64,000 nt of DNA from Succinispira mobilis DSM 6222 (GTDB taxonomy: Bacteria > Bacillota > Negativicutes > Acidaminococcales > Succinispiraceae): the NCBI RefSeq assembly GCF_000384135.1, contig NZ_KB913028.1, forward strand, positions 62,001-126,000. The letters are read 5' to 3'. Under the pieces are notes generated by a model. That model searched no databases, had not been told where the DNA came from, and saw only the letters and a list, made by a program, of their open reading frames with translations. A program made the translations under genes and the position numbers. The first letter of the stretch is position 1, and every line of letters begins with the position of its first letter. Of this stretch, positions 1-64,000 are shown one piece after another.

Positions 1-2
1 AT

Positions 3-1706
3 TTAATAATTATCAATGCCCAAATTTATAATAGCTTTAGCAAAAAATTTATTAAAAACAATCTCGTCGTAAAACAAGGAAAAATTCTATATATCGGCCA
101 AAATATTCAAGAGTTTACGAGCTCCCAGATTGTTGATGCCCAAAATAACTATTTAATTCCCGGCTTAATCGATATCCATATGCATATAGAGAGCACAATG
201 GCCACGCCCCAAGCTTTTGCGCATGAATTAGCGCGTCACGGCGTTACAACCATCATTTCCGAGCCACACGAAATTGCGAATGTCTTTGGTCGCGTCGGCG
301 TAGAAAGCATGCTTACCGCCTCGGAAAATGCGCCTATTGATATTTTCTTCGGCGTTCCTAGTTCTGTCCCTTCAACTAATAGTGATTTAGAAAGTACTGG
401 CGGGAAAATCACGCTAGAAGATTTACAAATCTTACTTAAACAACCGCAAGTAGTTTGCCTCGGTGAAATTATGAATTATATCGATGTGATTTACCGTGAG
501 CAATCTAAAACTTTAGATTTAATTAACTACACTAAATCAAACTATCCTTATCTGGCGATTGAAGGGCATTGTCCGCGAATTGGCGATGTTGAATTAGCAA
601 AAATGCTGTTTGCGGGTGTTCATTCTGATCATACCCAACAAACTGTCGCGGGCTTAATTGACCGCTTTTTACAAGGCATGTTTGTTGAAATTCAAAGCAA
701 ATCCTTAAAAGCTGATATTATTGCCTGTATTCAAGAATATCAAATGTATGAGCGCCTAGCCTTAGTTACTGATGATATTATGGCCGATGAATTTGTTAGC
801 AAGGGGCAACTAGATAAAAATCTACGTAAATTAATCCAGTTAGGTATTAAGCCCGAGCTAGCAATTTATCTGGCTACCTATACCCCAGCGCTACACATCG
901 GTTGGCGGGATCGCGGTTGTCTAGCGGCGGGTAAAATTGCTGACTTTTTTATCACGGATAACCTAACCGAACTACCGATTTTAGCTACATATAAAAGTGG
1001 TAAAAAAATCTATGACCATACGCAAGAACATATTTTCTCAGCCAAAAGTTTAAACTTTCCCGCACACTTTTATCAAAGTGTACATTGTCACCCCTTAACC
1101 GTACAACAACTGCAAATACCTGTTAAAACTACGGCCGCCAGTGTCCGCTGCAATGTCTTTGAACTAGTCGCCGATGCTACTTTTACGCAAGCTAAACAAG
1201 CTGATATTCCCGTTAAGGATGGTCTGTTAGATTGGCAAGCCAGTGATTTTGCTCTAGCTTTAGTCCTAGAACGCCATGGACGAGGTCAGTTACAACCAGC
1301 TTTAGCCTTAGTCGGCGGGGTATGTCTCCAAAGCGGCGCGATTGCCACCACCTATGCGCATGATCATCATAATTTACTGGCTATTGGTCGTAATATTCCC
1401 GATTTGTTGTTTGCCGTTAACCGTGTAATTGAGCAACAAGGAGCTTATCTAGCCGTTTTAAATGAAACTGTTTTAGCCGAAGTACCTTTACCAATTGCGG
1501 GAATTCTCTCGCCTCTATCAATGCCCGAACTAGCTCTAGAAGTTCAAGCCCTAAAGCAAGCGTTTGCGCAATTAGGTTACGCCCATAAAAATCCACTGAT
1601 GTCCCTAAGTACTATTAGTTTACCGGTTAGCCCGGAGCTAAAACTAACTGATAAAGGGCTAATTGAAGTAAAGTCGCAAACTATTTTACCGCTCATAGTT
1701 GAATAG
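3..1706 (+). CDS. ade: Adenine deaminase, 5' end cut by window edge
   Basis: Deaminates adenine to hypoxanthine in purine salvage; cytoplasmic amidohydrolase-fold metalloenzyme. The first ATG in frame (180) lies inside the metal-binding HxH motif (HMHIESTM), so it is not the start. The frame is open back to base 3 and reads LVVKQGKILYIGQN and LIPGLIDIH, the expected N-terminal beta-sandwich and strand. The start codon therefore lies before the window; 567 residues are visible, close to the family's 570-600. Further family motifs are SEPHEIANVFG, EGHCP with GVHSDH, the TDD motif, and a C-terminal domain with AHDHHNLL. It is one of only two plus-strand genes and converges on ompM1. A hairpin at 1845-1878 lies downstream. 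Confidence 0.93.
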   Translation, partial: LIIINAQIYNSFSKKFIKNNLVVKQGKILYIGQNIQEFTSSQIVDAQNNYLIPGLIDIHMHIESTMATPQAFAHELARHGVTTIISEPHEIANVFGRVGVESMLTASENAPIDIFFGVPSSVPSTNSDLESTGGKITLEDLQILLKQPQVVCLGEIMNYIDVIYREQSKTLDLINYTKSNYPYLAIEGHCPRIGDVELAKMLFAGVHSDHTQQTVAGLIDRFLQGMFVEIQSKSLKADIIACIQEYQMYERLALVTDDIMADEFVSKGQLDKNLRKLIQLGIKPELAIYLATYTPALHIGWRDRGCLAAGKIADFFITDNLTELPILATYKSGKKIYDHTQEHIFSAKSLNFPAHFYQSVHCHPLTVQQLQIPVKTTAASVRCNVFELVADATFTQAKQADIPVKDGLLDWQASDFALALVLERHGRGQLQPALALVGGVCLQSGAIATTYAHDHHNLLAIGRNIPDLLFAVNRVIEQQGAYLAVLNETVLAEVPLPIAGILSPLSMPELALEVQALKQAFAQLGYAHKNPLMSLSTISLPVSPELKLTDKGLIEVKSQTILPLIVE

Positions 1707-1844
1707 CTTTAAAACTGATTTTATTAATGCTTATACTGAAGGTTGTAACAAGCGTTAAAAAACTAAAACGTGTTTCTTTTGGTCTTAGAAATTTCAATCG
1801 TTTCCGTAATAGATTATTATTCATTGCTTCTTCAAAAAGTTAAA

Positions 1845-1878
1845 ACTGGATTAAGAACTTTTTCATTCTTAATCCAGT
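1845..1878. terminator. 13-bp perfect inverted repeat, possible terminator
   Basis: ACTGGATTAAGAA (1845-1857) is matched exactly by its reverse complement at 1866-1878 around an 8-base loop. It sits between the convergent ade and ompM1 genes. Neither strand shows a clean U-tract after the stem, so it is either a weak terminator for ade or a stable RNA structure. Confidence 0.45.
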
Positions 1879-1930
1879 CTAAATATACTTCTTTATTATT
1901 CACACCACAACATTTGACATAGAACCCAAA

Positions 1931-1958
1931 AAAGGGACTTCCAATTGGAAGTCCCTTT
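1931..1958 (-). terminator. Rho-independent terminator of ompM1
   Basis: Perfect 12-bp stem AAAGGGACTTCC / GGAAGTCCCTTT with an AATT loop. Read on the minus strand it starts about 20 bases past the ompM1 stop and is followed by a run of T, the classical intrinsic terminator layout. Confidence 0.9.
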
Positions 1959-1978
1959 AATTACTTGCTTAGTTTTTT

Positions 1979-3247
1979 CTAGAAGAAGAATTGTACGAAT
2001 GCAGTTGTAGTTTGTTGATCTTCTTTAGACATACCTGCAGCAGCTTCTTTTTGTTCTAAATCACTGTAAGATACTTGTAATTTAATATTTTTTTGGACAG
2101 CATAGTTGAAACCGATTTCATAACCAGTAACACCACGATTATCGTTAAGATCCCAATCCAAACCTGCTGGAGCATAAAGTACGCCTGCTGGAGCATCGAA
2201 GCCCATGATCCATGCGCCCCAAGATCCTTTATCAGCTACGTTCATACCTTTGTAGTCTAAACGTGCAGTGTAACCTGTTTTATCAGTGCCATTTACTTCA
2301 TCGCCAGCCATTAATAATTGAGCTGCTAATTTGAAGTTTTTATCAAATTTGTAAGCCGCATAGAATTGACCGAAAGAAGTATCATCCACTCCTGTAATCG
2401 CATTATCATTTTTGCCTTTTACATCATAATAAGCAGCATTGAATTGCCATTTATCTTGCTTGTAGTCAAGAGCCAAACCTGCAGTATCAACATCTTTTTG
2501 AGCCCCAGACTTGAATGCACCATATTTATTTGGAGTCATACGACCATAAAGTACTGTCGCTTTTAATTTATTACCGAAGTCTAAACGCACCCCATCAGTT
2601 TCAGCAGAGTCGAATAAGAACGCATTAACATCAGCATAAGCAAAACGACCAGCTTGTACTTTTACATCATCAATGCTACCAGCTACCCAAGCACGACGCA
2701 TTAATGTGCTATCTTCATCAGCACGGCCATTTGTTTCTAAGTTTTGTTCATTTTCTAACATCATGTTAGCTGTCCATTTGTCGTTGATTTCGCCTTTAAG
2801 GTTTAAACGAGTACGAAGTTTAGTTTCGTTTTGTTTGTCGTTACCATATTGGTCGCCATCAAAACCTCTGTAACGGAAACGCATTTCACCAGTGATTTTC
2901 ACGTTATCAGCATTTTTTTCTAATTTTGTTACACGTACGCCAAGATTGTCTAATTCTGCAGAGAATTCAGCAGCTAATTTTTCAATCATAGCTTTTTGAC
3001 TAGCGTCAGCTTTGTCAGATTTAGCCATAGCTTTTGCTACCATTTGAGCCATTTCGTAACGAGTAATGCTTTTGCCACCTTTGAAAGTGTCATCGCCGTA
3101 ACCTTCTACGATACCAGCTTGAGCTAATTTGCTTACAGAAGCATATGCCCAGTGGTTAGATGGAACATCAGAGAATGGGTTAGCAGCAAATGCTGTACCA
3201 GCGATACCTAGAGAAAGAGCCATTGCTAATACTAGAGATTTTTTCAT
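1979..3247 (-). CDS. ompM: OmpM-type SLH porin (copy 1)
   Basis: Major outer-membrane porin that also tethers the OM to peptidoglycan in Negativicutes (established for this family). The 422-residue product has a signal peptide ending near AFA|ANPF, one SLH domain (about residues 23-80, with NHWAYASVSKLA and ITRYEMAQMVAKAM), a short coiled coil (about 85-115) and a long beta-rich barrel ending QFFF, the terminal aromatic signature of OM proteins. The ATG at 3247 follows GGAGGG at proper spacing; an upstream in-frame start lacks support. The N-terminus is nearly identical to copies 2 and 3 while the barrel differs. An element shared with the other copies lies at 3331-3346. Confidence 0.93.
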   Translation of the reverse strand: MKKSLVLAMALSLGIAGTAFAANPFSDVPSNHWAYASVSKLAQAGIVEGYGDDTFKGGKSITRYEMAQMVAKAMAKSDKADASQKAMIEKLAAEFSAELDNLGVRVTKLEKNADNVKITGEMRFRYRGFDGDQYGNDKQNETKLRTRLNLKGEINDKWTANMMLENEQNLETNGRADEDSTLMRRAWVAGSIDDVKVQAGRFAYADVNAFLFDSAETDGVRLDFGNKLKATVLYGRMTPNKYGAFKSGAQKDVDTAGLALDYKQDKWQFNAAYYDVKGKNDNAITGVDDTSFGQFYAAYKFDKNFKLAAQLLMAGDEVNGTDKTGYTARLDYKGMNVADKGSWGAWIMGFDAPAGVLYAPAGLDWDLNDNRGVTGYEIGFNYAVQKNIKLQVSYSDLEQKEAAAGMSKEDQQTTTAFVQFFF

Positions 3248-3330
3248 AATAATTTCCCTCCAAATTTGTTTTTTGCTTGGTTTATTTTCGCCAATCAATA
3301 AAAACAAATTTTCAGCAAGCCCGCAACATA

Positions 3331-3346
3331 AGTGTCCTTGTTTCCT
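3331..3346 (-). promoter_or_regulatory. Conserved element upstream of ompM1
   Basis: Minus-strand AGGAAACAAGGACACT, about 83 bases before the ompM1 ATG. The identical 16-mer occurs upstream of ompM3 and a close variant upstream of ompM2. It contains two GGAMAC half-sites eight bases apart. It could be a binding site, an unusual promoter part or a 5' UTR element. Confidence 0.5.
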
Positions 3347-3456
3347 TAGCTTTGTTTTTGCCTAATTTTTCATCTTTAAAAATTGTCTTTCATAACCAGC
3401 TAATATATATATTCTACATCCTTGCGGAAATTCCTGCTAAACTTTTTAAAAATATT

Positions 3457-3867
3457 TTATTTTTTTGTTTTTATTTTGTATTTTGTATTTTGTAAAAATC
3501 GCAAAGCAATCGCCCAAGCAGCATACGCGTCTACAGGCTCTGGCAAACTACGCCAGCGGATTGGTAGCAGGCTCTGCCAAAAGCTTGGTTTATTTTTGTG
3601 CCAATATAGTTCACTGGCTTGCAATGTAGTATTGCGTTCATCCACTAAGATTACGGTTTGATTCAAACTGGCTAAGCTGTGTTGCACTCCCGCACTTTGT
3701 GTACCATCGCCCAATAAAATTTGGCTTTGGGGATATTTAGCTAAACAAATTTGTACTTGTTCTAGTAACTCCGTCGCTCTTACTAAAAACAGTTCTAGGA
3801 CTTCGCCATCAGGCTGTACTATTGCTAAACCACATTTATCTCGTCCGGGATCAATGGCAATTAGCAT
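3457..3867 (-). CDS. YqgF/RuvC-like RNase H-fold protein
   Basis: Small 136-residue protein beginning MLIAIDPGRDKCGLAIV, the first-strand Asp motif of the YqgF/RuvX RNase H-like fold. A later DER (in ILVDERNTTLQA) and a late acidic segment (EPVDAYAAWAIAL) fit the second and third acidic positions of such nucleases. I infer a cytoplasmic nuclease-like role but cannot name a substrate; it is not the canonical YqgF. The ATG at 3867 has GAGGTG upstream, whereas the longer reading runs through the preceding terminator hairpin. It is last in the LPS gene train and may be reached by readthrough or its own promoter. Confidence 0.7.
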   Translation of the reverse strand: MLIAIDPGRDKCGLAIVQPDGEVLELFLVRATELLEQVQICLAKYPQSQILLGDGTQSAGVQHSLASLNQTVILVDERNTTLQASELYWHKNKPSFWQSLLPIRWRSLPEPVDAYAAWAIALRFLQNTKYKIKTKK

Positions 3868-3887
3868 TTTTTTCACCTCACAACAAA

Positions 3888-3911
3888 AAAGGCGAGCTCT
3901 AGCTCGCCTTT
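3888..3911 (-). terminator. Terminator after the DUF3084 gene
   Basis: AAAGGCGAGCT / AGCTCGCCTTT stem (3888-3898 and 3901-3911). On the minus strand it begins just after the DUF3084 stop and runs into TTTTTT, so it should end the long LPS operon before the YqgF-like gene. Confidence 0.85.
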
Positions 3912-3913
3912 GC

Positions 3914-5095
3914 TTATATTTTTTCAAATTCAATATCAATACTTAATAAGTCGGAAGTATAAATATCTCGCTTAGCGCGCACAATTACATTTACCAGGCC
4001 ATTTTGATATTTTTGGAGATTTTTAGTTAGCTCTAACATTTCACCAATACTCAAATTGCCAACTGTGCCATTAAGTGGATCGGCAATTACACCATTATTA
4101 ATCGCCTTAGCATTTATTTCTTGCAAAAGTTCAATCAGCGCCACTTGCACATCTTTATCTTGTAAATCCAATTGTTTGGTCAAGATAACTTCTTGACGTT
4201 TATAAATTAATTCATTCGGTAAAATTTGCGGCCGCACAATAATCGGATCCCCATAAACTAAGTTACTACTAGCTAACAGCCGCACAAAAACTTTCCCTGA
4301 TAATTGGCTCATTTTATACAAGGTATTTTTGACTTCGTTTTGTTCGATAAACACTACTTGCAACTGTTTATTTTCAATTCCTAACTTATCTATTAATAGA
4401 GCATTGGTCGTTTTCATTAAGGTGTCTAATTCTTTGGCACTTTCTTCCATATTTTTACCCGCGGTTAAGCGTCCTGAAGCTACTAACTCTCCCGCCCGAA
4501 AAATTATCTGGCCTTCTCTAACACTAATTAAACCCTGTTGTAGGCGCTCCGCAATACTCGATAAATGCACAATATCAGTTTCCAACTGTTTCTTGGTTGT
4601 CAAGGTTTCTTGCAAACTAGTTTGAGCTTGTTGATACTGCTGTTGTACTTCAGCGGTAATAGCCTTAGCCGCTTGCATATCCTGTTGCGCCTGCTCTTTT
4701 TCTTGCTGTAAAGCCTGCATTTGCGCTTGATTAGTTTTAATTGTAGCATCTAACTGGGCCAAATTTTTGTTTTTTTCTAGAATTTGAGTTAAGGCTTGTT
4801 GAATTTCTTGGTTTTTACTAGCAACTTCATTATTTAAATTACCCAACTGAGCTCGCAATTTTTCCATACCAAATAAGGCCACCCGCACATCTTTGGAAAT
4901 AGCCGCCATGCTTGCCAAAGTTACCAAGGCAATTAAAGTTCCCGTAATTATGGTCATCAAAATCGAGGTGTGTTTCGGCCGTAAACCAAAAACACTAATT
5001 CGTTTTTTACCAATTTTAGTGCCTAATTTATCACCAATATAAGCGATAGCACCACCCATAACAATTAACACTAGTATTAACACTATACCATACAT
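3914..5095 (-). CDS. DUF3084-type membrane coiled-coil protein
   Basis: A 393-residue inner-membrane protein of unknown function; I recognise the DUF3084 pattern (membrane helix near residues 2-22, basic GKKRISVFGLRPKHTSI segment, second helix near 45-66). A long Gln/Lys/Glu-rich coiled coil (about 80-195) and a C-terminal globular domain follow. The ATG at 5095 is chosen because the GAGGTG just upstream is its ribosome-binding site; the further GTG lies within that site. It is the last gene before the terminator and directly downstream of the LptF/G permease, so an envelope role is likely but unproven. Confidence 0.8.
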   Translation of the reverse strand: MYGIVLILVLIVMGGAIAYIGDKLGTKIGKKRISVFGLRPKHTSILMTIITGTLIALVTLASMAAISKDVRVALFGMEKLRAQLGNLNNEVASKNQEIQQALTQILEKNKNLAQLDATIKTNQAQMQALQQEKEQAQQDMQAAKAITAEVQQQYQQAQTSLQETLTTKKQLETDIVHLSSIAERLQQGLISVREGQIIFRAGELVASGRLTAGKNMEESAKELDTLMKTTNALLIDKLGIENKQLQVVFIEQNEVKNTLYKMSQLSGKVFVRLLASSNLVYGDPIIVRPQILPNELIYKRQEVILTKQLDLQDKDVQVALIELLQEINAKAINNGVIADPLNGTVGNLSIGEMLELTKNLQKYQNGLVNVIVRAKRDIYTSDLLSIDIEFEKI

Positions 5096-5141
5096 ATTCC
5101 ACCTCACCCTCTCCCTAGCTACTTCGGCTTTTAATTTGAGC

Positions 5142-6230
5142 TTATTTAGAAACGCGTCGCATCAAATAGGCGCCCACTAACAAACCTACAATATTGGGAA
5201 CCCAAGCCGCCAAAAACGGCGATATTACTCCGCCTTGGCCAATTGCCGTGGTTAAAGTCATTATTGTGTAGTAAATAAAGATAATAATAATACTTAAGCC
5301 CAAGCCAATAGAAGAGCTTGAACGTTGTGGCTGTAAACCTAAAGGCGTACCAATAACTGCAAATACTAAAGAAGCCATCGGAATGGTTACCCGTTGATAC
5401 ATTTCCATCTCATATTTAGAAACTGATAAAAATTGTCGTTTTAAAATGCCAATTTGCTGTTTCAGTTCCTTAATAGTCATTTGATCAGGTTTTTTTTGCT
5501 CTAAGGCAACATCGTTCGGGCGAGTGTTAACTGGCATCACTTGTTCTTCAAATTTTGCTGTACGCGCAATTCCTTCTTCTTTAGATAATTCGTAAACCAT
5601 GCCTTGTTTCATAATCCATTTATCAGTATCCCAAGTAGCTTCTTCAGCTTTTTGGACACTCACTAACTCACCTTTTTCAAAAATCTCCACGGTTACACCG
5701 TGCATTTTCCCCTCATGCTCATCAAATTTGCGGGCATAAGTCAAGCGCTCAATATCGCCACCCGTAATTGATTTTAAAATTATATGCTCTTGCGAACGGG
5801 GCTTGGTGTTTTTTTCAATTTCATAATACAGTACGCGACTATAAGCTAATTTAGAGGCCGGCACAACTTTTTCAGCAAATACGACTGAAAAAATGCTCAC
5901 GCAAAAAGCCACTACAAAAACGGGCAGACTTAACCGCCAAAAACTAATTCCGCCTGATTTCATCGCTGTTATTTCACTACTAGCCGACAAACGTCCAAAC
6001 GCCAACAATGACGCCAAAAGCATCGACATGGGAAAAGTGAAATTGATAATTTCTGGCAAACTATACACAAAAAGTTTAGTTAAAGAAGTTACGGACGCTC
6101 CGTACTTGGTCAAATATTGCGCAATGCGAAACAACACACTACTAGCAATAAAAATGCTTGAGAAAGAGGCTATGCCAAAGATAAACGGTCCAGCCAATTC
6201 TTTTAAAATATATTTATCTAATATCCGCAT
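5142..6230 (-). CDS. lptF: LptF/LptG family LPS export permease
   Basis: Inner-membrane permease of the LPS extraction ABC transporter (LptB2FG). The 362-residue protein has the YjgP/YjgQ layout: N-terminal MRILDKYILKEL, three N-terminal TM helices with the FPMSMLLASLLAFGRLS coupling region, a periplasmic beta-jellyroll domain (about 125-265) and three C-terminal helices. It follows lptB by 14 bases. E. coli uses an LptF-LptG heterodimer, but only one such gene is present here, so either the partner is elsewhere or the permease is homodimeric. The ATG has GGGGAG six bases upstream. The symbol is by family; F and G cannot be told apart here. Confidence 0.9.
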   Translation of the reverse strand: MRILDKYILKELAGPFIFGIASFSSIFIASSVLFRIAQYLTKYGASVTSLTKLFVYSLPEIINFTFPMSMLLASLLAFGRLSASSEITAMKSGGISFWRLSLPVFVVAFCVSIFSVVFAEKVVPASKLAYSRVLYYEIEKNTKPRSQEHIILKSITGGDIERLTYARKFDEHEGKMHGVTVEIFEKGELVSVQKAEEATWDTDKWIMKQGMVYELSKEEGIARTAKFEEQVMPVNTRPNDVALEQKKPDQMTIKELKQQIGILKRQFLSVSKYEMEMYQRVTIPMASLVFAVIGTPLGLQPQRSSSSIGLGLSIIIIFIYYTIMTLTTAIGQGGVISPFLAAWVPNIVGLLVGAYLMRRVSK

Positions 6231-6244
6231 TACATGCTCCCCTT

Positions 6245-6964
6245 CTACAAAGTAAATTTATCACCTAAATAAAACTTACGCGCAATCTCACTACTAGCAA
6301 TTTTTTCGCGATCGCCCGCAACCAAAATTTCACCATTATTTAAAATATATGCAGTATCAACAATATTCAAAGTTTCACGCACATTGTGATCAGTAATTAA
6401 AACTCCAATGCCCCGCCTAGCTAGATGCGCAATCATTTCCTGAATATCGGCTACGGCAATTGGATCTATGCCAGCAAAAGGTTCATCCAACAAGATAAAC
6501 GAAGGATCTTTCGCTAAAGCCCGGGCAATTTCAACCCGCCGACGCTCACCCCCTGATAATTCTGAGCCTTTGCGCTTACGCACATGCCCTACATTAAACT
6601 CACTTATCAGGTCCTCTAATTTTTCTTGCCGCTCTGGCACAGACAAAGGTGTAGTCTCTAAAATCGCCATAATATTTTCTTCTACCGTTAGTTTGCGAAA
6701 AATCGAGGCTTCTTGTGGTAAATAGCCTAAGCCATTTTCTGCTCTTTCATACATCGCCATTTGCGATACATCACGGCCATCAATTAAAACATGTCCACTA
6801 TCGGGACGTTCTAAGCCGACAATCATGTAAAAGGTAGTTGTTTTGCCCGCACCATTCGGGCCTAATAAACCGACTATTTTACCTTGTTCTACTTTAATAC
6901 TGACATTGTTTACAACTACTCGTTCTTTAAATTTTTTAACTAAATTTTTTGTTTCTATATACAT
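6245..6964 (-). CDS. lptB: LPS export ABC ATPase LptB
   Basis: Cytoplasmic ATPase that powers LPS extraction from the inner membrane. The 239-residue protein has Walker A GPNGAGKT (residues 35-42), Q-loop [12 protein letters not shown], signature LSGGE (136-140), Walker B FILLDE, the D-loop GIDP and the switch His (TDHNVRE), all typical of LptB. The ATG at 6964 (MYIETKNL) matches the usual N-terminus; an upstream TTG has no ribosome-binding site. It lies between lptA and lptF/G in one operon. Confidence 0.95.
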
Positions 6965-6994
6965 ATTCTTGCCACTTTTCCCCAAATGAATTTT

Positions 6995-7744
6995 TTAGCT
7001 TGCTACACTGGGTTTAGTTTTTTGTTGCGGAGGCAATTGTAGCACAACTTTGCCTTTGGCTTCACCTTCACTGCTCTCTGTTTTAAAAATTAAAGTATTA
7101 CCCGTAATTTTATTGCCATCTTGGATAGCCCAAGCATTGCCTGTTAAAGTTATCACCGGTTCACGTCCCGCTTTATTATCTAAGTACACAGCATGATCAC
7201 CCGCCGCTATTAGTTTTCTTGCCGGCGCATCAATTTTCACTTGTCGTTCCGCAATCGCTTGCCCAGCTTGCATATCATAGCTAATATATTCCGCAGTCAA
7301 CACACTTGCATCTGCTGTAGTTAATTTCGCCCAATCGCCAATCGTTTGTGCAAATTTACGTTGATCAAAGTATTCAACTTTAGCCGCATTTAAGGTATCT
7401 CCAGCTTTTGTCAGGTAAACATCGCCCCCACTAGCAATTAAATGTTTACCCGCCAACAAATCTAACGTCTCGCATTTAATTGTCACATCATTATATTGCA
7501 TGCGCACATTGCCAGTAAGTTGTCCAATCTCCTGTTTAAGATTATATTCAGCGCGTGCCGCCTGCGCATTTCCATCTACCCGTTTAATATTTACATTGCC
7601 AACCGCCGTAGTAATTTGCGTTTTAGAATTGTACTCAATCGTATCACCACTTATCTCAACAGGCTGATTTTCCGTTGTCTGCGCTGAAACCAAGGTCGCA
7701 CAGAGCATACCTACCGTAAGTACTGCTGCTAATTTTTTCTTCAT
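6995..7744 (-). CDS. lptA: LptA/OstA periplasmic LPS bridge protein
   Basis: Periplasmic OstA-like protein expected to form the beta-jellyroll bridge that carries LPS from LptC to the OM. A signal peptide (residues 1-21, cleavage near VSA|QTT) precedes VEISGDTIEYNSKTQ and repeated GNVxI/GNVRM strands. At 249 residues it is longer than E. coli LptA (185), consistent with an extended jellyroll. GGGGGAG precedes the ATG, and the gene is one base from the lptC stop. No LptD gene is in the window. Confidence 0.9.
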   Translation of the reverse strand: MKKKLAAVLTVGMLCATLVSAQTTENQPVEISGDTIEYNSKTQITTAVGNVNIKRVDGNAQAARAEYNLKQEIGQLTGNVRMQYNDVTIKCETLDLLAGKHLIASGGDVYLTKAGDTLNAAKVEYFDQRKFAQTIGDWAKLTTADASVLTAEYISYDMQAGQAIAERQVKIDAPARKLIAAGDHAVYLDNKAGREPVITLTGNAWAIQDGNKITGNTLIFKTESSEGEAKGKVVLQLPPQQKTKPSVAS

Positions 7745-7745
7745 C

Positions 7746-8291
7746 TTATTCTCCCCCTTTTCGTACTAGGGCATTACCAATAAGTTTAATTTGTTCTAAG
7801 CCACGGTCAGCAACAGCTTTATCAGCCTTGGCATATACTCCAGGCTTAGTGATTACTACCTCACCACTGGCCGTAATTAAACTATCAACATTGGTAAATC
7901 TTAAATCTTGCGCAACTAGTTTTTCTGCTTGTGTGGTCACTACAACCACATTCCCAGTTAATTGCACATCTTTACTCTTTAGATGTAGGGCCCCTTTATC
8001 AGAACTAATATTGACAATATTGCCGTTTTCTAAAAATAGTTTTCCCTTGACACCTGTTAAATTATTAATCTGCTGTACAGCGTCTACTTGCATTGTATCT
8101 GCAGTTAGCTCCCAGTTCTTCTTACCTTGTTTTTCTTCTACTAAGTAAGCATTTTTTATAGTTACCAGGTTTGTTTCTGGAGTTTGCTGCACCGCTTCTT
8201 TTTCTACACCATTGTCATAGAAAAACCACGCACCACATAACAGCAAAAAAATCACAACCCCGAATAACGGGGATTTAAGGTTTATCTTCAC
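7746..8291 (-). CDS. lptC: LPS export protein LptC
   Basis: Membrane-anchored periplasmic component receiving LPS from LptB2FG. The 181-residue protein has one N-terminal TM helix (about 8-26) and the LptC motif NAYLVEEKQGKKNWELTAD followed by jellyroll strands (LFLENGNIVNISSDKG, LTGNVVV). It starts with GTG, GGAGG lying nine bases upstream, and overlaps the end of lpxL1, indicating translational coupling. Confidence 0.9.
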   Translation of the reverse strand: MKINLKSPLFGVVIFLLLCGAWFFYDNGVEKEAVQQTPETNLVTIKNAYLVEEKQGKKNWELTADTMQVDAVQQINNLTGVKGKLFLENGNIVNISSDKGALHLKSKDVQLTGNVVVVTTQAEKLVAQDLRFTNVDSLITASGEVVITKPGVYAKADKAVADRGLEQIKLIGNALVRKGGE

Positions 8292-9174
8292 AACCTTCTG
8301 CCTCCTTTAATTTATAAGGAGTATTCCATCTTTTTTGAAACCATAGCCAATTGTCTGGATACTGCTTAATAACATCTTCCGTAACTTTAACCATCTTGGC
8401 TGTAATTGCTAGCATATCTGCGGCCTCATTACCTGTATCTTCGTAATAAAAAGCTGGTTGCATAATAATTTTATGCCCACCTTCTGGACAACGCACTATA
8501 AACATCGGCACAATCGGCGCTTTAAATTTTTTAGCAAAAAATGCCGGTCCTGCTGGCGTAGAAGCCATTTTACCTAAAAAAGGCACAAAAATACCTTCTG
8601 GTCCAGCATCTTGGTCAGCAATAAAACCTAAGACCTTACCCTTTTTAAGCGCACGCGCGGCGGCAATAATATCATTAGTGCCACTCAGGAAAGTTTCTAT
8701 TCCTGTCATCTCCCGATATTCAGTCAAAATTCGCGTGTGTTGCTCATTTGGTTGCCGTTTAACCATACTAGTTAAAGGAAAGTTGTTTAAGGCCAAGGCT
8801 GCCCCTAGCCACTCCCAGTTGCTAATATGTGCCGCTAAAGCCACTACCCCGCGCCCCTTGGCCAAAGCTTGGTGTAAATATTCAGGATGCTCAATTTTTA
8901 CAAATTGTTGAATGTTCTCTTTGTTAAGGTTAGGAATATATAACACTTCTAAAAATGTCTTGCCTAATTTTTGGCACATGCTATAAATTATTTTGCGCGC
9001 TTGCACTTCATCTAACCCTAAGCACTCTTTAATTGTTTCTAAGGCTCTATTAACTTGTTTTTTTGCAAGCAAGTAATATAAACCGCCTGCCCACTTGCCC
9101 AATAAAAGAATTACCGAGTATGGTAACAGACAAACCAGTTTACTTACTAGCTTAATAAAATGATATTGCCACAT
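8275..9174 (-). CDS. lpxL: Lipid A late acyltransferase, LpxL family (copy 1)
   Basis: Adds a secondary acyl chain to Kdo-lipid A at the cytoplasmic face of the inner membrane. The 299-residue protein carries the HX4E catalytic motif (AAHISNWEW, H116-E121), the RQPNEQ-like acceptor segment and the AxxxDQDAGPEGIFVPFLG motif of this family. Its ATG overlaps the kdsC stop (TAATG). A second family member lies at 20840-21700; the two share only family-level similarity, so they probably attach chains at different positions. Which is LpxL- or LpxM-like cannot be decided by eye. Confidence 0.92.
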   Translation of the reverse strand: MWQYHFIKLVSKLVCLLPYSVILLLGKWAGGLYYLLAKKQVNRALETIKECLGLDEVQARKIIYSMCQKLGKTFLEVLYIPNLNKENIQQFVKIEHPEYLHQALAKGRGVVALAAHISNWEWLGAALALNNFPLTSMVKRQPNEQHTRILTEYREMTGIETFLSGTNDIIAAARALKKGKVLGFIADQDAGPEGIFVPFLGKMASTPAGPAFFAKKFKAPIVPMFIVRCPEGGHKIIMQPAFYYEDTGNEAADMLAITAKMVKVTEDVIKQYPDNWLWFQKRWNTPYKLKEAEGCEDKP

Positions 9175-9707
9175 TACTGCACATCACCTTGTCCCTGTTG
9201 TAAATATTCTTTAATCACTTTTTTCCATAAATCTTGTGCTTTTAGGAGTTGCTCTAATAATTCCCGCACTGCTCCTTGCCCGCCGGAACGCTGACAAATA
9301 TATTGCACGCGTTCTTTTACTTCCACTACGGCATTGGCTGGTGCAGCTGACAAGCCTACCACCTGTAGCACACTTAAATCATTCAAATCATCGCCCATAT
9401 AAGCTACTTCTGCTAAAGTTAACTTTTCTTGTTGCAGAATTTGCTCTAGGGCTTGCTTTTTATTACTAATACCCATATATAAAATTGTAATACCCAACTC
9501 TTGAGCTCTACGAGTGATAATTTCACCTTTACGCCCCGTTATAATTCCTATTTTTATCCCTAAGCGTTGCGCAATACTAATTCCTAGGCCATCAGCTACA
9601 TTAAATTGCTTACAGAGTTCCCCTGTTGGTCCAATAATTATCTGTCCATCCGTCAATACGCCATCAACATCTAGTAAAACTAACTTTATTTTTGTTAAAT
9701 CGGCCAT
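9174..9707 (-). CDS. kdsC: Kdo-8-phosphate phosphatase KdsC
   Basis: Removes the phosphate from Kdo-8-P in Kdo synthesis. The 177-residue HAD protein without cap domain shows motif I LLDVDGVLTDGQI, motif II ITGRKG and motif III/IV GDDLNDLSVL. It overlaps kdsD upstream and lpxL1 downstream by stop-start TAATG junctions, so the three are translationally coupled. Confidence 0.95.
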   Translation of the reverse strand: MADLTKIKLVLLDVDGVLTDGQIIIGPTGELCKQFNVADGLGISIAQRLGIKIGIITGRKGEIITRRAQELGITILYMGISNKKQALEQILQQEKLTLAEVAYMGDDLNDLSVLQVVGLSAAPANAVVEVKERVQYICQRSGGQGAVRELLEQLLKAQDLWKKVIKEYLQQGQGDVQ

Positions 9708-10672
9708 TACACAACCCCTTGACGTAATAAATCCGTCATATGTAGCATCCCTAAAACATAGTTATCGGCATCTACTACTGGTAAAACTGTAATCGGGCGG
9801 GGTTGATTTTTTTCCATAATATGTAAGGCTTCCGCGGCCAGACGGTCTGCTTTTATTGTCCGCGGCGCTCTAGTCATAAAATGAACTATCGGCTGTTTCA
9901 AAAACTCTAACCCTTTTTCTAGACCGCGACGGATATCCCCATCCGTTAATACGCCTACCATCTTCCCTTGATTATCAACCACTACAGTTGCGCCTAAACC
10001 TTTAGAAGTTATGACAAATAGAGCTTCTTGGACTATTTTATCTTGAGCAATAATCGGTACTTCTTCACCACCATGCATGATATCAGCAACCGTTAACAGT
10101 AATTTTCGGCCTAACGAACCCCCAGGATGGAAAATAGCAAAATCATCTGCGGTAAATTTGCGTTTTGATAACAGCGCTACAGCTAAAGCATCACCATAAG
10201 CTAAACTAGCGGTAGTACTTGCCGTAGGTGCTAAGCCTAGCGGACAAGCTTCTTGGGCAATACTAACATCTAAGGCGATATCAGCATTTTTAGCTAAAGT
10301 TGAATTTTGATTACCACACATACTAATAACCTGGGCGCCAATTCTCCGAATGGAGGGTAAGATCTGCAAAACTTCTGCGGTTTCACCACTATTTGATAAT
10401 GCCAAAACGACATCATTGACTGTTACCATACCCAAATCCCCGTGAATACCTTCCGCTGGATGTAGAAAAAAAGACGGAGTACCTGTGCTAGCGAGGGTCG
10501 CTGATATTTTGCGGCCAACAATTCCTGACTTCCCCATACCCGTTACAACTACGCGGCCACGACAAGCTAAAATTAACTCTACAGCGCGCACAAAATCTTC
10601 GTCAAGTTTCGGTATCAAACTGAGAATTGCTTCTGCCTCTATTTTTAGAACTTCTTTTGCTTTATCCAACAT
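9707..10672 (-). CDS. kdsD: Arabinose-5-phosphate isomerase KdsD/KpsF
   Basis: Converts ribulose-5-P to arabinose-5-P, the first step of Kdo synthesis. The 321-residue protein has an SIS domain (GMGKSGIVGRKISATLASTG; HPAEGIHGDLG; SNSGETAE) followed by two CBS domains (GLGATVVVD..GVLTDGDIRR and PITVLPVVD..GMLHMTDLL). The ATG at 10672 has AAGGA nine bases upstream; a TTG three codons earlier is less likely. A 16-bp palindrome (10688-10703) lies in the short gap after kdsA. Confidence 0.94.
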   Translation of the reverse strand: MLDKAKEVLKIEAEAILSLIPKLDEDFVRAVELILACRGRVVVTGMGKSGIVGRKISATLASTGTPSFFLHPAEGIHGDLGMVTVNDVVLALSNSGETAEVLQILPSIRRIGAQVISMCGNQNSTLAKNADIALDVSIAQEACPLGLAPTASTTASLAYGDALAVALLSKRKFTADDFAIFHPGGSLGRKLLLTVADIMHGGEEVPIIAQDKIVQEALFVITSKGLGATVVVDNQGKMVGVLTDGDIRRGLEKGLEFLKQPIVHFMTRAPRTIKADRLAAEALHIMEKNQPRPITVLPVVDADNYVLGMLHMTDLLRQGVV

Positions 10673-10705
10673 AACTATCAATCCTTCTTATTCTTAAGAA
10701 TAACC

Positions 10706-11524
10706 TTATTTATGTGCAATTTTATAAATTGCTAGTACATCTGTCAATAGTTCTTCTAATTTATCTAAGCTAACCATATTGGGACCATCTGACAAAGCTT
10801 CTGCTGGATTATCATGCACTTCTAGAAATAACGCATCTATGCCAACAGCAGCAGCGGCACGCGCCATATGCGGTACATATTGACTTTGTCCACCCGAAGC
10901 TGTGCCTAAGCCCCCAGGTATTTGTACACTATGAGTGGCATCCATTACTACTGGGTAGCCTATTTCTCGCATTATTGCTAAACCACGCATATCGGTTACC
11001 AAAGTATTATAACCAAAACTTGAACCCCGTTCCGTTAATAAAATATTTTTATTCCCGGCTTCTAAAATTTTATTTACCACATTTTTCATATCCCAAGGAG
11101 CTAAAAATTGACCTTTTTTTACATTTACAACTTTTTGCGTCTGAGCTGCTGCATAGACTAAGTCAGTTTGCCGACATAAAAATGCGGGAATTTGTAAAAT
11201 ATCTAAAACCTGAGCTGCTTGTTCAACTTGAGAAACTTCGTGAATATCGCTAACCACTGGTACTTGCAATTCCTGTTTAATACTGGCTAACATGGCTAAC
11301 CCTTCTGTTAGTCCAGGACCACGAAAGGAATTGAAAGCAGAACGATTGGCTTTGTCATATGAAGCCTTAAAAACATAATTAATTCCCAATTTGTCCGTTA
11401 TTTGCTTCACCCGCTTGCCAATTGCTAAGCTGCGTTCATAGCCTTCTAATACACAAGGCCCCGCCATTAACATTAACTTTTTTCCATCCCCTACTTGATA
11501 ATTTCCTATTTTTACAATTTGCAT
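10706..11524 (-). CDS. kdsA: Kdo-8-phosphate synthase KdsA
   Basis: Condenses arabinose-5-P with phosphoenolpyruvate. The 272-residue TIM barrel shows [28 protein letters not shown], the LCRQTDL motif, NVKKGQF and MDATHSVQ, all diagnostic of KdsA. AAGGTG precedes the ATG. It lies between kdsB and kdsD in the operon, so all four Kdo-pathway enzymes are together. Confidence 0.97.
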
Positions 11525-11537
11525 TTTTACACCTTCT

Positions 11538-12266
11538 TTATCTTATCGCAAGAACTTTGCGAACTTTTTCCAAATCTTCTGGGGTATCTACGCCTACCGC
11601 ATTATAAGCAACTTCTAAAACTTTTATCTTATAACCATTTTCTAAAACACGGAGTTGCTCCAAACTTTCAATTTGCTCTAAATAACCCACTGGTAAACTA
11701 GCAAACTTAAGCAAAAAATCGCGTTTATAGGCGTAAACACCAATATGTTTATATATTTGTGTTGTCGCTAATTTATTCCGAACATAAGGTATTTGCGAAC
11801 GCGAAAAATACAATGCATTATTATCACAATCAGTTACCACTTTTACACAGGCTGGATCAGCATATTCAGATGCTGGCATTACCGTTTTTAGCGTCGCCAT
11901 TTGCAAATCTGGTTCTTGTAAAAAGGCTGTAACCAAACGATCAATAATTTCACTAGGAATTAAGGGTTCATCGCCTTGAACATTAACAATTAAATCCACT
12001 TCAGGATAATGTTGTGCTACCTCTGCTAGTCGATCTGTACCACTAGTATGCGCAGCACTAGTCATACATACCTTACCCGCAAAATTTTGCACAGCTTCAT
12101 AAACCAAACTATTATCAGTAGCCACAATCACATCTTCCAACAATTTCGCTTGTTTAGCCTGCTCATATACCCAGCGAATCATCGGTTTCCCACAAATATC
12201 CGCTAAAGGTTTCCCGGGTAATCTGCTTGATGCGTATCTAGCTGGAATTACACATATAACCTTCAT
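11538..12266 (-). CDS. kdsB: CMP-Kdo synthetase KdsB
   Basis: Activates Kdo with CTP for transfer by WaaA. The 242-residue nucleotidyltransferase has the N-terminal [14 protein letters not shown] motif, [18 protein letters not shown] and the C-terminal [12 protein letters not shown]. Its ATG overlaps the waaA-lpxK stop (TAATG), so it is coupled to the transferase that uses its product. Confidence 0.97.
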
Positions 12267-14803
12267 TATTTTCTTTTCCCCTTTTTAATCTTTTCTTCCA
12301 CAATATCTAGGAATTCTCGCTCACCATTGAGCATTTTCACCTCGATACCTAAAATGTATAGGGGCAATTCCCGTTGTGAATAAATAAATTCCGAAGGAAT
12401 TTTTACAGCATCTTTTTCTGTAGTAATCAACGCTCGTACTTTTTGACTTAAAGCGCGTTCCGTAACATACTGCATTTCTACCATCCCATAATCATGATGG
12501 TCAGGGTAGCGAATAGTCTCCACTAATTCTACGCCAATATCCGCTAAGGATTGTTCAAAAGAAGATGGGTTGCCAATCGCAGAAAAAGCCATTACGGCGC
12601 AACCTTTCAAGTCTTGTAAATCTTTTTTATTATCTTTTATCCCTTTATACCAGTCTGCAATCTCCACAAAGTAGCAGGGGCTATGAACACTTTCAAAAAC
12701 TATAGCGTGTTGATTATTTTTCGCTAATACTTCTTTAACTTTTTCTTTGGCTGCTTCTGTTGATTGATTAGTCTTGGTCAACAAAAACATATTTGCCCGA
12801 TCTAAGTTCTCTAATGGTTCCCGCAAAGTACCGCGCGGTAATAGGCAATTATTGCCAAACATATTTAAGGTATCTACTAGTACAATATCTAAATCCCGAG
12901 CTAGTTGCCAATGCTGATAACCATCATCCATGATAATTACATCGGGGCGCATACTATCTACTACATATTTACCTGTAATCGCCCGATCTTTACCAATAAC
13001 AACTGGCACTCCAGGAAGATTTTTAGCTAATAAATACGCTTCATCGCCAGCTTCGAAAGCCGTCATGTAAATTCTTTTACCATCTGAAACTACCCCAATC
13101 GGATCATCCCAATGAGCTCGATAACCACGATTTAAAATAACTACACGGTAACCTAAATCTCTAATTAAGGCCGCCATTTTTTGAGCAGTAGGTGTTTTAC
13201 CTGTGCCCCCTACTGTAATATTACCAAGACTAATGACCATACAATCCAATTTGTTTTGTTGTAAAATCCCAGTACGATACAGAGCGAGTTTAGTCCACAC
13301 GCCCAGCTCATAAATAACTGAAGCCACTCGTAAAAAAATTAAAATAAAATAATCCCAATAGTGGTTGATTTTACCATGTACCAAGCGATATAAATATAAC
13401 TTCACGGCTTCACGTTGCCGCATTCGCTCGCCACCTTCTATTGTTATATGTCTGCTAGTTGCATTATTAATCGAATAATTTAAGTTTTTACCATGAATGG
13501 CATCGCCCGCCAATAAAGCTTGTAAATATTCAATACTCCGTTTAGCCGCACCACGATTATCAATAATAACCTGCAAAGAACCCTGCCCCATACTATTTCT
13601 TAAATTATCATCGCTCACAATTTTTAACAGACTTTCTGTTAACTCTTGTTGATTGTTAACAGTGTGACAGGCCTTATTTTGTTTTAGCAAGGCATGAGAA
13701 TCTTTAAAATTAAACATATGTGGTCCAACAACAATCGGTTTGGCATGGGCTGCTGGTTCTAAGACATTATGACCACCATGAGTTATCAAACTCCCACCAA
13801 CATAGACAACATCGCCGACTGCATAAATTCTACCTAACTCACCAATAGTATCAATTAAAATTACTTGACTAGCCAACCGTTCTGCCGCAGGTTGAGTTAA
13901 TAACTCTTTGCGGAAACCCACACTATAACCAGCTTTTTGGGCTAAATGTGTTATTTCTTGCACTCTACCTGGTTTACGCGGTGCAATTACTAGTTTGGCT
14001 TCAGGAAATTTAGCCAATATCTGCGCAAAAGATACCAGAAGCATACTTTCTTCATTGGGATGTGTACTGCCAGCCACAATTATCGGATAGCTGCCAGTTA
14101 ACGCCATCTCCGCCAAAAATTTTTCCTTATCTTCGGGCGTAACTTCTGCATACGTTTGGTCGAATTTTGTATTGCCTGTTACCACAACACGTTCTTTAGC
14201 TGCACCTAATTTTATAATATATTCTGCATCCAACTTAGATTGCATGCAAAATTTATCTACACTTTCGAGCATATCTGTTAAAATTCCAAACAGATATTTA
14301 TAGCTTTTCACGCTTTTGTCACTAATTCGTCCATTAACCATCATTACCGGGATATCATTTTGATTAATCGTGCGCAAAAAATTAGGCCATAATTCCGTCT
14401 CTACTGGCATAAATACCCGCGGTTTTATTCTCTCTACTACCCAATTGGTTATAAAACAAATATCTAAAGGGAAATAGATAATCGCAGTCGCTTCAGGAAT
14501 TATTTGTTTAGCCATCGAATACCCACCTGTAGTTACAGCCGAAACCAAAATCGGAGTATTGGGAAATGCCTGCCTTATTTCCTTAACCAGCGGGCTAGTT
14601 GCCACAATCTCCCCTACAGAGGCACCATGTATCCATATACAGTTTTTTTCTGCTACCAAAGCAATATCTTCTGGGCGCAGAAATCCCAAACTCTGTTTGA
14701 AACGTCTTTTAAAGCCATCCTCTTTCAATGCCCGTAAGCCGAACATTGGTAAGACTAAGAAGATAAATACTATTATTAGTAAAAGATTGTAAATTATATA
14801 CAT
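12266..14803 (-). CDS. waaA-lpxK: WaaA-LpxK fusion: Kdo transferase + lipid A 4'-kinase
   Basis: Single 845-residue reading frame joining two lipid A enzymes. Residues 1 to about 430 are WaaA/KdtA (GT30): N-terminal membrane helix, HGASVGEIVAT with the catalytic Glu at 65, PVETELWPN, AGSTHPNEE, the late GGSL..HGGHNVLEPA donor site. Residues about 470-845 are LpxK: membrane-associated helix, SLGNITVGGTGKTP P-loop (about 526-538), NRGYRAH, MDDGYQHW. A linker of about 38 residues joins them with no stop. Inside the linker an AAGGTGG precedes ATG 461 (13423), a possible internal start giving free LpxK. It lies downstream of msbA and couples to kdsB. Confidence 0.93.
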   Translation of the reverse strand: MYIIYNLLLIIVFIFLVLPMFGLRALKEDGFKRRFKQSLGFLRPEDIALVAEKNCIWIHGASVGEIVATSPLVKEIRQAFPNTPILVSAVTTGGYSMAKQIIPEATAIIYFPLDICFITNWVVERIKPRVFMPVETELWPNFLRTINQNDIPVMMVNGRISDKSVKSYKYLFGILTDMLESVDKFCMQSKLDAEYIIKLGAAKERVVVTGNTKFDQTYAEVTPEDKEKFLAEMALTGSYPIIVAGSTHPNEESMLLVSFAQILAKFPEAKLVIAPRKPGRVQEITHLAQKAGYSVGFRKELLTQPAAERLASQVILIDTIGELGRIYAVGDVVYVGGSLITHGGHNVLEPAAHAKPIVVGPHMFNFKDSHALLKQNKACHTVNNQQELTESLLKIVSDDNLRNSMGQGSLQVIIDNRGAAKRSIEYLQALLAGDAIHGKNLNYSINNATSRHITIEGGERMRQREAVKLYLYRLVHGKINHYWDYFILIFLRVASVIYELGVWTKLALYRTGILQQNKLDCMVISLGNITVGGTGKTPTAQKMAALIRDLGYRVVILNRGYRAHWDDPIGVVSDGKRIYMTAFEAGDEAYLLAKNLPGVPVVIGKDRAITGKYVVDSMRPDVIIMDDGYQHWQLARDLDIVLVDTLNMFGNNCLLPRGTLREPLENLDRANMFLLTKTNQSTEAAKEKVKEVLAKNNQHAIVFESVHSPCYFVEIADWYKGIKDNKKDLQDLKGCAVMAFSAIGNPSSFEQSLADIGVELVETIRYPDHHDYGMVEMQYVTERALSQKVRALITTEKDAVKIPSEFIYSQRELPLYILGIEVKMLNGEREFLDIVEEKIKKGKRK

Positions 14804-14823
14804 TACTTAATATCATCCTTTAT

Positions 14824-16554
14824 TTAAGCATGCTTTTCTGCAAACTGCACCTGATGCAAGCGTGCGTATAAACCGCCTTTGTCTAGTAACTGCTCATGTG
14901 TACCCGTTTCTACTAATTTGCCTTTATCTAAGACCAAAATCATATCGGCTCTTTGAATGGTGGTTAAACGATGCGCAATCACAAAAGAAGTCCGTCCCAC
15001 CATTAAGCGATCCAAAGCTTCTTGAACTACATGTTCACTTTCAGTATCCAAAGCGCTAGTCGCTTCATCTAAAATTAAAATACGTGGATTTTTCAAAATA
15101 GCCCTAGCAATAGCAATCCGTTGCCTTTGCCCACCCGACAAGTTTACGCCCCGATCACCTAACATCGTTTCATAACCAGCTGGTAGCTGTAAAATAAATT
15201 TTTCAGCATTAGCATCGCGCGCCGCTTGCTCAATTTCTTCTCTTGTGGCCTGTAAATTACCATAACGAATATTATCGTACACCGAACCATTGAAGAGCAT
15301 CGTTTCTTGAGGTACTATTCCAATTTGTTCTCGCAAAGAGTCTAAGGTAACCAACTTAATATCTAAATCATCAATAAAAATTTTGCCGGCTGTTATATCA
15401 TAAAAACGTGGCAATAAATTGGCAATTGTTGACTTACCAGCACCACTCGGCCCCACTATTGCTACCATTTGTCCTGCTTTATTGGCAAAAGACAACTCCG
15501 TAAGTACTGGCTCATTGGGATTGTAACTAAAAGAAACATTTTCAAAACGCACATCCCCTTTAATATAAGGTAGGGGCTTAGCATCTGCAATTTCTTGAAT
15601 TTCCGGCTGTAAATCTAAAATGTCAAAAACCCGTTGCGCCGCAGCTAAAGCACGTTGAATATTGCCATAAACTCGACTCAAACGCTTTATCGGATTAGAA
15701 ATATTAACTGCATAAACTAAAAAAGCAATCAAAGATCCTGGTGTCAATACTCCACTTATAACTTCTCGGCCCCCATACCAAATAATTGCTGTAACACCTA
15801 ACGCCGCTACAAATTCAATGGTAGGTGTTAAAGCTGCCATTTGTTGAGAATTTTTTATACTCGCTTTGAAATTGAGTACGTTCTCACGATCAAAGCGTTT
15901 AATTTCATAGTCTTCACGAACAAAAGATTTTATAATCCGCGCCGAAGAAATGCTCTCTTGCAAAATCGAGGTTATATCGGCTGTCCGTTCTTGAATAAGG
16001 CTACCCGAACTACGTATTTTTTTACCAAAATAATCTATAACTATCAGTACTAAGGGGAAGGTCGAAAATGTAAACAAGGTCAACTTCCAATCTAAGTAAA
16101 TCATCGCTATAATTGAGCCCAATAAAACAAAACCCTCGGTCAATAACTCAATTACATTGTCAATTAGAGCGCCTTGCAAAGCGCCTACATCATTAGTTAC
16201 ATAACTCATAATTGTGCCAGTTTTGCGTTTTTCATAAAAAGATAAACTTAGCCTTTGTAGTTGCCTGTATACCGCTAAGCGGATATCTATTATTACTCGT
16301 TGTCCAGCATAAGCCATTAAGTAAGTCTGTCCATAAAAAAATATTCCCCGCAAAAAAAACACCACGATAATTCCTAAAGAAATAGTATTTAGCATCATCG
16401 CATCTTTTTCAGCTAATACGCGATCGATAACATCTTTAATAATCCAAGGCACATACAGATTTCCTGCTGCTGCTAATATCGTACAAAGACCAGCAATTAT
16501 CAAGCGCGGTAAATATGGTTTTACATAATACAATAATCTTAAATATAGATTCAT
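14824..16554 (-). CDS. msbA: Lipid A flippase MsbA (ABC exporter)
   Basis: Half-size ABC exporter that flips lipid A-core across the inner membrane. The 576-residue protein has six TM helices (about 15-290), then a nucleotide-binding domain with Walker A GPSGAGKS (368-375), Q-loop IVPQETMLF, signature LSGGQ (472-476), Walker B ILILDE and switch His 528. The sequence alone does not separate MsbA from other lipid exporters; the assignment rests on its place between lpxB and waaA-lpxK. Its ATG overlaps the lpxB stop. Confidence 0.88.
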   Translation of the reverse strand: MNLYLRLLYYVKPYLPRLIIAGLCTILAAAGNLYVPWIIKDVIDRVLAEKDAMMLNTISLGIIVVFFLRGIFFYGQTYLMAYAGQRVIIDIRLAVYRQLQRLSLSFYEKRKTGTIMSYVTNDVGALQGALIDNVIELLTEGFVLLGSIIAMIYLDWKLTLFTFSTFPLVLIVIDYFGKKIRSSGSLIQERTADITSILQESISSARIIKSFVREDYEIKRFDRENVLNFKASIKNSQQMAALTPTIEFVAALGVTAIIWYGGREVISGVLTPGSLIAFLVYAVNISNPIKRLSRVYGNIQRALAAAQRVFDILDLQPEIQEIADAKPLPYIKGDVRFENVSFSYNPNEPVLTELSFANKAGQMVAIVGPSGAGKSTIANLLPRFYDITAGKIFIDDLDIKLVTLDSLREQIGIVPQETMLFNGSVYDNIRYGNLQATREEIEQAARDANAEKFILQLPAGYETMLGDRGVNLSGGQRQRIAIARAILKNPRILILDEATSALDTESEHVVQEALDRLMVGRTSFVIAHRLTTIQRADMILVLDKGKLVETGTHEQLLDKGGLYARLHQVQFAEKHA

Positions 16555-17699
16555 TATGTACTCCGTTTCTCATTTTTACTTATTCTTAAAACTAATTGTG
16601 CAACTTTATTTATTGCACCTCCACTACCTAATTTGTCTCGCATACGCTCTAAATTATATTTTGCTTGCTGCAAATTTTCGCCTTGTAGCAAGTGCAGTGT
16701 TTCTTGAGCAATCCGTGTCGGCGTGGCCTGTTCTTGTAATAACTCTGGCAAAATACGTTCGCCCATGACAATGTTCGGCAAACCCACATCGGGAATATTT
16801 AGCAACCGTCTAGCAATAAAGGCCGTAAGGGGCGCAGTTTTATAGACAATAACACAGGGTAATTTACATAACCCCGCCTCTAAAGTTACCGTGCCACTAG
16901 TTGCAATTGCAACATCTGCAACACTCATTATATCATAATTATTTCCGCTTATGATATTTATCTGCCCAGAAAATCCCATTAAATATTGCTCTAACAATTC
17001 TCGGGAAATAGTATTGGCTTGAGGCAAACAAAAAGTCACCTGCGGTAACTGCTGCCTTATTATTTCACAAGCCTGCAACATCACGGGCAACATTTTTTCA
17101 ATTTCTTGTTTGCGACTACCCGGCAAAATAAGTACTAGCGGCTGACCATCAACTTTTCCTGCCTTAAGTTTCGCGGGCGTCAAATCAGCACTAGGTTTCA
17201 CTATATCTACTAACGGATGACCGACATATTCAACCTTAGCACCTGCTTGCAAATAAACATCGCGCTCAAAAGGAAAAATAGCGGCTATAACCGTAACTAT
17301 CTTTGCCATGGTTTTCGCCCGCCCTTTCCTCCATGCCCAAGCCGAAGGGCTGATGAAAGAAATAACCGGTATTCCCTTGGCACGTGCTACTTGTGCAAGC
17401 CGCTTATTAAATCCTGGGTAATCAATTATTACTAAGCAATCTGGCTTTCTTTCGTCCATCAGCTTTGACATATCCGCTTTAAGACGAAAAAGAGCTGGCA
17501 ATTTACAAATTATTTCTACCAGCCCCATAACTCCATGCTCTTTTATGTCATAAATTACTTCCCCGCCAGCTGCCCGCAAATTGTCCCCTCCCATACCATA
17601 AATCTGTAACTGGGAATTTAGACGTAGCAATTCCGCGGTTAGGGCCCCAGCATGCAAATCTCCTGACGCTTCGCCTGCGGAAATCATAATTCCTGGCAT
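16554..17699 (-). CDS. lpxB: Lipid A disaccharide synthase LpxB
   Basis: GT19 enzyme that joins UDP-2,3-diacyl-GlcN and lipid X to give the lipid A disaccharide. The 381-residue protein begins MPGIMISAGEASGDLHAG, then GMGGDNLRAAG, IDYPGFNKRLA, SPSAWAWRKGRA, LPGSRKQEI and the donor-site SGTVTLEAGL, all typical. GAGGTG precedes the ATG. It lies 13 bases after lpxI, whose product it uses. Confidence 0.96.
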   Translation of the reverse strand: MPGIMISAGEASGDLHAGALTAELLRLNSQLQIYGMGGDNLRAAGGEVIYDIKEHGVMGLVEIICKLPALFRLKADMSKLMDERKPDCLVIIDYPGFNKRLAQVARAKGIPVISFISPSAWAWRKGRAKTMAKIVTVIAAIFPFERDVYLQAGAKVEYVGHPLVDIVKPSADLTPAKLKAGKVDGQPLVLILPGSRKQEIEKMLPVMLQACEIIRQQLPQVTFCLPQANTISRELLEQYLMGFSGQINIISGNNYDIMSVADVAIATSGTVTLEAGLCKLPCVIVYKTAPLTAFIARRLLNIPDVGLPNIVMGERILPELLQEQATPTRIAQETLHLLQGENLQQAKYNLERMRDKLGSGGAINKVAQLVLRISKNEKRST

Positions 17700-17712
17700 A
17701 AAATCACCTCAT

Positions 17713-18516
17713 TTACTTTACTACTATACAAATATTGTGTTCGTTCGCCAATTTTAAAACACTCGTTTGATCAACAAACAAAGTTTTTTCTGCCTGCATT
17801 ACCAACACACTGGCTTCAGCCTCGATCATCGCTTCAATTGTTTGCACTCCTACACAAGGGATATCAAAGCGATTATCCTGTGCTGGTTTAGCGGTTTTAG
17901 CCACTACAGCATTGCCACGTGCTAATTTGCCACCCCGCAAAATGCAAGCATCAGTGCCTTCAATCGCTTCTACTGCCATTATTGCTTTATTTTTAACCAC
18001 AACTGTTTGGCCAATATCCAGTTGCCCAATTCTCAATGCCATTTCATAGCCATAGTCAATATCTGCTTGCTCTTGCTCTGTAGGTTTGCGTTCGGTTAAC
18101 ACTCCTGCCTTAGGCATTAGTCCTGTAAGCAATTTACTTTGGTCCATTACCCGAATGCCTTCGCTAGCTAACTCTTGTACCAAAGCTAACATAATCGTAT
18201 CATCATTTTGATTAGGTAAACTTTGCAGTAACTTCAGTGCCCGCATATCTGGTCGCACACTACCGTTAAATAAATGTTCTTTGGTTACTTTGCCAATCAT
18301 AGTCACAGCAAAAACTTGCTCTTGCTTCAATAAATTAATAATACTATCTAGTTCACCAATATGTGCTTGATATAAAACACTTACATGTTCTTGTAAAGAT
18401 TTTTCATAGTCTTCCACCACTGCAATCGCCACTACTTGAAATCCATAATTTTTAGCAACTTTAGCAAATTCACAAGGTAAATTGCCAACTCCTGCAATTA
18501 AACCAATTTTAAACAT
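17713..18516 (-). CDS. lpxI: UDP-2,3-diacylglucosamine diphosphatase LpxI
   Basis: Hydrolyses UDP-2,3-diacylglucosamine to lipid X. The 267-residue protein is of the DUF1009/LpxI family (IGLIAGVGNLPCEFAKVA, MIGKVTKEHLFNG, the DIDYGYEMALRIGQLDIGQTVVV segment, then EGTDACILRGG), not the metallophosphoesterase LpxH. It sits between lpxA and lpxB, the pathway neighbours, which supports the call. Confidence 0.93.
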   Translation of the reverse strand: MFKIGLIAGVGNLPCEFAKVAKNYGFQVVAIAVVEDYEKSLQEHVSVLYQAHIGELDSIINLLKQEQVFAVTMIGKVTKEHLFNGSVRPDMRALKLLQSLPNQNDDTIMLALVQELASEGIRVMDQSKLLTGLMPKAGVLTERKPTEQEQADIDYGYEMALRIGQLDIGQTVVVKNKAIMAVEAIEGTDACILRGGKLARGNAVVAKTAKPAQDNRFDIPCVGVQTIEAMIEAEASVLVMQAEKTLFVDQTSVLKLANEHNICIVVK

Positions 18517-18542
18517 TTCACACCATCCATTATTTATCAGTT

Positions 18543-19358
18543 TTATTGATTTTCAGAATTACAACGTTTATTGCCCCGACAAATACCGCGTTCAACATTC
18601 CGCAGAAATCTCAATAAATGCTCAATTTCTTCACTCATCTCTAATTCTTGTTCCATTGTTTCAATCGCTTTTTCTAAAGTTAGGCCCGAACGATATAAAA
18701 TTCGATAGGCTTTCTTTAAATTACTTCTTACCGCTGCAACAATCCCCGCCCGTGCTATGCCTACATTATTAAGCCCAGCTACAGTCGCTGGATTACCATC
18801 GGCTATCACAAAGGGAGGAATATCTTGAACTATTTTGCTCGCGCCACCAATCATCGCATTACGACCGATTTTCACAAATTGATGCACACCACTTAAACCA
18901 CCAATAATTGCCCGATCTTCTACTACAACATGTCCAGCTAAAGTCGCACAGTTTGCCAAGATAACATTATTGCCAACAATACAATTGTGTGCTACATGAG
19001 CATAGGCCATTAATAATACATTCGAACCAATTCTAGTTTCTGAATCTTCTCCAGTACCCCGGTTAATTGTTACACATTCTCTAATTTTAGTATTATCACC
19101 AATTACAACATAGCTACGTTCATCAGCAAATTTCAAATCTTGTGGTTCGCCGCCAATGGACACGCCTGCATATATTGTACAATTTTTGCCTATAGTAGTC
19201 CATCCATCAATAACTACGTTTGGATATATTTTAGTATCATCGCCAATAACTACATTTTCACCAATAACTACATAGGGCCCAACTTTTACGTTTTTTCCCA
19301 ATTTAGCACCTTTTGCGATTACTGCCGTTGGATGGATTTGTTCATCTATGCCTAACAT
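18543..19358 (-). CDS. lpxA: UDP-GlcNAc acyltransferase LpxA
   Basis: First lipid A step: O-acylation of UDP-GlcNAc from acyl-ACP. The 271-residue left-handed beta-helix protein begins [18 protein letters not shown], has hexapeptide repeats, the catalytic-His segment [12 protein letters not shown], and the C-terminal helical domain. The ATG at 19358 fits the family start and follows GGGAGAGTG; a GTG at 19403 would add 15 residues without homology support. The 161-base gap to fabZ is A/T-rich and shows no terminator. Confidence 0.94.
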
Positions 19359-19519
19359 TACTTCACTCTCCCAAATTTCGCCTTTAGCATTCTTTATAAA
19401 CACACAGTCCTAAATAACTTTTTTTTTTAACTAGCCATTTTTGACCTTTAAAGAACTTTATCAGCGAATAACGGCTACTTTTTTGTTTTTTTTAATCTAT
19501 TGCACTCTTTTTCAATTTT

Positions 19520-19957
19520 TTATTTTTTTTCAGAAATAGCAAACATAAATTCCCCTTCAGCAACTAGTTCCCCAGCTACATGAGCTACAGCAGCTATTCT
19601 CCCCATATTGCCTCGAGTCTTAACAATTTCCGCAGTCATAATAACTTGATCTCCAGGTACTACAGGTTTGCGGAATTTAACTTTATCAATTCCCGTAAAA
19701 TAAGCAATTTTACCACGATTTTCTGCTGGATACAACATCGCAATACCACCGACTTGTGCCATAGCTTCAATAAGCAATACCCCAGGCATAATTGGTTCGT
19801 TAGGGAAATGACCCATAAAATGTGCCTCATTCATAGTTACGTTTTTTATGCCTACACCTTTTTTCATTGGTTCCAATTCTAGAACTCTATCCACTAATAA
19901 AAATGGATATCTGTGTGGTATAATTTCCTGAATCTCTTGTACATTTAAAGTTATCAT
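19520..19957 (-). CDS. fabZ: 3-hydroxyacyl-ACP dehydratase FabZ
   Basis: Dehydrates 3-hydroxyacyl-ACP, competing with LpxA for the same substrate pool. The 145-residue hotdog-fold protein shows IPHRYPFLLVDRV and GHFPNEPIMPGVLLIEAMAQ, with the catalytic His and Glu. GGAGGG precedes the ATG; the gene lies one base from the lpxC stop. The lpxC-fabZ-lpxA order is common in LPS bacteria. Confidence 0.97.
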   Translation of the reverse strand: MITLNVQEIQEIIPHRYPFLLVDRVLELEPMKKGVGIKNVTMNEAHFMGHFPNEPIMPGVLLIEAMAQVGGIAMLYPAENRGKIAYFTGIDKVKFRKPVVPGDQVIMTAEIVKTRGNMGRIAAVAHVAGELVAEGEFMFAISEKK

Positions 19958-19958
19958 C

Positions 19959-20837
19959 TTATTTTCCCTCCAAATTTTTTAATTCGTTAATTTTTTTCGC
20001 TAATTGTATGTTTAACGCATGACTAGACTTAACAGCAATTATATGCGCTTTTATTTTTCCTACTAAAGATAGATCTCCAATCACATCAAGAATTTTATGC
20101 CTTACCAATTCATCTTCAAATCTTAGCGGTGTCAATACACTTTTTTCATCATAAACCACTACGTTTTCTAGACTGCCACCTAACCCTAAACCCATTTTCT
20201 TTAGCATTTCTACTTCATGCATAAAACCAATTGTCCTGGCTGGGGCTATTTCTGTTTTGCAAGCCGCCTCACTTACTACTAAATCATAGTGTTGCGTACC
20301 TAATAAGGGATGATTGTTAATTGATGTAAAAGAAATTCGAAACCCATCATAAGGCAAAGCACAAATATATTTATCTGCATCGTATACTGCCACAACCTCT
20401 GGCAAGCAGAACTCCTGAACTGAGGCAACTTGTTCCTCAATCCCAGCTTGTTCAAGCAAATCTAAAAAAACTTTAGCGCTACCATCGGCTACCGGTGGTT
20501 CGGGGGAAGATATTTCCACTAAACAATTATCAATATTTAGCATCGCCAGTGCTGCTAAAAGATGTTCCACTGTAAAGACATGCGTCCCTACGGCATTAGC
20601 AATTGTAGTCGCTCGTAAAGTATCAGTTACATTCGTCACCTTAGCACTTATCGGTTGTGCTTGGGCAATATCAGTGCGCAAAAATTTTATACCATAATCT
20701 ATCGCTGCTGGTAATAGCCTGATCTCCACAGCTTTACCAGAGTGCAAACCAATCCCCGCATAAGCAATAGCTTTACTTATGGTTCGCTGTTGCCGCAAAG
20801 ATTTATCTTCTTTATTCAATCTTATACCTACTTTCAT
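19959..20837 (-). CDS. lpxC: UDP-3-O-acyl-GlcNAc deacetylase LpxC
   Basis: Zinc deacetylase, the committed step of lipid A synthesis. The 292-residue protein has the two-domain fold: QRTISKAIAYAGIGLHSGKAV, FTVEHLLAALAML (zinc His), SSPEPPVADGSA, and HKILDVIGDLSLVG with the later His/Asp ligands. The start is uncertain: ATG 20837 overlaps the end of lpxL2 but its ribosome-binding site is far; a GTG at 20858 adds seven residues. Family conservation begins about residue 15. Confidence 0.93.
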   Translation of the reverse strand: MKVGIRLNKEDKSLRQQRTISKAIAYAGIGLHSGKAVEIRLLPAAIDYGIKFLRTDIAQAQPISAKVTNVTDTLRATTIANAVGTHVFTVEHLLAALAMLNIDNCLVEISSPEPPVADGSAKVFLDLLEQAGIEEQVASVQEFCLPEVVAVYDADKYICALPYDGFRISFTSINNHPLLGTQHYDLVVSEAACKTEIAPARTIGFMHEVEMLKKMGLGLGGSLENVVVYDEKSVLTPLRFEDELVRHKILDVIGDLSLVGKIKAHIIAVKSSHALNIQLAKKINELKNLEGK

Positions 20838-20839
20838 TC

Positions 20840-21700
20840 TTATTTTTTTGTTTTCCACCGATTATGTAACCAAAACCATTCCGCTGGTCTGGCTTGAACT
20901 GCACCTTGTAATACTTCCACTAATTCTTCAGTCATCTTACGAATATCTGCTTCACGATCTGAAGTTTTAGTTACATGCATACTGGGATAACAATAAATCT
21001 CATGTTTTCCAGGTCGCTCTTGGTAGATTAAAATTGGTACAATAGGTGCACCTTTCAACCTAGCTAGCGCTGCCGGTCCCTTGGGCGTAGATGAATTTTT
21101 CCGCAAAAAGTCGACCATAATTCCATCTGGTCCAGCATCTTGATCCATCAATAAGCCAATACAAAAACCTTCACTTAAGTACCGTACCATTTCTAATACG
21201 CCACTTTTATAAGTTACCAGCCCCCCAGCCAAACTACGATATTCATTAATAAATCGATCCATAGCCACATTATTTTGTTTGCGTGCTACTGATAGGAGCG
21301 GATAACCGTTTAAGGCTAAGGCATGGGCCATTAATTCCCAATTGCCATAATGCGCTGTTGCCAAAATAACTCCTTTACCTTCAGCTAAGGCTTGATCGAG
21401 AATGTCTTTATTTTTAAATGTAACAAATTCAGACAAATTTTCTTGCTTGATTTTAGGAAAATACAGTACTTCGAGCAACATACTACCAAAACGATATACA
21501 CTTTGTTTAGCAATTTGTTGTGCTTGAATTTTATCGACCTGCAAACAATGACTAATATTATCAATAGCCATTTTCTTGCGCCACTGCGGTACTAAAAGCC
21601 AACCTAAGTGACCTAAGGCAACGCCAATAAAACTTCTCATTCCTTGCGGTAGGCAACAGACAAATTTACTAACCAACTTTGCCATATAGTAACTAATCAT
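20840..21700 (-). CDS. Lipid A late acyltransferase, LpxL/LpxM family (copy 2)
   Basis: Second secondary acyltransferase of the lipid A pathway, 286 residues. HX4E motif TAHYGNWELM (H117-E122), then RKQNNVAMDRF and LMDQDAGPDGIMVDFL. It resembles the gene at 8275-9174 in layout but differs throughout, suggesting a different acyl position or chain. It is first in the lpxC operon, downstream of the lpxD terminator. Start at ATG 21700; a weak GATGAGATAA lies upstream. Confidence 0.9.
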   Translation of the reverse strand: MISYYMAKLVSKFVCCLPQGMRSFIGVALGHLGWLLVPQWRKKMAIDNISHCLQVDKIQAQQIAKQSVYRFGSMLLEVLYFPKIKQENLSEFVTFKNKDILDQALAEGKGVILATAHYGNWELMAHALALNGYPLLSVARKQNNVAMDRFINEYRSLAGGLVTYKSGVLEMVRYLSEGFCIGLLMDQDAGPDGIMVDFLRKNSSTPKGPAALARLKGAPIVPILIYQERPGKHEIYCYPSMHVTKTSDREADIRKMTEELVEVLQGAVQARPAEWFWLHNRWKTKK

Positions 21701-21756
21701 TTTATCTCATCATCACTTTCTTGTTGATAAACCAAATACACCTTCTTATTATACAA

Positions 21757-21796
21757 TAAAATGCCAATTGTTGACTAGACAACAATTGGCATTTTA
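21757..21796 (-). terminator. Terminator of the lpxD operon
   Basis: Perfect 17-bp stem (21757-21773 with 21780-21796) around a six-base loop, read on the minus strand just after lpxD and followed by TTTTATTG. It separates the bamA/lpxD group from the lpxL2-lpxC group. A TATAAT (plus-strand 21748-21753) lies just past it on the minus strand, but I find no convincing -35. Confidence 0.85.
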
Positions 21797-21812
21797 TCTA
21801 CAAATATATTTA

Positions 21813-22862
21813 TTAGCTCTTTTTTTCTAACTCTGCTAATCTTTTTTCCAATTTCTTAACTTTGGCATTTAAATCTGGCAACTTTGATTTATAAGCTTCC
21901 AATTTTAACCACTCTTTATGGGGACGAGCTGGAAAACCCGCACAAAACGAATTGGCAGCAATGTCGTTCGTAATGCCACTACGAGCTGCAAAAACACAAT
22001 TATCACCAATTTGCAGGTGTCCTGCACTGCCTACTTGTCCGGCAAAAGTACAATTATCACCAATGGTCACGCTGCCAGAAATTCCGACTTGAGCCACAAA
22101 CAAGCAGTTTTCTCCCACAATATCATTGTGCGCTAAGTGGACCAGATTATCGATTTTAGTCCCCGCACCAATTATTGTACTAGTTTTATAGTTAGTTGCA
22201 CGGTCAATACAAGAATTGCAACCTACTTCAACATCATCGCCTAACACAACATTGCCAACTTGTGGTACTTTAGTATGTTGGCGATTACTGGTAGTATAGC
22301 CAAAACCATCGCCCCCAACTACCGCACCATTTTGTAAGGTAACACGCTTACCTAAAATGCAAAATTCGCGCACCACACTATTGGCATGCAATACACAATT
22401 TTCGCCTAATTCTGCTGCTTGCCCAACATAAGCATTAGAAAAAATAATACAATTGTCACCCACTACAGCATCTTTTTCAATTATTGCATAGGCACGCACA
22501 CTAACATCTTTACCTAACTTAGCTGTAGGGTGCACATAGGCTAAAGGGTGCACATAGGCTAAAGGATGCACACCACTTTCTATCTCAACTTTAGGTGCAA
22601 ACAAAGCTGCCAATTTAGCAAAAGCTTCCTTAGGATTTGCCACCGCAATTGCTGGTTTAGCAAAAACTGTAACTGTTTCTGGTACAATTACCGCTCCTGC
22701 TTCACTGGCTAGAGCTTTTTCGAGATATTCTTCCAAGGCGAAAGTTATACTTTGTTTAGTTGCTGTATCAATACTTGTTGCCTCAACAATCTCCAAACTT
22801 TCCGTTCCAGTTATAATTTTACCAGCTAGCAACTCTGCAATTTCTTTTAAAGTTTTTTTCAT
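21813..22862 (-). CDS. lpxD: UDP-3-O-acylglucosamine N-acyltransferase LpxD
   Basis: Third lipid A step: N-acylation of UDP-3-O-acyl-GlcN. The 349-residue protein has an N-terminal uridine-binding domain (about 1-95), a left-handed beta-helix of hexapeptide repeats, the catalytic-His segment LVHLAHNDIVG and a C-terminal coiled helix. An 18-bp tandem duplication (22528-22563) doubles HPLAYV at the domain junction. It lies away from the other lpx genes, in the OM protein-assembly group, 13 bases after a Skp-like gene, as bamA-skp-lpxD clusters often are in proteobacteria. Confidence 0.95.
   Translation of the reverse strand: MKKTLKEIAELLAGKIITGTESLEIVEATSIDTATKQSITFALEEYLEKALASEAGAVIVPETVTVFAKPAIAVANPKEAFAKLAALFAPKVEIESGVHPLAYVHPLAYVHPTAKLGKDVSVRAYAIIEKDAVVGDNCIIFSNAYVGQAAELGENCVLHANSVVREFCILGKRVTLQNGAVVGGDGFGYTTSNRQHTKVPQVGNVVLGDDVEVGCNSCIDRATNYKTSTIIGAGTKIDNLVHLAHNDIVGENCLFVAQVGISGSVTIGDNCTFAGQVGSAGHLQIGDNCVFAARSGITNDIAANSFCAGFPARPHKEWLKLEAYKSKLPDLNAKVKKLEKRLAELEKKS
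22528..22563. repeat. 18-bp tandem duplication inside lpxD
   Basis: GGGTGCACATAGGCTAAA occurs twice in a row (22528-22545, 22546-22563), with a partial third copy beginning GGATGCACA. It keeps the frame and encodes HPLAYV twice at the hinge between the LpxD domains. Confidence 0.95.
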
Positions 22863-22875
22863 AACGCTACTCCTA

Positions 22876-23292
22876 CTATTTCAGCCTTTTTATAACTTCG
22901 TCTGTAATATCAACGCCACCTTGAGCCACACCTTGCTTAACTAATACTGCGCCAAGATTTTTTTCTTTGGCAATTTCCGCCATGATTTTTTGCACTTCTT
23001 GTTCTAACTCATCTTGCATTTTTTGGCTTAGGCCTCTTAGTTCGGCATCTTTAGCTACTTTCTTTTTGTTAAACTCTTCTGGTTGCAGAGCTTGACGATC
23101 TTTGTCCAGTTCTTCAGCTGCTAGTTTAATTTTCTCTTGCATTTGAGTTTGTAAAGATTTAACTTTTTCACTGCTTGTCGCTACTTTTTCCATATCAACA
23201 ACACCAATTGCATTATTGCGTCCCGCACAACCTGATACTAACAACCCTATAACCAAAATTAATAATATTGTAAGTCTAGAAAATTTCTTCAC
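22876..23292 (-). CDS. Skp/OmpH-like lipoprotein, short
   Basis: A 138-residue OmpH/Skp-family protein: signal with lipobox VSGC (Cys near residue 22), IGVVDMEKVATSSEKVKSLQ, a charged helical hairpin and the typical end LGAVLVKQGVAQGG-VDITDEVIKRLK. Skp chaperones OM proteins in the periplasm; proteobacterial Skp is soluble, whereas this copy should be lipid-anchored. It starts with GTG overlapping the stop of the preceding Skp-like gene and lies just before lpxD. Confidence 0.85.
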   Translation of the reverse strand: MKKFSRLTILLILVIGLLVSGCAGRNNAIGVVDMEKVATSSEKVKSLQTQMQEKIKLAAEELDKDRQALQPEEFNKKKVAKDAELRGLSQKMQDELEQEVQKIMAEIAKEKNLGAVLVKQGVAQGGVDITDEVIKRLK

Positions 23293-24272
23293 TATTTTTT
23301 CCCCTTTTCTTTTTTATGTTTTTGCAATTCCACCTGAACTTGCTTGGTAATATCTGTTGCCGCTATATTCAGCCGCACATCCTTAAAAACTACTGTGAAC
23401 CCCTGTTCCAAGGCCACTTTGGCAGTCTGATTTTCCACATCTTGATAAATTTCTCGATACAAATAGTCCTTGCGACTTTGTAAATTATCTATTTCGGCTT
23501 GCACACTCAACAAAGTATCTTCTACCTGGCTTGGTAACTTTTGCATATTTTGTTCTAAGCCCTGTAAATTTTTCTGCGACTCTGACTTTATTTGTTGCCG
23601 TAACTCTTGGGCATAGTTTGCTAATTCCTGCTGTGCTTGCTGATAGTAAGGTTGCATAGCCTGTTCTATTTCTTGTTTCTGTACATTTATCAGCTCTAAT
23701 AACTCTTGCTCAATTTTTTGTTTTAAGGCTAATTGCTCAGCTTGCAAATTTTTTTGAGTCTCTTTTACAGCTGCTAATTCTTGCTCACTTCTAAATTTAG
23801 TGGGCGCATTTAAAAGCAGTTGTTGTTGTGTGCGTAAATTAAAAAATTCCAACTTATATTTTTCTTCAAGCTCTGCTCTCTTAGCCAAAAGCTCTTCTTT
23901 ACCTTTAAGTTGCAAATCTTTTCTTTTTTTATCCAACTGTTTTTCTAATGCTACTTGCTTTTCTAAGAGTTTTGTTTGAAATAAAGCCTCATTAAACTTT
24001 CCTTGGTTTAATTGGGTTTGTACATAAAACTTATCTAAACCACTTAACTGCTTACGGCTCATTTCTTTTTGCATTTTTTGCAAATTTTGCAATTGAACAA
24101 GCTTATCCTGCACTCCTTGATATTCCTTGTATAAGTGATGTTCCTTAATAACTTCCGTAAGTGAAATTATGGCAAAACTATCTTGTGTAACTTTTTCTTG
24201 CTTTTGTTGTGCACAACCATTTAGCAATAAAATACAGCTCAGGCAGAAAATAAATTTCATTATTTTTGACAT
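23292..24272 (-). CDS. Skp/OmpH-like lipoprotein with long coiled coil
   Basis: A 326-residue exported protein with lipobox LLNGC (Cys near residue 20), then FAIISLTEVIKEHHLYKEYQG, which matches the OmpH N-terminal strand, a very Gln/Lys/Glu-rich coiled coil (about 60-285) and an OmpH-like end (VALEQGFTVVFKDVRLNIAATDITKQV). It looks like an enlarged Skp with extra arms, about twice the usual length. Function as an OM-protein chaperone or spacer is inference. The ATG 24272 follows GGGGATAGG. It is the middle of three consecutive Skp-like genes. Confidence 0.78.
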   Translation of the reverse strand: MSKIMKFIFCLSCILLLNGCAQQKQEKVTQDSFAIISLTEVIKEHHLYKEYQGVQDKLVQLQNLQKMQKEMSRKQLSGLDKFYVQTQLNQGKFNEALFQTKLLEKQVALEKQLDKKRKDLQLKGKEELLAKRAELEEKYKLEFFNLRTQQQLLLNAPTKFRSEQELAAVKETQKNLQAEQLALKQKIEQELLELINVQKQEIEQAMQPYYQQAQQELANYAQELRQQIKSESQKNLQGLEQNMQKLPSQVEDTLLSVQAEIDNLQSRKDYLYREIYQDVENQTAKVALEQGFTVVFKDVRLNIAATDITKQVQVELQKHKKEKGKK

Positions 24273-24301
24273 TGCGCCTATCCCCTATTTGCCATTTCTT
24301 T

Positions 24302-24342
24302 AAAAAAGGACTGTGGCAAAATATTCTTTTGCACAGCCCCTA
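24302..24342 (-). terminator. Terminator after the first Skp-like gene
   Basis: Imperfect stem (24308-24321 with 24327-24340; one bulge and one wobble) on the minus strand directly after the gene, followed by TTTTTT. Downstream Skp-like genes would need readthrough or another promoter. Confidence 0.75.
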
Positions 24343-24345
24343 AAA

Positions 24346-24819
24346 TTATTTATAAGCTTTAATAACGTCTTCGGTAATATCTGTGCCGCCATAAATAACA
24401 CTTTGTTTATCAACTACTACACTTAAGCCTTTAGTAGTGGCAACTTTTTTAATTGCAGCATTAATCTTATCCATTAATGGCACCATTAATTCCCGTTCTT
24501 TATTTGCTAAACGTTCTTGTAATTGCATATAGTAACGTTGTTGTTCTTCTTGGTTTAAAGTTTTTGCTTTTTCTTCAAATTCTTTTTTAGCGGTTGCTAC
24601 TTCAGTATCCATGCTAGTTTTCAAAGTTGCCATATCTGGATGTTGCACTACCAGAGATTGCCAATTAACAACACCCACCCCTGAATTTGCCGCTGCCGCA
24701 GAACCTACGCTAGTTGTTTGCGATAAAGCCATCCCTAAAATTCCTAGCACAAAAAATGCTGCAATTACAAGGGAAACTATTTTTATATTTCTCTTGTCTC
24801 TTAATTTGTCCATACTCAT
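24346..24819 (-). CDS. Skp/OmpH-family periplasmic chaperone
   Basis: A 157-residue OmpH/Skp-like protein with an N-terminal membrane segment or uncleaved signal (about 12-32; basic KLRDKRNIK before it), VGVVNWQSLVVQHPDM, a helical hairpin with QRYYMQLQERLANKEREL, and the end GLSVVVDKQSVIYGGTDITEDVIKAYK. Predicted periplasmic OM-protein chaperone, possibly membrane-anchored. A strong promoter (24927-24955) precedes it and a terminator follows, so it can be made on its own. Confidence 0.85.
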   Translation of the reverse strand: MSMDKLRDKRNIKIVSLVIAAFFVLGILGMALSQTTSVGSAAAANSGVGVVNWQSLVVQHPDMATLKTSMDTEVATAKKEFEEKAKTLNQEEQQRYYMQLQERLANKERELMVPLMDKINAAIKKVATTKGLSVVVDKQSVIYGGTDITEDVIKAYK

Positions 24820-24926
24820 AATATCTTGCCCCTTTTCAACTTAAATTGTTCTTATACTTAACGCACTTACCTGAAACTTGCTGCGATTTTACTATTTTTT
24901 TAGATATTACAACAAGTTACTGCACC

Positions 24927-24955
24927 ATTATATCAAGCAGTACAGTTATTTTCAA
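24927..24955 (-). promoter_or_regulatory. Promoter of the Skp-like gene
   Basis: Minus-strand -35 TTGAAA (24950-24955), 17-bp spacer, -10 TATAAT (24927-24932) with an extended TGA before it. About 107 bases upstream of the ATG at 24819. Confidence 0.75.
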
Positions 24956-25013
24956 GTAAATCCTAGAGTTTTAAATTTTTTCTCTGACTATTTGTCGCCA
25001 ACCCAGCTTTATT

Positions 25014-26282
25014 TTACAAGCGTGTTACAATTCTAAAATAGCGCTCTTTGTTAGAAAATACATATTCCGCCGTAAAAAATTCATGGACTCGATAACTAAG
25101 CGCAAATTCATTTTCATGCTCCGCTGGCTTACGTTCAATCCGCAAACCCCAATCGCGATTAAATTGATGTTGCAGACGAAAAATATCCTCATGGCTATTT
25201 ACACGCCGCAGATATGTTACCGTTGTTTTCTTATAGCGTTGTGCTATGCCCAAATCGACATCAAACTGCATACTATCAGTATACAAGCTCGTTTCTAAGA
25301 GAATTTCGTTATTCTTCGATAAGTCATAACCAATATGCATTTTGCCCGATGAAGATTTTTCGCTTCGACCTAAATCTAAATAACCTTCCAGCCAAAAATT
25401 ATAATCTGCCAGATCTAATTGCACTTCTACTTGTAAATTCTCTGCAATAATTAAATTTAGACTATTAAAAAGTTTATAGCGGGCAACAAATTTGTCTTGG
25501 AGTAACTCTTTTGTTAAAATTTCTTTTATCGCTACTTGATTTTCCCGAATAAATTCTAAAGGCAAGCCGCGCAAAGTATTTGCTGTCCTTTGAAACTTAT
25601 TTTTACTCTCCAACATTAATAATTTGGGAATATTTTTGGAGTACATAGTTAAGTTAACAGTTTGAACCTCTTGACCTACGGGAATAATCGTCACATCAAA
25701 TTCCGGCTCTTTCTCACCATGTAACTGAGTTACAACCTTAAATGCCGGCAAATATTTTTGTGCTTGTTGATAAACACGCTCTCGGGCCACACTATTTAAC
25801 CAAAAGGTTGCCTCTATGGGCATCCCTTGGAAAATGAGCGGTACTTGCGCTGTTGCTTTTAAAGCTTGGGCGGCTATTAACGGTTGCCACAATTCTTGAA
25901 CTCCTGAATAATCAAAGTTCATTTTTACTCCAGTAATTGTTTCTCCCCAAGCTTGTAATTTTACTTGCAACCGACTTTGCTCTGCTAAATCCAAATTAAT
26001 GCTCGCCACTTGATAACCAGTAAAAGTCCGATTAACAATATCTTTAAATAGCTCCTGATAAACCATTTTATCAGGTATAATTTCTTGGACTGTTCGCCCG
26101 ACTAATACTTGCTCGGTAATCGGCAATAAACTTGCTTGCATCCTTTTTTGCACGGCAACATCAATGTTTTGCGGATAACTGATTTCCAGCTGCACCGTTT
26201 GAATTTCCCGTGCTTCAACTCCTGAACTTGAGTAACCGATTAAAATAATTAGCATTACCAGCAATTTCCAAAATTTACCCAT
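25014..26282 (-). CDS. Secreted protein of unknown function next to bamA
   Basis: I do not recognise this 422-residue protein. It has a signal peptide (cleavage near VEA|RE), a repeat-like N-terminal half with mixed alpha/beta pattern, and a C-terminal half (about 290-422) of alternating polar/apolar strands such as FWLEGYLDLGRSE and FALSYRVHEFFTAEY, ending RIVTRL. This suggests an OM-associated beta-sheet, perhaps a partial barrel or a barrel-contacting domain. It starts six bases after bamA, with no ribosome-binding site of its own visible, so it is probably translated with BamA. A role in OM assembly is inferred from position only. Confidence 0.75.
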   Translation of the reverse strand: MGKFWKLLVMLIILIGYSSSGVEAREIQTVQLEISYPQNIDVAVQKRMQASLLPITEQVLVGRTVQEIIPDKMVYQELFKDIVNRTFTGYQVASINLDLAEQSRLQVKLQAWGETITGVKMNFDYSGVQELWQPLIAAQALKATAQVPLIFQGMPIEATFWLNSVARERVYQQAQKYLPAFKVVTQLHGEKEPEFDVTIIPVGQEVQTVNLTMYSKNIPKLLMLESKNKFQRTANTLRGLPLEFIRENQVAIKEILTKELLQDKFVARYKLFNSLNLIIAENLQVEVQLDLADYNFWLEGYLDLGRSEKSSSGKMHIGYDLSKNNEILLETSLYTDSMQFDVDLGIAQRYKKTTVTYLRRVNSHEDIFRLQHQFNRDWGLRIERKPAEHENEFALSYRVHEFFTAEYVFSNKERYFRIVTRL

Positions 26283-26288
26283 GATCGT

Positions 26289-28091
26289 CTAGAACTGACC
26301 GCCAAAGCTGAAATGGAAGCGACCTTCTTCTTCACCAATCGCATAATCTAAGCGCACTGGACCTAAAGGCGAGGTAATTCTAAAGCCCACACCAATACTA
26401 GTTTTTATATCACTTAAATCCATATTCACGCCTTTATTCCAAGCATAACCAGCATCGGAGAACACTACCCCTTGTACTTTTTTCACAACTGGGAAGCGAT
26501 ATTCCAAGGTACCTGACATCATTTTATAGCCTTTAAATTGATCATCTTTATAGCCGCGCAAAGTTTCTGCCCCACCCAAAGAAAATCTTTGACTCAAGGG
26601 CATTGTCCCATCCGCATAGCCCGCGTCAAATTTAACCGCAATAACATGATCATTGTTTTGCTTAAAATACCAGCGACTGTCTAAGAAATATTTATTAAAG
26701 TTAAAATCACCAGACATTCCTGCAAATTCAGCCCCTACGGAAACTTTTGTGCCTTCACTAGGGTTATGTACACTATCTCTAGTATCCACTACTCGCATCA
26801 AAGTAACACTACGAGTTAAACCAAAGTTTTCAGAAATTTTCCCAGGGTTATCACGATAATATTGAGGTTCATGACCTTCAATCGCTTTTACATAAGTATC
26901 TTCCCGATCTTTATAGGTCACAAAATTGGTTACATGCTCTGATTGTGGACGACTTAAGGTTAATTCATAACCACGACGTTTTTTATCATAACGAGCTTTA
27001 TCACTAGAATCATCATTATATTCTTGATATTCATTTGTAGCATCATAAATTGATAAACCTAAAGCTGTTTCTTTTTTATCTAGCCAAGGGCGTACATAAC
27101 CAAATTCATAGTTTTTATTGCTTTCGCCGCCAAATTCCCAACGAATATTAACTTTATCGCCCGTACCACGGAAATTCTTATCACCCAAGCTTACAATACC
27201 GACAAACCCATCACTATTGCTATAACCGGCACCAATACCAAAAGTACCTGTATTCATCTCCACAACGCTAACTTCAACTTCTACGGCATTCGGATTACGT
27301 CCAGGATTAAGCTTTACATTAACATCTTCAAAGTAGCCTAAATTGTAAATCCGTTGAATACTGCGGCGCGCATCTTTCGAGTTAAAAGGTTTCCCAACTT
27401 TTAACCGCATTTCTCTAGTGACTACGTAGGCTTTGGTTTTTTTGTTGCCCTTCACACTAAACCCTTCTACATTACCTTCATTTACAGTAAGTTTCAAGGT
27501 TCCATCTTCGTTCATTTTTACATCGCTAATCCGCGTTAAAATATACCCATCTTGCTTATATTTAGCTTCAATGGCGCGAATGCTTTTATTTAACTCCACC
27601 GAATTGATAATCTTATTTTTAGGTAGGGTTATCATATTAGCCAACTCTACATTTTTATATACAGAGTTACCTTGAATTTCTAATTTAGAAAAAATGGGGT
27701 TTTCTAATACCCGATATACAACTTGAACGCCTTCGGGGACCAAATTATATTCTGGTTGCACATCATAAAACCAGCCTAAGCTATATATTGCTTGCAAGTC
27801 ATTATCTAGTGCTTGTTTAGTCAAACTCATGCCCGGTTTTAAAGAGACAACACTCTCCAGCAAACCACTTTCAATCAATTTATTGCCTTGAACCGCAACT
27901 TTAACTACAGTTTTCCCTTCCACGCTTTCTTGTTTAGTTGTTTCTTGTTGGACAGCTGTAGTAGCCGCATTTATCGTTTCTGGTTCTGCCGCTAAAATAA
28001 CATTTTCCCATACACCAAACCCAATAGCTGTAGTTAAGCAAGTCGCCAATAACGTCTTTTTTAATCTACTTCCGATGATAACCTTTTTCAT
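26289..28091 (-). CDS. bamA: Outer-membrane protein assembly factor BamA (Omp85)
   Basis: Inserts beta-barrel proteins into the OM. The 600-residue protein has a signal region (about 1-35), three POTRA domains (about 55-130, 131-205, 206-285) rather than the five of E. coli, and a 16-strand-type barrel with the conserved lid motif LRGY (RGY 512-514) and terminal FHFSFGGQF. It follows the single-TM protein with the stop and start touching and is preceded by GGGGGA. It is the only Omp85 protein in the window. Confidence 0.96.
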   Translation of the reverse strand: MKKVIIGSRLKKTLLATCLTTAIGFGVWENVILAAEPETINAATTAVQQETTKQESVEGKTVVKVAVQGNKLIESGLLESVVSLKPGMSLTKQALDNDLQAIYSLGWFYDVQPEYNLVPEGVQVVYRVLENPIFSKLEIQGNSVYKNVELANMITLPKNKIINSVELNKSIRAIEAKYKQDGYILTRISDVKMNEDGTLKLTVNEGNVEGFSVKGNKKTKAYVVTREMRLKVGKPFNSKDARRSIQRIYNLGYFEDVNVKLNPGRNPNAVEVEVSVVEMNTGTFGIGAGYSNSDGFVGIVSLGDKNFRGTGDKVNIRWEFGGESNKNYEFGYVRPWLDKKETALGLSIYDATNEYQEYNDDSSDKARYDKKRRGYELTLSRPQSEHVTNFVTYKDREDTYVKAIEGHEPQYYRDNPGKISENFGLTRSVTLMRVVDTRDSVHNPSEGTKVSVGAEFAGMSGDFNFNKYFLDSRWYFKQNNDHVIAVKFDAGYADGTMPLSQRFSLGGAETLRGYKDDQFKGYKMMSGTLEYRFPVVKKVQGVVFSDAGYAWNKGVNMDLSDIKTSIGVGFRITSPLGPVRLDYAIGEEEGRFHFSFGGQF

Positions 28092-28627
28092 TACAGTCCC
28101 CCTATGTTTTTATTATAGCCTTGCAAACCTTTTTGCGCTTGGCGTACCAAAGCTTGTTTTTCCTGTTCCGTAAATCTAGTCTTTAGCTCTGACGTTTTTT
28201 CTGTTCGAATTTCTGGTTGCGGTTCACGACTAGCTGTTTCCAGTCGCTCTTGCGTTTCTAACAAAACTGGTTGTTGCTTGACTTCGGCTTGTATTGGCTG
28301 TGTCTTTATATTTTTTTCAGAGTTTAACAATCCCCTCTCCACTGTAATACTTTTATCTACAATATTAACAATTTTTTCTTGTTTCGTAAAGTACCAATAA
28401 GCAGAGGGCATAATTAAACAAACCGCTAATAGTAAAATAAGCTGGCGATATTTTTTTTGCAAAACGCTTGTCGTCCCTAAGCGCAAATGCTTCATCTCTG
28501 CTTCCGCTAGCATTAAATCCAAATGACCGCGCACAGCATTGTCCTTAGCAAAGCTATCCTCTGCACTATTTAACCATTGTTTTACAATTTTTATTTTGGT
28601 GCCTATTCCTTCTTTAGCTTTTACCAT
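28091..28627 (-). CDS. Single-pass membrane protein, possible sigma-factor partner
   Basis: Unrecognised 178-residue protein. Residues 1-60 are charged and presumably cytoplasmic (KQWLNSAEDSFAKDNAVRG), one TM helix spans about 62-80 (QLILLLAVCLIMPSAYWYF), and the rest is a polar, low-complexity Gln/Glu-rich extracytoplasmic tail ending in a short helix. No Cys or zinc-finger anti-sigma motif is present. It lies between the sigma factor and bamA. The topology fits a membrane anti-sigma or sensor protein, but that is inference; it could equally be a BamA-linked scaffold. GGAGGTG precedes the ATG. Confidence 0.7.
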   Translation of the reverse strand: MVKAKEGIGTKIKIVKQWLNSAEDSFAKDNAVRGHLDLMLAEAEMKHLRLGTTSVLQKKYRQLILLLAVCLIMPSAYWYFTKQEKIVNIVDKSITVERGLLNSEKNIKTQPIQAEVKQQPVLLETQERLETASREPQPEIRTEKTSELKTRFTEQEKQALVRQAQKGLQGYNKNIGGL

Positions 28628-28761
28628 GCTGTCACCTCCACAATAAACAAAGTCTGAGCAACATCTTTTTTTGATAGTAGCTATTTTTCTTATTTTTGAC
28701 TATATTATCCAGTTTTATTACATTAGCTCGCTTATAAACCCTTAGATAACTATTTTTTAAG

Positions 28762-29370
28762 TTATTTAAAATTTTGCCAAACTCTCGCTAACATCCCTCT
28801 TATTCGATTAATTCCTTGTTTGCGCAACTTATAAATATAGGCGGGGGTAACATTAATTTGTGCGGCCAAAGCCGCGACTTCTTGTTCTTGAAAATATATA
28901 CCGGCCAAAACTTCCTGCTCTTTAATTGGTAATTTTGCCAAAGCTTCTTGAAGTTTTTGCGCAATATATTCTTCTTCTAAGAGAGTTTGGGCACTCTTGC
29001 CAGGCTCAACTAAACTTTCCTGACTAAGTTCACTCCAACTCTCTACCTCACGGGAATTCTTTTTTAGATAATCAATCATTTGCCCACGAATTCTATGTAG
29101 GGCAAATAAGCTAAAAGCTACTTCTTTAGTATAGTCATAGCGTTCAATACATTCTATTAGGGCTAAATTACCTTCTTGCACTAATTCCAATGTTAAATTT
29201 TCCGCAAGACCAAAGGCTAAGGCCGTCTTAAAAACTAAGGGTTGATAGGCTGTTGCTAATTTAGTTCTGCTTTCAATGCAACCTGCAGCATAAGCTTGCC
29301 ACAAAAGTTGTTCCTCAGCCTTTTCTAACAAAACAATTTTTTTTAATTCCTGCAAATATTGTTTTAACAA
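28762..29370 (-). CDS. Sigma-70 family sigma factor, regions 2 and 4
   Basis: A 202-residue sigma factor with region 2 (LVFKTALAFGLAENLTLELVQEGNLALIECIERYD; LFALHRIRGQMIDYLKK) and region 4 (LAKLPIKEQEVLAGIYF; INVTPAYIYKLRKQGINRIR helix-turn-helix). Region 1 is absent and region 3 minimal; the RIRGQMIDYL segment resembles the FliA/SigB-like group more than ECF factors. It starts with TTG, GGAGGG six bases upstream. It lies 12 bases after tamB and before bamA. Its regulon is unknown; OM-assembly or stress genes are a reasonable guess from context. Confidence 0.88.
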   Translation of the reverse strand: MLKQYLQELKKIVLLEKAEEQLLWQAYAAGCIESRTKLATAYQPLVFKTALAFGLAENLTLELVQEGNLALIECIERYDYTKEVAFSLFALHRIRGQMIDYLKKNSREVESWSELSQESLVEPGKSAQTLLEEEYIAQKLQEALAKLPIKEQEVLAGIYFQEQEVAALAAQINVTPAYIYKLRKQGINRIRGMLARVWQNFK

Positions 29371-29382
29371 GCCTATCCCTCC

Positions 29383-32300
29383 TTAAAAATTAATTTTATA
29401 CTCCACCCCATAGCGGTAACGCCGACTTTCATCCCAACCAACATTGAAATTTATACGTTTATCTACCTCATACTGCATATAATAATTATAGTGCTCGCGG
29501 TCTAAAGTTGTTGTATAACCTAACAGTACTTTATCGGTTATATATTTACTTACTAAAACATTATAGCTTTCATAATCATCTTTTTTCGCGCCAAATTTTT
29601 TACCATTATTCCCAAAAGTTGTGCCTGTTAATAACTCCCCTTGATATAGGCGAAACTCATCAATACCTATCGTATCCCGCACTGCACTTTCTAACTCGCC
29701 AAACACACTCATTTGCAAACCCGCTGCTAACAAGGCTTTAGCATCTTCGCCCTCTACCGCAGTTGTATTCGTAGCTTGAGTACGCAAGGTTAACATTCTA
29801 AATAATTCTTGCTGACTCATAGGGGGATTAGAAGTTAGCTTTAGATCCATTTCATCTACTGGGCCACGCACATTTAAGAATATATCCGTTCTAAACAATC
29901 TGCTAGTGGCATATAGATTAATACTTGGTATCAATGATCCCTGCAAAGGAAAGCCCAAAATAGCCGACTTAACTTTAAAAGGTGTGCGCAAATAGTTTAT
30001 GGTGCCGCGCGTTACTCTAATTGTCCCATCGATATTAGGATAACGCAAACTCCCCAAAACTTTTAAATTGCCTTCTAAATCTAAGTCATATAGCAAGGGA
30101 TTATACATTTTTAAATTTTTTCCAATGTCAATGGCGATATCCAAACCGACAGCAGGTAAAGTTCCCGCCCCAAATTCAGGAATTGTCGGAATGTTGATTA
30201 TTAAGTTATCCAACAACACTTGCCCTTGAATAACTGGTCTTGATTTTTGCGGTTGCGGTTTTACTACTAAATTAGCCGTTAGAGGCCCCGCCGTATAAGC
30301 AGAATCAATTGCCAATTTATTCAGATTAATGTCTAACTGGTAATTATCCACCCCGTTGCCATTGATATTTAAATCCCCTACGGCCAACAAATTACCTTCA
30401 CCCATTTGCGCCGATAATTCTTTTAAGCGAACTTTTTTACCTAGAAAATCAATGTCCAAATTAAGCTCTAAAAGTGGGTTTTTAAATGCAGCTAATTTTA
30501 CTACGGCCTTATCGGTCTTAATACTACCGTATAATTGTGGCGCATTAAAATCGCCCGTAACACGCAAATCACCTAAAATTGCACCTTTAGCATAAGCAAC
30601 CTGCTTAGTTAAAGTTGTCAAAATCCCGACATCAGCATTATCTAATTTGAACAACACATCCATTTGTGCCGCTTTATCTTTGCGTTCTGCGTAAGGTTTA
30701 AAAATATCCATGGGTATATAACCATAAGCACTGGCCTTATAACCTTGTTTTTGAATAAAAAGTTGTTGAATATTAAGCTTTTGTAATTGCTCTACTGTTA
30801 ATAATGCATATAGGTTATCAAAAGCAACGCTATTTAGAGCACCATTGGCAATTTGCACAGAAGTCGAGATGTCTGGCTTAAGAGTTTGTCCCGTAACCTG
30901 CATTAATAAATCTAAATTCCCCGTCAAATCCACTGGTTCTTTACTTAGTACCGTGAGCAATTTAGCATCGAGATTTTGACCTGCTAATTCTAAATTAACG
31001 GCCCCAGCAAACTCGGCATTGCCTAACAATACCAATTTACCCTGTTGTCCTTGTAAAGCTTCAAATTTATTAATTTGTACTTTGCGCTTATCTAACAAAA
31101 TATCTATTTGAATGTTTTGCAAAGGAATTTTCCGCACCGAACCAGCTTGAATTTGTCCTAACACCTCAATGCCTGTTCCTTTACCGCGTCTATTTAAATT
31201 TATCTCCCCAGTTAACAGGCCTGTAGCTTCTAAATCAGATTTACCTAAAGCTAACAACGAAGCAATATCCGCATTTTCTACAGCTAATTGCCCATAAAGA
31301 TAAGCTTGCAACAAGTCTAATCCACCATAAAAGTCAAATTGACCTGTACCTTGTCTAAAGTTAAGATCGAATTCTGTTTTTAAACCAATTTCACTTTTAA
31401 GACTACCGCTAACGTCGGTAAACTCTTGGTTCAACAGTTTGATTTTTTTAGCTTGAACATTACCTTTAAACACTGGTTGTCTTAAGTTACCCGTAAGTTT
31501 CCCTGTAAAATCCGCATAGCCCTGCGGCGTATATTCTTTATTTACTGGCAAATGGCGTAAATCAATATTATTTGCTTGCACAGAAAAATCTAAATCCCCC
31601 GCCCTGGACATTTTACCATTAATTCGCGCCAAAGCCTGCAACGAAGCAACTTCAACATCTTTAAGCAACAATTCGCCAGCTCGGTAATCATAACTTCCCA
31701 CTACCCGATCTAGCAAGAAACCATTGGCCGAACCTTCCCACAACTTAAATTGCCCTGCAATTTGCGGCTGATTAAGTTTTCCCGTAATTTTAATCTGGTT
31801 ATCAAAAAAGCCTGTAACCTTGATTGGCAAAAAAGCTGTCGCCAATTCATCGATTCTGGCACCACTGGTAACAACTTCTATTTGTACTTCTGGGACAGTT
31901 GTCGTGAAATCAAGTACCCCTTGGCCCCGATGTTTACCCTGCGGTAAATTCATAATCTTGCTCGTGGTAATTTCTAGGTTGGCTATTTCTAGCCGCGACC
32001 CTTGATACCTGCCCTCAGCTACTACAGCATCAATATTTTGTCCCGCTAACACAATTTTGCCTGAATTAATATTGGCCCAAACTGCAGGCTTATCAAGTGT
32101 ACCCTGAATTTTGGCAGTAGCATTTAATTTGCCTCGGGCTTCAACCCCCCCATAACTTGCCAACACTTGCGCAGGTATTCCTTGAGCAGTCAAGTCTAAG
32201 TCTAGTTGTTGCTGCTTAATGCCGCCTTGCAAGGTTATTTCACCTGTTTCATCAACACTTGCCTGAGCATTGTATAGTTTTAATTCATCATTGTTTTTCG

Positions 32301-33708
32301 TAAAATCTAAACTTGCTTCCTTAATTGTTAAACCATGATATTTTAAATTAGCAACGCTAATATTTCCTAATAGCTCAACTTTTTCCGCACTTAGAACACC
32401 CGCAGCCACAAAATCTAAGTTTACACTGCCTGTTAACCCTTGGACTTGTTGTATAGCCCCCAATTCTATATTTTCTGCACTAGCTAGGATATTTATTTTA
32501 TTGTTGCGCAATCCATATTCAGCGTTTATTTTAATTTTGCCCGCACCCGCTGTAACTTCCCCTTGCTCTAAAAATAATTGATTTTGCTGTAATTTAAATG
32601 GCAATTTAAGACTGCTATACATCATTTCCTGAGCTAATAGCTTATCGGCAGTTATTAAGCCCGTAGCCACTAAATTATCAATTGAGCCATCCAATTGGAC
32701 ACTGCCTTGCATTTGTCCTTGCACGGGTAGTTCCGGGAAAAACTTCTGCAATTCCACCGCTTGCACTTGCGCTGTTAAAGCTCGAAAGCGTAAGCCATTA
32801 TCCAAAAACACTTCCCCATTTAGTTTCGCTTGAGCTTCATTGAATTTAACTTGTGTCCCCGCAAACCTTAACACATTGTCAGTTAATTGCAACGGACCCT
32901 GCACCGCAAAATCCACCAGCATATTTTCGATTTGTTTTTTTCCGGTTAAATCCTTTGCCTCTAATTTACCTGATAACAACTTGCCTTTATCTGCGTTTTG
33001 ATAAATTAAGTTTATCTTTTGCAACGAACCAGCAACATTTTGTAGAGTTGTATATTTGGCAATTAATTTTTCCAGTTTAGCAACTGCCAAATCCGCCGCA
33101 ATAAATTCAACCTTACCTCTACCTTGTTCATCTAAAATGCCTCGAGTAGTTAGTTGTCCAACTTCTTGCAAATCAAGCTTTAAGTCTAAATTATATTTTT
33201 TAGCAACCCGAGTGTCTATCGTACCATTTAATTTAGTTTGTACATCCTGCTCAGGAAATTTAATATCAATAATGCTATCTTGAAAGATCACCAAGGCCTG
33301 CAATTTATTTTGTGAAGCTTCACTAGGCTTTAGTAAATCTTGGATATTCCATTCTTCTTGCGCATTAACTTCTAAATTAATTTGCGCTTGAGTCAGCTCA
33401 ATTTTTTCAATCACCTGTAATTTATTGGCCGAAAAAATATTACTAAAGGCGATAGTTAAAGTTGTCTCTGGTAAAGAAATTAGTGTTTTATCAGCTTTGT
33501 TAATGGTCAACTGTTCCAACCTAATTTTATTTATGCCCACCATGGTTAAATTCCCAACCTCCAGTTGGGCATTTAATAACGGGCGTGCTTCCGCAACAAT
33601 ATTATCTCTAATTTTCAGTAACAAACTTGGTAGCAGAGCATAACTGGCTATTATAATAACAGCAATTATTCCTGCACATATTGGAAATATTTTGCGCTTA
33701 TCTAGCAC
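29383..33708 (-). CDS. tamB: TamB-like AsmA/intermembrane lipid-transport protein
   Basis: A 1441-residue TamB/DUF490 protein: N-terminal membrane anchor (about 8-28), a very long repetitive beta region of short strands typical of hydrophobic-groove lipid-transfer proteins, and the C-terminal DUF490 domain (GAGTLPAVGLDIAIDIG, RVTRGTINYLRTPF, PMSQQELFRMLTL) ending in barrel-like YRYGVEYKINF. It starts with GTG after GGGGAG. It is expected to span the periplasm and carry phospholipid to the OM. There is no TamA in the window, so BamA may serve as its OM partner. Confidence 0.93.
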   Translation of the reverse strand: MLDKRKIFPICAGIIAVIIIASYALLPSLLLKIRDNIVAEARPLLNAQLEVGNLTMVGINKIRLEQLTINKADKTLISLPETTLTIAFSNIFSANKLQVIEKIELTQAQINLEVNAQEEWNIQDLLKPSEASQNKLQALVIFQDSIIDIKFPEQDVQTKLNGTIDTRVAKKYNLDLKLDLQEVGQLTTRGILDEQGRGKVEFIAADLAVAKLEKLIAKYTTLQNVAGSLQKINLIYQNADKGKLLSGKLEAKDLTGKKQIENMLVDFAVQGPLQLTDNVLRFAGTQVKFNEAQAKLNGEVFLDNGLRFRALTAQVQAVELQKFFPELPVQGQMQGSVQLDGSIDNLVATGLITADKLLAQEMMYSSLKLPFKLQQNQLFLEQGEVTAGAGKIKINAEYGLRNNKINILASAENIELGAIQQVQGLTGSVNLDFVAAGVLSAEKVELLGNISVANLKYHGLTIKEASLDFTKNNDELKLYNAQASVDETGEITLQGGIKQQQLDLDLTAQGIPAQVLASYGGVEARGKLNATAKIQGTLDKPAVWANINSGKIVLAGQNIDAVVAEGRYQGSRLEIANLEITTSKIMNLPQGKHRGQGVLDFTTTVPEVQIEVVTSGARIDELATAFLPIKVTGFFDNQIKITGKLNQPQIAGQFKLWEGSANGFLLDRVVGSYDYRAGELLLKDVEVASLQALARINGKMSRAGDLDFSVQANNIDLRHLPVNKEYTPQGYADFTGKLTGNLRQPVFKGNVQAKKIKLLNQEFTDVSGSLKSEIGLKTEFDLNFRQGTGQFDFYGGLDLLQAYLYGQLAVENADIASLLALGKSDLEATGLLTGEINLNRRGKGTGIEVLGQIQAGSVRKIPLQNIQIDILLDKRKVQINKFEALQGQQGKLVLLGNAEFAGAVNLELAGQNLDAKLLTVLSKEPVDLTGNLDLLMQVTGQTLKPDISTSVQIANGALNSVAFDNLYALLTVEQLQKLNIQQLFIQKQGYKASAYGYIPMDIFKPYAERKDKAAQMDVLFKLDNADVGILTTLTKQVAYAKGAILGDLRVTGDFNAPQLYGSIKTDKAVVKLAAFKNPLLELNLDIDFLGKKVRLKELSAQMGEGNLLAVGDLNINGNGVDNYQLDINLNKLAIDSAYTAGPLTANLVVKPQPQKSRPVIQGQVLLDNLIINIPTIPEFGAGTLPAVGLDIAIDIGKNLKMYNPLLYDLDLEGNLKVLGSLRYPNIDGTIRVTRGTINYLRTPFKVKSAILGFPLQGSLIPSINLYATSRLFRTDIFLNVRGPVDEMDLKLTSNPPMSQQELFRMLTLRTQATNTTAVEGEDAKALLAAGLQMSVFGELESAVRDTIGIDEFRLYQGELLTGTTFGNNGKKFGAKKDDYESYNVLVSKYITDKVLLGYTTTLDREHYNYYMQYEVDKRINFNVGWDESRRYRYGVEYKINF

Positions 33709-33876
33709 TGTTGCTCCCCACCTTTCTAAACTACTTAACTAAAATATTCGGCACAACTTCTATTTTTCCTTTTTTGCAAAAAAACTGTACCTAGAAACAG
33801 GCGATGATAATTGTCAAGTAGCATTTCTGCAAATATTCTCCAATCAATCGCCTAATCTAAATACAGTTTAGAACTG

Positions 33877-35220
33877 TCAGCCTTTTGCTATTGCTTTTTG
33901 TTGTTTCTTTATTGGATCTTTAGCAATTTCTTTTCCAGTTGCTAAGCCTATTGCCTCATCTAAGCTTGCTTTACTAGTATTATAAGAGTATAAGGCTTGA
34001 ATATAGTTGTTTTTAGCTTTCGTCAAAGCGACTTGCGAATCCATCACATCAATATTCGTGCCCACACCAGCTGAATAGCGAACTTGCGCAATTTTATAAT
34101 CTTCTTCCGCCTTTACTACAGCTACTTTCGCTGTACCAATCCGCTTTTCTGCTTCGCGCAAATTTAAGTAAGCGCTTTTAACAGCCAAATTAACTGTTAA
34201 GACGAGTTGTCTTTCTAATTCTTGTTGTTTAAATAGTTCTGCTTTAGCCTTATTTACATTACCTGATGTTATACCCGAATCAAAGACATTTAAGTTCATA
34301 CTTGCTCCAACCATCCAAGTAGACTTATCATTGCCTGGGAAATTTTCTCCCGTCCAAGAGTTCGTAGCACTTAAATATACTTTAGGTAGATAATCAGCAC
34401 TAGCTACTTTAACCGCATCATTGGCAGCATCAACATTCAGCTTTGCCGCATGAATATCAGGGCGATGTTCTAACGCATAGGCTAAACAATTTTCCAAACT
34501 CTCTGTATATGGTTTGTATTCCAATTCTTCTTGCAAAGAAATTTCTGTGTCTAAGGGATTGCCAATAATGTTATTCAAATTAGCAACTGCTAAATCATAG
34601 TCATTTTTGGCTTTAATTAATTCTTGTTCAGCATCTGCTAATTCAACTTCTGAACGCAATACATCAACTTTCGCTACCGTACCCACGGAAAATTGAGCCT
34701 GTACGTTCGTCAAATGCGCCTGTAATCTCTCCACCGATTCTTTAGTTAATTTAACCGTATTACGGGCTTGCAAAACTTTATAATAGTTATTAGTTGTATC
34801 TAACAATACTTCTTGCAAAACTTTGTCATAACTGTACTCACTAGCCAGCATTGCTTTTTCACTTTTATCAATATTCCCGCTAACCGCTCCACCTGTATAA
34901 ATTGGCAGTTTCGCCGTAAGTAAATTGCTGTTGCTGTTTTCTATCGAATCCGCTATCGAAGGTTTAGTTTGCCCCGTTTTTTTGAAAGTATAATCATAAT
35001 CAACTGTAACACCGCCTCCAGCTCTGGCAATTCTTCTGTTGGCCTTAGCCGTGCTAATACTAGAATCGGCAATAAAAACCCTCGGTTCACTTGCTAAAGC
35101 CATATCGATTGCTTTGTCCAATGTTAATTCCATTGGTGCCGCAAAACCAATTTGGGAAAACCAAAAGCTTCCTGCCAAAATAGCACTTATTGCGATTTTT
35201 TTTCTATTTACAATACTCAT
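33877..35220 (-). CDS. tolC: TolC-family outer-membrane efflux protein
   Basis: OM channel of the TolC family, 447 residues: signal peptide (cleavage near GFA|APM), two repeats of helical/strand units (LPIYTGGAVSGNIDKSE and the equivalent LNVFDSGITSGNVNKAKAEL), and RYSAGVGTNIDVMDSQVALTKAKNN-type helices. Trimeric barrel plus periplasmic tunnel is expected. Two ATGs are adjacent; 35220 has better spacing from GGAGGG than 35223. A near-consensus promoter lies at 35288-35316. It heads the tolC-tamB-bamA group and has no RND pump beside it. Confidence 0.93.
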   Translation of the reverse strand: MSIVNRKKIAISAILAGSFWFSQIGFAAPMELTLDKAIDMALASEPRVFIADSSISTAKANRRIARAGGGVTVDYDYTFKKTGQTKPSIADSIENSNSNLLTAKLPIYTGGAVSGNIDKSEKAMLASEYSYDKVLQEVLLDTTNNYYKVLQARNTVKLTKESVERLQAHLTNVQAQFSVGTVAKVDVLRSEVELADAEQELIKAKNDYDLAVANLNNIIGNPLDTEISLQEELEYKPYTESLENCLAYALEHRPDIHAAKLNVDAANDAVKVASADYLPKVYLSATNSWTGENFPGNDKSTWMVGASMNLNVFDSGITSGNVNKAKAELFKQQELERQLVLTVNLAVKSAYLNLREAEKRIGTAKVAVVKAEEDYKIAQVRYSAGVGTNIDVMDSQVALTKAKNNYIQALYSYNTSKASLDEAIGLATGKEIAKDPIKKQQKAIAKG

Positions 35221-35287
35221 CATAACCCTCCAAATTTATCAGAAATCCTAAAAACCCACTCAATCTTATTTATCGACTACATAGTCA

Positions 35288-35316
35288 ATTTTATTTTTTT
35301 TTATGGTATTTGTCAA
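35288..35316 (-). promoter_or_regulatory. Promoter of tolC-tamB group
   Basis: Minus-strand -35 TTGACA (35311-35316, perfect), 17-bp spacer, -10 TAAAAT (35288-35293). About 68 bases upstream of the tolC ATG, consistent with a sigma-A promoter for the OM-assembly operon. Confidence 0.75.
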
Positions 35317-35400
35317 TAGCCCCCGTAAAGTTTATCAACCAAGTAGCTTAGTAACACTCTAAATTTAGAAGGTAGCACTTGGAGCAAAAATAAATCAATT

Positions 35401-35450
35401 TTAGCACAACGCGGTTATTACAATTGCCAATCCAGCACAAGTCGCGCTAA
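35401..35450 (-). terminator. Possible terminator after mlaD
   Basis: Arms 35401-35410 and 35441-35450 pair with two wobbles over a 30-base loop, followed on the minus strand by AATTGATTTATTTTT. The loop is long and the U-tract interrupted, so this is tentative. Confidence 0.3.
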
Positions 35451-35458
35451 TAATATCT

Positions 35459-36739
35459 TTAAAAATATTGTCTTAAGCCAATATAAGTATTTTTATCATT
35501 ACCTTTTACGTCCATACTTTGGCCCAGTAAATACAAATTATTAGCTAATTTATATTCCCCCCCAATACGCAGATAATGTTCTTTGGTGTCATACAATTCC
35601 GTAAACAAAGTTAATCTATTACTTAAGCGATAATCCAAGCCAACACCAGCAGCACCTTGCATCGAGCCCATCCTTAGATTAAGGGCTTGAAAACTTTTCC
35701 CTAGCTGTAAATTCAAATCATTACCTTCACCCACATCACTAATTCCTACCAATAAAAAATCTTGTCCACCATTGGTTACTTTGACATTCAAATCCGTGCG
35801 ATAAGAGTTCTCAGCTTTACCTGCATAACTAAAGTCGGCACTGGCTTTAGCATTAATCTTACTAATATTCCCGAGTATTTTATTAGCTCGCTCACTAGCT
35901 TGATGTGCATTTTCCAAGGTCCCTTTAATAGTCTTGCTGGTCTTTTCATCTGTTACTACCTGTTCAAGCTTTTTAGCCATATTATCTATTCTTTCACTCG
36001 TACTCGCAATATTGCTAAATAAACGGGCAATGTTCTCTCCCGTAGCTCCCTGAGCTTCAGCCCCTACCGCAATTTTTTCTACCTGAGCCGCACTGTTATT
36101 TAAGCTATGGGCCATGCTATTTAGCTGACTAATCATCTCATTAATTTGTCCTTGATTAGTATTTAAAATGTCATTCATCGTTAAAGTTAATTTATCTAGA
36201 TTAGCGGTTATCCTAGCTGTATTATTTATCGTTTGTTTCAATGAATCTTGCACTTGCTTATCACCAATAATATTATTTATCGAATCCGCCATGCTTTCCA
36301 TCTTCCCTAATACATTCGACGAGGACTCCAAAAATTCATCAATCCCTTTGGCACTTACACCTTTAACTTTACTATCCGCAACCAGATAGTCAGGATTCTT
36401 AGTTTTACTCGGAATTACGTCGACAAATTTTTCCCCGAGCAAACCATCGGAGCCAATAGTAAAAATAGAGCCTTGAGGAATTTGATATTTTTTATTAATC
36501 TGCAAGCGTACATTTACTTTGCCTTCTTTAAAAGAAATATCTTGCACCTGCCCAATATCAACACCCGCATAACGCACTACATTATCTGGTTTCAAGCCTT
36601 TAATCTGCTCAAACTCGACATTTAAATTATAGCCATTGCTAGTAAAAGAAAATATTCCCAAAAAACTAATTACTACTACCAATAAGCCTAGCCCAATCAG
36701 CGTGAACAACCCTACTTTTGCTTCATCTGTAAACTTCAT
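35459..36739 (-). CDS. mlaD: MlaD-like MCE protein with C-terminal beta-barrel
   Basis: A 426-residue lipid-transport protein: TM anchor (about 9-31), one MCE domain (about 38-118, VEFEQIKGLKPDNVVRYAGVDIGQV; GSDGLLGEKFVDV), a long amphipathic helical stretch (about 125-290) and a C-terminal region (about 295-426) of alternating beta-strands (TLFTELYDTKEHYLRIGGEY, NTYIGLRQYF) ending in Phe like OM barrels. E. coli MlaD (183 residues) has no such barrel. One polypeptide could span inner membrane, periplasm and OM. Its start overlaps mlaF. Confidence 0.88.
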   Translation of the reverse strand: MKFTDEAKVGLFTLIGLGLLVVVISFLGIFSFTSNGYNLNVEFEQIKGLKPDNVVRYAGVDIGQVQDISFKEGKVNVRLQINKKYQIPQGSIFTIGSDGLLGEKFVDVIPSKTKNPDYLVADSKVKGVSAKGIDEFLESSSNVLGKMESMADSINNIIGDKQVQDSLKQTINNTARITANLDKLTLTMNDILNTNQGQINEMISQLNSMAHSLNNSAAQVEKIAVGAEAQGATGENIARLFSNIASTSERIDNMAKKLEQVVTDEKTSKTIKGTLENAHQASERANKILGNISKINAKASADFSYAGKAENSYRTDLNVKVTNGGQDFLLVGISDVGEGNDLNLQLGKSFQALNLRMGSMQGAAGVGLDYRLSNRLTLFTELYDTKEHYLRIGGEYKLANNLYLLGQSMDVKGNDKNTYIGLRQYF

Positions 36740-37508
36740 GTTCCAATCGCTCCTTACTTCTCAACACTCGCATCTCATCCCATCCATAAATAAACTCTTG
36801 GAGGATTAGATTATCTACGGCAAACACCTTGTTCTTAGGCGAATCAACAACAATTTTACCATCATGTAATAAAATTATTCGATCAGCCACCATTAAGGCA
36901 CTTTCAATATCATGTGTAACGACAATCGAGGTGGTCTGCAAGTCTTTTTGCACCTTCACCATTAAACGATTAATCGTGCCAGCCATAATAGGATCTAGTC
37001 CGGCTGTTGGTTCATCATATAATAAAATTTCTGGACTGGTTGCAATAGCCCGAGCTAAACTTACTCGTTTCTTCATCCCACCCGATAATTCATTCGGCAT
37101 TAAGGAGCCCATATCTTCTAAACCAACAAGTTTTAATAATTCTATAACCCGAGCCTCAATTTGCTTCTCAGATAATTTAGTATGTTGTCGCAAGCCAAAA
37201 GCAATATTTTCTTTTACATTTAAAAAATCAAACAGGGCTGAATATTGAAATACCATACCCATTTGCGTTCTAAGTTGCTCTAGTTCTGCTTTGGTGTAAC
37301 TTGAAACAGCACGATTTTTCAAATAAATCTGTCCAGTTGTTTGTGCTTGCAAACCGATAATTAAACGCAGTATCGTGCTTTTCCCTGAACCACTAGGCCC
37401 CAATAAAGCCACACACTCACCCTTATGCAAAGTCAAATTTATGTCCTGCAGCACCTGTTTAGAACCATAGGCGACGCCTACATTCACTAGTTTTATATAT
37501 TCTTGCAT
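36723..37508 (-). CDS. mlaF: MlaF-like ABC ATPase
   Basis: ATPase of the MCE lipid transporter, 261 residues. Walker A GPSGSGKS (37-44), Q-loop MVFQYSALFDFLNVKEN, signature ELSGGMKKRVSLARAI, Walker B EILLYDEPTAGLDP and switch His VTHDIES. These are the MlaF-specific sequence forms. It overlaps mlaD by 17 bases and follows mlaE by 12, giving an mlaE-mlaF-mlaD operon. No MlaA, MlaB or MlaC is seen. Confidence 0.95.
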   Translation of the reverse strand: MQEYIKLVNVGVAYGSKQVLQDINLTLHKGECVALLGPSGSGKSTILRLIIGLQAQTTGQIYLKNRAVSSYTKAELEQLRTQMGMVFQYSALFDFLNVKENIAFGLRQHTKLSEKQIEARVIELLKLVGLEDMGSLMPNELSGGMKKRVSLARAIATSPEILLYDEPTAGLDPIMAGTINRLMVKVQKDLQTTSIVVTHDIESALMVADRIILLHDGKIVVDSPKNKVFAVDNLILQEFIYGWDEMRVLRSKERLEHEVYR

Positions 37509-37520
37509 TTCGCCACATCC

Positions 37521-38285
37521 TTAAACATACAACAATACCGATAGAAAATAATTAAATATGAAAATTAAAATTATCGACAAAACCACAGAAGCAGTAGTTG
37601 CTACCCCTACCCCTTCGGCACCCTGTTGCGCATTCATGCCTCTAAAACACCCCACAAGAGCAATTATCACGCCAAAAAACATGCTTTTTATCATCCCGCC
37701 AAACAAGTCATAAAATTCCATAAAAACCTTAATGGAGTTTAAATAGGTATAGCCACTAATTTTTGCATAACTTGTAGCTACAAAATAGCCTCCTACAGAG
37801 CCTAATATATTCCCGTAGATAACTAGAATTGGTAACATTAACAAACACGCCCAAACCCTAGGCACAACTAAATAACGCACGGGATTAACCGCCATTACCC
37901 GCAAAGCATCAATTTGTTCTGTAACCTTCATGCTTCCAATTTCCGCGGCAATTGCTGCGCCCACACGGCCAGCAACTACTACACCTGTAAGAACTGGTAC
38001 CAACTCCCGCGCCATAGCAATGGCCACTACACCACCAACCGAAGCTGCGGCCCCAAACCGCACAAATTCTTTTGCGGTTTGCACCGCCAAAACCATTCCC
38101 GTAAATAAAATAGTTAATGTTACAATTGGCAATGATTGTACGCCTAATTTATACATTTGCCGGAGCATCTCTTTTAAATTAACCTGATTTAAACGTCGTA
38201 AACACTCTAAAAATAGTAACATTAGTTGCCCTACATAGGAGCAATATATTACTGTCATCTTACCAAGCGCATTTAAATAGTCCAT
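37521..38285 (-). CDS. mlaE: MlaE-family permease
   Basis: Inner-membrane permease of the MCE lipid transporter, 254 residues, with the family motifs LPIVTLTILFTGMVLAVQ, the GVVVAGRVGAAIAAEIGSMKVTEQIDAL coupling segment, and GVIIALVGCFRGMNAQQGAEGVG. Five TM helices are likely. The ATG at 38285 follows GAGGAATGAG at good spacing; an ATG five codons earlier is less well placed. A promoter lies at 38331-38359. Confidence 0.95.
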   Translation of the reverse strand: MDYLNALGKMTVIYCSYVGQLMLLFLECLRRLNQVNLKEMLRQMYKLGVQSLPIVTLTILFTGMVLAVQTAKEFVRFGAAASVGGVVAIAMARELVPVLTGVVVAGRVGAAIAAEIGSMKVTEQIDALRVMAVNPVRYLVVPRVWACLLMLPILVIYGNILGSVGGYFVATSYAKISGYTYLNSIKVFMEFYDLFGGMIKSMFFGVIIALVGCFRGMNAQQGAEGVGVATTASVVLSIILIFIFNYFLSVLLYV

Positions 38286-38330
38286 TTTCTCATTCCTCAT
38301 AAACTTTAAAATTCCTGCATACTTGTCCTA

Positions 38331-38359
38331 ATTATATCACTGCTCTTCCTCACTGCCTA
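38331..38359 (-). promoter_or_regulatory. Promoter of mlaE-mlaF-mlaD
   Basis: Minus-strand extended -10 TGATATAAT (hexamer 38331-38336), 17-bp spacer and a weak -35 TAGGCA (38354-38359). About 45 bases upstream of the mlaE ATG. Confidence 0.6.
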
Positions 38360-38397
38360 GACTCAACCTTACAAAAACAGCTTTTCAAAGCAAAAAA

Positions 38398-38425
38398 CAG
38401 ACCACGGCTATTAAACCGCGGTCTG
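38398..38425 (-). terminator. Terminator of the S55-protease gene
   Basis: Ten-base stem CAGACCACGG / CCGCGGTCTG with an eight-base loop; on the minus strand the one mismatch becomes a G-U wobble and TTTTTT follows. It lies just past the stop at 38435. Confidence 0.88.
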
Positions 38426-38434
38426 CTCTAAATT

Positions 38435-40357
38435 TTATTCTACCTCTACCATTACCATCGTATCACCATTAACCAAGTATTCTGTTGGCACTGCTTTTTT
38501 AAAGGGACTGCCAAACAAAATCGAGCTGAAAGTTTTGTTATTATTAACGCCCGCTAAAGGGTTTAACATTTCTAAAGGATTATTCTCATTTTGAGTATTA
38601 CTTAAAGCTTTTTTAATTTGTTTACCATTATTTTTTTCCTTAGGGAAATTCGGTAAAATATCCACTACAATATCTTGGTTATTATCTTGGTTATTAAATT
38701 CATCCACGATTTGAACCAAACTTTTATTTCTGGTCATCTCTTCTTGCAAGAAACTACTATCGCGTTGTTGCTGTTTAATCATCGCTTGAATCCAAGCAAT
38801 CGAAGCACCGCCCCGTACCATTAAAGAAGCTTTTCCTTTAGGGAATTTTTCTGGAATAGTGTATTCAATAATTTTAGTTTGAGCTTTACCGCGATAAGGT
38901 TGGATTTTAACAGCAATTTCAAATTTTTCGCCCGCTTTTACTTTTTCTTGTCCAGGTTTAGCGGAAATAATTTTCGCCAATTTACATTCACTGGTAACAT
39001 CTACATCTACATCTACATGCACAATATTAATTTTTTCAAAACGATTATCTGCTAATAAATTCATTCCCGCATATAGTTCACCTGTTGTCGCCCCAGTAAT
39101 ATTATTTTGACTATAAAACATGTTTTTTCGGCTAATTTTTCTTTCAGCCGGTAAATTATCCGCCACAATATTAAAACTTACCAAGGCACTGCCTTCACCA
39201 TTGCGGTCTAAAACTCGATCCACTAAATTATAAACGCTACTTTCAATTAGAACTTTGCTCAATAATTCACTCGACAAAATTTGTAACGCAAATTCACGCT
39301 CCGTACCTTTATCACGATCGTGAACTTTCACTAACACCGGAATAATCTTAGGACTTCTCCCCAATACTCCTGCAATACCTGCGCCTCGATCTTGTTTAAT
39401 TCTGCCAATTGGTTCACCTACTACGCCTAATTTAAAAGGCGAGGCTATCGACTTAACAGAAGTTAACATCCAAGCACGCGACATAAAATAATCTACATCA
39501 CCTAATTTTAAAAAAGGATGACCAAAGGCTAACACCCGTCCCTGATCTACATAAGTTACTGTACCTAAAGCACCTAAATTCAAATCCCCTTTTACCAAAT
39601 CAGCACTTACAGCACTTCCAGGTTCCAAGGGCTTGTCACTAACACTACCAGCAACATTACCTACCTCTTGCGCCGTTAAATTATAGACTTTGAGGCGTTC
39701 TTGCAGAAAAGACAAACCACGTTGGGTAAAACCACTAGCCATTAGCGCAGTACTCTTCGGTTGCATTTTATTTATCAGCGCTGCCTTTTCAGTTGTCTCC
39801 GGAAAAAAGTCTTGAACTGCCGCCGCTAATTCTTTGGTAATTGATTTTTCTTCCCCTTGAGCAACACTAGAAGTTTGCTCTTCCTTATTTTGCTCCGTCT
39901 TTTTTTCTTGTAATTTAATTTTTTCCAACTCTAAAGCCTTAGCATCAGCCTGGGCCATGGTATCAAATAGCTTTAACATCTCCCCAATAGGCGTCAACAT
40001 GCCTACTGTTGAGTCTGTCATCCCCCAACCATAGGCAATAGCACCTACTAGCTTACCATCAATATATACAGGGCTCCCACTCATACCTTGGGCAATACCA
40101 CCGGTCCGTTCAATTAGCGGTCCCGAAGTTTTTATTAAAATTAAACTGCCTCCTGTTGGTCCTTGTTGTGGCATAATCCCTAAAATTTCCACATCAAACT
40201 CTTCGATTGTATCGCCAGTAATAACTGTACGCGCTACCCCTTGCATGCCTGGGCGCAATTCTGCCACCGACATAAACTCTTGAGCTTTAACCTGGGGAAC
40301 TACTAACAGTACTAATACCGCTACTAACATTCCCGTTATTATTTTTTTAATTTGCAT
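38435..40357 (-). CDS. SpoIVB-like S55 family protease, exported
   Basis: A 640-residue protein with a signal peptide (cleavage near VKA|QEF). N-terminal part (about 27-135) carries the S55 serine motif TGGIAQGMSGSPVYIDGK (GMSGSP 91-96) preceded by FDVEILGIMPQ. A charged low-complexity linker (about 135-180) follows. Then LGTVTYVDQGRVLAFGH (His 280) and SPFKLGVVGEPIG match the part of SpoIVB that precedes its serine, so the halves appear swapped. The C-terminal half (about 400-640) is beta-rich and unassigned. No PDZ domain is seen. It follows the small lipoyl-like gene by 28 bases and is followed by a terminator. Substrate unknown. Confidence 0.8.
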   Translation of the reverse strand: MQIKKIITGMLVAVLVLLVVPQVKAQEFMSVAELRPGMQGVARTVITGDTIEEFDVEILGIMPQQGPTGGSLILIKTSGPLIERTGGIAQGMSGSPVYIDGKLVGAIAYGWGMTDSTVGMLTPIGEMLKLFDTMAQADAKALELEKIKLQEKKTEQNKEEQTSSVAQGEEKSITKELAAAVQDFFPETTEKAALINKMQPKSTALMASGFTQRGLSFLQERLKVYNLTAQEVGNVAGSVSDKPLEPGSAVSADLVKGDLNLGALGTVTYVDQGRVLAFGHPFLKLGDVDYFMSRAWMLTSVKSIASPFKLGVVGEPIGRIKQDRGAGIAGVLGRSPKIIPVLVKVHDRDKGTEREFALQILSSELLSKVLIESSVYNLVDRVLDRNGEGSALVSFNIVADNLPAERKISRKNMFYSQNNITGATTGELYAGMNLLADNRFEKINIVHVDVDVDVTSECKLAKIISAKPGQEKVKAGEKFEIAVKIQPYRGKAQTKIIEYTIPEKFPKGKASLMVRGGASIAWIQAMIKQQQRDSSFLQEEMTRNKSLVQIVDEFNNQDNNQDIVVDILPNFPKEKNNGKQIKKALSNTQNENNPLEMLNPLAGVNNNKTFSSILFGSPFKKAVPTEYLVNGDTMVMVEVE

Positions 40358-40385
40358 CGTTTATTTTTCTCTCAACTTTCATTGC

Positions 40386-40700
40386 TTAATTTTTTATCAC
40401 GGCAACTGCTTGTTGCACTTTTACTATTTCCCCTGGTTTAACCAATACTTCCACAACCGTACCATTTACAGTCGCTCTACTAGCTACAGCAATTCCTAAG
40501 GCTGTTTTTACACACACTAATACTTCGCCTTCTTTTACCTGTTGTCCCACTGCTACCAATTGCGTTGCCACAACCTCGCCTTGCAAAATGCTTTTTTGAA
40601 CAACTAACGCTCCATTCGCTTTAGCTACGCCAATTACAGAAAATAATAGAACGAAGGCTATTCCTAGTAAAAATTTATTTTTACAAATTCTTTGCCACAT
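40386..40700 (-). CDS. Small exported biotinyl/lipoyl-like domain protein
   Basis: A 104-residue protein: signal peptide or anchor (about 10-29) followed by a single lipoyl/HlyD-like barrel (VVQKSILQGEVVATQLVAVGQQVKEGEVLVCV and TVNGTVVEVLVKPGEIVKVQQAVAVIKN). The biotin-type lysine motif (EAMK) is absent, so it is not a carrier for a prosthetic group; such domains otherwise occur in membrane-fusion proteins. It lies between two exported enzymes and has a strong GGGGGGA ribosome-binding site. Function unknown. Confidence 0.72.
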   Translation of the reverse strand: MWQRICKNKFLLGIAFVLLFSVIGVAKANGALVVQKSILQGEVVATQLVAVGQQVKEGEVLVCVKTALGIAVASRATVNGTVVEVLVKPGEIVKVQQAVAVIKN

Positions 40701-40741
40701 AAATATCCCCCCTCTTTACCTAGATTATAGCTTGTGAAGCT

Positions 40742-42139
40742 TTATTTATCAAGTTTTCGGCGAGTAATTCCTAGAATATTACCGATGGCCCGTTCCTGTC
40801 GATTACCATCTGAAGGGTTATTCAGCAATTTATTCAAAACAACCAAGGTGCTCGAACCACCGCCATCGAAATTCATAGCCTCTACCGCACCTAAATCCAA
40901 GAGATATTGTGCCAACTCTTCCAAGGTAACACCACCACTATAATCACTCCGTCCATCAACAGTAACTAACAGCAATTGTTGATCGGCGGTAATCCCCACA
41001 GCACTACGCGGTGCTTTGCCTACCGCAATATCCGCCGGAAAACTTTCTTTTTCCGCAGTTACTAATATTTTTCCAGCTTTTACTAAGAGCGGACCCGCCC
41101 CCAAAATATTGTCATAGGCATCCGCTTTTTCACCTAAGGTTTGTCGAATTATTACCTTATCGCCAATTTTCAATTTACTTAATTCTGTCTGCATCGTGCC
41201 ATGCGCCGATAAAATTTCTTGGCCGGCTTGCAAGCTAGTATTGCCTTGGGGATTAATGCTTTGCACCACCCCGTTACACACAAGTACTTCCAAGCCATAG
41301 GGATTTGTTTTGGTACTACTACCATACCAGGAATTATATAAAATCAAATCATTGTCCAGGCGTTCCCGATTAACAGCGCTAATATCCAAGCGTTTGCCAC
41401 TAGGTAAAATCACTTCGCCTTGATAAGCAGTTTCCAAAATTTTATAACCCCATTTATCACTAATAGCTAAACTAGCTCGGGGCATGTCTTCCGTAGAAAC
41501 AATTTGTCCTTGCAACTTAGTATTGCCAATAATTGTGCCATCAGTATCAAAATAGGCCGCATTAATACCCGCTAGTAAATGTTCTCCCGCTACTATTTTA
41601 CTAACTGTCTCGCGCCCTAAAATTTGTTTTTTAGCCAAAAAAGGGCGGGCTTGATATTGGCTACTATCCACCCTTAAAATGTGGAGCCAAATTTGGCGGC
41701 CGCCTACAATATTCCGCCAAGACGTATATTCCAACCCATTTAAAAATTTTATCTGTTCTTTTTTTTCTAATTGTTTATAAATGTCAACAACTAACCTTTT
41801 AGGGTTAATCAAATTCAGAGTTTTATACGGACTATTTTTTTTCAAATTAATCGTAAGTAGCTTCCTTTGAGCATCTAAAACTAAGCTAGACACTAATTCA
41901 TCCTGCACAAGCGTATTTACATCGCTTAATTTTTGCTTAGTACTAATTTTATACTGTATTTTTTGCGCCTGAGCAGGCAACTCTACATAACTAGCATCAG
42001 CGGGCAATTCCAAAACCAGTCTAAATTTATCAGCAGCGGTGCTAAAACGCAATTCCGCTGCACTTGCAAAATTTTGGGGCAAGATAAATACAATAGCCCA
42101 CAAAAATAATATACTGAAAACCCTAAACTTTCTCTTCAC
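40742..42139 (-). CDS. AMIN-like + phosphodiester glycosidase (NAGPA) protein
   Basis: A 465-residue exported protein: signal peptide (about 1-27), an AMIN-like domain (about 28-120, LRFSTAADKFRLVLELPADASY), and a NAGPA/DUF2233 domain (about 150-460, GINAAYFDTDGTIIGN, PRSAVGITADQQLLLVTVDGR, ELAQYLLDLGAVEAMNFDGGGSSTLV). AMIN domains bind envelope glycans; NAGPA domains cleave phosphodiester-linked sugars. A role on a wall or surface polymer is plausible. It starts with GTG after AAGGTG. It is first of a three-gene exported-protein unit. Confidence 0.87.
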   Translation of the reverse strand: MKRKFRVFSILFLWAIVFILPQNFASAAELRFSTAADKFRLVLELPADASYVELPAQAQKIQYKISTKQKLSDVNTLVQDELVSSLVLDAQRKLLTINLKKNSPYKTLNLINPKRLVVDIYKQLEKKEQIKFLNGLEYTSWRNIVGGRQIWLHILRVDSSQYQARPFLAKKQILGRETVSKIVAGEHLLAGINAAYFDTDGTIIGNTKLQGQIVSTEDMPRASLAISDKWGYKILETAYQGEVILPSGKRLDISAVNRERLDNDLILYNSWYGSSTKTNPYGLEVLVCNGVVQSINPQGNTSLQAGQEILSAHGTMQTELSKLKIGDKVIIRQTLGEKADAYDNILGAGPLLVKAGKILVTAEKESFPADIAVGKAPRSAVGITADQQLLLVTVDGRSDYSGGVTLEELAQYLLDLGAVEAMNFDGGGSSTLVVLNKLLNNPSDGNRQERAIGNILGITRRKLDK

Positions 42140-42176
42140 AAAATCACCTTTTTCCTAACTTACAGATAAAGACAGA

Positions 42177-42221
42177 GCCATCTTTACTAAATAAATTTCT
42201 CATCATTTAGCAAAGATAGCC
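42177..42221 (-). terminator. Terminator of the mreB-flagellar operon
   Basis: Stem of 42177-42192 with 42205-42221 (wobbles, 12-base loop) beginning just after the flgJ stop on the minus strand. The T-rich tail is imperfect (CTGTCTTTAT). Confidence 0.6.
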
Positions 42222-42229
42222 CCCTAAGT

Positions 42230-42634
42230 TTATTTTTCTGCCTTTATTACTTTTTTATTATCCGTGCTAAGTTGCTGATAAAGCAAATCTGCTAAACCAA
42301 TTCCCCCAGCGCGCGACATCTTTGTCGCCATTTCTTGGTCTAACATCGAACGCATAATTTTTTCACCCATACTTTCGGGTAAAAGCTCGCTCCGCTGTAC
42401 GGTATTGCGCATATTCGTAAACATTAAATTAATAAATACACTTTCCATATCTTGACAAGTTTTACGTAATTTTTGTTGTTCTTTATCATCAGCTGGCAAA
42501 GTTTGCGCGTCAACCTTGTTGTATTCTTTCTGTAATTTTTCGGCAAAAGCTTCTGTTTGTGCCAATTTATTGGCAACATCAGCTTGTTCAAAATTAGTGG
42601 CACGGTTAACTGTGCCTAAATTATCGATTTTCAT
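42230..42634 (-). CDS. flgJ: Flagellar rod-binding protein FlgJ, N-terminal domain only
   Basis: A 134-residue FlgJ homologue with the rod-binding domain (about 45-125: LRKTCQDMESVFINLMFTNMRNTV, the LLPESMGEKIMRSMLDQEMATKMSRAGGIGLADLLYQQL segment in pieces). The C-terminal muramidase domain of proteobacterial FlgJ is absent, as in many other phyla, so another enzyme must open the wall for the rod. Last gene of the flagellar group. Confidence 0.9.
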   Translation of the reverse strand: MKIDNLGTVNRATNFEQADVANKLAQTEAFAEKLQKEYNKVDAQTLPADDKEQQKLRKTCQDMESVFINLMFTNMRNTVQRSELLPESMGEKIMRSMLDQEMATKMSRAGGIGLADLLYQQLSTDNKKVIKAEK

Positions 42635-42648
42635 ACCGTCACAACCTT

Positions 42649-43743
42649 TTATATTAGCTCAATTTCCGCATGCAAAGCTCCTGCGGCTCGCATTGCTTCT
42701 AAAATCGCCATAATATCACGCGGTGTTGCGCCAATGGTGTTTAACGCGGCAACTACATCGCCCACCTTAGCTGTCGCTGGCAAAGCCACTAAGTTAGCTT
42801 TCTTCTCTTGCACATCCATAGTGGTATTATCACTTTCTACCGGATCTGCATTACTAAAAGAAGGCGGCATATAGACTTTAGTATCCTTATTTACCGTAAC
42901 TGTAAGTCCGCCTTGTGAAACCGCAACCTCACTAATCGAAACATTAGCACCCATAACAATTGTCCCCGTCCGCTCATTTAATACAATTTTCGCAGCTTGA
43001 TCAGGACTAATTGAAATATCTTCAATCGAAGCAATAAAAGATACCAAATTATCCGCTCTACTTCCTGGTACATCTACTTCCACCGTACTAGCATCACGCG
43101 CAATGGCTATATTTCCCCATTCGCCATTAATAGCTCGCGCAACCCGGTTTGCGGTAGTAAAATCAGGGTTTAATAAGCTCAGCTTAATACTACCATCTCT
43201 CACTAAGCTAGTTTGCACGCCTTGTTCAACAATCGCCCCATTAGAAATTATTCCCGTAGTTGGAAAATTTTTCTGCTGACTATTGCCCCCCGCACTCGCT
43301 AGATAGCCTCCAATTGACAGCGGACCTTGACCTACAGCATAAACTTGGCCATTAGCAGCACGCAAAGGAGTTTGCAATAACACGCCCCCCTCTAAACTTT
43401 TAGCGTCGCCTACAGAAGCCACATTAATGTCTAAGCCATCACCTTCTTTAGCAAAGGCTGGTAATTTTGCCGTTACCATAACTGCAGCGACATTTTTAGG
43501 TTTAATTTGTTTAGAATCTACTTCTAAACCAAATTTTTGCATCATATTAATTACTGATTTAATTGTAAAATCACTTTTTGTTGAATCTCCCGTACCGTTT
43601 AAGCCCACAATGATTCCGTAACCAATCAATTGATTATTACGAACTCCTTGAACTTTAGCGATATCTTTTATTCTAGCGGCGTGAACCGTACTACCGAAAA
43701 ATAATACTCCCAGTAAAAGCCACAACCCTATACGCTTATACAA
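42649..43743 (-). CDS. flgI: Flagellar P-ring protein FlgI
   Basis: Forms the periplasmic P-ring bushing around the rod. The 364-residue protein has a signal peptide (cleavage near VHA|ARI) and family motifs KVQGVRNNQLIGYGIIVGLNGTGD, GPLSIGGYLASAGG, NVSISEVAVSQGGLTV and the C-terminal LNTIGATPRDIMAILEAM. The start is set at TTG 43743, six bases after GGGAGGG; the ATG at 43758 would use that same sequence as codons and has no site of its own. Presence implies a peptidoglycan layer inside an outer membrane. Confidence 0.94.
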   Translation of the reverse strand: MYKRIGLWLLLGVLFFGSTVHAARIKDIAKVQGVRNNQLIGYGIIVGLNGTGDSTKSDFTIKSVINMMQKFGLEVDSKQIKPKNVAAVMVTAKLPAFAKEGDGLDINVASVGDAKSLEGGVLLQTPLRAANGQVYAVGQGPLSIGGYLASAGGNSQQKNFPTTGIISNGAIVEQGVQTSLVRDGSIKLSLLNPDFTTANRVARAINGEWGNIAIARDASTVEVDVPGSRADNLVSFIASIEDISISPDQAAKIVLNERTGTIVMGANVSISEVAVSQGGLTVTVNKDTKVYMPPSFSNADPVESDNTTMDVQEKKANLVALPATAKVGDVVAALNTIGATPRDIMAILEAMRAAGALHAEIELI

Positions 43744-43758
43744 TCTATTCCCTCCCAT

Positions 43759-44328
43759 TTAGAACAAAAAGTTCACTAACTGTGTAAGAATTCCTTGTTT
43801 TTGTTTATCTGCAATTGGGCCTTTACCTTCAATAGCTATTTTGGCATTCGCTATTTTTTTCGAAGATATCGTATTTGCCGCAGTTATATCAAGAGGCCTT
43901 ATTTCTCCAGTAATAATTATTTTTTGGACATCTTTATTTTGTTTTATTTCTTGCACACCCTGAATAGCTAAGTTCCCATTCGGCAATACATCCATAACTT
44001 GTGCGGTAATGCTCGCTTGCAAATTATTAGAGTTTGTTGCGGTGCCTTGAGATTTAAAACTATCGTTCGCCCCTAAAGAGTGTTGGGTTAACCAATCTAG
44101 CAAAGAGCCTTTACCGGCATCCACACCTAATGAAGCTGTTTTCGAGTTCGAAGCCGCTCCCGAACGTGTAGCCGAAGTTTGCTCATTTACCACAATCGTA
44201 AAAATATCACCTTTATGTCTAGCTTTGTTATCAGCATACAGACTACTATCTTGCCATAAAGATTCCGCTGCTACCAATGACAAATTCATTGACAAAACTA
44301 TCAACAAACATATTAGTTTTTTAAGCAC
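43759..44328 (-). CDS. flgH: Flagellar L-ring protein FlgH
   Basis: Forms the OM L-ring. The 189-residue protein shows SLWQDSSLYADNKARHKGDIFTIVVNE, TARSGAASNSK-like Ser-rich stretch, GNLAIQGVQEI and IITGEIRPLDITAANTISS, which are typical. Canonical FlgH is a lipoprotein, yet the signal here ends LSLVAAESLW with no Cys at the cleavage point, so it seems not to be lipid-anchored. Start at GTG 44328, eight bases after GGAGG; the GTG at 44337 overlaps that site. Shorter than E. coli FlgH (232). Confidence 0.92.
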   Translation of the reverse strand: MLKKLICLLIVLSMNLSLVAAESLWQDSSLYADNKARHKGDIFTIVVNEQTSATRSGAASNSKTASLGVDAGKGSLLDWLTQHSLGANDSFKSQGTATNSNNLQASITAQVMDVLPNGNLAIQGVQEIKQNKDVQKIIITGEIRPLDITAANTISSKKIANAKIAIEGKGPIADKQKQGILTQLVNFLF

Positions 44329-44344
44329 AAGTAACACCTCCCTC

Positions 44345-45055
44345 TTAAATTCTTACATTATTGGCGTCCATTACTTCACCCACTACAATTTTGCCCGAAG
44401 AACTATTGCGCACTCTAATCTTATCGCCCAAAACTCCATTTTGCAGCGCAATTCCTGGCGCATTAACTTCAATATTACCTTGACGCGAGATAATCATCAC
44501 GGGTAAGCCGCGTCTAATTAATTGTGGTTTATCAAGATAATTTTTCAACAGGACAGTATCCACACTCACAGAACGCTTTAATTTTAGACCAACTACTTCT
44601 TCTATCGACTTAACATATTCCGCATCGCGCGTGCTTTCGCGTTTTTCTAGTCGGACATTGGTAAAATCAATTGTTTCGCCATTAGACAAATTTTTATTAG
44701 CTACTAATAATAAATCATATTTTTTTATTTTATACGCTAAGGAAATATTTAAAAATCTTTGTCCATTAACATATACTGATACTGGAACCTGTGTCGGCAT
44801 ATCATAACGAATTATCGGTTCACTGCCTACTTGTAATTTTACCTCCCCGGCGGGCAAAGTAAAATCTACCGTTAAACGAGTCAATAATTCCAACTGATAA
44901 TCTAACAAGGGATCCTGCTGTAATTTATTATGCAGATGATTTTCGGCAAAGGCATATAACATTTCTACTGGAACTTGTTGTGTTGCCGCTTGCACTGGTC
45001 TTAAACCAGTTAGAGATAAACAACACAAACAAATAAGTAAAATTATCTTCCGCAT
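44345..45055 (-). CDS. flgA: Flagellar P-ring assembly chaperone FlgA
   Basis: Periplasmic chaperone for FlgI. The 236-residue protein has a signal peptide (cleavage near VQA|ATQ), an N-terminal domain and the C-terminal SAF domain (LLVANKNLSNGETIDFTNVRLEKRE; LKRSVSVDTVLLKNYL; LIRRGLPVMIISRQGNIEVNAPGIAL in part; GDKIRVRNSSSGKIVVGEV). It starts three bases after flgG, so the two are coupled. Its co-occurrence with flgI and flgH completes the diderm ring set. Confidence 0.93.
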   Translation of the reverse strand: MRKIILLICLCCLSLTGLRPVQAATQQVPVEMLYAFAENHLHNKLQQDPLLDYQLELLTRLTVDFTLPAGEVKLQVGSEPIIRYDMPTQVPVSVYVNGQRFLNISLAYKIKKYDLLLVANKNLSNGETIDFTNVRLEKRESTRDAEYVKSIEEVVGLKLKRSVSVDTVLLKNYLDKPQLIRRGLPVMIISRQGNIEVNAPGIALQNGVLGDKIRVRNSSSGKIVVGEVMDANNVRI

Positions 45056-45058
45056 CGG

Positions 45059-45850
45059 CTATCGTTTTAAGCCCGCAGCAATGCCCAGCATATCGTCGGA
45101 AGTAGTAATTGCTTTAGAGTTTATTTCATAAGCCCTTTGCGCCACAATCATATTTACCATTTCTTCTACTACTTGTACATTAGACATTTCTAGATAGCGT
45201 TGTAAAACACTACCCGCACCATCCACTGTGGGATTGCTTACGGTCGGTACGCCCGAGGCTGGTGTTTCTTTAAATAAATTTTGTCCAATAGCATCTAACC
45301 CAGCTGGATTAATAAAACGTGCAATTTCCAATTGAGCAATTTCTTCACTAGTCGTTTGCCCAGGGATTTTTACCGAAACACGCCCATCAGCGGAAATTGT
45401 AACACTAGTTGCGTTTTCTGGAATTACTACCGCTGGCTCTAAAGGATAACCATCGGCAGTCGTTAAACGTCCATCTGCATCAATTTTAAAGGAACCATCC
45501 CGCGTATAAGCGATTTCTCCATCCGGCATCGTAATTTGAAAAAAACCATCGCCTTGAATCGCCATATCTGTAGCATTCCCAGTTTCTTGAAAATTGCCTT
45601 GCGTATACAGTCTGGTATTGGCAACATGCTTTACCCCATGTCCCATTTCTAAGCCAGTAGGTACTTGGTTATTATCCCCACCCGTAGTTGTCCCAGCTGG
45701 TCGTAAGTTTTGATACATTAAATCTTGAAATTCTGGGCGATATTTTTTAAAACCTGTAGTGTTAACATTCGCCAAGTTATTAGAAATTACATCAATATTA
45801 GATTGTTGTGCCCGCATGCCAGTGCCTGCAGTCCATAGTGATCGCATCAT
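45059..45850 (-). CDS. flgG: Flagellar distal rod protein FlgG
   Basis: Distal rod subunit, 263 residues. N-terminal MRSLWTAGTGMRAQQSNIDVISNNLANVNTTGFKK (in parts) and C-terminal EMVNMIVAQRAYEINSKAITTSDDML are the conserved coiled-coil ends of rod/hook proteins, with QGDGFFQITMPDGEIAYTRDGSF in the middle. Length matches FlgG (260). AGGAGTG precedes the ATG. Paralogue of the adjacent FlgF. Confidence 0.95.
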   Translation of the reverse strand: MMRSLWTAGTGMRAQQSNIDVISNNLANVNTTGFKKYRPEFQDLMYQNLRPAGTTTGGDNNQVPTGLEMGHGVKHVANTRLYTQGNFQETGNATDMAIQGDGFFQITMPDGEIAYTRDGSFKIDADGRLTTADGYPLEPAVVIPENATSVTISADGRVSVKIPGQTTSEEIAQLEIARFINPAGLDAIGQNLFKETPASGVPTVSNPTVDGAGSVLQRYLEMSNVQVVEEMVNMIVAQRAYEINSKAITTSDDMLGIAAGLKR

Positions 45851-45867
45851 AGTTTTTTGTCACTCCT

Positions 45868-46629
45868 TTAGCCTTTAGCTACTTCATTAATCGCCCGATC
45901 GGTTATTTGATCTTGGCTTTGTACTGCTTTAGAGTTGATTTCGTAAGCCCGATAACTACTAATAAGGTTAACCATTTCTTGGACAATATTAATATTAGAC
46001 GTTTCTAGAGACCCTTGATGAATTCTACCGGTAAACGGTACTTGATTAGCATTTTCTGGAGCAACAAATAAGGTACCAGCTTGCTTGCGCAGTAAATTTT
46101 TATTATCAAAATCCACAATTGCCAATAACCCAATTTCTTGATCGCCGTTATATACAGTGCCATCAGTAGATATGGTAAGTGGTAACTCATCATCAATTTT
46201 TACTAAAGGTACGTTGCCCGCACCTAGAACACGATAGCCTTCGGCATTAACAATTTCTTGATTACTATTTAAAGTAAAATTACCCGCTCGCGTATATCTT
46301 AACCCCTGGGGAGTTTCGATTGTAAAATACCCAGGTCCTTCTATCGCGATATCTAAGGTATTATCAGTAATCTTCATAGCTCCAGCCGCATGGCTGACAA
46401 AATTCTCATCATTTATAACGCCAAAACCCATGCGTCCAATTGGTGGTTTTTCCCCTTTATCAGCCTGATCGTTAATTCGCTTGATAAGTTCATTATTAAA
46501 TTCTTTGGTAATGTTTATGTCCTTTTTATAACCCGCAGTATCAGCATTAGCCAAATTATTAGCAATTGTATCGGTACGATAACCTTCCGCAATCATCCCT
46601 GAGCCCGCAGTATAGATTCCTCTTAACAT
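45868..46629 (-). CDS. flgF: Flagellar proximal rod protein FlgF
   Basis: Rod subunit of 253 residues: LRGIYTAGSGMIAEGYRTDTIANNLANADT, EGPGYFTIETPQGLRYTRAG, and C-terminal QEMVNLISSYRAYEINSKAVQSQDQI. It is placed as FlgF by similarity and by its position before flgG; the B. subtilis equivalents are FlhO/FlhP. It starts 10 bases after mreB, so flagellar rod genes are probably transcribed with mreB. Confidence 0.9.
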   Translation of the reverse strand: MLRGIYTAGSGMIAEGYRTDTIANNLANADTAGYKKDINITKEFNNELIKRINDQADKGEKPPIGRMGFGVINDENFVSHAAGAMKITDNTLDIAIEGPGYFTIETPQGLRYTRAGNFTLNSNQEIVNAEGYRVLGAGNVPLVKIDDELPLTISTDGTVYNGDQEIGLLAIVDFDNKNLLRKQAGTLFVAPENANQVPFTGRIHQGSLETSNINIVQEMVNLISSYRAYEINSKAVQSQDQITDRAINEVAKG

Positions 46630-46639
46630 AAGTCACCCC

Positions 46640-47668
46640 TTATTTTGCAGCACTTGCCTTTTGTAAACTAGTTAAACTATCTTGTAATTTTTCAATATCT
46701 TCTAACGCTTTGCCCGTCCCTAAAGCAACACATTCTAAAGGGTTTTCCGCCAAATAGGTAGTAATACCTGTTGCTTCTTGAATAACCTTATCTAAGCCAT
46801 TTACCATCGCTCCACCACCAGTCATTACAATGCCACGATCAATAATATCCGCAGCTAATTCTGGCGGAGTATGCTCCAACACATACTTTACGCGTTCTAC
46901 AATTGCTTGCGTAACCTCTGCCAAAGCTTCGCGTGTTTCTGCCGAAGTTATTCTTAGCGTTTTAGGCAACCCTGATACTAAATCACGGCCTCTAATTTCA
47001 ATAGCTTCGTTTCTCCCTGTTTTAGATACCGTGGCCACACTAATTTTTATTTCCTCTGCAGTTCTTTCGCCAATCAAAACATTATATTCTTTTTTCACGT
47101 AGCGGATTAAGGAATCGTCAAACTTATCGCCACCAATACGCAAAGAATCACTTACTACAATCCCACCCAAACTCAATACGGCTACATCGGTTGTCCCACC
47201 ACCAATATCAACCACCATCGAACCATATGGTTCCGCAATATTTAAACCAGCACCCAAAGCTGCCGCTAATGGTTCTTCAATCAGATAGGTTTTCGATGCC
47301 CCCGCTTGAATCGTTGCTTCTAAAACTGCCCGCTGTTCTACAGTTGTAACTCCTGAAGGAATACAAACCATAATCCGCGGCTTGAAAAACAAGCTCTTGC
47401 CAGCAACTTTTTGAATAAAATGTCTTAACATGCTTTCTGTGGTATCATAATCAGCAATAACCCCTTCCCGTAACGGCCGAATCGCTACAATATTCCCAGG
47501 AGTTCTACCTAACATTCTTCTAGCCTCTTCACCTATTGCCACAACTTTATTGGTATCGCGGTCTAAAGCTACTACCGATGGTTCATTTAAAACCACACCT
47601 TTACCTTTAATAAACACTAATACATTCGCTGTTCCCAAATCGATCCCTATATCTAAAGATTTAAACAT
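46640..47668 (-). CDS. mreB: Rod-shape actin homologue MreB/Mbl
   Basis: Cytoplasmic actin-like protein that directs cell-wall elongation. The 342-residue protein has phosphate-1 [17 protein letters not shown], connect-1 [12 protein letters not shown], phosphate-2 [18 protein letters not shown] and the adenosine motif [15 protein letters not shown]. MreB and Mbl cannot be told apart by eye; the order with two rod genes resembles B. subtilis mbl-flhO-flhP. An extended -10 promoter lies at 47706-47714; GGGGA precedes the ATG. Confidence 0.95.
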
Positions 47669-47705
47669 CTTTGTTTTTCCCCACTTTCATTACATAAGTT
47701 AACTA

Positions 47706-47714
47706 ATTATAACA
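47706..47714 (-). promoter_or_regulatory. Extended -10 promoter of mreB
   Basis: Minus-strand TGTTATAAT (hexamer 47706-47711), 37 bases upstream of the ATG. No good -35, which is usual for extended -10 promoters. Confidence 0.6.
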
Positions 47715-47788
47715 TATCTATCATACATTTTATCGTAAATAAAGCATTTTTTCTATAGCACCAAAGTACACTTTTCTGAAAAAAATAT

Positions 47789-47827
47789 AAAAAAGTTATG
47801 AGCATGTTTGTATGCCATAACTTTTTT
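47789..47827 (-). terminator. Terminator of murA
   Basis: Twelve-base stem (47789-47800 with 47816-47827) plus an inner GCAT/ATGC pairing; on the minus strand it follows the murA stop and ends in a T-run. Confidence 0.9.
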
Positions 47828-47834
47828 ATTATGA

Positions 47835-49094
47835 TTAAGCTTTAACTCTTCTAATGTCCGCTCCTAATGTACAAAATTTATCTACTATTTTTTCATAACC
47901 ACGATCAATATGATGAATGCAACTAATTTCGGTTTCCCCTTCAGCTACCAAGCCCGCAATAACTAAAGCTGCCCCAGCTCGCAAATCTGTAGCTTTTACC
48001 TGACAGCCTGTTAAGCGCTTCGTGCCTTCAATAACAGCACTGCGACCATCTATTTTGATGCTCGCCCCCATTCGTCTTAATTCATCTACGTGCATGAACC
48101 GATTTTCAAACACTGTTTCCGTAACCAAGCTAGTTCCTTGCGCAATGGTCGTCAAGGCCATCACCTGGGCTTGCATATCTGTAGGGAAGCCTGGATAAGG
48201 CAAGGTTTTAATGTCAATTGCCTGCAAAGGTTTGTCTGCACTTACCCGAACCCCATTAACATCTTCTTCAACAACTGCACCAGCTTCACGCAACTTAGCA
48301 ATTAGTGGTTTTAAATGCTCACAATACACGTTATCTACGCGCACGTCACCACCCGTCATCGCTGCCGCAACCATATAGGTTCCAGCTTCAATTCTATCAG
48401 GAATAACGGTATGTTCCGAACCTTTTAGTCCGGCCACGCCATCAATGCGAATCACATTTGTACCTGCGCCCCTAACTCTAGCACCCATTACATTTAGATA
48501 GTTGGCTAAATCTACAATCTCTGGTTCTTTAGCTGGATTTTCTAAAATAGTTTGCCCTTGAGCCATCGCCGCCGCCATCATGATATTTTCCGTAGCACCT
48601 ACACTAGGAAAATCCAAATAAATATTAGTGCCAACTAAACCGTTCGGTGCTAAGGCTTCGATGTACCCATGCCCAATTTCTATTTTTACCCCTAAAGCTT
48701 CAAATCCTTTTAAATGGATGTCGATTGGCCGCATTCCAATTGCACAACCGCCAGGTTGAGAAATTTTAGCCCGACCACAACGTGCTAATAACGGCCCCAT
48801 CACTAAAAAGGAAGCGCGCATTTTGCGTACTAAATCATAAGGAGCTTCACAACTAGTTATTTCACTACTATCTATATATAACGAGGAATTGTCTCTTTTT
48901 TCTACCTTAATTCCCAAGCACTCTAGAACTTGACAAATTGTATGTACATCATCTAGATCTGGAATTTCACACAGCAAGCTCGGTGTTTTTCCTAAAATTG
49001 AAGCCGCGATAATTGGCAATACTGCATTCTTAGCGCCACTCGCCTTAACAGTGCCAACCAATCTATTTCCACCCTTAACTATCAGCTTTTCCAC
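47835..49094 (-). CDS. murA: UDP-GlcNAc 1-carboxyvinyltransferase MurA
   Basis: First committed step of peptidoglycan synthesis (enolpyruvyl transfer to UDP-GlcNAc). The 419-residue protein begins [28 protein letters not shown] and has the loop [15 protein letters not shown] with catalytic Cys 117, then the [11 protein letters not shown] and [12 protein letters not shown] motifs. Start placed at GTG 49094, eight bases from GGAGG; the TTG one codon earlier is also possible. It has its own promoter (49191-49199) and terminator. Confidence 0.97.
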
Positions 49095-49190
49095 CAATAA
49101 ATCCTCCCAAATTTTAATAGCAACCTTTTCTTAATACTCTAACAATCCTACAAACTAGAGAAATTTAAGAAAAGAACAGTTCATCTAGGA

Positions 49191-49199
49191 ATTATAACA
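49191..49199 (-). promoter_or_regulatory. Extended -10 promoter of murA
   Basis: Minus-strand TGTTATAAT (hexamer 49191-49196), about 97 bases upstream of the murA start. -35 weak. Confidence 0.55.
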
Positions 49200-49284
49200 T
49201 AATAAAAAAAATTTTTCTACGCAACAATTAATTTTTGTCAAGAAATTTAAGCTTATTTTAATATTTTTTAATTTGCTAAAATAC

Positions 49285-49316
49285 AAAAAAGTTGCAATGT
49301 AAAATTGCAACTTTTT
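49285..49316 (-). terminator. Terminator of the AEC-carrier gene
   Basis: Stem A6-GTTGCAAT (49285-49298) with ATTGCAAC-T5 (49304-49316) and a five-base loop; it overlaps the stop codon of the carrier gene and gives a T-run on the minus strand. Confidence 0.9.
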
Positions 49317-50280
49317 AAATATGTATAACCGTGGCAAATAACCACATATAAAAAGGGATAACGAGCATTGCTAATAACGTTGAAACTGTAGTTAGCATCG
49401 CCGCATATTCAGCATCAACATTATAATATTTAGCAATAATTGCACTTTGCGTCATTACCGGCATCGCCGCTTGAATAACAAACACCTTAAACATTAAAGT
49501 ATTCGGTACTGGCCACAGTTGATGCAAGCCAATAACTAAAATTGGTGCAAGTAAAAATCTCGCCCCTAAAGCTAAAAAAATGTCCTTATCAAAATAAGAC
49601 CAAGTCAATTTAATCCGACTAATCGCAATCCCAATAAATAACATTGATAACGGTGTCGTCATACTCCCCAAATGCTTGCAAGTTTGTAGTACTGCCTCAG
49701 GTAAAGGAATTTTAAACAACACAATTATCACCGCAATTATAAAACCTAATAGTGGCGGTGAAAAAATTTTTTGCACTGTGGCTACAGACAAAAATTCGCG
49801 CCAGTTTTTGTGCGGCTCCTTCTCCGTAGCAATAATATTTACGGCAATCACCCAAAAAGCCACAGTATTGACAATATAATAAATCAAGACATAAGGTACA
49901 CTGCTTTCCCCAAATAAAGCCAAGTTTATTGGCAAACCAATAAAAATTGTATTGGAAACATAGAAAGTGGAATGTAACAAGCCACGCCTGCCAGCGCGCA
50001 CCTTTGCAATTTTCACAACTATCGCGCCCACAATAATACAAATTGCCGCGGCCACAATCGGCAAGAACATCCCCGCACTCAACTCAATCAATTGTTCTTT
50101 GGTAAAAGTATGAGAAATGTTATAAATCATTAGACAAGGCAAAGCCACCCCGGTAACTAGCTTGGCAATTAGCTGGCTGCCTTCATCGCTAAACCACTTC
50201 AATCTAGCTAAACCCCAGCCCGTACTGATTAGAAGCACAATGCTCAAAATATTATTTAAAGCTCCAAAAAAGACCTGCAT
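49315..50280 (-). CDS. AEC-family (auxin efflux carrier) transporter
   Basis: A 321-residue membrane protein with about ten TM helices in two repeats. The N-terminal ILSIVLLISTGWGLARLKWFS, VALPCLMIYNIS and the C-terminal FVIQAAMPVMTQSAIIAKYYN are typical of the AEC family, whose bacterial members carry dicarboxylates such as malate or malonate. Substrate cannot be read from the sequence. It is last in a run OFA transporter-tadA-two unknown genes-AEC, and is closed by a terminator. Confidence 0.88.
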   Translation of the reverse strand: MQVFFGALNNILSIVLLISTGWGLARLKWFSDEGSQLIAKLVTGVALPCLMIYNISHTFTKEQLIELSAGMFLPIVAAAICIIVGAIVVKIAKVRAGRRGLLHSTFYVSNTIFIGLPINLALFGESSVPYVLIYYIVNTVAFWVIAVNIIATEKEPHKNWREFLSVATVQKIFSPPLLGFIIAVIIVLFKIPLPEAVLQTCKHLGSMTTPLSMLFIGIAISRIKLTWSYFDKDIFLALGARFLLAPILVIGLHQLWPVPNTLMFKVFVIQAAMPVMTQSAIIAKYYNVDAEYAAMLTTVSTLLAMLVIPFYMWLFATVIHI

Positions 50281-50298
50281 TTCACGCCTCTTTCATTG

Positions 50299-50625
50299 TT
50301 ATTCTTGCTCAGCAAGTTTTGCTTTCATCCATTCTGTCATTGCCATTTTCCCAAAATCATACCACTCTTGACAAACGGTATATTTGGCAATATAGGCATT
50401 CCAATTTTCCTTAGGAATTTTTTCCACCTCGGAAAGACTCATAATCCCAAAACCGCCTGTAAAAATAAGCTCATCTAAGGATTGTAGTTTGCTGTTTTTT
50501 TGCATGAACTCATCGGTAAATAAATCACGATATTGCACTGCGGCCAATAATTTGGCTAAATTTTCATCTTCACTAAATTTTTTTAATAAATCTTTAAATT
50601 CTTGTTCTTGTACATCAGTTAGCAT
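50299..50625 (-). CDS. Hypothetical protein, 108 residues
   Basis: Not recognised. A soluble, acidic, mostly helical protein (QEQEFKDLLKKFSEDENLAKLLAAVQYRDLF) with no signal or TM segment. AGGAGAAAAG precedes the ATG and it lies 18 bases before the AEC carrier, so it is a genuine gene in that operon. No motif to suggest a role. Confidence 0.65.
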   Translation of the reverse strand: MLTDVQEQEFKDLLKKFSEDENLAKLLAAVQYRDLFTDEFMQKNSKLQSLDELIFTGGFGIMSLSEVEKIPKENWNAYIAKYTVCQEWYDFGKMAMTEWMKAKLAEQE

Positions 50626-50654
50626 TTTTACTTTTCTCCTATAACTATCTTCTA

Positions 50655-51212
50655 TTACTTAGCAAAAACAAAGTTTTGTTTTGCGCTATCCCAGAATATT
50701 TTTATTTCAGCAGCATTACTGGCTAAATTCATAATAATTTCGCTTTTTTCATTGAGTTGCAACGGCATTTTCATAACTTCTGTTTCTGCAAAATTAACCA
50801 ATTTCAAAACCGCTAAATTTCCCGCTTGATTTTCGCCAATAATACTTATAGTTTTCAAAAGTTGCTTGCTATTACCCTTTTCTTCATAACCAATAATTAC
50901 TAAATCCTCATGTTCTGCGTCACGCAACTTTAAATTATAAACTAGATAGTTTTCACTGCCAAAAATATGCTGTAAAAACAAACTATTGTTTTGTTGCCAA
51001 ACTCCTACTGCTAAAAAAGTTTCCGCTTTCGGAGTTTTTAATTTTTTTAGAACTATTTCCGGTGTATAACCTGGACTAAACTCTACTTGTAAATCATTTT
51101 TCAAAACACCAGCTACACTAAAAGTATTCGCTGCTAAAAAATGTTTGCTTGCAGCTTGGGCCGAAACTGGCAGAAATATTAGGCAACAAATTAAAAGGCC
51201 TACTCTAAACAT
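50655..51212 (-). CDS. Hypothetical exported protein, 185 residues
   Basis: Not recognised. Signal peptide (about 1-21, cleavage near AQA|ASK), then two beta-rich segments resembling each other in pattern (FLAVGVWQQNNSLFLQHIFG; LVIIGYEEKGNSKQLLKTIS). Predicted periplasmic. Its ATG overlaps the tadA stop (TAATG) and follows GGGAGGTTGAG. Role unknown. Confidence 0.7.
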   Translation of the reverse strand: MFRVGLLICCLIFLPVSAQAASKHFLAANTFSVAGVLKNDLQVEFSPGYTPEIVLKKLKTPKAETFLAVGVWQQNNSLFLQHIFGSENYLVYNLKLRDAEHEDLVIIGYEEKGNSKQLLKTISIIGENQAGNLAVLKLVNFAETEVMKMPLQLNEKSEIIMNLASNAAEIKIFWDSAKQNFVFAK

Positions 51213-51730
51213 TACTCAACCTCCCTTTCCAGCGACACATTTTGTCGCATCTGCTTCTTTAATTTATTTTCTTGACGACGTTGTTGGAAAAAATTTTTCA
51301 AGAGTTGGCGACATTCTGCTTCACACACCCCACCTTGCACTTCAATTTGGTGATTTAAAAGTGGGTGCGTTAAAATATTAAACAACGAATGTACTGCTCC
51401 TGCCTTAGGATCTAAAGCTCCATAAACTACGCGTTCTACCCGACTTAAGACTAAAGCTCCCGCACACATAACGCATGGTTCTAAAGTCACATATAAAGTA
51501 CAGCCCGTAAGCCGCCAACTATTAAGTTGCTTGCAAGCCGCCTGAATAACCATTAATTCTGCATGCGCCGTAGCATCTTGATTATTTTCTCGTAAATTGT
51601 ACGCCTGCGCCACTATCTTATCGTCTTTTACCAACAACGCTCCGATTGGCACTTCCCCTTGGGCTTGTGCCTGCAATGCCAATTGTATTGCCTGTTGCAT
51701 ATATTTTTGATCGCTATCACCCTTTGACAT
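51212..51730 (-). CDS. tadA: tRNA adenosine(34) deaminase TadA
   Basis: Converts wobble A34 of tRNA-Arg(ACG) to inosine. The 172-residue cytidine-deaminase-fold protein has zinc motif HAE (57-59) and PCVMC (85-89), and EVPIGALLV, as usual. The C-terminal RRQENKLKKQ tail is basic. It overlaps the end of the OFA transporter by 14 bases. Confidence 0.95.
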   Translation of the reverse strand: MSKGDSDQKYMQQAIQLALQAQAQGEVPIGALLVKDDKIVAQAYNLRENNQDATAHAELMVIQAACKQLNSWRLTGCTLYVTLEPCVMCAGALVLSRVERVVYGALDPKAGAVHSLFNILTHPLLNHQIEVQGGVCEAECRQLLKNFFQQRRQENKLKKQMRQNVSLEREVE

Positions 51731-52922
51731 TGCTATTATCCAACTTCAATTTATAATTATAACGCATATACACGGCAACGGCTAGAGCAATTAAGTATAA
51801 AATCACAAAGACATATAAAACTTGTGTGTAACTGTGAGTTACTTCCCGCAACCAAGCAATAAACAGCGGAGCAAACAATCCTGCCAACGCCCAAGCCGTT
51901 AAAATATGCCCATGAATAACACTAAGTTCCCGCATCCCAAAAACGTCACTAATATAGGCAGGAATAGCTGCAAATCCGCCTCCATAACAAGTCATTACAA
52001 GATATAAAATTGATGTAAACAAATGCACATCGAAATCACTCATTAAATAAAAGCCCAAAATTTGCAACAAGAAAAATATTATATAGGTATTAGGACGACC
52101 TACATAGTCCGAAAAAGAAGACCAAAGAATTCTGCCTAAGCCATTAAACAAGCCAATAAAACCCACCATCGTAGCCGCAGTAGAACTATTCATCCCAATC
52201 ATTTCTTGCGCCATAGGTGAAGCAATAGAAATAATTGCAATCCCACAAAAAATATTAATAAATAACATTAACCACAAAGCATAAAATTGCCAACGGCGTA
52301 AAGCGCGTTTCGCGGTATAACCTTTAGAGAGAATTCTGCTTGCCGCATGATGTTCTACAAATTGGGGCAGTTTGAACTGTAAAGCTGAAATGGTCATAAC
52401 CACCAGATAAATTGCACCCATAACTACTGGTACATAATATAAAGGTAAATAGCCCATTAAAGTTTGAATTAATGGACCAGCAATCATCGCCGCAAAGCCA
52501 AAACCCATAATTGCACAGCCAGTCGCAAAGCCTCGATTTTTAGGAAACCATTTAACTAAAGTACTAACCGGCGTAATATAACCAATCCCCAGGCCAATAC
52601 CACCAATCGCACCATAAAACAAATATAAAAGTGGTAAACTTTTTAGATAAATAGCTAAGCCCGTGCCAAACATCCCCGTTACATAAAAAAAGGTAGCCGC
52701 TAAACCAGCTTTTTTCGAACCATGTTTTTCCACATATTTACCTAAAAAAGATGCCGAAAAACCCAAAAACAAAATGGCAATACTAAATGCGAACTGCACG
52801 TCTTTTAAGCTTACACCCATGTACTGCATAATGGGTCGCGTAAATACCGACCACGCATACACCGCGCCAATACAAATATGTATTCCCACAGCAGCCAATA
52901 CAATTATCCATTTTTTGTCCAT
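51717..52922 (-). CDS. OFA-family MFS transporter (oxalate/formate antiporter type)
   Basis: A 401-residue MFS carrier with 12 TM helices. GIHICIGAVYAWSVFTRPI, GIGLGIGYITPVSTLVKWFPKNRGFATG and the mid-protein GLFNGLGRILWSSFSDYVGR are OFA-family signatures. The family exchanges small carboxylates such as oxalate and formate; the substrate here is unknown. The ATG at 52922 follows GGAGGTG with five bases; an upstream in-frame start is unsupported. Its promoter is divergent from the YgjP-like gene. Confidence 0.88.
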   Translation of the reverse strand: MDKKWIIVLAAVGIHICIGAVYAWSVFTRPIMQYMGVSLKDVQFAFSIAILFLGFSASFLGKYVEKHGSKKAGLAATFFYVTGMFGTGLAIYLKSLPLLYLFYGAIGGIGLGIGYITPVSTLVKWFPKNRGFATGCAIMGFGFAAMIAGPLIQTLMGYLPLYYVPVVMGAIYLVVMTISALQFKLPQFVEHHAASRILSKGYTAKRALRRWQFYALWLMLFINIFCGIAIISIASPMAQEMIGMNSSTAATMVGFIGLFNGLGRILWSSFSDYVGRPNTYIIFFLLQILGFYLMSDFDVHLFTSILYLVMTCYGGGFAAIPAYISDVFGMRELSVIHGHILTAWALAGLFAPLFIAWLREVTHSYTQVLYVFVILYLIALAVAVYMRYNYKLKLDNSNVKG

Positions 52923-52959
52923 AGGAACACCTCCGTTTCCTAAAATAATTATGCCTAAC

Positions 52960-52968
52960 ATTATAACA
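52960..52968 (-). promoter_or_regulatory. Extended -10 promoter of the OFA transporter
   Basis: Minus-strand TGTTATAAT (hexamer 52960-52965), 38 bases before the ATG; -35 not evident. Confidence 0.6.
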
Positions 52969-53032
52969 CTTTCTCTCCAACCTCGCTATATTTAGCCTCG
53001 AAGATACAATATTCTTTGCTTATCCAAGCAGT

Positions 53033-53061
53033 TTGTTATTGGAAGCAAAATAGCTTATAAT
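53033..53061 (+). promoter_or_regulatory. Promoter of the YgjP-like gene
   Basis: TTGTTA (53033-53038), 17-bp spacer, TATAAT (53056-53061); the ATG is 28 bases on. Confidence 0.65.
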
Positions 53062-53089
53062 TAAACAAAAACTATGTTTAGGTGATATT

Positions 53090-53812
53090 ATGCAAAAAAT
53101 ACAATTAACTTTCCCTTCGAACCGTTCCCTTTTTTTCTATTTGACTAGAAAAAAAGTAAAAAACATAAACCTCAAAATAACTGCCGATGCCCTGGTGCAA
53201 GTTTCTGCGCCCGCCAAAACCAGCTTAGAGTTTATTAAATCTTGGTTAATTAGCAAGGAAAACTGGTTATTTAAAAATCTCAACAAAGTTACTCTTAATC
53301 AGCAAGTAGCCAACCAGCATAGCAAAATTTCCGCTAATACCATTTTACTTTTAGGAGTTCCCAAATCCCTTCAAATAGTAGCCGCTCCTAAAGTCCAATT
53401 ACAAGTTCAAGAAGATAATATTGTGCTAAAATTACCAGAAAATAAACTTGCGACTCACCCGCAATTTTTAGCTCGTGAACTACGCAAATTTGCCTATCAA
53501 ACCTTTCAACAACTTTTAGATGAATTTGAACCACTGCTTAGGGAGCATCAACTTCCTTATCCTAATTTAAAAATTCGCAAAATGCGAGCTCGTTGGGGTT
53601 CTTGTCATCTATTTAGCCAAACGATAACACTCAATACTAGTTTAATTCATGCTCCCAGTGAATGTATCCGCTATGTGCTTTGCCACGAATTTGCGCACTT
53701 AAAACATTTTCATCATCGCCAACCTTTTTATAATTTTTTAAGCCAACTTTATCCAAATTGGCGCGAACAACGTAATATTTTAAATCGCCACTACAAATTT
53801 ATCTTAAACTAG
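53090..53812 (+). CDS. YgjP-like zinc metallopeptidase (DUF45/SprT-like)
   Basis: A 240-residue cytoplasmic protein of the YgjP/DUF45 family: N-terminal beta domain, KMRARWGSCHLFSQTITLNTSLI and YVLCHEFAHLKHFHHRQPFYNFL with zinc motif HExxH (H199, E200, H203) and a third His near 208-209. Family members are thought to be metalloproteases; one was linked to UTP-dependent or stress functions elsewhere, but I cannot assign a substrate. GGTGATATT precedes the ATG. Only complete plus-strand gene in the window. Confidence 0.88.
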   Translation: MQKIQLTFPSNRSLFFYLTRKKVKNINLKITADALVQVSAPAKTSLEFIKSWLISKENWLFKNLNKVTLNQQVANQHSKISANTILLLGVPKSLQIVAAPKVQLQVQEDNIVLKLPENKLATHPQFLARELRKFAYQTFQQLLDEFEPLLREHQLPYPNLKIRKMRARWGSCHLFSQTITLNTSLIHAPSECIRYVLCHEFAHLKHFHHRQPFYNFLSQLYPNWREQRNILNRHYKFILN

Positions 53813-53882
53813 CTCCACCGCTCAGCATCGGACTACACAAGAAATACTCGCCAGCTGTAGTTATAGTTTTTGCGCAATTCTG

Positions 53883-53954
53883 CGCTAAGGAATAGCCCCT
53901 ACTTGTTATGCTAAATGTTGTATTGGCCTAACAAGTAGGGGCTATTCCTTAGCG
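53883..53954. repeat. 26-bp perfect inverted repeat with 20-base spacer
   Basis: Arms 53883-53908 and 53929-53954 are exact reverse complements (outer CGCTAAGGAATAGCCCC; inner TACTTGTTA). It lies between the convergent YgjP-like and ompM2 genes. Neither side is followed by a clean T-run, and ompM2 has a separate terminator at 54021-54051, so a simple terminator is not the best explanation. A small mobile (MITE-like) element or a stable RNA hairpin is possible. Confidence 0.9.
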
Positions 53955-54020
53955 ATATAAAAATTGCTCTTTCTTTTTTGCTATTTTTCAAGCTAGATAT
54001 AAGGAAATTTAAAGCGAAAA

Positions 54021-54051
54021 TGGCGTCGCCCTAATTTTTTAGGCGGCGCCA
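54021..54051 (-). terminator. Terminator of ompM2
   Basis: GC-rich stem TGGCGTCGCCCTAA / TTAGGCGGCGCCA with one mismatch and one bulge; on the minus strand it lies about 20 bases past the stop and runs into TTTTC. Confidence 0.75.
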
Positions 54052-54070
54052 CTTAACTTATTGTTCAATT

Positions 54071-55348
54071 TTAGAAGAAAAATCTTAGATAAGAGTAAAC
54101 CATTTTTACATCTTGATCTGTACCTGCTTGTTTGTCTTTACCATCAGCGTAAGCTACATGTAATTGAATATTTTTTTGCACAGCATAATCAGTACCAATT
54201 TCAAATGCTTTAATGCCTACATTATCATACATTGGTAAATCTAAAGTAGTAGATAATGTTGTTCCAGCTGGTAAACTATAGTAGCGCGCATAAGCACCCC
54301 AACTACCTTTTTTGCTTAAATCCATGCCTTTATAATCTACATTAGCAATCCAACCTGTTTTACCAGTGTTTTGCAAATCTTTTTCAGTTTTCAAATATTC
54401 TGCCCACATACCTACATTTTTATCAAAGGTATAATTTGCAGCTAACTCATATACTTGGTTATCATATACATTAGCACCTACTTGATTTACGCCCAAAGTC
54501 GCACTTTTAGAATCTAAATCAAAATAAGCAGCTTTTAAAGCTAATTTATCAGTAGCTTGGTAGCCAAATTCCACACCCATAGTTGTTACATCACGACCAG
54601 TTGTAAAGTCCGTATAGCCAGCTTCACCACTGCTCATCCGTCCATATACTAGTGTTGTTTTTAATACATTGCCAAAGCTAGCAGTAATACCATCCATATC
54701 ATCATCGTAGAAAATACCATTTACTGGAGTATAGCAGAAACGACCAACATTAACAGCCACATCGTCAATATTACCAGCTACATAGGCCCGTTCTACAGTT
54801 GTATTGCTTTCGGTACCTCCACGACCATTCGTCGTCAAATCTTGCGTGTTTTGCAACATTGCTACCGCTTTAAAATTTTCATTTACTTGGCCGTTAAAAT
54901 AAAGTCTACTCCGCATTTGAGTTGCGTCAGTTTTTGTAGTTACACCATTAACTTTGGTTTTAGTATTTTTATAGCTAAGACGCATATCACCATTAAGCGT
55001 TACATTGTCCGCATTTTTTTCTAATTTAGCCACACGCACACCTAAATTGTTCAATTCTGCAGAAAATTCTGCGGCTAATTTTGCCAACATTGCTTGTTGA
55101 GCAGCATCAGCCTTATCAGCTTTCACCATAGCCTTCGCTACCATTTGTGCCATTTCATAACGGGTAATACTTTTACCGCCCCGGAAAGTATCATCACCAT
55201 AACCATCAATTACCCCTGCTTGAGCAAGTTTGCTTACAGATGCATAGGCCCAATGATTAGCTGGTACATCAGAAAATGGATTAGCAGCAAACGCTGTACC
55301 TGCAATCCCTAAAGATAAAGCCATTGCCAAAACTAAAGATTTTTTCAT
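54071..55348 (-). CDS. ompM: OmpM-type SLH porin (copy 2)
   Basis: A 425-residue SLH porin: signal peptide identical to copy 1, SLH domain (NHWAYASVSKLA, ITRYEMAQMVAKAM), coiled coil, and a diverged barrel ending YLRFFF. Expected to form OM pores and tie the OM to the wall. The ATG at 55348 has GGAGG upstream. It lies next to copy 3, probably a tandem duplication; each has its own terminator. A variant of the shared upstream element is at 55418-55433. Confidence 0.93.
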   Translation of the reverse strand: MKKSLVLAMALSLGIAGTAFAANPFSDVPANHWAYASVSKLAQAGVIDGYGDDTFRGGKSITRYEMAQMVAKAMVKADKADAAQQAMLAKLAAEFSAELNNLGVRVAKLEKNADNVTLNGDMRLSYKNTKTKVNGVTTKTDATQMRSRLYFNGQVNENFKAVAMLQNTQDLTTNGRGGTESNTTVERAYVAGNIDDVAVNVGRFCYTPVNGIFYDDDMDGITASFGNVLKTTLVYGRMSSGEAGYTDFTTGRDVTTMGVEFGYQATDKLALKAAYFDLDSKSATLGVNQVGANVYDNQVYELAANYTFDKNVGMWAEYLKTEKDLQNTGKTGWIANVDYKGMDLSKKGSWGAYARYYSLPAGTTLSTTLDLPMYDNVGIKAFEIGTDYAVQKNIQLHVAYADGKDKQAGTDQDVKMVYSYLRFFF

Positions 55349-55417
55349 GTAAATAACCTCCACAAATATCTTATTCATCTTTTCCCGAGCTTGTAATCAG
55401 GGCTATTTACAATTATA

Positions 55418-55433
55418 AGTTTCCACGTTTCCT
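55418..55433 (-). promoter_or_regulatory. Conserved element upstream of ompM2 (variant)
   Basis: Minus-strand AGGAAACGTGGAAACT, directly followed by TATAAT (55412-55417); about 69 bases before the ATG. It differs from the ompM1/ompM3 copy at three positions but keeps the two GGAAAC-like half-sites. Confidence 0.45.
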
Positions 55434-55563
55434 TATATTCGTCAAATTCGCAAACACTAGAGTTACAGACACCACAGAAAAGATGTTGTTATCTTAACAT
55501 ATTTGTAAGCGTTAGGCAATATTAATCGTTTCAAAAATACATTTGTTCCTGTTTTGCATAAAA

Positions 55564-55600
55564 AAATACTGTATTTAGAAAACTTCTAAATACAGTATTT
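55564..55600 (-). terminator. Terminator of ompM3
   Basis: Perfect 17-bp stem (55564-55580 with 55584-55600) around a three-base loop, about 17 bases past the stop, followed on the minus strand by TTTTTT. Confidence 0.93.
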
Positions 55601-55617
55601 ATAAATTTCAATTCAAA

Positions 55618-56895
55618 TTAGAAGAAGAATTGTACATTTGAGTAAATCATTTTGGAATCAGTATTATTAACATCTTTTATGTTAGTTTTGCCATCAGCAT
55701 ACGCTAAGTGCATAGTAATGTTTTTTGCTAACGCGTAGTCAGTACCGATTTCAAAGCCTTTAATACCACTCATTGTATTACCATTTGGATAATCAAAAGT
55801 AGTAGCTAGCATTGTACCTGCTGGTAAATCATAGTAAGTTACATAAGCGCCCCAGCTACCTTTTTGCGCTGCATTTACACCTTTATAGCTTAAGCTAGTT
55901 GCCCAGCCATCTTTACCAGTGTTCGCAAAATCTTCTTTAGAATTAATATACTCTGCCCACATACTTACATTTTTGTCGAAAGCATAGCTAGCTGAAAATT
56001 CCGCTACTTTGTTATCATTGATTGCTAAACCATTATTATAACCAAGCGCTTCATTCTTTTTAGCATCTATACTAAAATAAGCCGCTTTAACTCCTAATTT
56101 ATCAGTTACATCATAAGCCATTTCTACGCCAGCTGTATTTACTGCTGCAGCATCCATGTTTTGATAACCTTCACCAGAAGTCATCCGACCATAGGTTAAA
56201 GTAGTTTTTAGTTTGTTACCAAAGCTAACAGCTACCCCATCCATATCATCATCGAAGAAAATACCATTTACTGGTAAATAATCAAAACGACCTGCTTTAA
56301 CTTCTACGCCATTAATATCGCCAGTTACATAAGCACGTGCAAATTCGGTGTTACTTTCATCGCCACCACGACCATTAGTTTTTAGGTTTTGTGTGTTTTC
56401 TAACATCGCTGTCGCTGTAAAGCTGTCATTGATTTCGCCATTAACAAACAAACGACTTCTTAATTCTGCATTATGGCTTCTTTCTTTGTTAGCGCCAGTT
56501 TTATGTTCGTAGTTCATATAACGGAAACGCATTTCACCGCCGATAGTTACGTTATCAGCATTTTTTTCTAATTTAGTTACGCGTACGCCTAGATTGTCTA
56601 ATTCAGCAGAAAATTCCGCTGCTAATTTTTCAATCATAGCTTTTTGGCTAGCATCAGCTTTATCAGTTTTAGCCATTGCTTTCGCTACCATTTGCGCCAT
56701 TTCATAACGAGTAATACTTTTACCACCACGGAAAGTATCGTCACCATAACCATCTACAATACCTGCTTGTGCAAGTTTACTTACAGATGCATAGGCCCAG
56801 TGGTTAGCTGGTACATCAGAAAATGGATTAGCAGCAAACGCTGTGCCTGCAATCCCTAAAGATAAAGCCATTGCTAATACTAAAGATTTTTTCAT
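55618..56895 (-). CDS. ompM: OmpM-type SLH porin (copy 3)
   Basis: A 425-residue SLH porin, closest to copy 1 over the first 120 residues (few differences) and resembling copy 2 in parts of the barrel (VNGIFFDDDMDG, GSWGAYVTYYDLPAGT). Signal peptide, SLH domain, coiled coil and barrel ending NVQFFF. The ATG at 56895 follows GGGGG. The combination of similarities suggests past recombination between copies. The shared element lies at 56974-56989. Confidence 0.93.
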   Translation of the reverse strand: MKKSLVLAMALSLGIAGTAFAANPFSDVPANHWAYASVSKLAQAGIVDGYGDDTFRGGKSITRYEMAQMVAKAMAKTDKADASQKAMIEKLAAEFSAELDNLGVRVTKLEKNADNVTIGGEMRFRYMNYEHKTGANKERSHNAELRSRLFVNGEINDSFTATAMLENTQNLKTNGRGGDESNTEFARAYVTGDINGVEVKAGRFDYLPVNGIFFDDDMDGVAVSFGNKLKTTLTYGRMTSGEGYQNMDAAAVNTAGVEMAYDVTDKLGVKAAYFSIDAKKNEALGYNNGLAINDNKVAEFSASYAFDKNVSMWAEYINSKEDFANTGKDGWATSLSYKGVNAAQKGSWGAYVTYYDLPAGTMLATTFDYPNGNTMSGIKGFEIGTDYALAKNITMHLAYADGKTNIKDVNNTDSKMIYSNVQFFF

Positions 56896-56973
56896 GTACA
56901 ATAACCCCCAAATAATGTTTTTTAGTCAGGCTTAGTTATTGCTTGTTTAATTATGCTCTTAGTTGCCTCTTAG

Positions 56974-56989
56974 AGTGTCCTTGTTTCCT
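56974..56989 (-). promoter_or_regulatory. Conserved element upstream of ompM3
   Basis: Minus-strand AGGAAACAAGGACACT, identical to the ompM1 copy, about 78 bases before the ATG. The flanking bases differ from ompM1, so conservation of the 16-mer is not just a recent duplication. Confidence 0.5.
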
Positions 56990-57091
56990 CCAAAAATAAA
57001 ACCATAATTGCAAAATCAACAAACTTTAATTAACCTAGACAAGCGTTATTGTAACACATTTCGCAATATCAATCAAGTTATTTTACACTAA

Positions 57092-57949
57092 CTATTTTCT
57101 CAAACCAGTGTTTTTCACAATTTCTTCTGCCAAATGCGGTTTATTCATTGTGTAAATATGGATACCTTGTATTTTCTGAGCACACAAGTCGCTAATTTGC
57201 TGTTGAGCATATTCTAAGCCTGCCTGTTCTAAATCTTGCGGTTTATCAGCATATTTATCCAAAAGCACTTGTAATTTCGCAGGGATAGTCGCCCCACATA
57301 AACTAGTAATTCTTTGGATTTGCGGCAAAGAAAATACCGGCATAATTCCAGCGCTTAAAGCTACATTAATATTTGCTTGTTGCAATTTATCCATGAACGC
57401 ATACAACAACTGATTTTCAAAAAATATTTGACTAATCAGCAACTCTGCCCCCGCTGCTACTTTTTCTTTTAAGTATAGTATATCTTGCTCTAGACTACTA
57501 CATTCAATATGCCCTTCAGGATAAGCCGCCGCCGCGATAAAAAATTGTTGCCGCTTTTTAATTTGGGCAATAAGCTGTTTAGCATATACCGGTGTCGTCA
57601 AAGGGGGCGCTTCCGCTGGCAGATCACCCCGCATTGCCAAAATATTTTTCACCCCTCGACTTTGCAAATCATCTAAAATCGCTTCAATTTCTTGGGTAGT
57701 ATTACTAATGCAGGTTAAATGTGCTAGGGTTTCAATTGCATATGTTTTTTTAATATACTCTGCTATCTCCAAAGTGTTCCGCTGAGTAGAACCTCCGGCA
57801 CCATAGGTGATACTAATAAAATCTGGCTTTAACAAACTTAGCTGTTTTGTAGTAGTAACAATACTCTCAAAACTCGAGGTTTGTTTTGGGGGAAAAATCT
57901 CAAAAGATACTACTGGCTGTCGTTTTTTAAAAAAATCACCTATATACAT
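57092..57949 (-). CDS. metF: Methylenetetrahydrofolate reductase MetF
   Basis: Reduces 5,10-methylene-THF to 5-methyl-THF, the methyl donor for MetH. The 285-residue TIM barrel shows VSFEIFPPKQ, FISITYGAGGSTQ, AHLTCISNT, NILAMRGDLP, ISQIFFENQLLYAF and the ending AGIMPVFSLPQIQ, all typical. GTGAGGATTT precedes the ATG. Last gene of the methionine group; no clear terminator follows. Confidence 0.96.
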   Translation of the reverse strand: MYIGDFFKKRQPVVSFEIFPPKQTSSFESIVTTTKQLSLLKPDFISITYGAGGSTQRNTLEIAEYIKKTYAIETLAHLTCISNTTQEIEAILDDLQSRGVKNILAMRGDLPAEAPPLTTPVYAKQLIAQIKKRQQFFIAAAAYPEGHIECSSLEQDILYLKEKVAAGAELLISQIFFENQLLYAFMDKLQQANINVALSAGIMPVFSLPQIQRITSLCGATIPAKLQVLLDKYADKPQDLEQAGLEYAQQQISDLCAQKIQGIHIYTMNKPHLAEEIVKNTGLRK

Positions 57950-57991
57950 AAAATCCTCACTTTCTGTGCTAAACTTAACTGTTCCTAATGA

Positions 57992-59989
57992 CTAAAAACG
58001 TTCTTGATAAATTGCATATTGATTTTTCGCCAAAGATTTGGCTTTATACATCGCCCGATCCGCTTTTTCATATAAGCTTAGATAATCTTGTCCATGCTCG
58101 GGATATAAACTAATTCCCAAACTGCCCGAAACTTCAATTACTTCATTTTGATAACTAAATTTCTTATGGCAAATCCGTAAAATACTCTGCAAATTTTCCA
58201 CCAATAGTGTCTGGTCAGAAAAATCTTTAATAAATATTAGAAATTCATCGCCGCCAAAGCGACCTAAAATATGCTTTTCACCAAAAAGATCGTGTAATTC
58301 TCTAGAAATATCTACTAATAATCTATCTCCGACTAAATGACCCAAACAATCATTTACGCGCTTAAAATTATCTAAATCCAAGAGGACTAACGCACCATTT
58401 TGTAAAAATTTATCATTATCTAAATAATCTTCAATTAATAACCGCGTAACAACTTTATTATATAACCCTGTTAACTGGTCTTTCTGAGCTTTATCAATAA
58501 TTTCTAGCTCTTCCATTTTTTTATCATGAATATTTTTTATACAAGCAATAATCATTAAATGCTTAGTCGCAGTATCTAATACCGGGATAAGGTTACAAGC
58601 TAACCATTCGTAATCAGGTTTTCTTATTTTCGAACGATATTCCACATACATATCCGTATTCCCAGCTGCATAAGCTTTAATAATATTCTCTGGCAACATC
58701 ACTGCTAAATAAGCTTGTCGATCTTCGGGATGCACATATTTATCGGCTATAATTCTAATGTTATCACTATGTTTAGTGCCCATCATTAGCTCAGATTCGC
58801 GTTGCCAATATTCATGTCCAGAAATCAACAAATCCGCGGTAACATCAGCTTCAAAAATCCGCCCATTTACACTCTCTAGAGCAAAGCGATATTTTGCTTC
58901 ATTTTTACGGGCTTGAATAGTCACACTGGCTATTTCTTTAATCAAACGATTAAAAGCCCGTGCAACCAAGCCAATCTCATTATAACGCCGATAATCAATA
59001 TGGGCTGAATAATCTCCGGCTTGCACTTTATTAATGGCCTTTAAAAAATCATCGCGAATAATATTTAGGCGTTGCCAATAAAAATAATAACTCCCAGTTA
59101 TCAACGCAAATAATATTAAAATTGACCAAAATAAAAATTGCCGCACTTTATTGATCGGGGCATTGACTTCCGCCTTATCTAGCGATGTCAATACCAACCA
59201 ACGTGACTGGGGAATTTTTTTGTAATAAGCAAGGTGCGCAATCTTACCAATATTGTAGTTTATAAAGCCATTTTGTTCTTCATTAAGCGCAACTTCATTC
59301 CAAATATCGGTAAAAGAATTGGTGTGCATAGCCTCTTGCACGTTATTTTGACTGTTACTGCGCATAGCTACCACACTGCCTTGAGAATCAATTAAATCAA
59401 TTCGGCCGGTATTAAAAAACTTCCCCCTAGAAATATAAGCTTCTAACATATCCGTATCTAAAACTTGCACAATATAATAAGCTAATTGGCGCGCCTGATA
59501 AACGGGATAAGTATATGTAAAAGAATTTAGCTCAGCTTGGCTTTGCGCTACATCACTTACAAAAACACCGATCTGCACATCGCTTTTCAAATCTTGAAAA
59601 TCATCTAGCCTTTTGCCTACCAAATCCAGCTTATCTGAGAGAATAATTTGTCCATTTAAATCCACAATTTTAATTGTCCCTAAATATTTTTTCTCTCGTA
59701 GCTTCTCGCTTAATCTTGTAGCTTGCCCTGGAGCAACCTGCTTATTTTTAAAATTAAGAACATAAGCCTCGACTTCTTCATTGGCAGCAATCGCTAAAGC
59801 GTCTATTCGTCGCTTTTCAAAAAAATCGCCGATACTAGAAACTTCGCGCGTAGACATATTAACAATATATTCATTTATTAATTTATTTTGACTATCCGTG
59901 AAAATATGCGAAAAAATTATAGCTAAACAGGCTAAGGGAAGAATAGAAAACACAATTAACACGATCATTATATGTTTTTTCAAAGACAT
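57992..59989 (-). CDS. Diguanylate cyclase with Cache, HAMP, PAS-like and GGDEF domains
   Basis: A 665-residue inner-membrane signalling protein. TM1 (about 8-28), extracytoplasmic double-Cache domain (about 40-275), TM2 (286-305), HAMP (about 306-358), PAS-like domain (about 365-490) and GGDEF domain (about 500-662) with intact FGGDEF (579-583). The RxxD product-inhibition site is replaced (GEKH at 570-573), so feedback by c-di-GMP would be absent. Likely makes c-di-GMP in response to an external ligand. Its place between metH and metF is unusual. GGAGATAAAC precedes the ATG. Confidence 0.92.
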   Translation of the reverse strand: MSLKKHIMIVLIVFSILPLACLAIIFSHIFTDSQNKLINEYIVNMSTREVSSIGDFFEKRRIDALAIAANEEVEAYVLNFKNKQVAPGQATRLSEKLREKKYLGTIKIVDLNGQIILSDKLDLVGKRLDDFQDLKSDVQIGVFVSDVAQSQAELNSFTYTYPVYQARQLAYYIVQVLDTDMLEAYISRGKFFNTGRIDLIDSQGSVVAMRSNSQNNVQEAMHTNSFTDIWNEVALNEEQNGFINYNIGKIAHLAYYKKIPQSRWLVLTSLDKAEVNAPINKVRQFLFWSILILFALITGSYYFYWQRLNIIRDDFLKAINKVQAGDYSAHIDYRRYNEIGLVARAFNRLIKEIASVTIQARKNEAKYRFALESVNGRIFEADVTADLLISGHEYWQRESELMMGTKHSDNIRIIADKYVHPEDRQAYLAVMLPENIIKAYAAGNTDMYVEYRSKIRKPDYEWLACNLIPVLDTATKHLMIIACIKNIHDKKMEELEIIDKAQKDQLTGLYNKVVTRLLIEDYLDNDKFLQNGALVLLDLDNFKRVNDCLGHLVGDRLLVDISRELHDLFGEKHILGRFGGDEFLIFIKDFSDQTLLVENLQSILRICHKKFSYQNEVIEVSGSLGISLYPEHGQDYLSLYEKADRAMYKAKSLAKNQYAIYQERF

Positions 59990-60102
59990 TTGTTTATCTC
60001 CTTACTTACAATACAAAATAATACCAATTACCTATATATTATAAGGCAACAAGATAAGAATTGTCTATAAAATATTTGTTGATAATAAGTCTTATTTTGC
60101 AA

Positions 60103-62484
60103 TTATTTTTTGCTACCACAATAACCTTTGGCAAGTTCCACGGCCTTAATTGCATCAGCGGCATACATTTGCGCTTCAATACTGTTTGCATATTCTTCAG
60201 TAACCACGGCCCCGCCAACCATTACCGCACCACTAAAGCTAATGCGCCGCAATGCCTTGATTGTAGCTTGCATGGCTGGTAAAGTTGTGGTCATCAACGC
60301 ACATAACCCGACGATATCAGGCTTTTCTCGTTCTACGCAAGCAATAACTTCCTCCGGAGAAACATCTTTGCCTAAATCTAGCACTTTAAACCCATTATTA
60401 CTCAATAGCGCCGCCACAATATTTTTGCCTAAATCATGAATATCGCCCTGAACAGTCGCCAGTAGTACCGTTCCTTGGCTAGGTAAATCTTCTTGTTTAA
60501 GATTAGCCTGTAACACATTAAATGCGGCCCGCATGCTTTCTGCTGACAATAGCACCTGAGGTAAAAAGGCTTTTCCCGTAGAAAATTTCTCGCCGATTAG
60601 TTGCATCCCCAAACTTAAACTTTCATTAGCTATTTTCAACAGCGGTTGCCCTTGTTCAATTGCTTGCTTGGTTAGCTGCACCGCCCGCTCTTTTTCACCC
60701 GTCATAATTGCTTGCGTTAAAACTTGTAAAATATTCTCAGCTGTAACTACCTCGGTTTTAACTACGGGTTGTTCTTGGGCATTAGCCACCATTTGGCTAT
60801 ACTCAAGCCCCTGCTGATCTTTGCCTAACAGTACGGCCAAAGCTGCCGTAGCCTCGGTAATTTGCGGTAAAAGTGGATTAATGATCGGTGAAGTCAACCC
60901 CTGTAGTACCGCTAAATTATAAAATGCCAAATTTAAACATTCGCGTTTCGGCAAACCAAAAGAAATATTGCTTAAACCCATTGTGGTTGGATAGCCGAAC
61001 TTTTGCTTATATAACTGCAAGGTCTCTAGTACTGCTTGAGCAGCTTGGGCATCCGTCGCTACCGTTAACACCAAAGCATCCAGCATTAAGTCCCGCTCGG
61101 TTAAACCAGCTTGCTTAGCTTCTCGAACTAACCGCTCAATAATTTCTATACGCTCTGCGGCTGTCTGCGGCAGCTGATTTTCAGTGAGTGGCAATAAAAT
61201 CACCGCGGCCCCATATTTTTTAGCCAAAGCAAAAATTTTACCTTTTAATTGCTCATTATCACTTACAGAATTTATCAACGCCCGCCCTGGATAATAACGT
61301 AACCCTGCTTCAATAACTTCAGGATCGGTACTGTCAATTGCCAGCGGCACGTCTACCAACATCGCTAATTGAGTTACGACCTCACGCATCACCAGTTTCT
61401 GATCAATCCCTGGCACACCCATATTTACATCAAGCACGCCTGCACCTGCTGCTACTTGATTTAAAGCTTCACGCTTAACCATACTAAAATCGCCTTGCTT
61501 AATTTCCGCGGCCATTAATTTGCGCCCTGTGGGATTAATCCGCTCGCCGATTAGCACTACTGATTCTTGCTGACCAATATTAACAAATTTACTGCGTGAA
61601 GCCAAACACATACTCGTAGATTTAATTTCTCTTGTAGGCGCTGTACAAGTTGTCAAAGCTAACTTCATTTGCCGAATATGCTCAGGTGTTGTCCCACAGC
61701 AACCACCAATATAAGTAGCCCCGGCTTGCACTAGGCGCTCTACATAAGCCGCCATCTCTGTTGGACTTAGGGGAAATACGGTTTTGCCCTCAACTAGTTT
61801 GGGCATTCCCGCATTGGCTTGAACACTAATCGGCAAGCTAGTATGTTGACCTAATTGTTCAATTAAAGGTAGTAATTGGGCTGGCCCTAAAGAGCAATTC
61901 ACACCTAAAACACTCGCGCCCAGTGGCTCCAAAATTTTGGCCATAGTCACAATATCCGTACCAGTTACGGTGCGTCCATCTTCTTCAAAAGTCATCTGAC
62001 AAATTACCGGTAAGTCACAAACACTTTTAGCGGCCAATAAGCCCGCCCGCATTTCTTGAATATCAATAATTGTCTCTAATAAAATATAATCCACACCCGC
62101 TGCTGCTAAAGCCTTAATCTGGCGAGCATAAGCTTCGACCACTACATCAAAATCTATTTCCCCTAAAGGATGTATTAACTGACCTACTGAACCAATCGAG
62201 CCAGCAACCTGTGCTTTGCCAGCGGCTTCAGCTTTGGCTATTTTTACCGCTTGTAAGTTAATTTCTTCCGTCTGTGCTTCTAAACCATATTCTTGCAATT
62301 TAAGTGGATTTGCCCCAAAAGTATTCGTTTCAATAATATCGGCACCCGCTTCAATATAAGCTCGATGAATACTAGCTACCACTTCTGGATTAGTTATACA
62401 CGCATACTCTGGACAAGGCTTGTCGGCCACACCTGCCTGTTGTAACATTGTGCCCATCGCACCATCAAACATTTTTAACTGCAT
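60103..62484 (-). CDS. metH: Cobalamin-dependent methionine synthase MetH, lacking activation domain
   Basis: Methylates homocysteine with 5-methyl-THF through cobalamin. The 793-residue protein has the homocysteine domain (about 1-290; zinc Cys in GVNCSLGP and GGCCGTTP), the pterin-binding domain (about 310-560; INPTGRKLM, LDVNMGVPGID), the cap helices (about 570-660) and the B12 domain with GDIHDLGKN (His 683). The C-terminal SAM-dependent reactivation domain of E. coli MetH is missing; a separate gene at 62765-63430 supplies it. AAGGAGT precedes the ATG. Confidence 0.96.
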   Translation of the reverse strand: MQLKMFDGAMGTMLQQAGVADKPCPEYACITNPEVVASIHRAYIEAGADIIETNTFGANPLKLQEYGLEAQTEEINLQAVKIAKAEAAGKAQVAGSIGSVGQLIHPLGEIDFDVVVEAYARQIKALAAAGVDYILLETIIDIQEMRAGLLAAKSVCDLPVICQMTFEEDGRTVTGTDIVTMAKILEPLGASVLGVNCSLGPAQLLPLIEQLGQHTSLPISVQANAGMPKLVEGKTVFPLSPTEMAAYVERLVQAGATYIGGCCGTTPEHIRQMKLALTTCTAPTREIKSTSMCLASRSKFVNIGQQESVVLIGERINPTGRKLMAAEIKQGDFSMVKREALNQVAAGAGVLDVNMGVPGIDQKLVMREVVTQLAMLVDVPLAIDSTDPEVIEAGLRYYPGRALINSVSDNEQLKGKIFALAKKYGAAVILLPLTENQLPQTAAERIEIIERLVREAKQAGLTERDLMLDALVLTVATDAQAAQAVLETLQLYKQKFGYPTTMGLSNISFGLPKRECLNLAFYNLAVLQGLTSPIINPLLPQITEATAALAVLLGKDQQGLEYSQMVANAQEQPVVKTEVVTAENILQVLTQAIMTGEKERAVQLTKQAIEQGQPLLKIANESLSLGMQLIGEKFSTGKAFLPQVLLSAESMRAAFNVLQANLKQEDLPSQGTVLLATVQGDIHDLGKNIVAALLSNNGFKVLDLGKDVSPEEVIACVEREKPDIVGLCALMTTTLPAMQATIKALRRISFSGAVMVGGAVVTEEYANSIEAQMYAADAIKAVELAKGYCGSKK

Positions 62485-62498
62485 ATTTTTTACTCCTT

Positions 62499-62642
62499 TT
62501 AACTTTTCTTAAGTTTTTTCAATAATTTCTTATAAATCTTCCTAATTCTTGAATATATTACTAACAAAGTCCCTATAAATAGTACTGGATATCGTAGTAG
62601 AAATCTGCACAGATTATTGGTCCTGCCATATTTTCTGTCCAT
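62499..62642 (-). CDS. Doubtful small ORF between metH and the reactivation gene
   Basis: A 47-residue frame from ATG 62642 (TAGGTG five bases before) to just before metH; a 74-residue reading from TTG 62723 is also open. It has a basic start, one possible TM segment (FLLRYPVLFIGTLLVIYS) and a Lys-rich end. It could be a small membrane protein or a chance frame in the 280-base gap. Not recognised. Confidence 0.3.
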   Translation of the reverse strand: MDRKYGRTNNLCRFLLRYPVLFIGTLLVIYSRIRKIYKKLLKKLKKS

Positions 62643-62764
62643 TTTAGCACCTACCAAGCCTCGAAAAAATATCTTAGCCCAAGTATCAGCATAATAATTT
62701 GTCTTATGCGCACGCAACTCCAACCTAGCGTCTGTTCATCCGCTATTTTTTTCTTAAATTCAGC

Positions 62765-63430
62765 CTAACTAAGTTTGCGATAGGCACAATTTTGCTGTAC
62801 GCAAGTTTTACACCCCGCTAAACTAGCTTTACCAGCTGTAAAAATCGGGATAACCGCTGTAATGCTTTTTTTCGGTTGCAAAAAACAACTTTCGGTTAAA
62901 TTCAAGCCAATTTCACTTAAATCAATTAGTTGTGCCAAGTCTCGTTGCGCAGTCAGTTGCCAATCACCATAACCTGGACTAAATCTTTTGCCCAAATATC
63001 GCCCTTGCTTAAAGTAAGCCGTTTTTTCTAACAACCGTCCCGCATAATCTGCAACCTGCTCAATCAAAGCCGTGGCCGCGGCATTGGCGCATAAGCCCCT
63101 TGCATAATTATCTTGTTTAAATAGGCTTTCAATGTATTCATCGACTTTCCCACCTACAGTAGCTGCTAAAACCACTAGACTTTGGGCATCTTGCAGGTGA
63201 CGCTTTAGCCCAGCACTATTAGGCTGATAGCACTTTGGAGCTATAATCATTCCACTAGTTGAGCAATATTCATAAATTTGATAAGTTGCTTGCGGTTTGG
63301 CCAAAATCAATAATTCTTGGCAAACTTGTGTCCACAACGAACTTTGCCAGTCGGCAGCCTGTTGTAAACCCGCATAGCGTTGTGCTTCACTTAAATCAAT
63401 GTTTCTAATTTGCGGATAAATAACTGGCAT
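62765..63430 (-). CDS. Stand-alone MetH reactivation (B12-dependent activation) protein
   Basis: A 221-residue protein equivalent to the C-terminal activation domain of MetH, which reductively re-methylates oxidised cobalamin using SAM. RFSPGYGDWQLTAQRDLAQLIDL and LTESCFLQPKKSITAVIPI are the SAM-binding signatures of that domain. A C-terminal CKTCVQQNC cluster may bind metal. GGAGGGG precedes the ATG. Together with metH (60103-62484) it forms a split methionine synthase, a known arrangement in some bacteria. Confidence 0.9.
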   Translation of the reverse strand: MPVIYPQIRNIDLSEAQRYAGLQQAADWQSSLWTQVCQELLILAKPQATYQIYEYCSTSGMIIAPKCYQPNSAGLKRHLQDAQSLVVLAATVGGKVDEYIESLFKQDNYARGLCANAAATALIEQVADYAGRLLEKTAYFKQGRYLGKRFSPGYGDWQLTAQRDLAQLIDLSEIGLNLTESCFLQPKKSITAVIPIFTAGKASLAGCKTCVQQNCAYRKLS

Positions 63431-63441
63431 CGCTACCCCTC

Positions 63442-63999
63442 CTATTTTTTATTAAATCTATTCATAACTAGATCTATATCTTCTTTTAAAAACAACTCTA
63501 ACGCCTCCGCTGTAACTGTAATTGCAGTTTGAATTAATTGTTGTTCTTCTTTGTTAAAAGGCTCTAATACGTAATTCACTACTTTTTTGCGATCTTTATC
63601 AGGATGGCCAATGCCAATCCGAAAGCGCGCAAAATCCTCACTGCCTAAGTTTTGAATCAAAGAGCGAATTCCATTATGCCCCCCCGCTGAACCTTTACTT
63701 CTAATCCGAATTTTTCCACAAGGCAAATCTAAATCATCTTGAATTACCGCAATCTCATTTGGGCTAATATTATAAAATTTCGCAATTTCTCGCACCGCAT
63801 TCCCACTTAAATTCATATAGGTAGTTGGCTTTACCAGCAACACTTTTTGCGGCAGAAAACAGGTGGCAATTTCGGCTTGCCATTTATTTTGCCAACTGGT
63901 TACCTGCCAGCGTTTTGCCAACTCATCAACCACCATAAAGCCGATATTATGGCGCGTTTTTTCATATTCTTTCCCGATATTTCCTAAACCAACAATTAC
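63442..63999 (-). CDS. pth: Peptidyl-tRNA hydrolase Pth, 5' end cut by window edge
   Basis: Releases peptides from stalled peptidyl-tRNA. The visible 185 residues start VIVGLGNIGKEYEKTRHNIGF, the canonical Pth N-terminus with catalytic His and Asn, so only a few residues are beyond the window; the first in-frame ATG (63936) is internal. The family's GLGNPG is GLGNIG here. Later motifs (IQDDLDLPCGKIRIRSKGSAGGHNG) are normal. It is followed closely by the MetH reactivation gene. Confidence 0.94.
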   Translation of the reverse strand, partial: VIVGLGNIGKEYEKTRHNIGFMVVDELAKRWQVTSWQNKWQAEIATCFLPQKVLLVKPTTYMNLSGNAVREIAKFYNISPNEIAVIQDDLDLPCGKIRIRSKGSAGGHNGIRSLIQNLGSEDFARFRIGIGHPDKDRKKVVNYVLEPFNKEEQQLIQTAITVTAEALELFLKEDIDLVMNRFNKK

Positions 64000-64000
64000 T

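Follow-up and report, generated by a model that had tools for sequence, protein, structure and literature searches.

A sigma factor and a single-pass membrane protein encoded between tamB and bamA: a probable circuit linking outer-membrane assembly and gene expression

Introduction

In Succinispira mobilis DSM 6222, genes for a sigma factor and for a protein with a single transmembrane helix (hereafter MP) lie together between tamB and bamA, and this placement raises the question of whether the two proteins form a regulatory circuit devoted to the outer membrane. The locus is part of a stretch of 64,000 nucleotides (contig NZ_KB913028.1, positions 62,001 to 126,000; hereafter the window, from whose first letter all coordinates are counted). 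A partner whose gene directly follows that of a two-domain sigma factor, and that crosses the membrane once with its N-terminus inside, is usually an anti-sigma factor, as is known from ECF systems, and RpoE-RseA of E. coli is an envelope stress system tied to the assembly of outer-membrane proteins. An earlier, sequence-only reading of the window noted this layout and proposed an outer-membrane-assembly stress response analogous to RpoE-RseA but composed of unrelated proteins. The analysis reported here suggests that the pair probably forms a circuit that links outer-membrane assembly and gene expression. That the two proteins are a sigma/anti-sigma circuit devoted to the outer membrane is given a probability of roughly two in three, and an outer-membrane-assembly stress response is the best inference as to its function rather than a result.

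Gene order at the locus

The genes are carried on the minus strand in the order mlaEFD, tolC, tamB, sigma factor, MP, bamA, an open reading frame (ORF) of unknown family, three skp-like genes and lpxD, with some of the names in this cluster assigned through a combination of homology and position. The wider cluster includes genes for the flagellar P-ring (FlgI) and MreB. Immediately upstream of the sigma factor gene is tamB (29383-33708, minus strand; Pfam TamB, E 2e-33). The sigma factor gene itself (28762-29370, minus strand) begins with a TTG codon and encodes 202 amino acids. It is separated by an intergenic region of 134 nt (28628-28761, unstranded) from the gene for MP, a candidate anti-sigma factor of 178 amino acids that belongs to no Pfam or NCBIfam family (28091-28627, minus strand). 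Immediately downstream follows bamA (26289-28091, minus strand; Omp85, E 1.5e-50, with POTRA repeats), whose ORF overlaps that of MP by 1 nt. The ORFs as checked on the minus strand, together with the Pfam matches, agree with the sequence-only reading in the coordinates of the two proteins and in their placement between tamB and bamA.

Two further genes of the window deserve mention. The 422-aa protein encoded after bamA (25014-26282, minus strand) has no significant Pfam or NCBIfam family, and its position is conserved in Negativicutes and in many loci of Armatimonadota and Sysuimicrobiota. At 12266-14803 (minus strand), a single ORF of 845 codons encodes a Kdo transferase (WaaA-type) joined to LpxK.

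The sigma factor

The sigma factor comprises regions 1.2, 2 and 4, and region 3 is absent in that no Sigma70_r3 match was found with Pfam. Region 1.2/2 corresponds to residues 1-107 (29050-29370, minus strand), of which residues 38-107 match Sigma70_r2 (E 2.3e-14; 53 bits versus a cut-off of 24). Region 4, at about residues 130-195 (28786-28983, minus strand), is matched weakly by Sigma70_r4 in the window protein (4e-4 to 1e-3) and forms a four-helix C-terminal domain in the model of an ortholog. Membership in the sigma-70 family is indicated by NCBIfam TIGR02937 (80.4 bits versus a cut-off of 42.9), and the assignment of regions 2 and 4 made in the sequence-only reading is thereby upheld. The protein start, MLKQYLQELKK with its TTG codon, aligns with the starts of orthologs. 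Residues 1-37 are a region 1.2-like segment: the Pfam r1_2 match reaches an E-value of only 0.1, residues 1-106 of the ortholog model superimpose on sigma-70 region 1.2/2 with an rmsd of 1.8, and profile matches to SigA and RpoS begin at position 4. An ECF factor in the strict sense consists of sigma-2 and sigma-4 only, and the region 1.2-like segment places this protein outside that definition. The best PDB profile match is WhiG (6pfv and 6pfj; E ~2e-32), with SigA and FliA also near; scores against the dedicated families are far below their cut-offs, both for FliA (TIGR02479, 72.3 versus 189.6 bits) and for WhiG (NF004935, 72.4 versus 343 bits). Judged by its sequence, the sigma factor is neither a standard ECF factor, because it carries region 1.2, nor of the FliA type. 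In one Phascolarctobacterium MAG (locus L050, 6001-6632), an apparent frameshift, either real or an assembly error, splits the sigma factor gene into two ORFs.

The membrane protein

MP begins with a domain of 60 residues (28448-28627, minus strand) that is predicted to form a two-helix hairpin and carries the motif hI..A..WL..A....RG.L.LmLAeAE. This is followed by the sole hydrophobic helix, the transmembrane helix at residues 63-81 (28385-28441, minus strand), by a variable extracytoplasmic linker at residues 82-148 (28184-28384, minus strand), and by a conserved C-terminal amphipathic helix at residues 152-168 (28124-28174, minus strand). The net charge around the transmembrane helix is +4 on its N-terminal side and +1 on its C-terminal side, and the N-terminal domain of about 60 amino acids is therefore placed in the cytoplasm; helix position and charge bias thus confirm the topology first proposed, namely a cytoplasmic part of 60 residues, one transmembrane helix and an extracytoplasmic tail. 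The linker is rich in Pro, Gln, Ala, Ser and Thr in most relatives and less so in the window copy. In an alignment of 44 family members, A22, L40 and A43 are invariant, L19, L36 and E44 are nearly so, and mean pairwise identity falls from 0.40 in the hairpin to 0.27 in the transmembrane helix and 0.13 in the linker, and rises again to 0.32 in the C-terminal helix. The hairpin is thus the most conserved part of the protein, as would be expected if it binds the sigma factor.

None of the 44 members has the H...C..C zinc motif (ZAS), whose absence was first noted in the window copy, and none has the RsiG c-di-GMP motif E(X)3S(X)2R(X)3Q(X)3D. No known domain was found in MP by Pfam and NCBIfam searches of the 44 members or by a PDB profile search; the scattered weak matches in these libraries fall mostly on the transmembrane helix and the low-complexity tail. 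NF052375, named 'antisigma', matches 5 of the 44 members (best E 4e-4) and is not counted as evidence. The class I anti-sigma domain of RseA, ChrR and RsiW is a three-helix bundle with a fourth helix (PMC7406223), and the model of an ortholog predicts instead two helices before the transmembrane helix, which would set the N-domain of MP apart from that class. MP is most likely an anti-sigma factor of a new, membrane-bound type.

Distribution, co-occurrence and joint loss of the pair

A scan for the sigma factor across ~85,000 species (GTDB, one genome per species) yielded 61 loci, and in 60 of these tamB and/or bamA was recognised beside the sigma factor in the same order and orientation; the remaining locus (L046) stops short of bamA, and a long ORF of the size of TamB lies on its upstream side. 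Within Negativicutes, the loci belong to Acidaminococcaceae, Selenomonadaceae and Veillonellaceae. Outside this class, they come from Halanaerobiales-type genomes, a Limnochordia-like MAG, Armatimonadota, and Sysuimicrobiota/ANGP1. A one-helix MP lies between the sigma factor and bamA in most loci whose contig extends far enough. Pairwise search detects MP in Negativicutes only; in most distant loci, an ORF with the anatomy of MP fills the gap between the sigma factor and bamA, and these proteins align as one MP family. Both genes were found in one stretch in 164 loci, a number that includes loci fetched later and counts some genomes twice. Conservation of the pair across Negativicutes, named in the sequence-only reading as a check of its proposal, is therefore seen there and in further phyla. 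In a tree of the sigma factor, Negativicutes are broadly apart from the Armatimonadota-type sequences, a pattern that fits long vertical inheritance and falls short of proving it.

Among 200 Negativicutes genomes, family profile searches detected both proteins in 165 and neither in 35. These numbers derive from a comparison by eye of two lists, the one of sigma factors at E 1e-30 or better (165 of 200) and the other of MP matches (167 of 200), from which two genomes (G017 and G037) were discarded as weak (~1e-4). The same pattern of co-occurrence was found in 41 nearer relatives. In 28 genomes from distant lineages, most of which had been picked by their MP status, both genes were present in 15 and neither in 12, the remaining genome (G297) being cut by a contig end. 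Both genes are kept even in a genome (G177) in which an insertion of ~3.2 kb separates them. This locus (contig C1, 2561495-2565787; L103, L234) is the sole case seen of a separated pair, and its insertion includes ORFs that read by eye as HD-GYP-like and methyltransferase-like.

All nine pair-less genomes examined have bamA. In seven of them, tamB is directly upstream, with gaps of 41-516 nt, and the other two are uninformative on account of a contig end and an unrecognised upstream ORF, respectively. One of the seven (G371) lacks the pair while the other listed members of its genus (g17) carry it. The sigma factor and MP have thus been gained or lost jointly in several separate lineages, with the outer-membrane assembly genes staying in place, because there are no exceptions in which one is kept singly and because tamB abuts bamA where the pair has been lost. 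It should be noted that Fisher tests were run, and that the genomes are not independent of each other, so that weight is placed on the missing exceptions and the separate losses rather than on p-values. The pair is dispensable, as some Omp85-bearing genera of Negativicutes are without it.

The association with Omp85 was further assessed in a phylum-wide sample of 249 genomes, in which MP was accepted at E 1e-15 or better, a genome counted as Omp85-positive if its match exceeded the cut-off, and neighbourhood was not a selection criterion. MP was detected in 14 of 61 Omp85-positive genomes versus 0 of 188 Omp85-negative genomes. In 14 of 14 genomes, MP ends ~0.9-1.6 kb before the Omp85 barrel domain on the same strand and so directly precedes the POTRA-encoding part. 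The outer membrane does not need MP, because 47 Omp85-positive genomes are without it. Weaker matches in this sample (E 1e-3 to 1e-6) were discarded, as they covered only the transmembrane helix and the Pro/Ala-rich tail.

Predicted packing of MP on the sigma factor

Loci in which the sigma factor, the intergenic region and MP are in frame were translated as one natural chain, with stop codons read as glycine, and these pseudo-fusions were used for AF2 modelling; the linker in the query is a few residues long and may itself favour packing. The sigma factor alone (208 aa, 51 species) was predicted with a pTM of 0.52, and the sigma factor with the N-domain and transmembrane helix of MP (293 aa, the same 51 species) with a pTM of 0.65 and a pLDDT of ~93-96 in the hairpin. 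Had the added protein failed to pack, a fall in pTM would have been expected, and the rise, with packing judged from pTM and pLDDT values, suggests that the hairpin packs on the sigma factor and fixes the sigma domains relative to each other. In the fused model, sigma regions 2 and 4 are not in the arrangement that they adopt when bound to RNA polymerase (rmsd 22-24 over both domains); the fold search with this model covered the sigma factor alone (residues 1-210). Mutual information between the two proteins showed no excess over expectation in 131 pairs, which are too few for such an analysis. The pairing of the two proteins, which the sequence-only reading had based on topology and position, is now additionally favoured by conservation, co-occurrence, joint loss, confinement to Omp85-bearing genomes, conservation of the hairpin and the rise in pTM, and direct binding keeps the status of a candidate.

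A promoter-like site before MP and bamA

The gap between the sigma factor and MP measures ~100-180 nt in most Negativicutes, whereas the genes on either side are closely spaced. The sequence GAYTNTA occurs no more than 110 nt from the start of MP in 44 of 74 non-identical intergenic regions versus 7 +/- 2.5 in Markov shuffles. In 18 of 33 Negativicutes loci, no other site in the locus matches a two-block motif (GTGAA-like, followed by GAYTRTA) as well as the one before MP; the motif was trained on these same regions. These patterns indicate that a conserved promoter-like site precedes MP-bamA, and use of the site by the sigma factor is not claimed. The motif varies within genera, in the intergenic region of the window it is no more than a weak candidate, and in Succiniclasticum-like loci its position reads as an ordinary sigma-A promoter (TTGCCA-N17-TATAAT). 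Given the circularity of training, the variation within genera and the possible sigma-A promoter, no regulon was drawn from the motif.

Proposed circuit and alternative explanations

In the proposed circuit, the sigma factor would probably be co-transcribed behind tamB, and the N-terminal hairpin of MP would hold it, in a presumably inhibited state, at the inner membrane. MP would cross this membrane once, and its flexible tail, in most relatives rich in Pro, Gln and Ala and ending in a conserved helix, would extend into the periplasm and may there sense the assembly state of outer-membrane proteins or another envelope signal. Upon such a signal, MP would free the sigma factor through proteolysis or a conformational change, and the freed factor would direct RNA polymerase to its promoters, probably among them the one before MP-bamA-skp-lpx. 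The tail is long enough in principle for far periplasmic reach, and it might, speculatively, read BAM or TAM directly. In a fuller version of this circuit, which is put forward tentatively, an ancient outer-membrane surveillance system would have been inherited with tamB-bamA by diderm Bacillota and by Armatimonadota/Sysuimicrobiota, MP would be a new two-helix class of anti-sigma factor with a TonB-like, periplasm-spanning tail, and its terminal helix would read BAM/TAM.

Upstream of mlaEFD-tolC-tamB, the window encodes a 640-aa protein with a match to SpoIVB peptidase S55 (38435-40357, minus strand), with a GMSGSP serine motif near its N-terminus and a GHPF motif further on. Of 35 genomes tested, 34 have a relative of this protein, irrespective of whether they carry the sigma-MP pair; as pair-less genomes have it too, it was rejected as a dedicated partner and is at most a shared protease. 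As a guess, the protein that Antunes et al. (2016) list as 'COG0750' may be this one.

Several other explanations of the pair can be weighed against the proposed circuit. The two proteins could be a genuine anti-sigma pair with a role other than outer-membrane assembly (motility, the sensing of surfaces or growth phase, for instance), with their site in an outer-membrane operon being the relic of an ancient cluster. Such a role might be read from the profile searches, in which WhiG/FliA-type sigma factors are the nearest sequences, and from the flgI and mreB genes of the wider cluster; yet the sigma factor scores far below the FliA and WhiG cut-offs (72 bits versus 190 and 343), tamB and bamA are its immediate neighbours in every sampled phylum, and MP is confined to Omp85-bearing genomes and lies directly upstream of Omp85 even in an unbiased profile search, which together make this explanation unlikely. 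A different possibility concerns MP alone, which could be an activator, an adaptor or a membrane anchor and recruit either sigma-RNA polymerase or the nascent transcript of bamA to the membrane. Exceptionless co-occurrence suits any obligate partner, and a protein that does not clearly resemble known anti-sigma domains in sequence, and that is predicted to form a two-helix hairpin in place of a class I domain, need not be an inhibitor; against this stands what is known of ECF systems, where one-helix, N-in proteins whose genes directly follow that of a two-domain sigma factor usually act as anti-sigma factors, and such a positive or anchoring role is considered improbable.

At the far end of the range is the idea that MP is an accessory component of BAM or TAM and that the sigma factor is an unrelated neighbour. 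Its position directly before bamA and its conserved periplasmic C-terminal helix would be in keeping with such a component, but neither MP nor the sigma factor is ever kept singly, loss of the pair leaves bamA and tamB in place, and it is the cytoplasmic part of MP that is most conserved, so that this idea is very hard to sustain.

Relation to known systems and significance

The sigma/anti-sigma circuit favoured here resembles RpoE-RseA in having a two-domain sigma factor beside a single-pass, N-in partner without a zinc motif, and in its expected link to outer-membrane protein assembly. It differs in that the sigma factor carries region 1.2, which RpoE and other ECF factors lack, in that no similarity of MP to RseA is detectable and a two-helix hairpin is predicted for it in place of a three-helix bundle with a fourth helix, and in that MP is encoded between tamB and bamA with no RseB-like gene seen adjacent. 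The initial description of the proteins as unrelated to RpoE-RseA thus holds for MP, within the reach of the sequence libraries, and does not hold for the sigma factor, which like RpoE belongs to the sigma-70 superfamily. Compared to WhiG-RsiG of Actinobacteria, WhiG is the best PDB match of the sigma factor and RsiG, like MP, is of a helical coiled-coil type; however, the present sigma factor has no region 3, and MP is membrane-bound and lacks the c-di-GMP motif. RsiG has been reported in Actinobacteria only (PMC8325347). ECF factors with class I partner domains (ChrR, RsiW and RskA type) likewise combine sigma-2 and sigma-4, several of them with a membrane partner of similar topology, whereas MP has no zinc motif and its predicted secondary structure differs from that of the class I domain.

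The surrounding genes are those of the outer-membrane cluster described in diderm Firmicutes, including tamB, bamA, skp and lpx (Antunes et al., 2016; PMC5007114). No sigma factor is mentioned in the main text of that study, which reports three other proteins as 'new OM-related'. In Veillonella parvula, the locus tags of TamB and BamA are consecutive (Vpar_0526/0527; PMC5491611), therefore leaving no room for the pair, and its absence may explain why it went unnoticed in that organism. Within the open-licence PMC literature, no published description of the sigma-MP pair was found, nor was a published outer-membrane stress response in diderm Firmicutes or Armatimonadota. What is new is thus an unlisted partner family with a fixed place in the outer-membrane cluster, and what is known is the type of module, a sigma factor with a membrane partner. 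MP would add an anti-sigma family that is absent from Pfam and NCBIfam, and the surveillance system outlined above, if true, would give bacteria outside Proteobacteria their own, independent counterpart of RpoE-RseA. The pair is a concrete, testable candidate for the coupling of envelope assembly to transcription in these bacteria.
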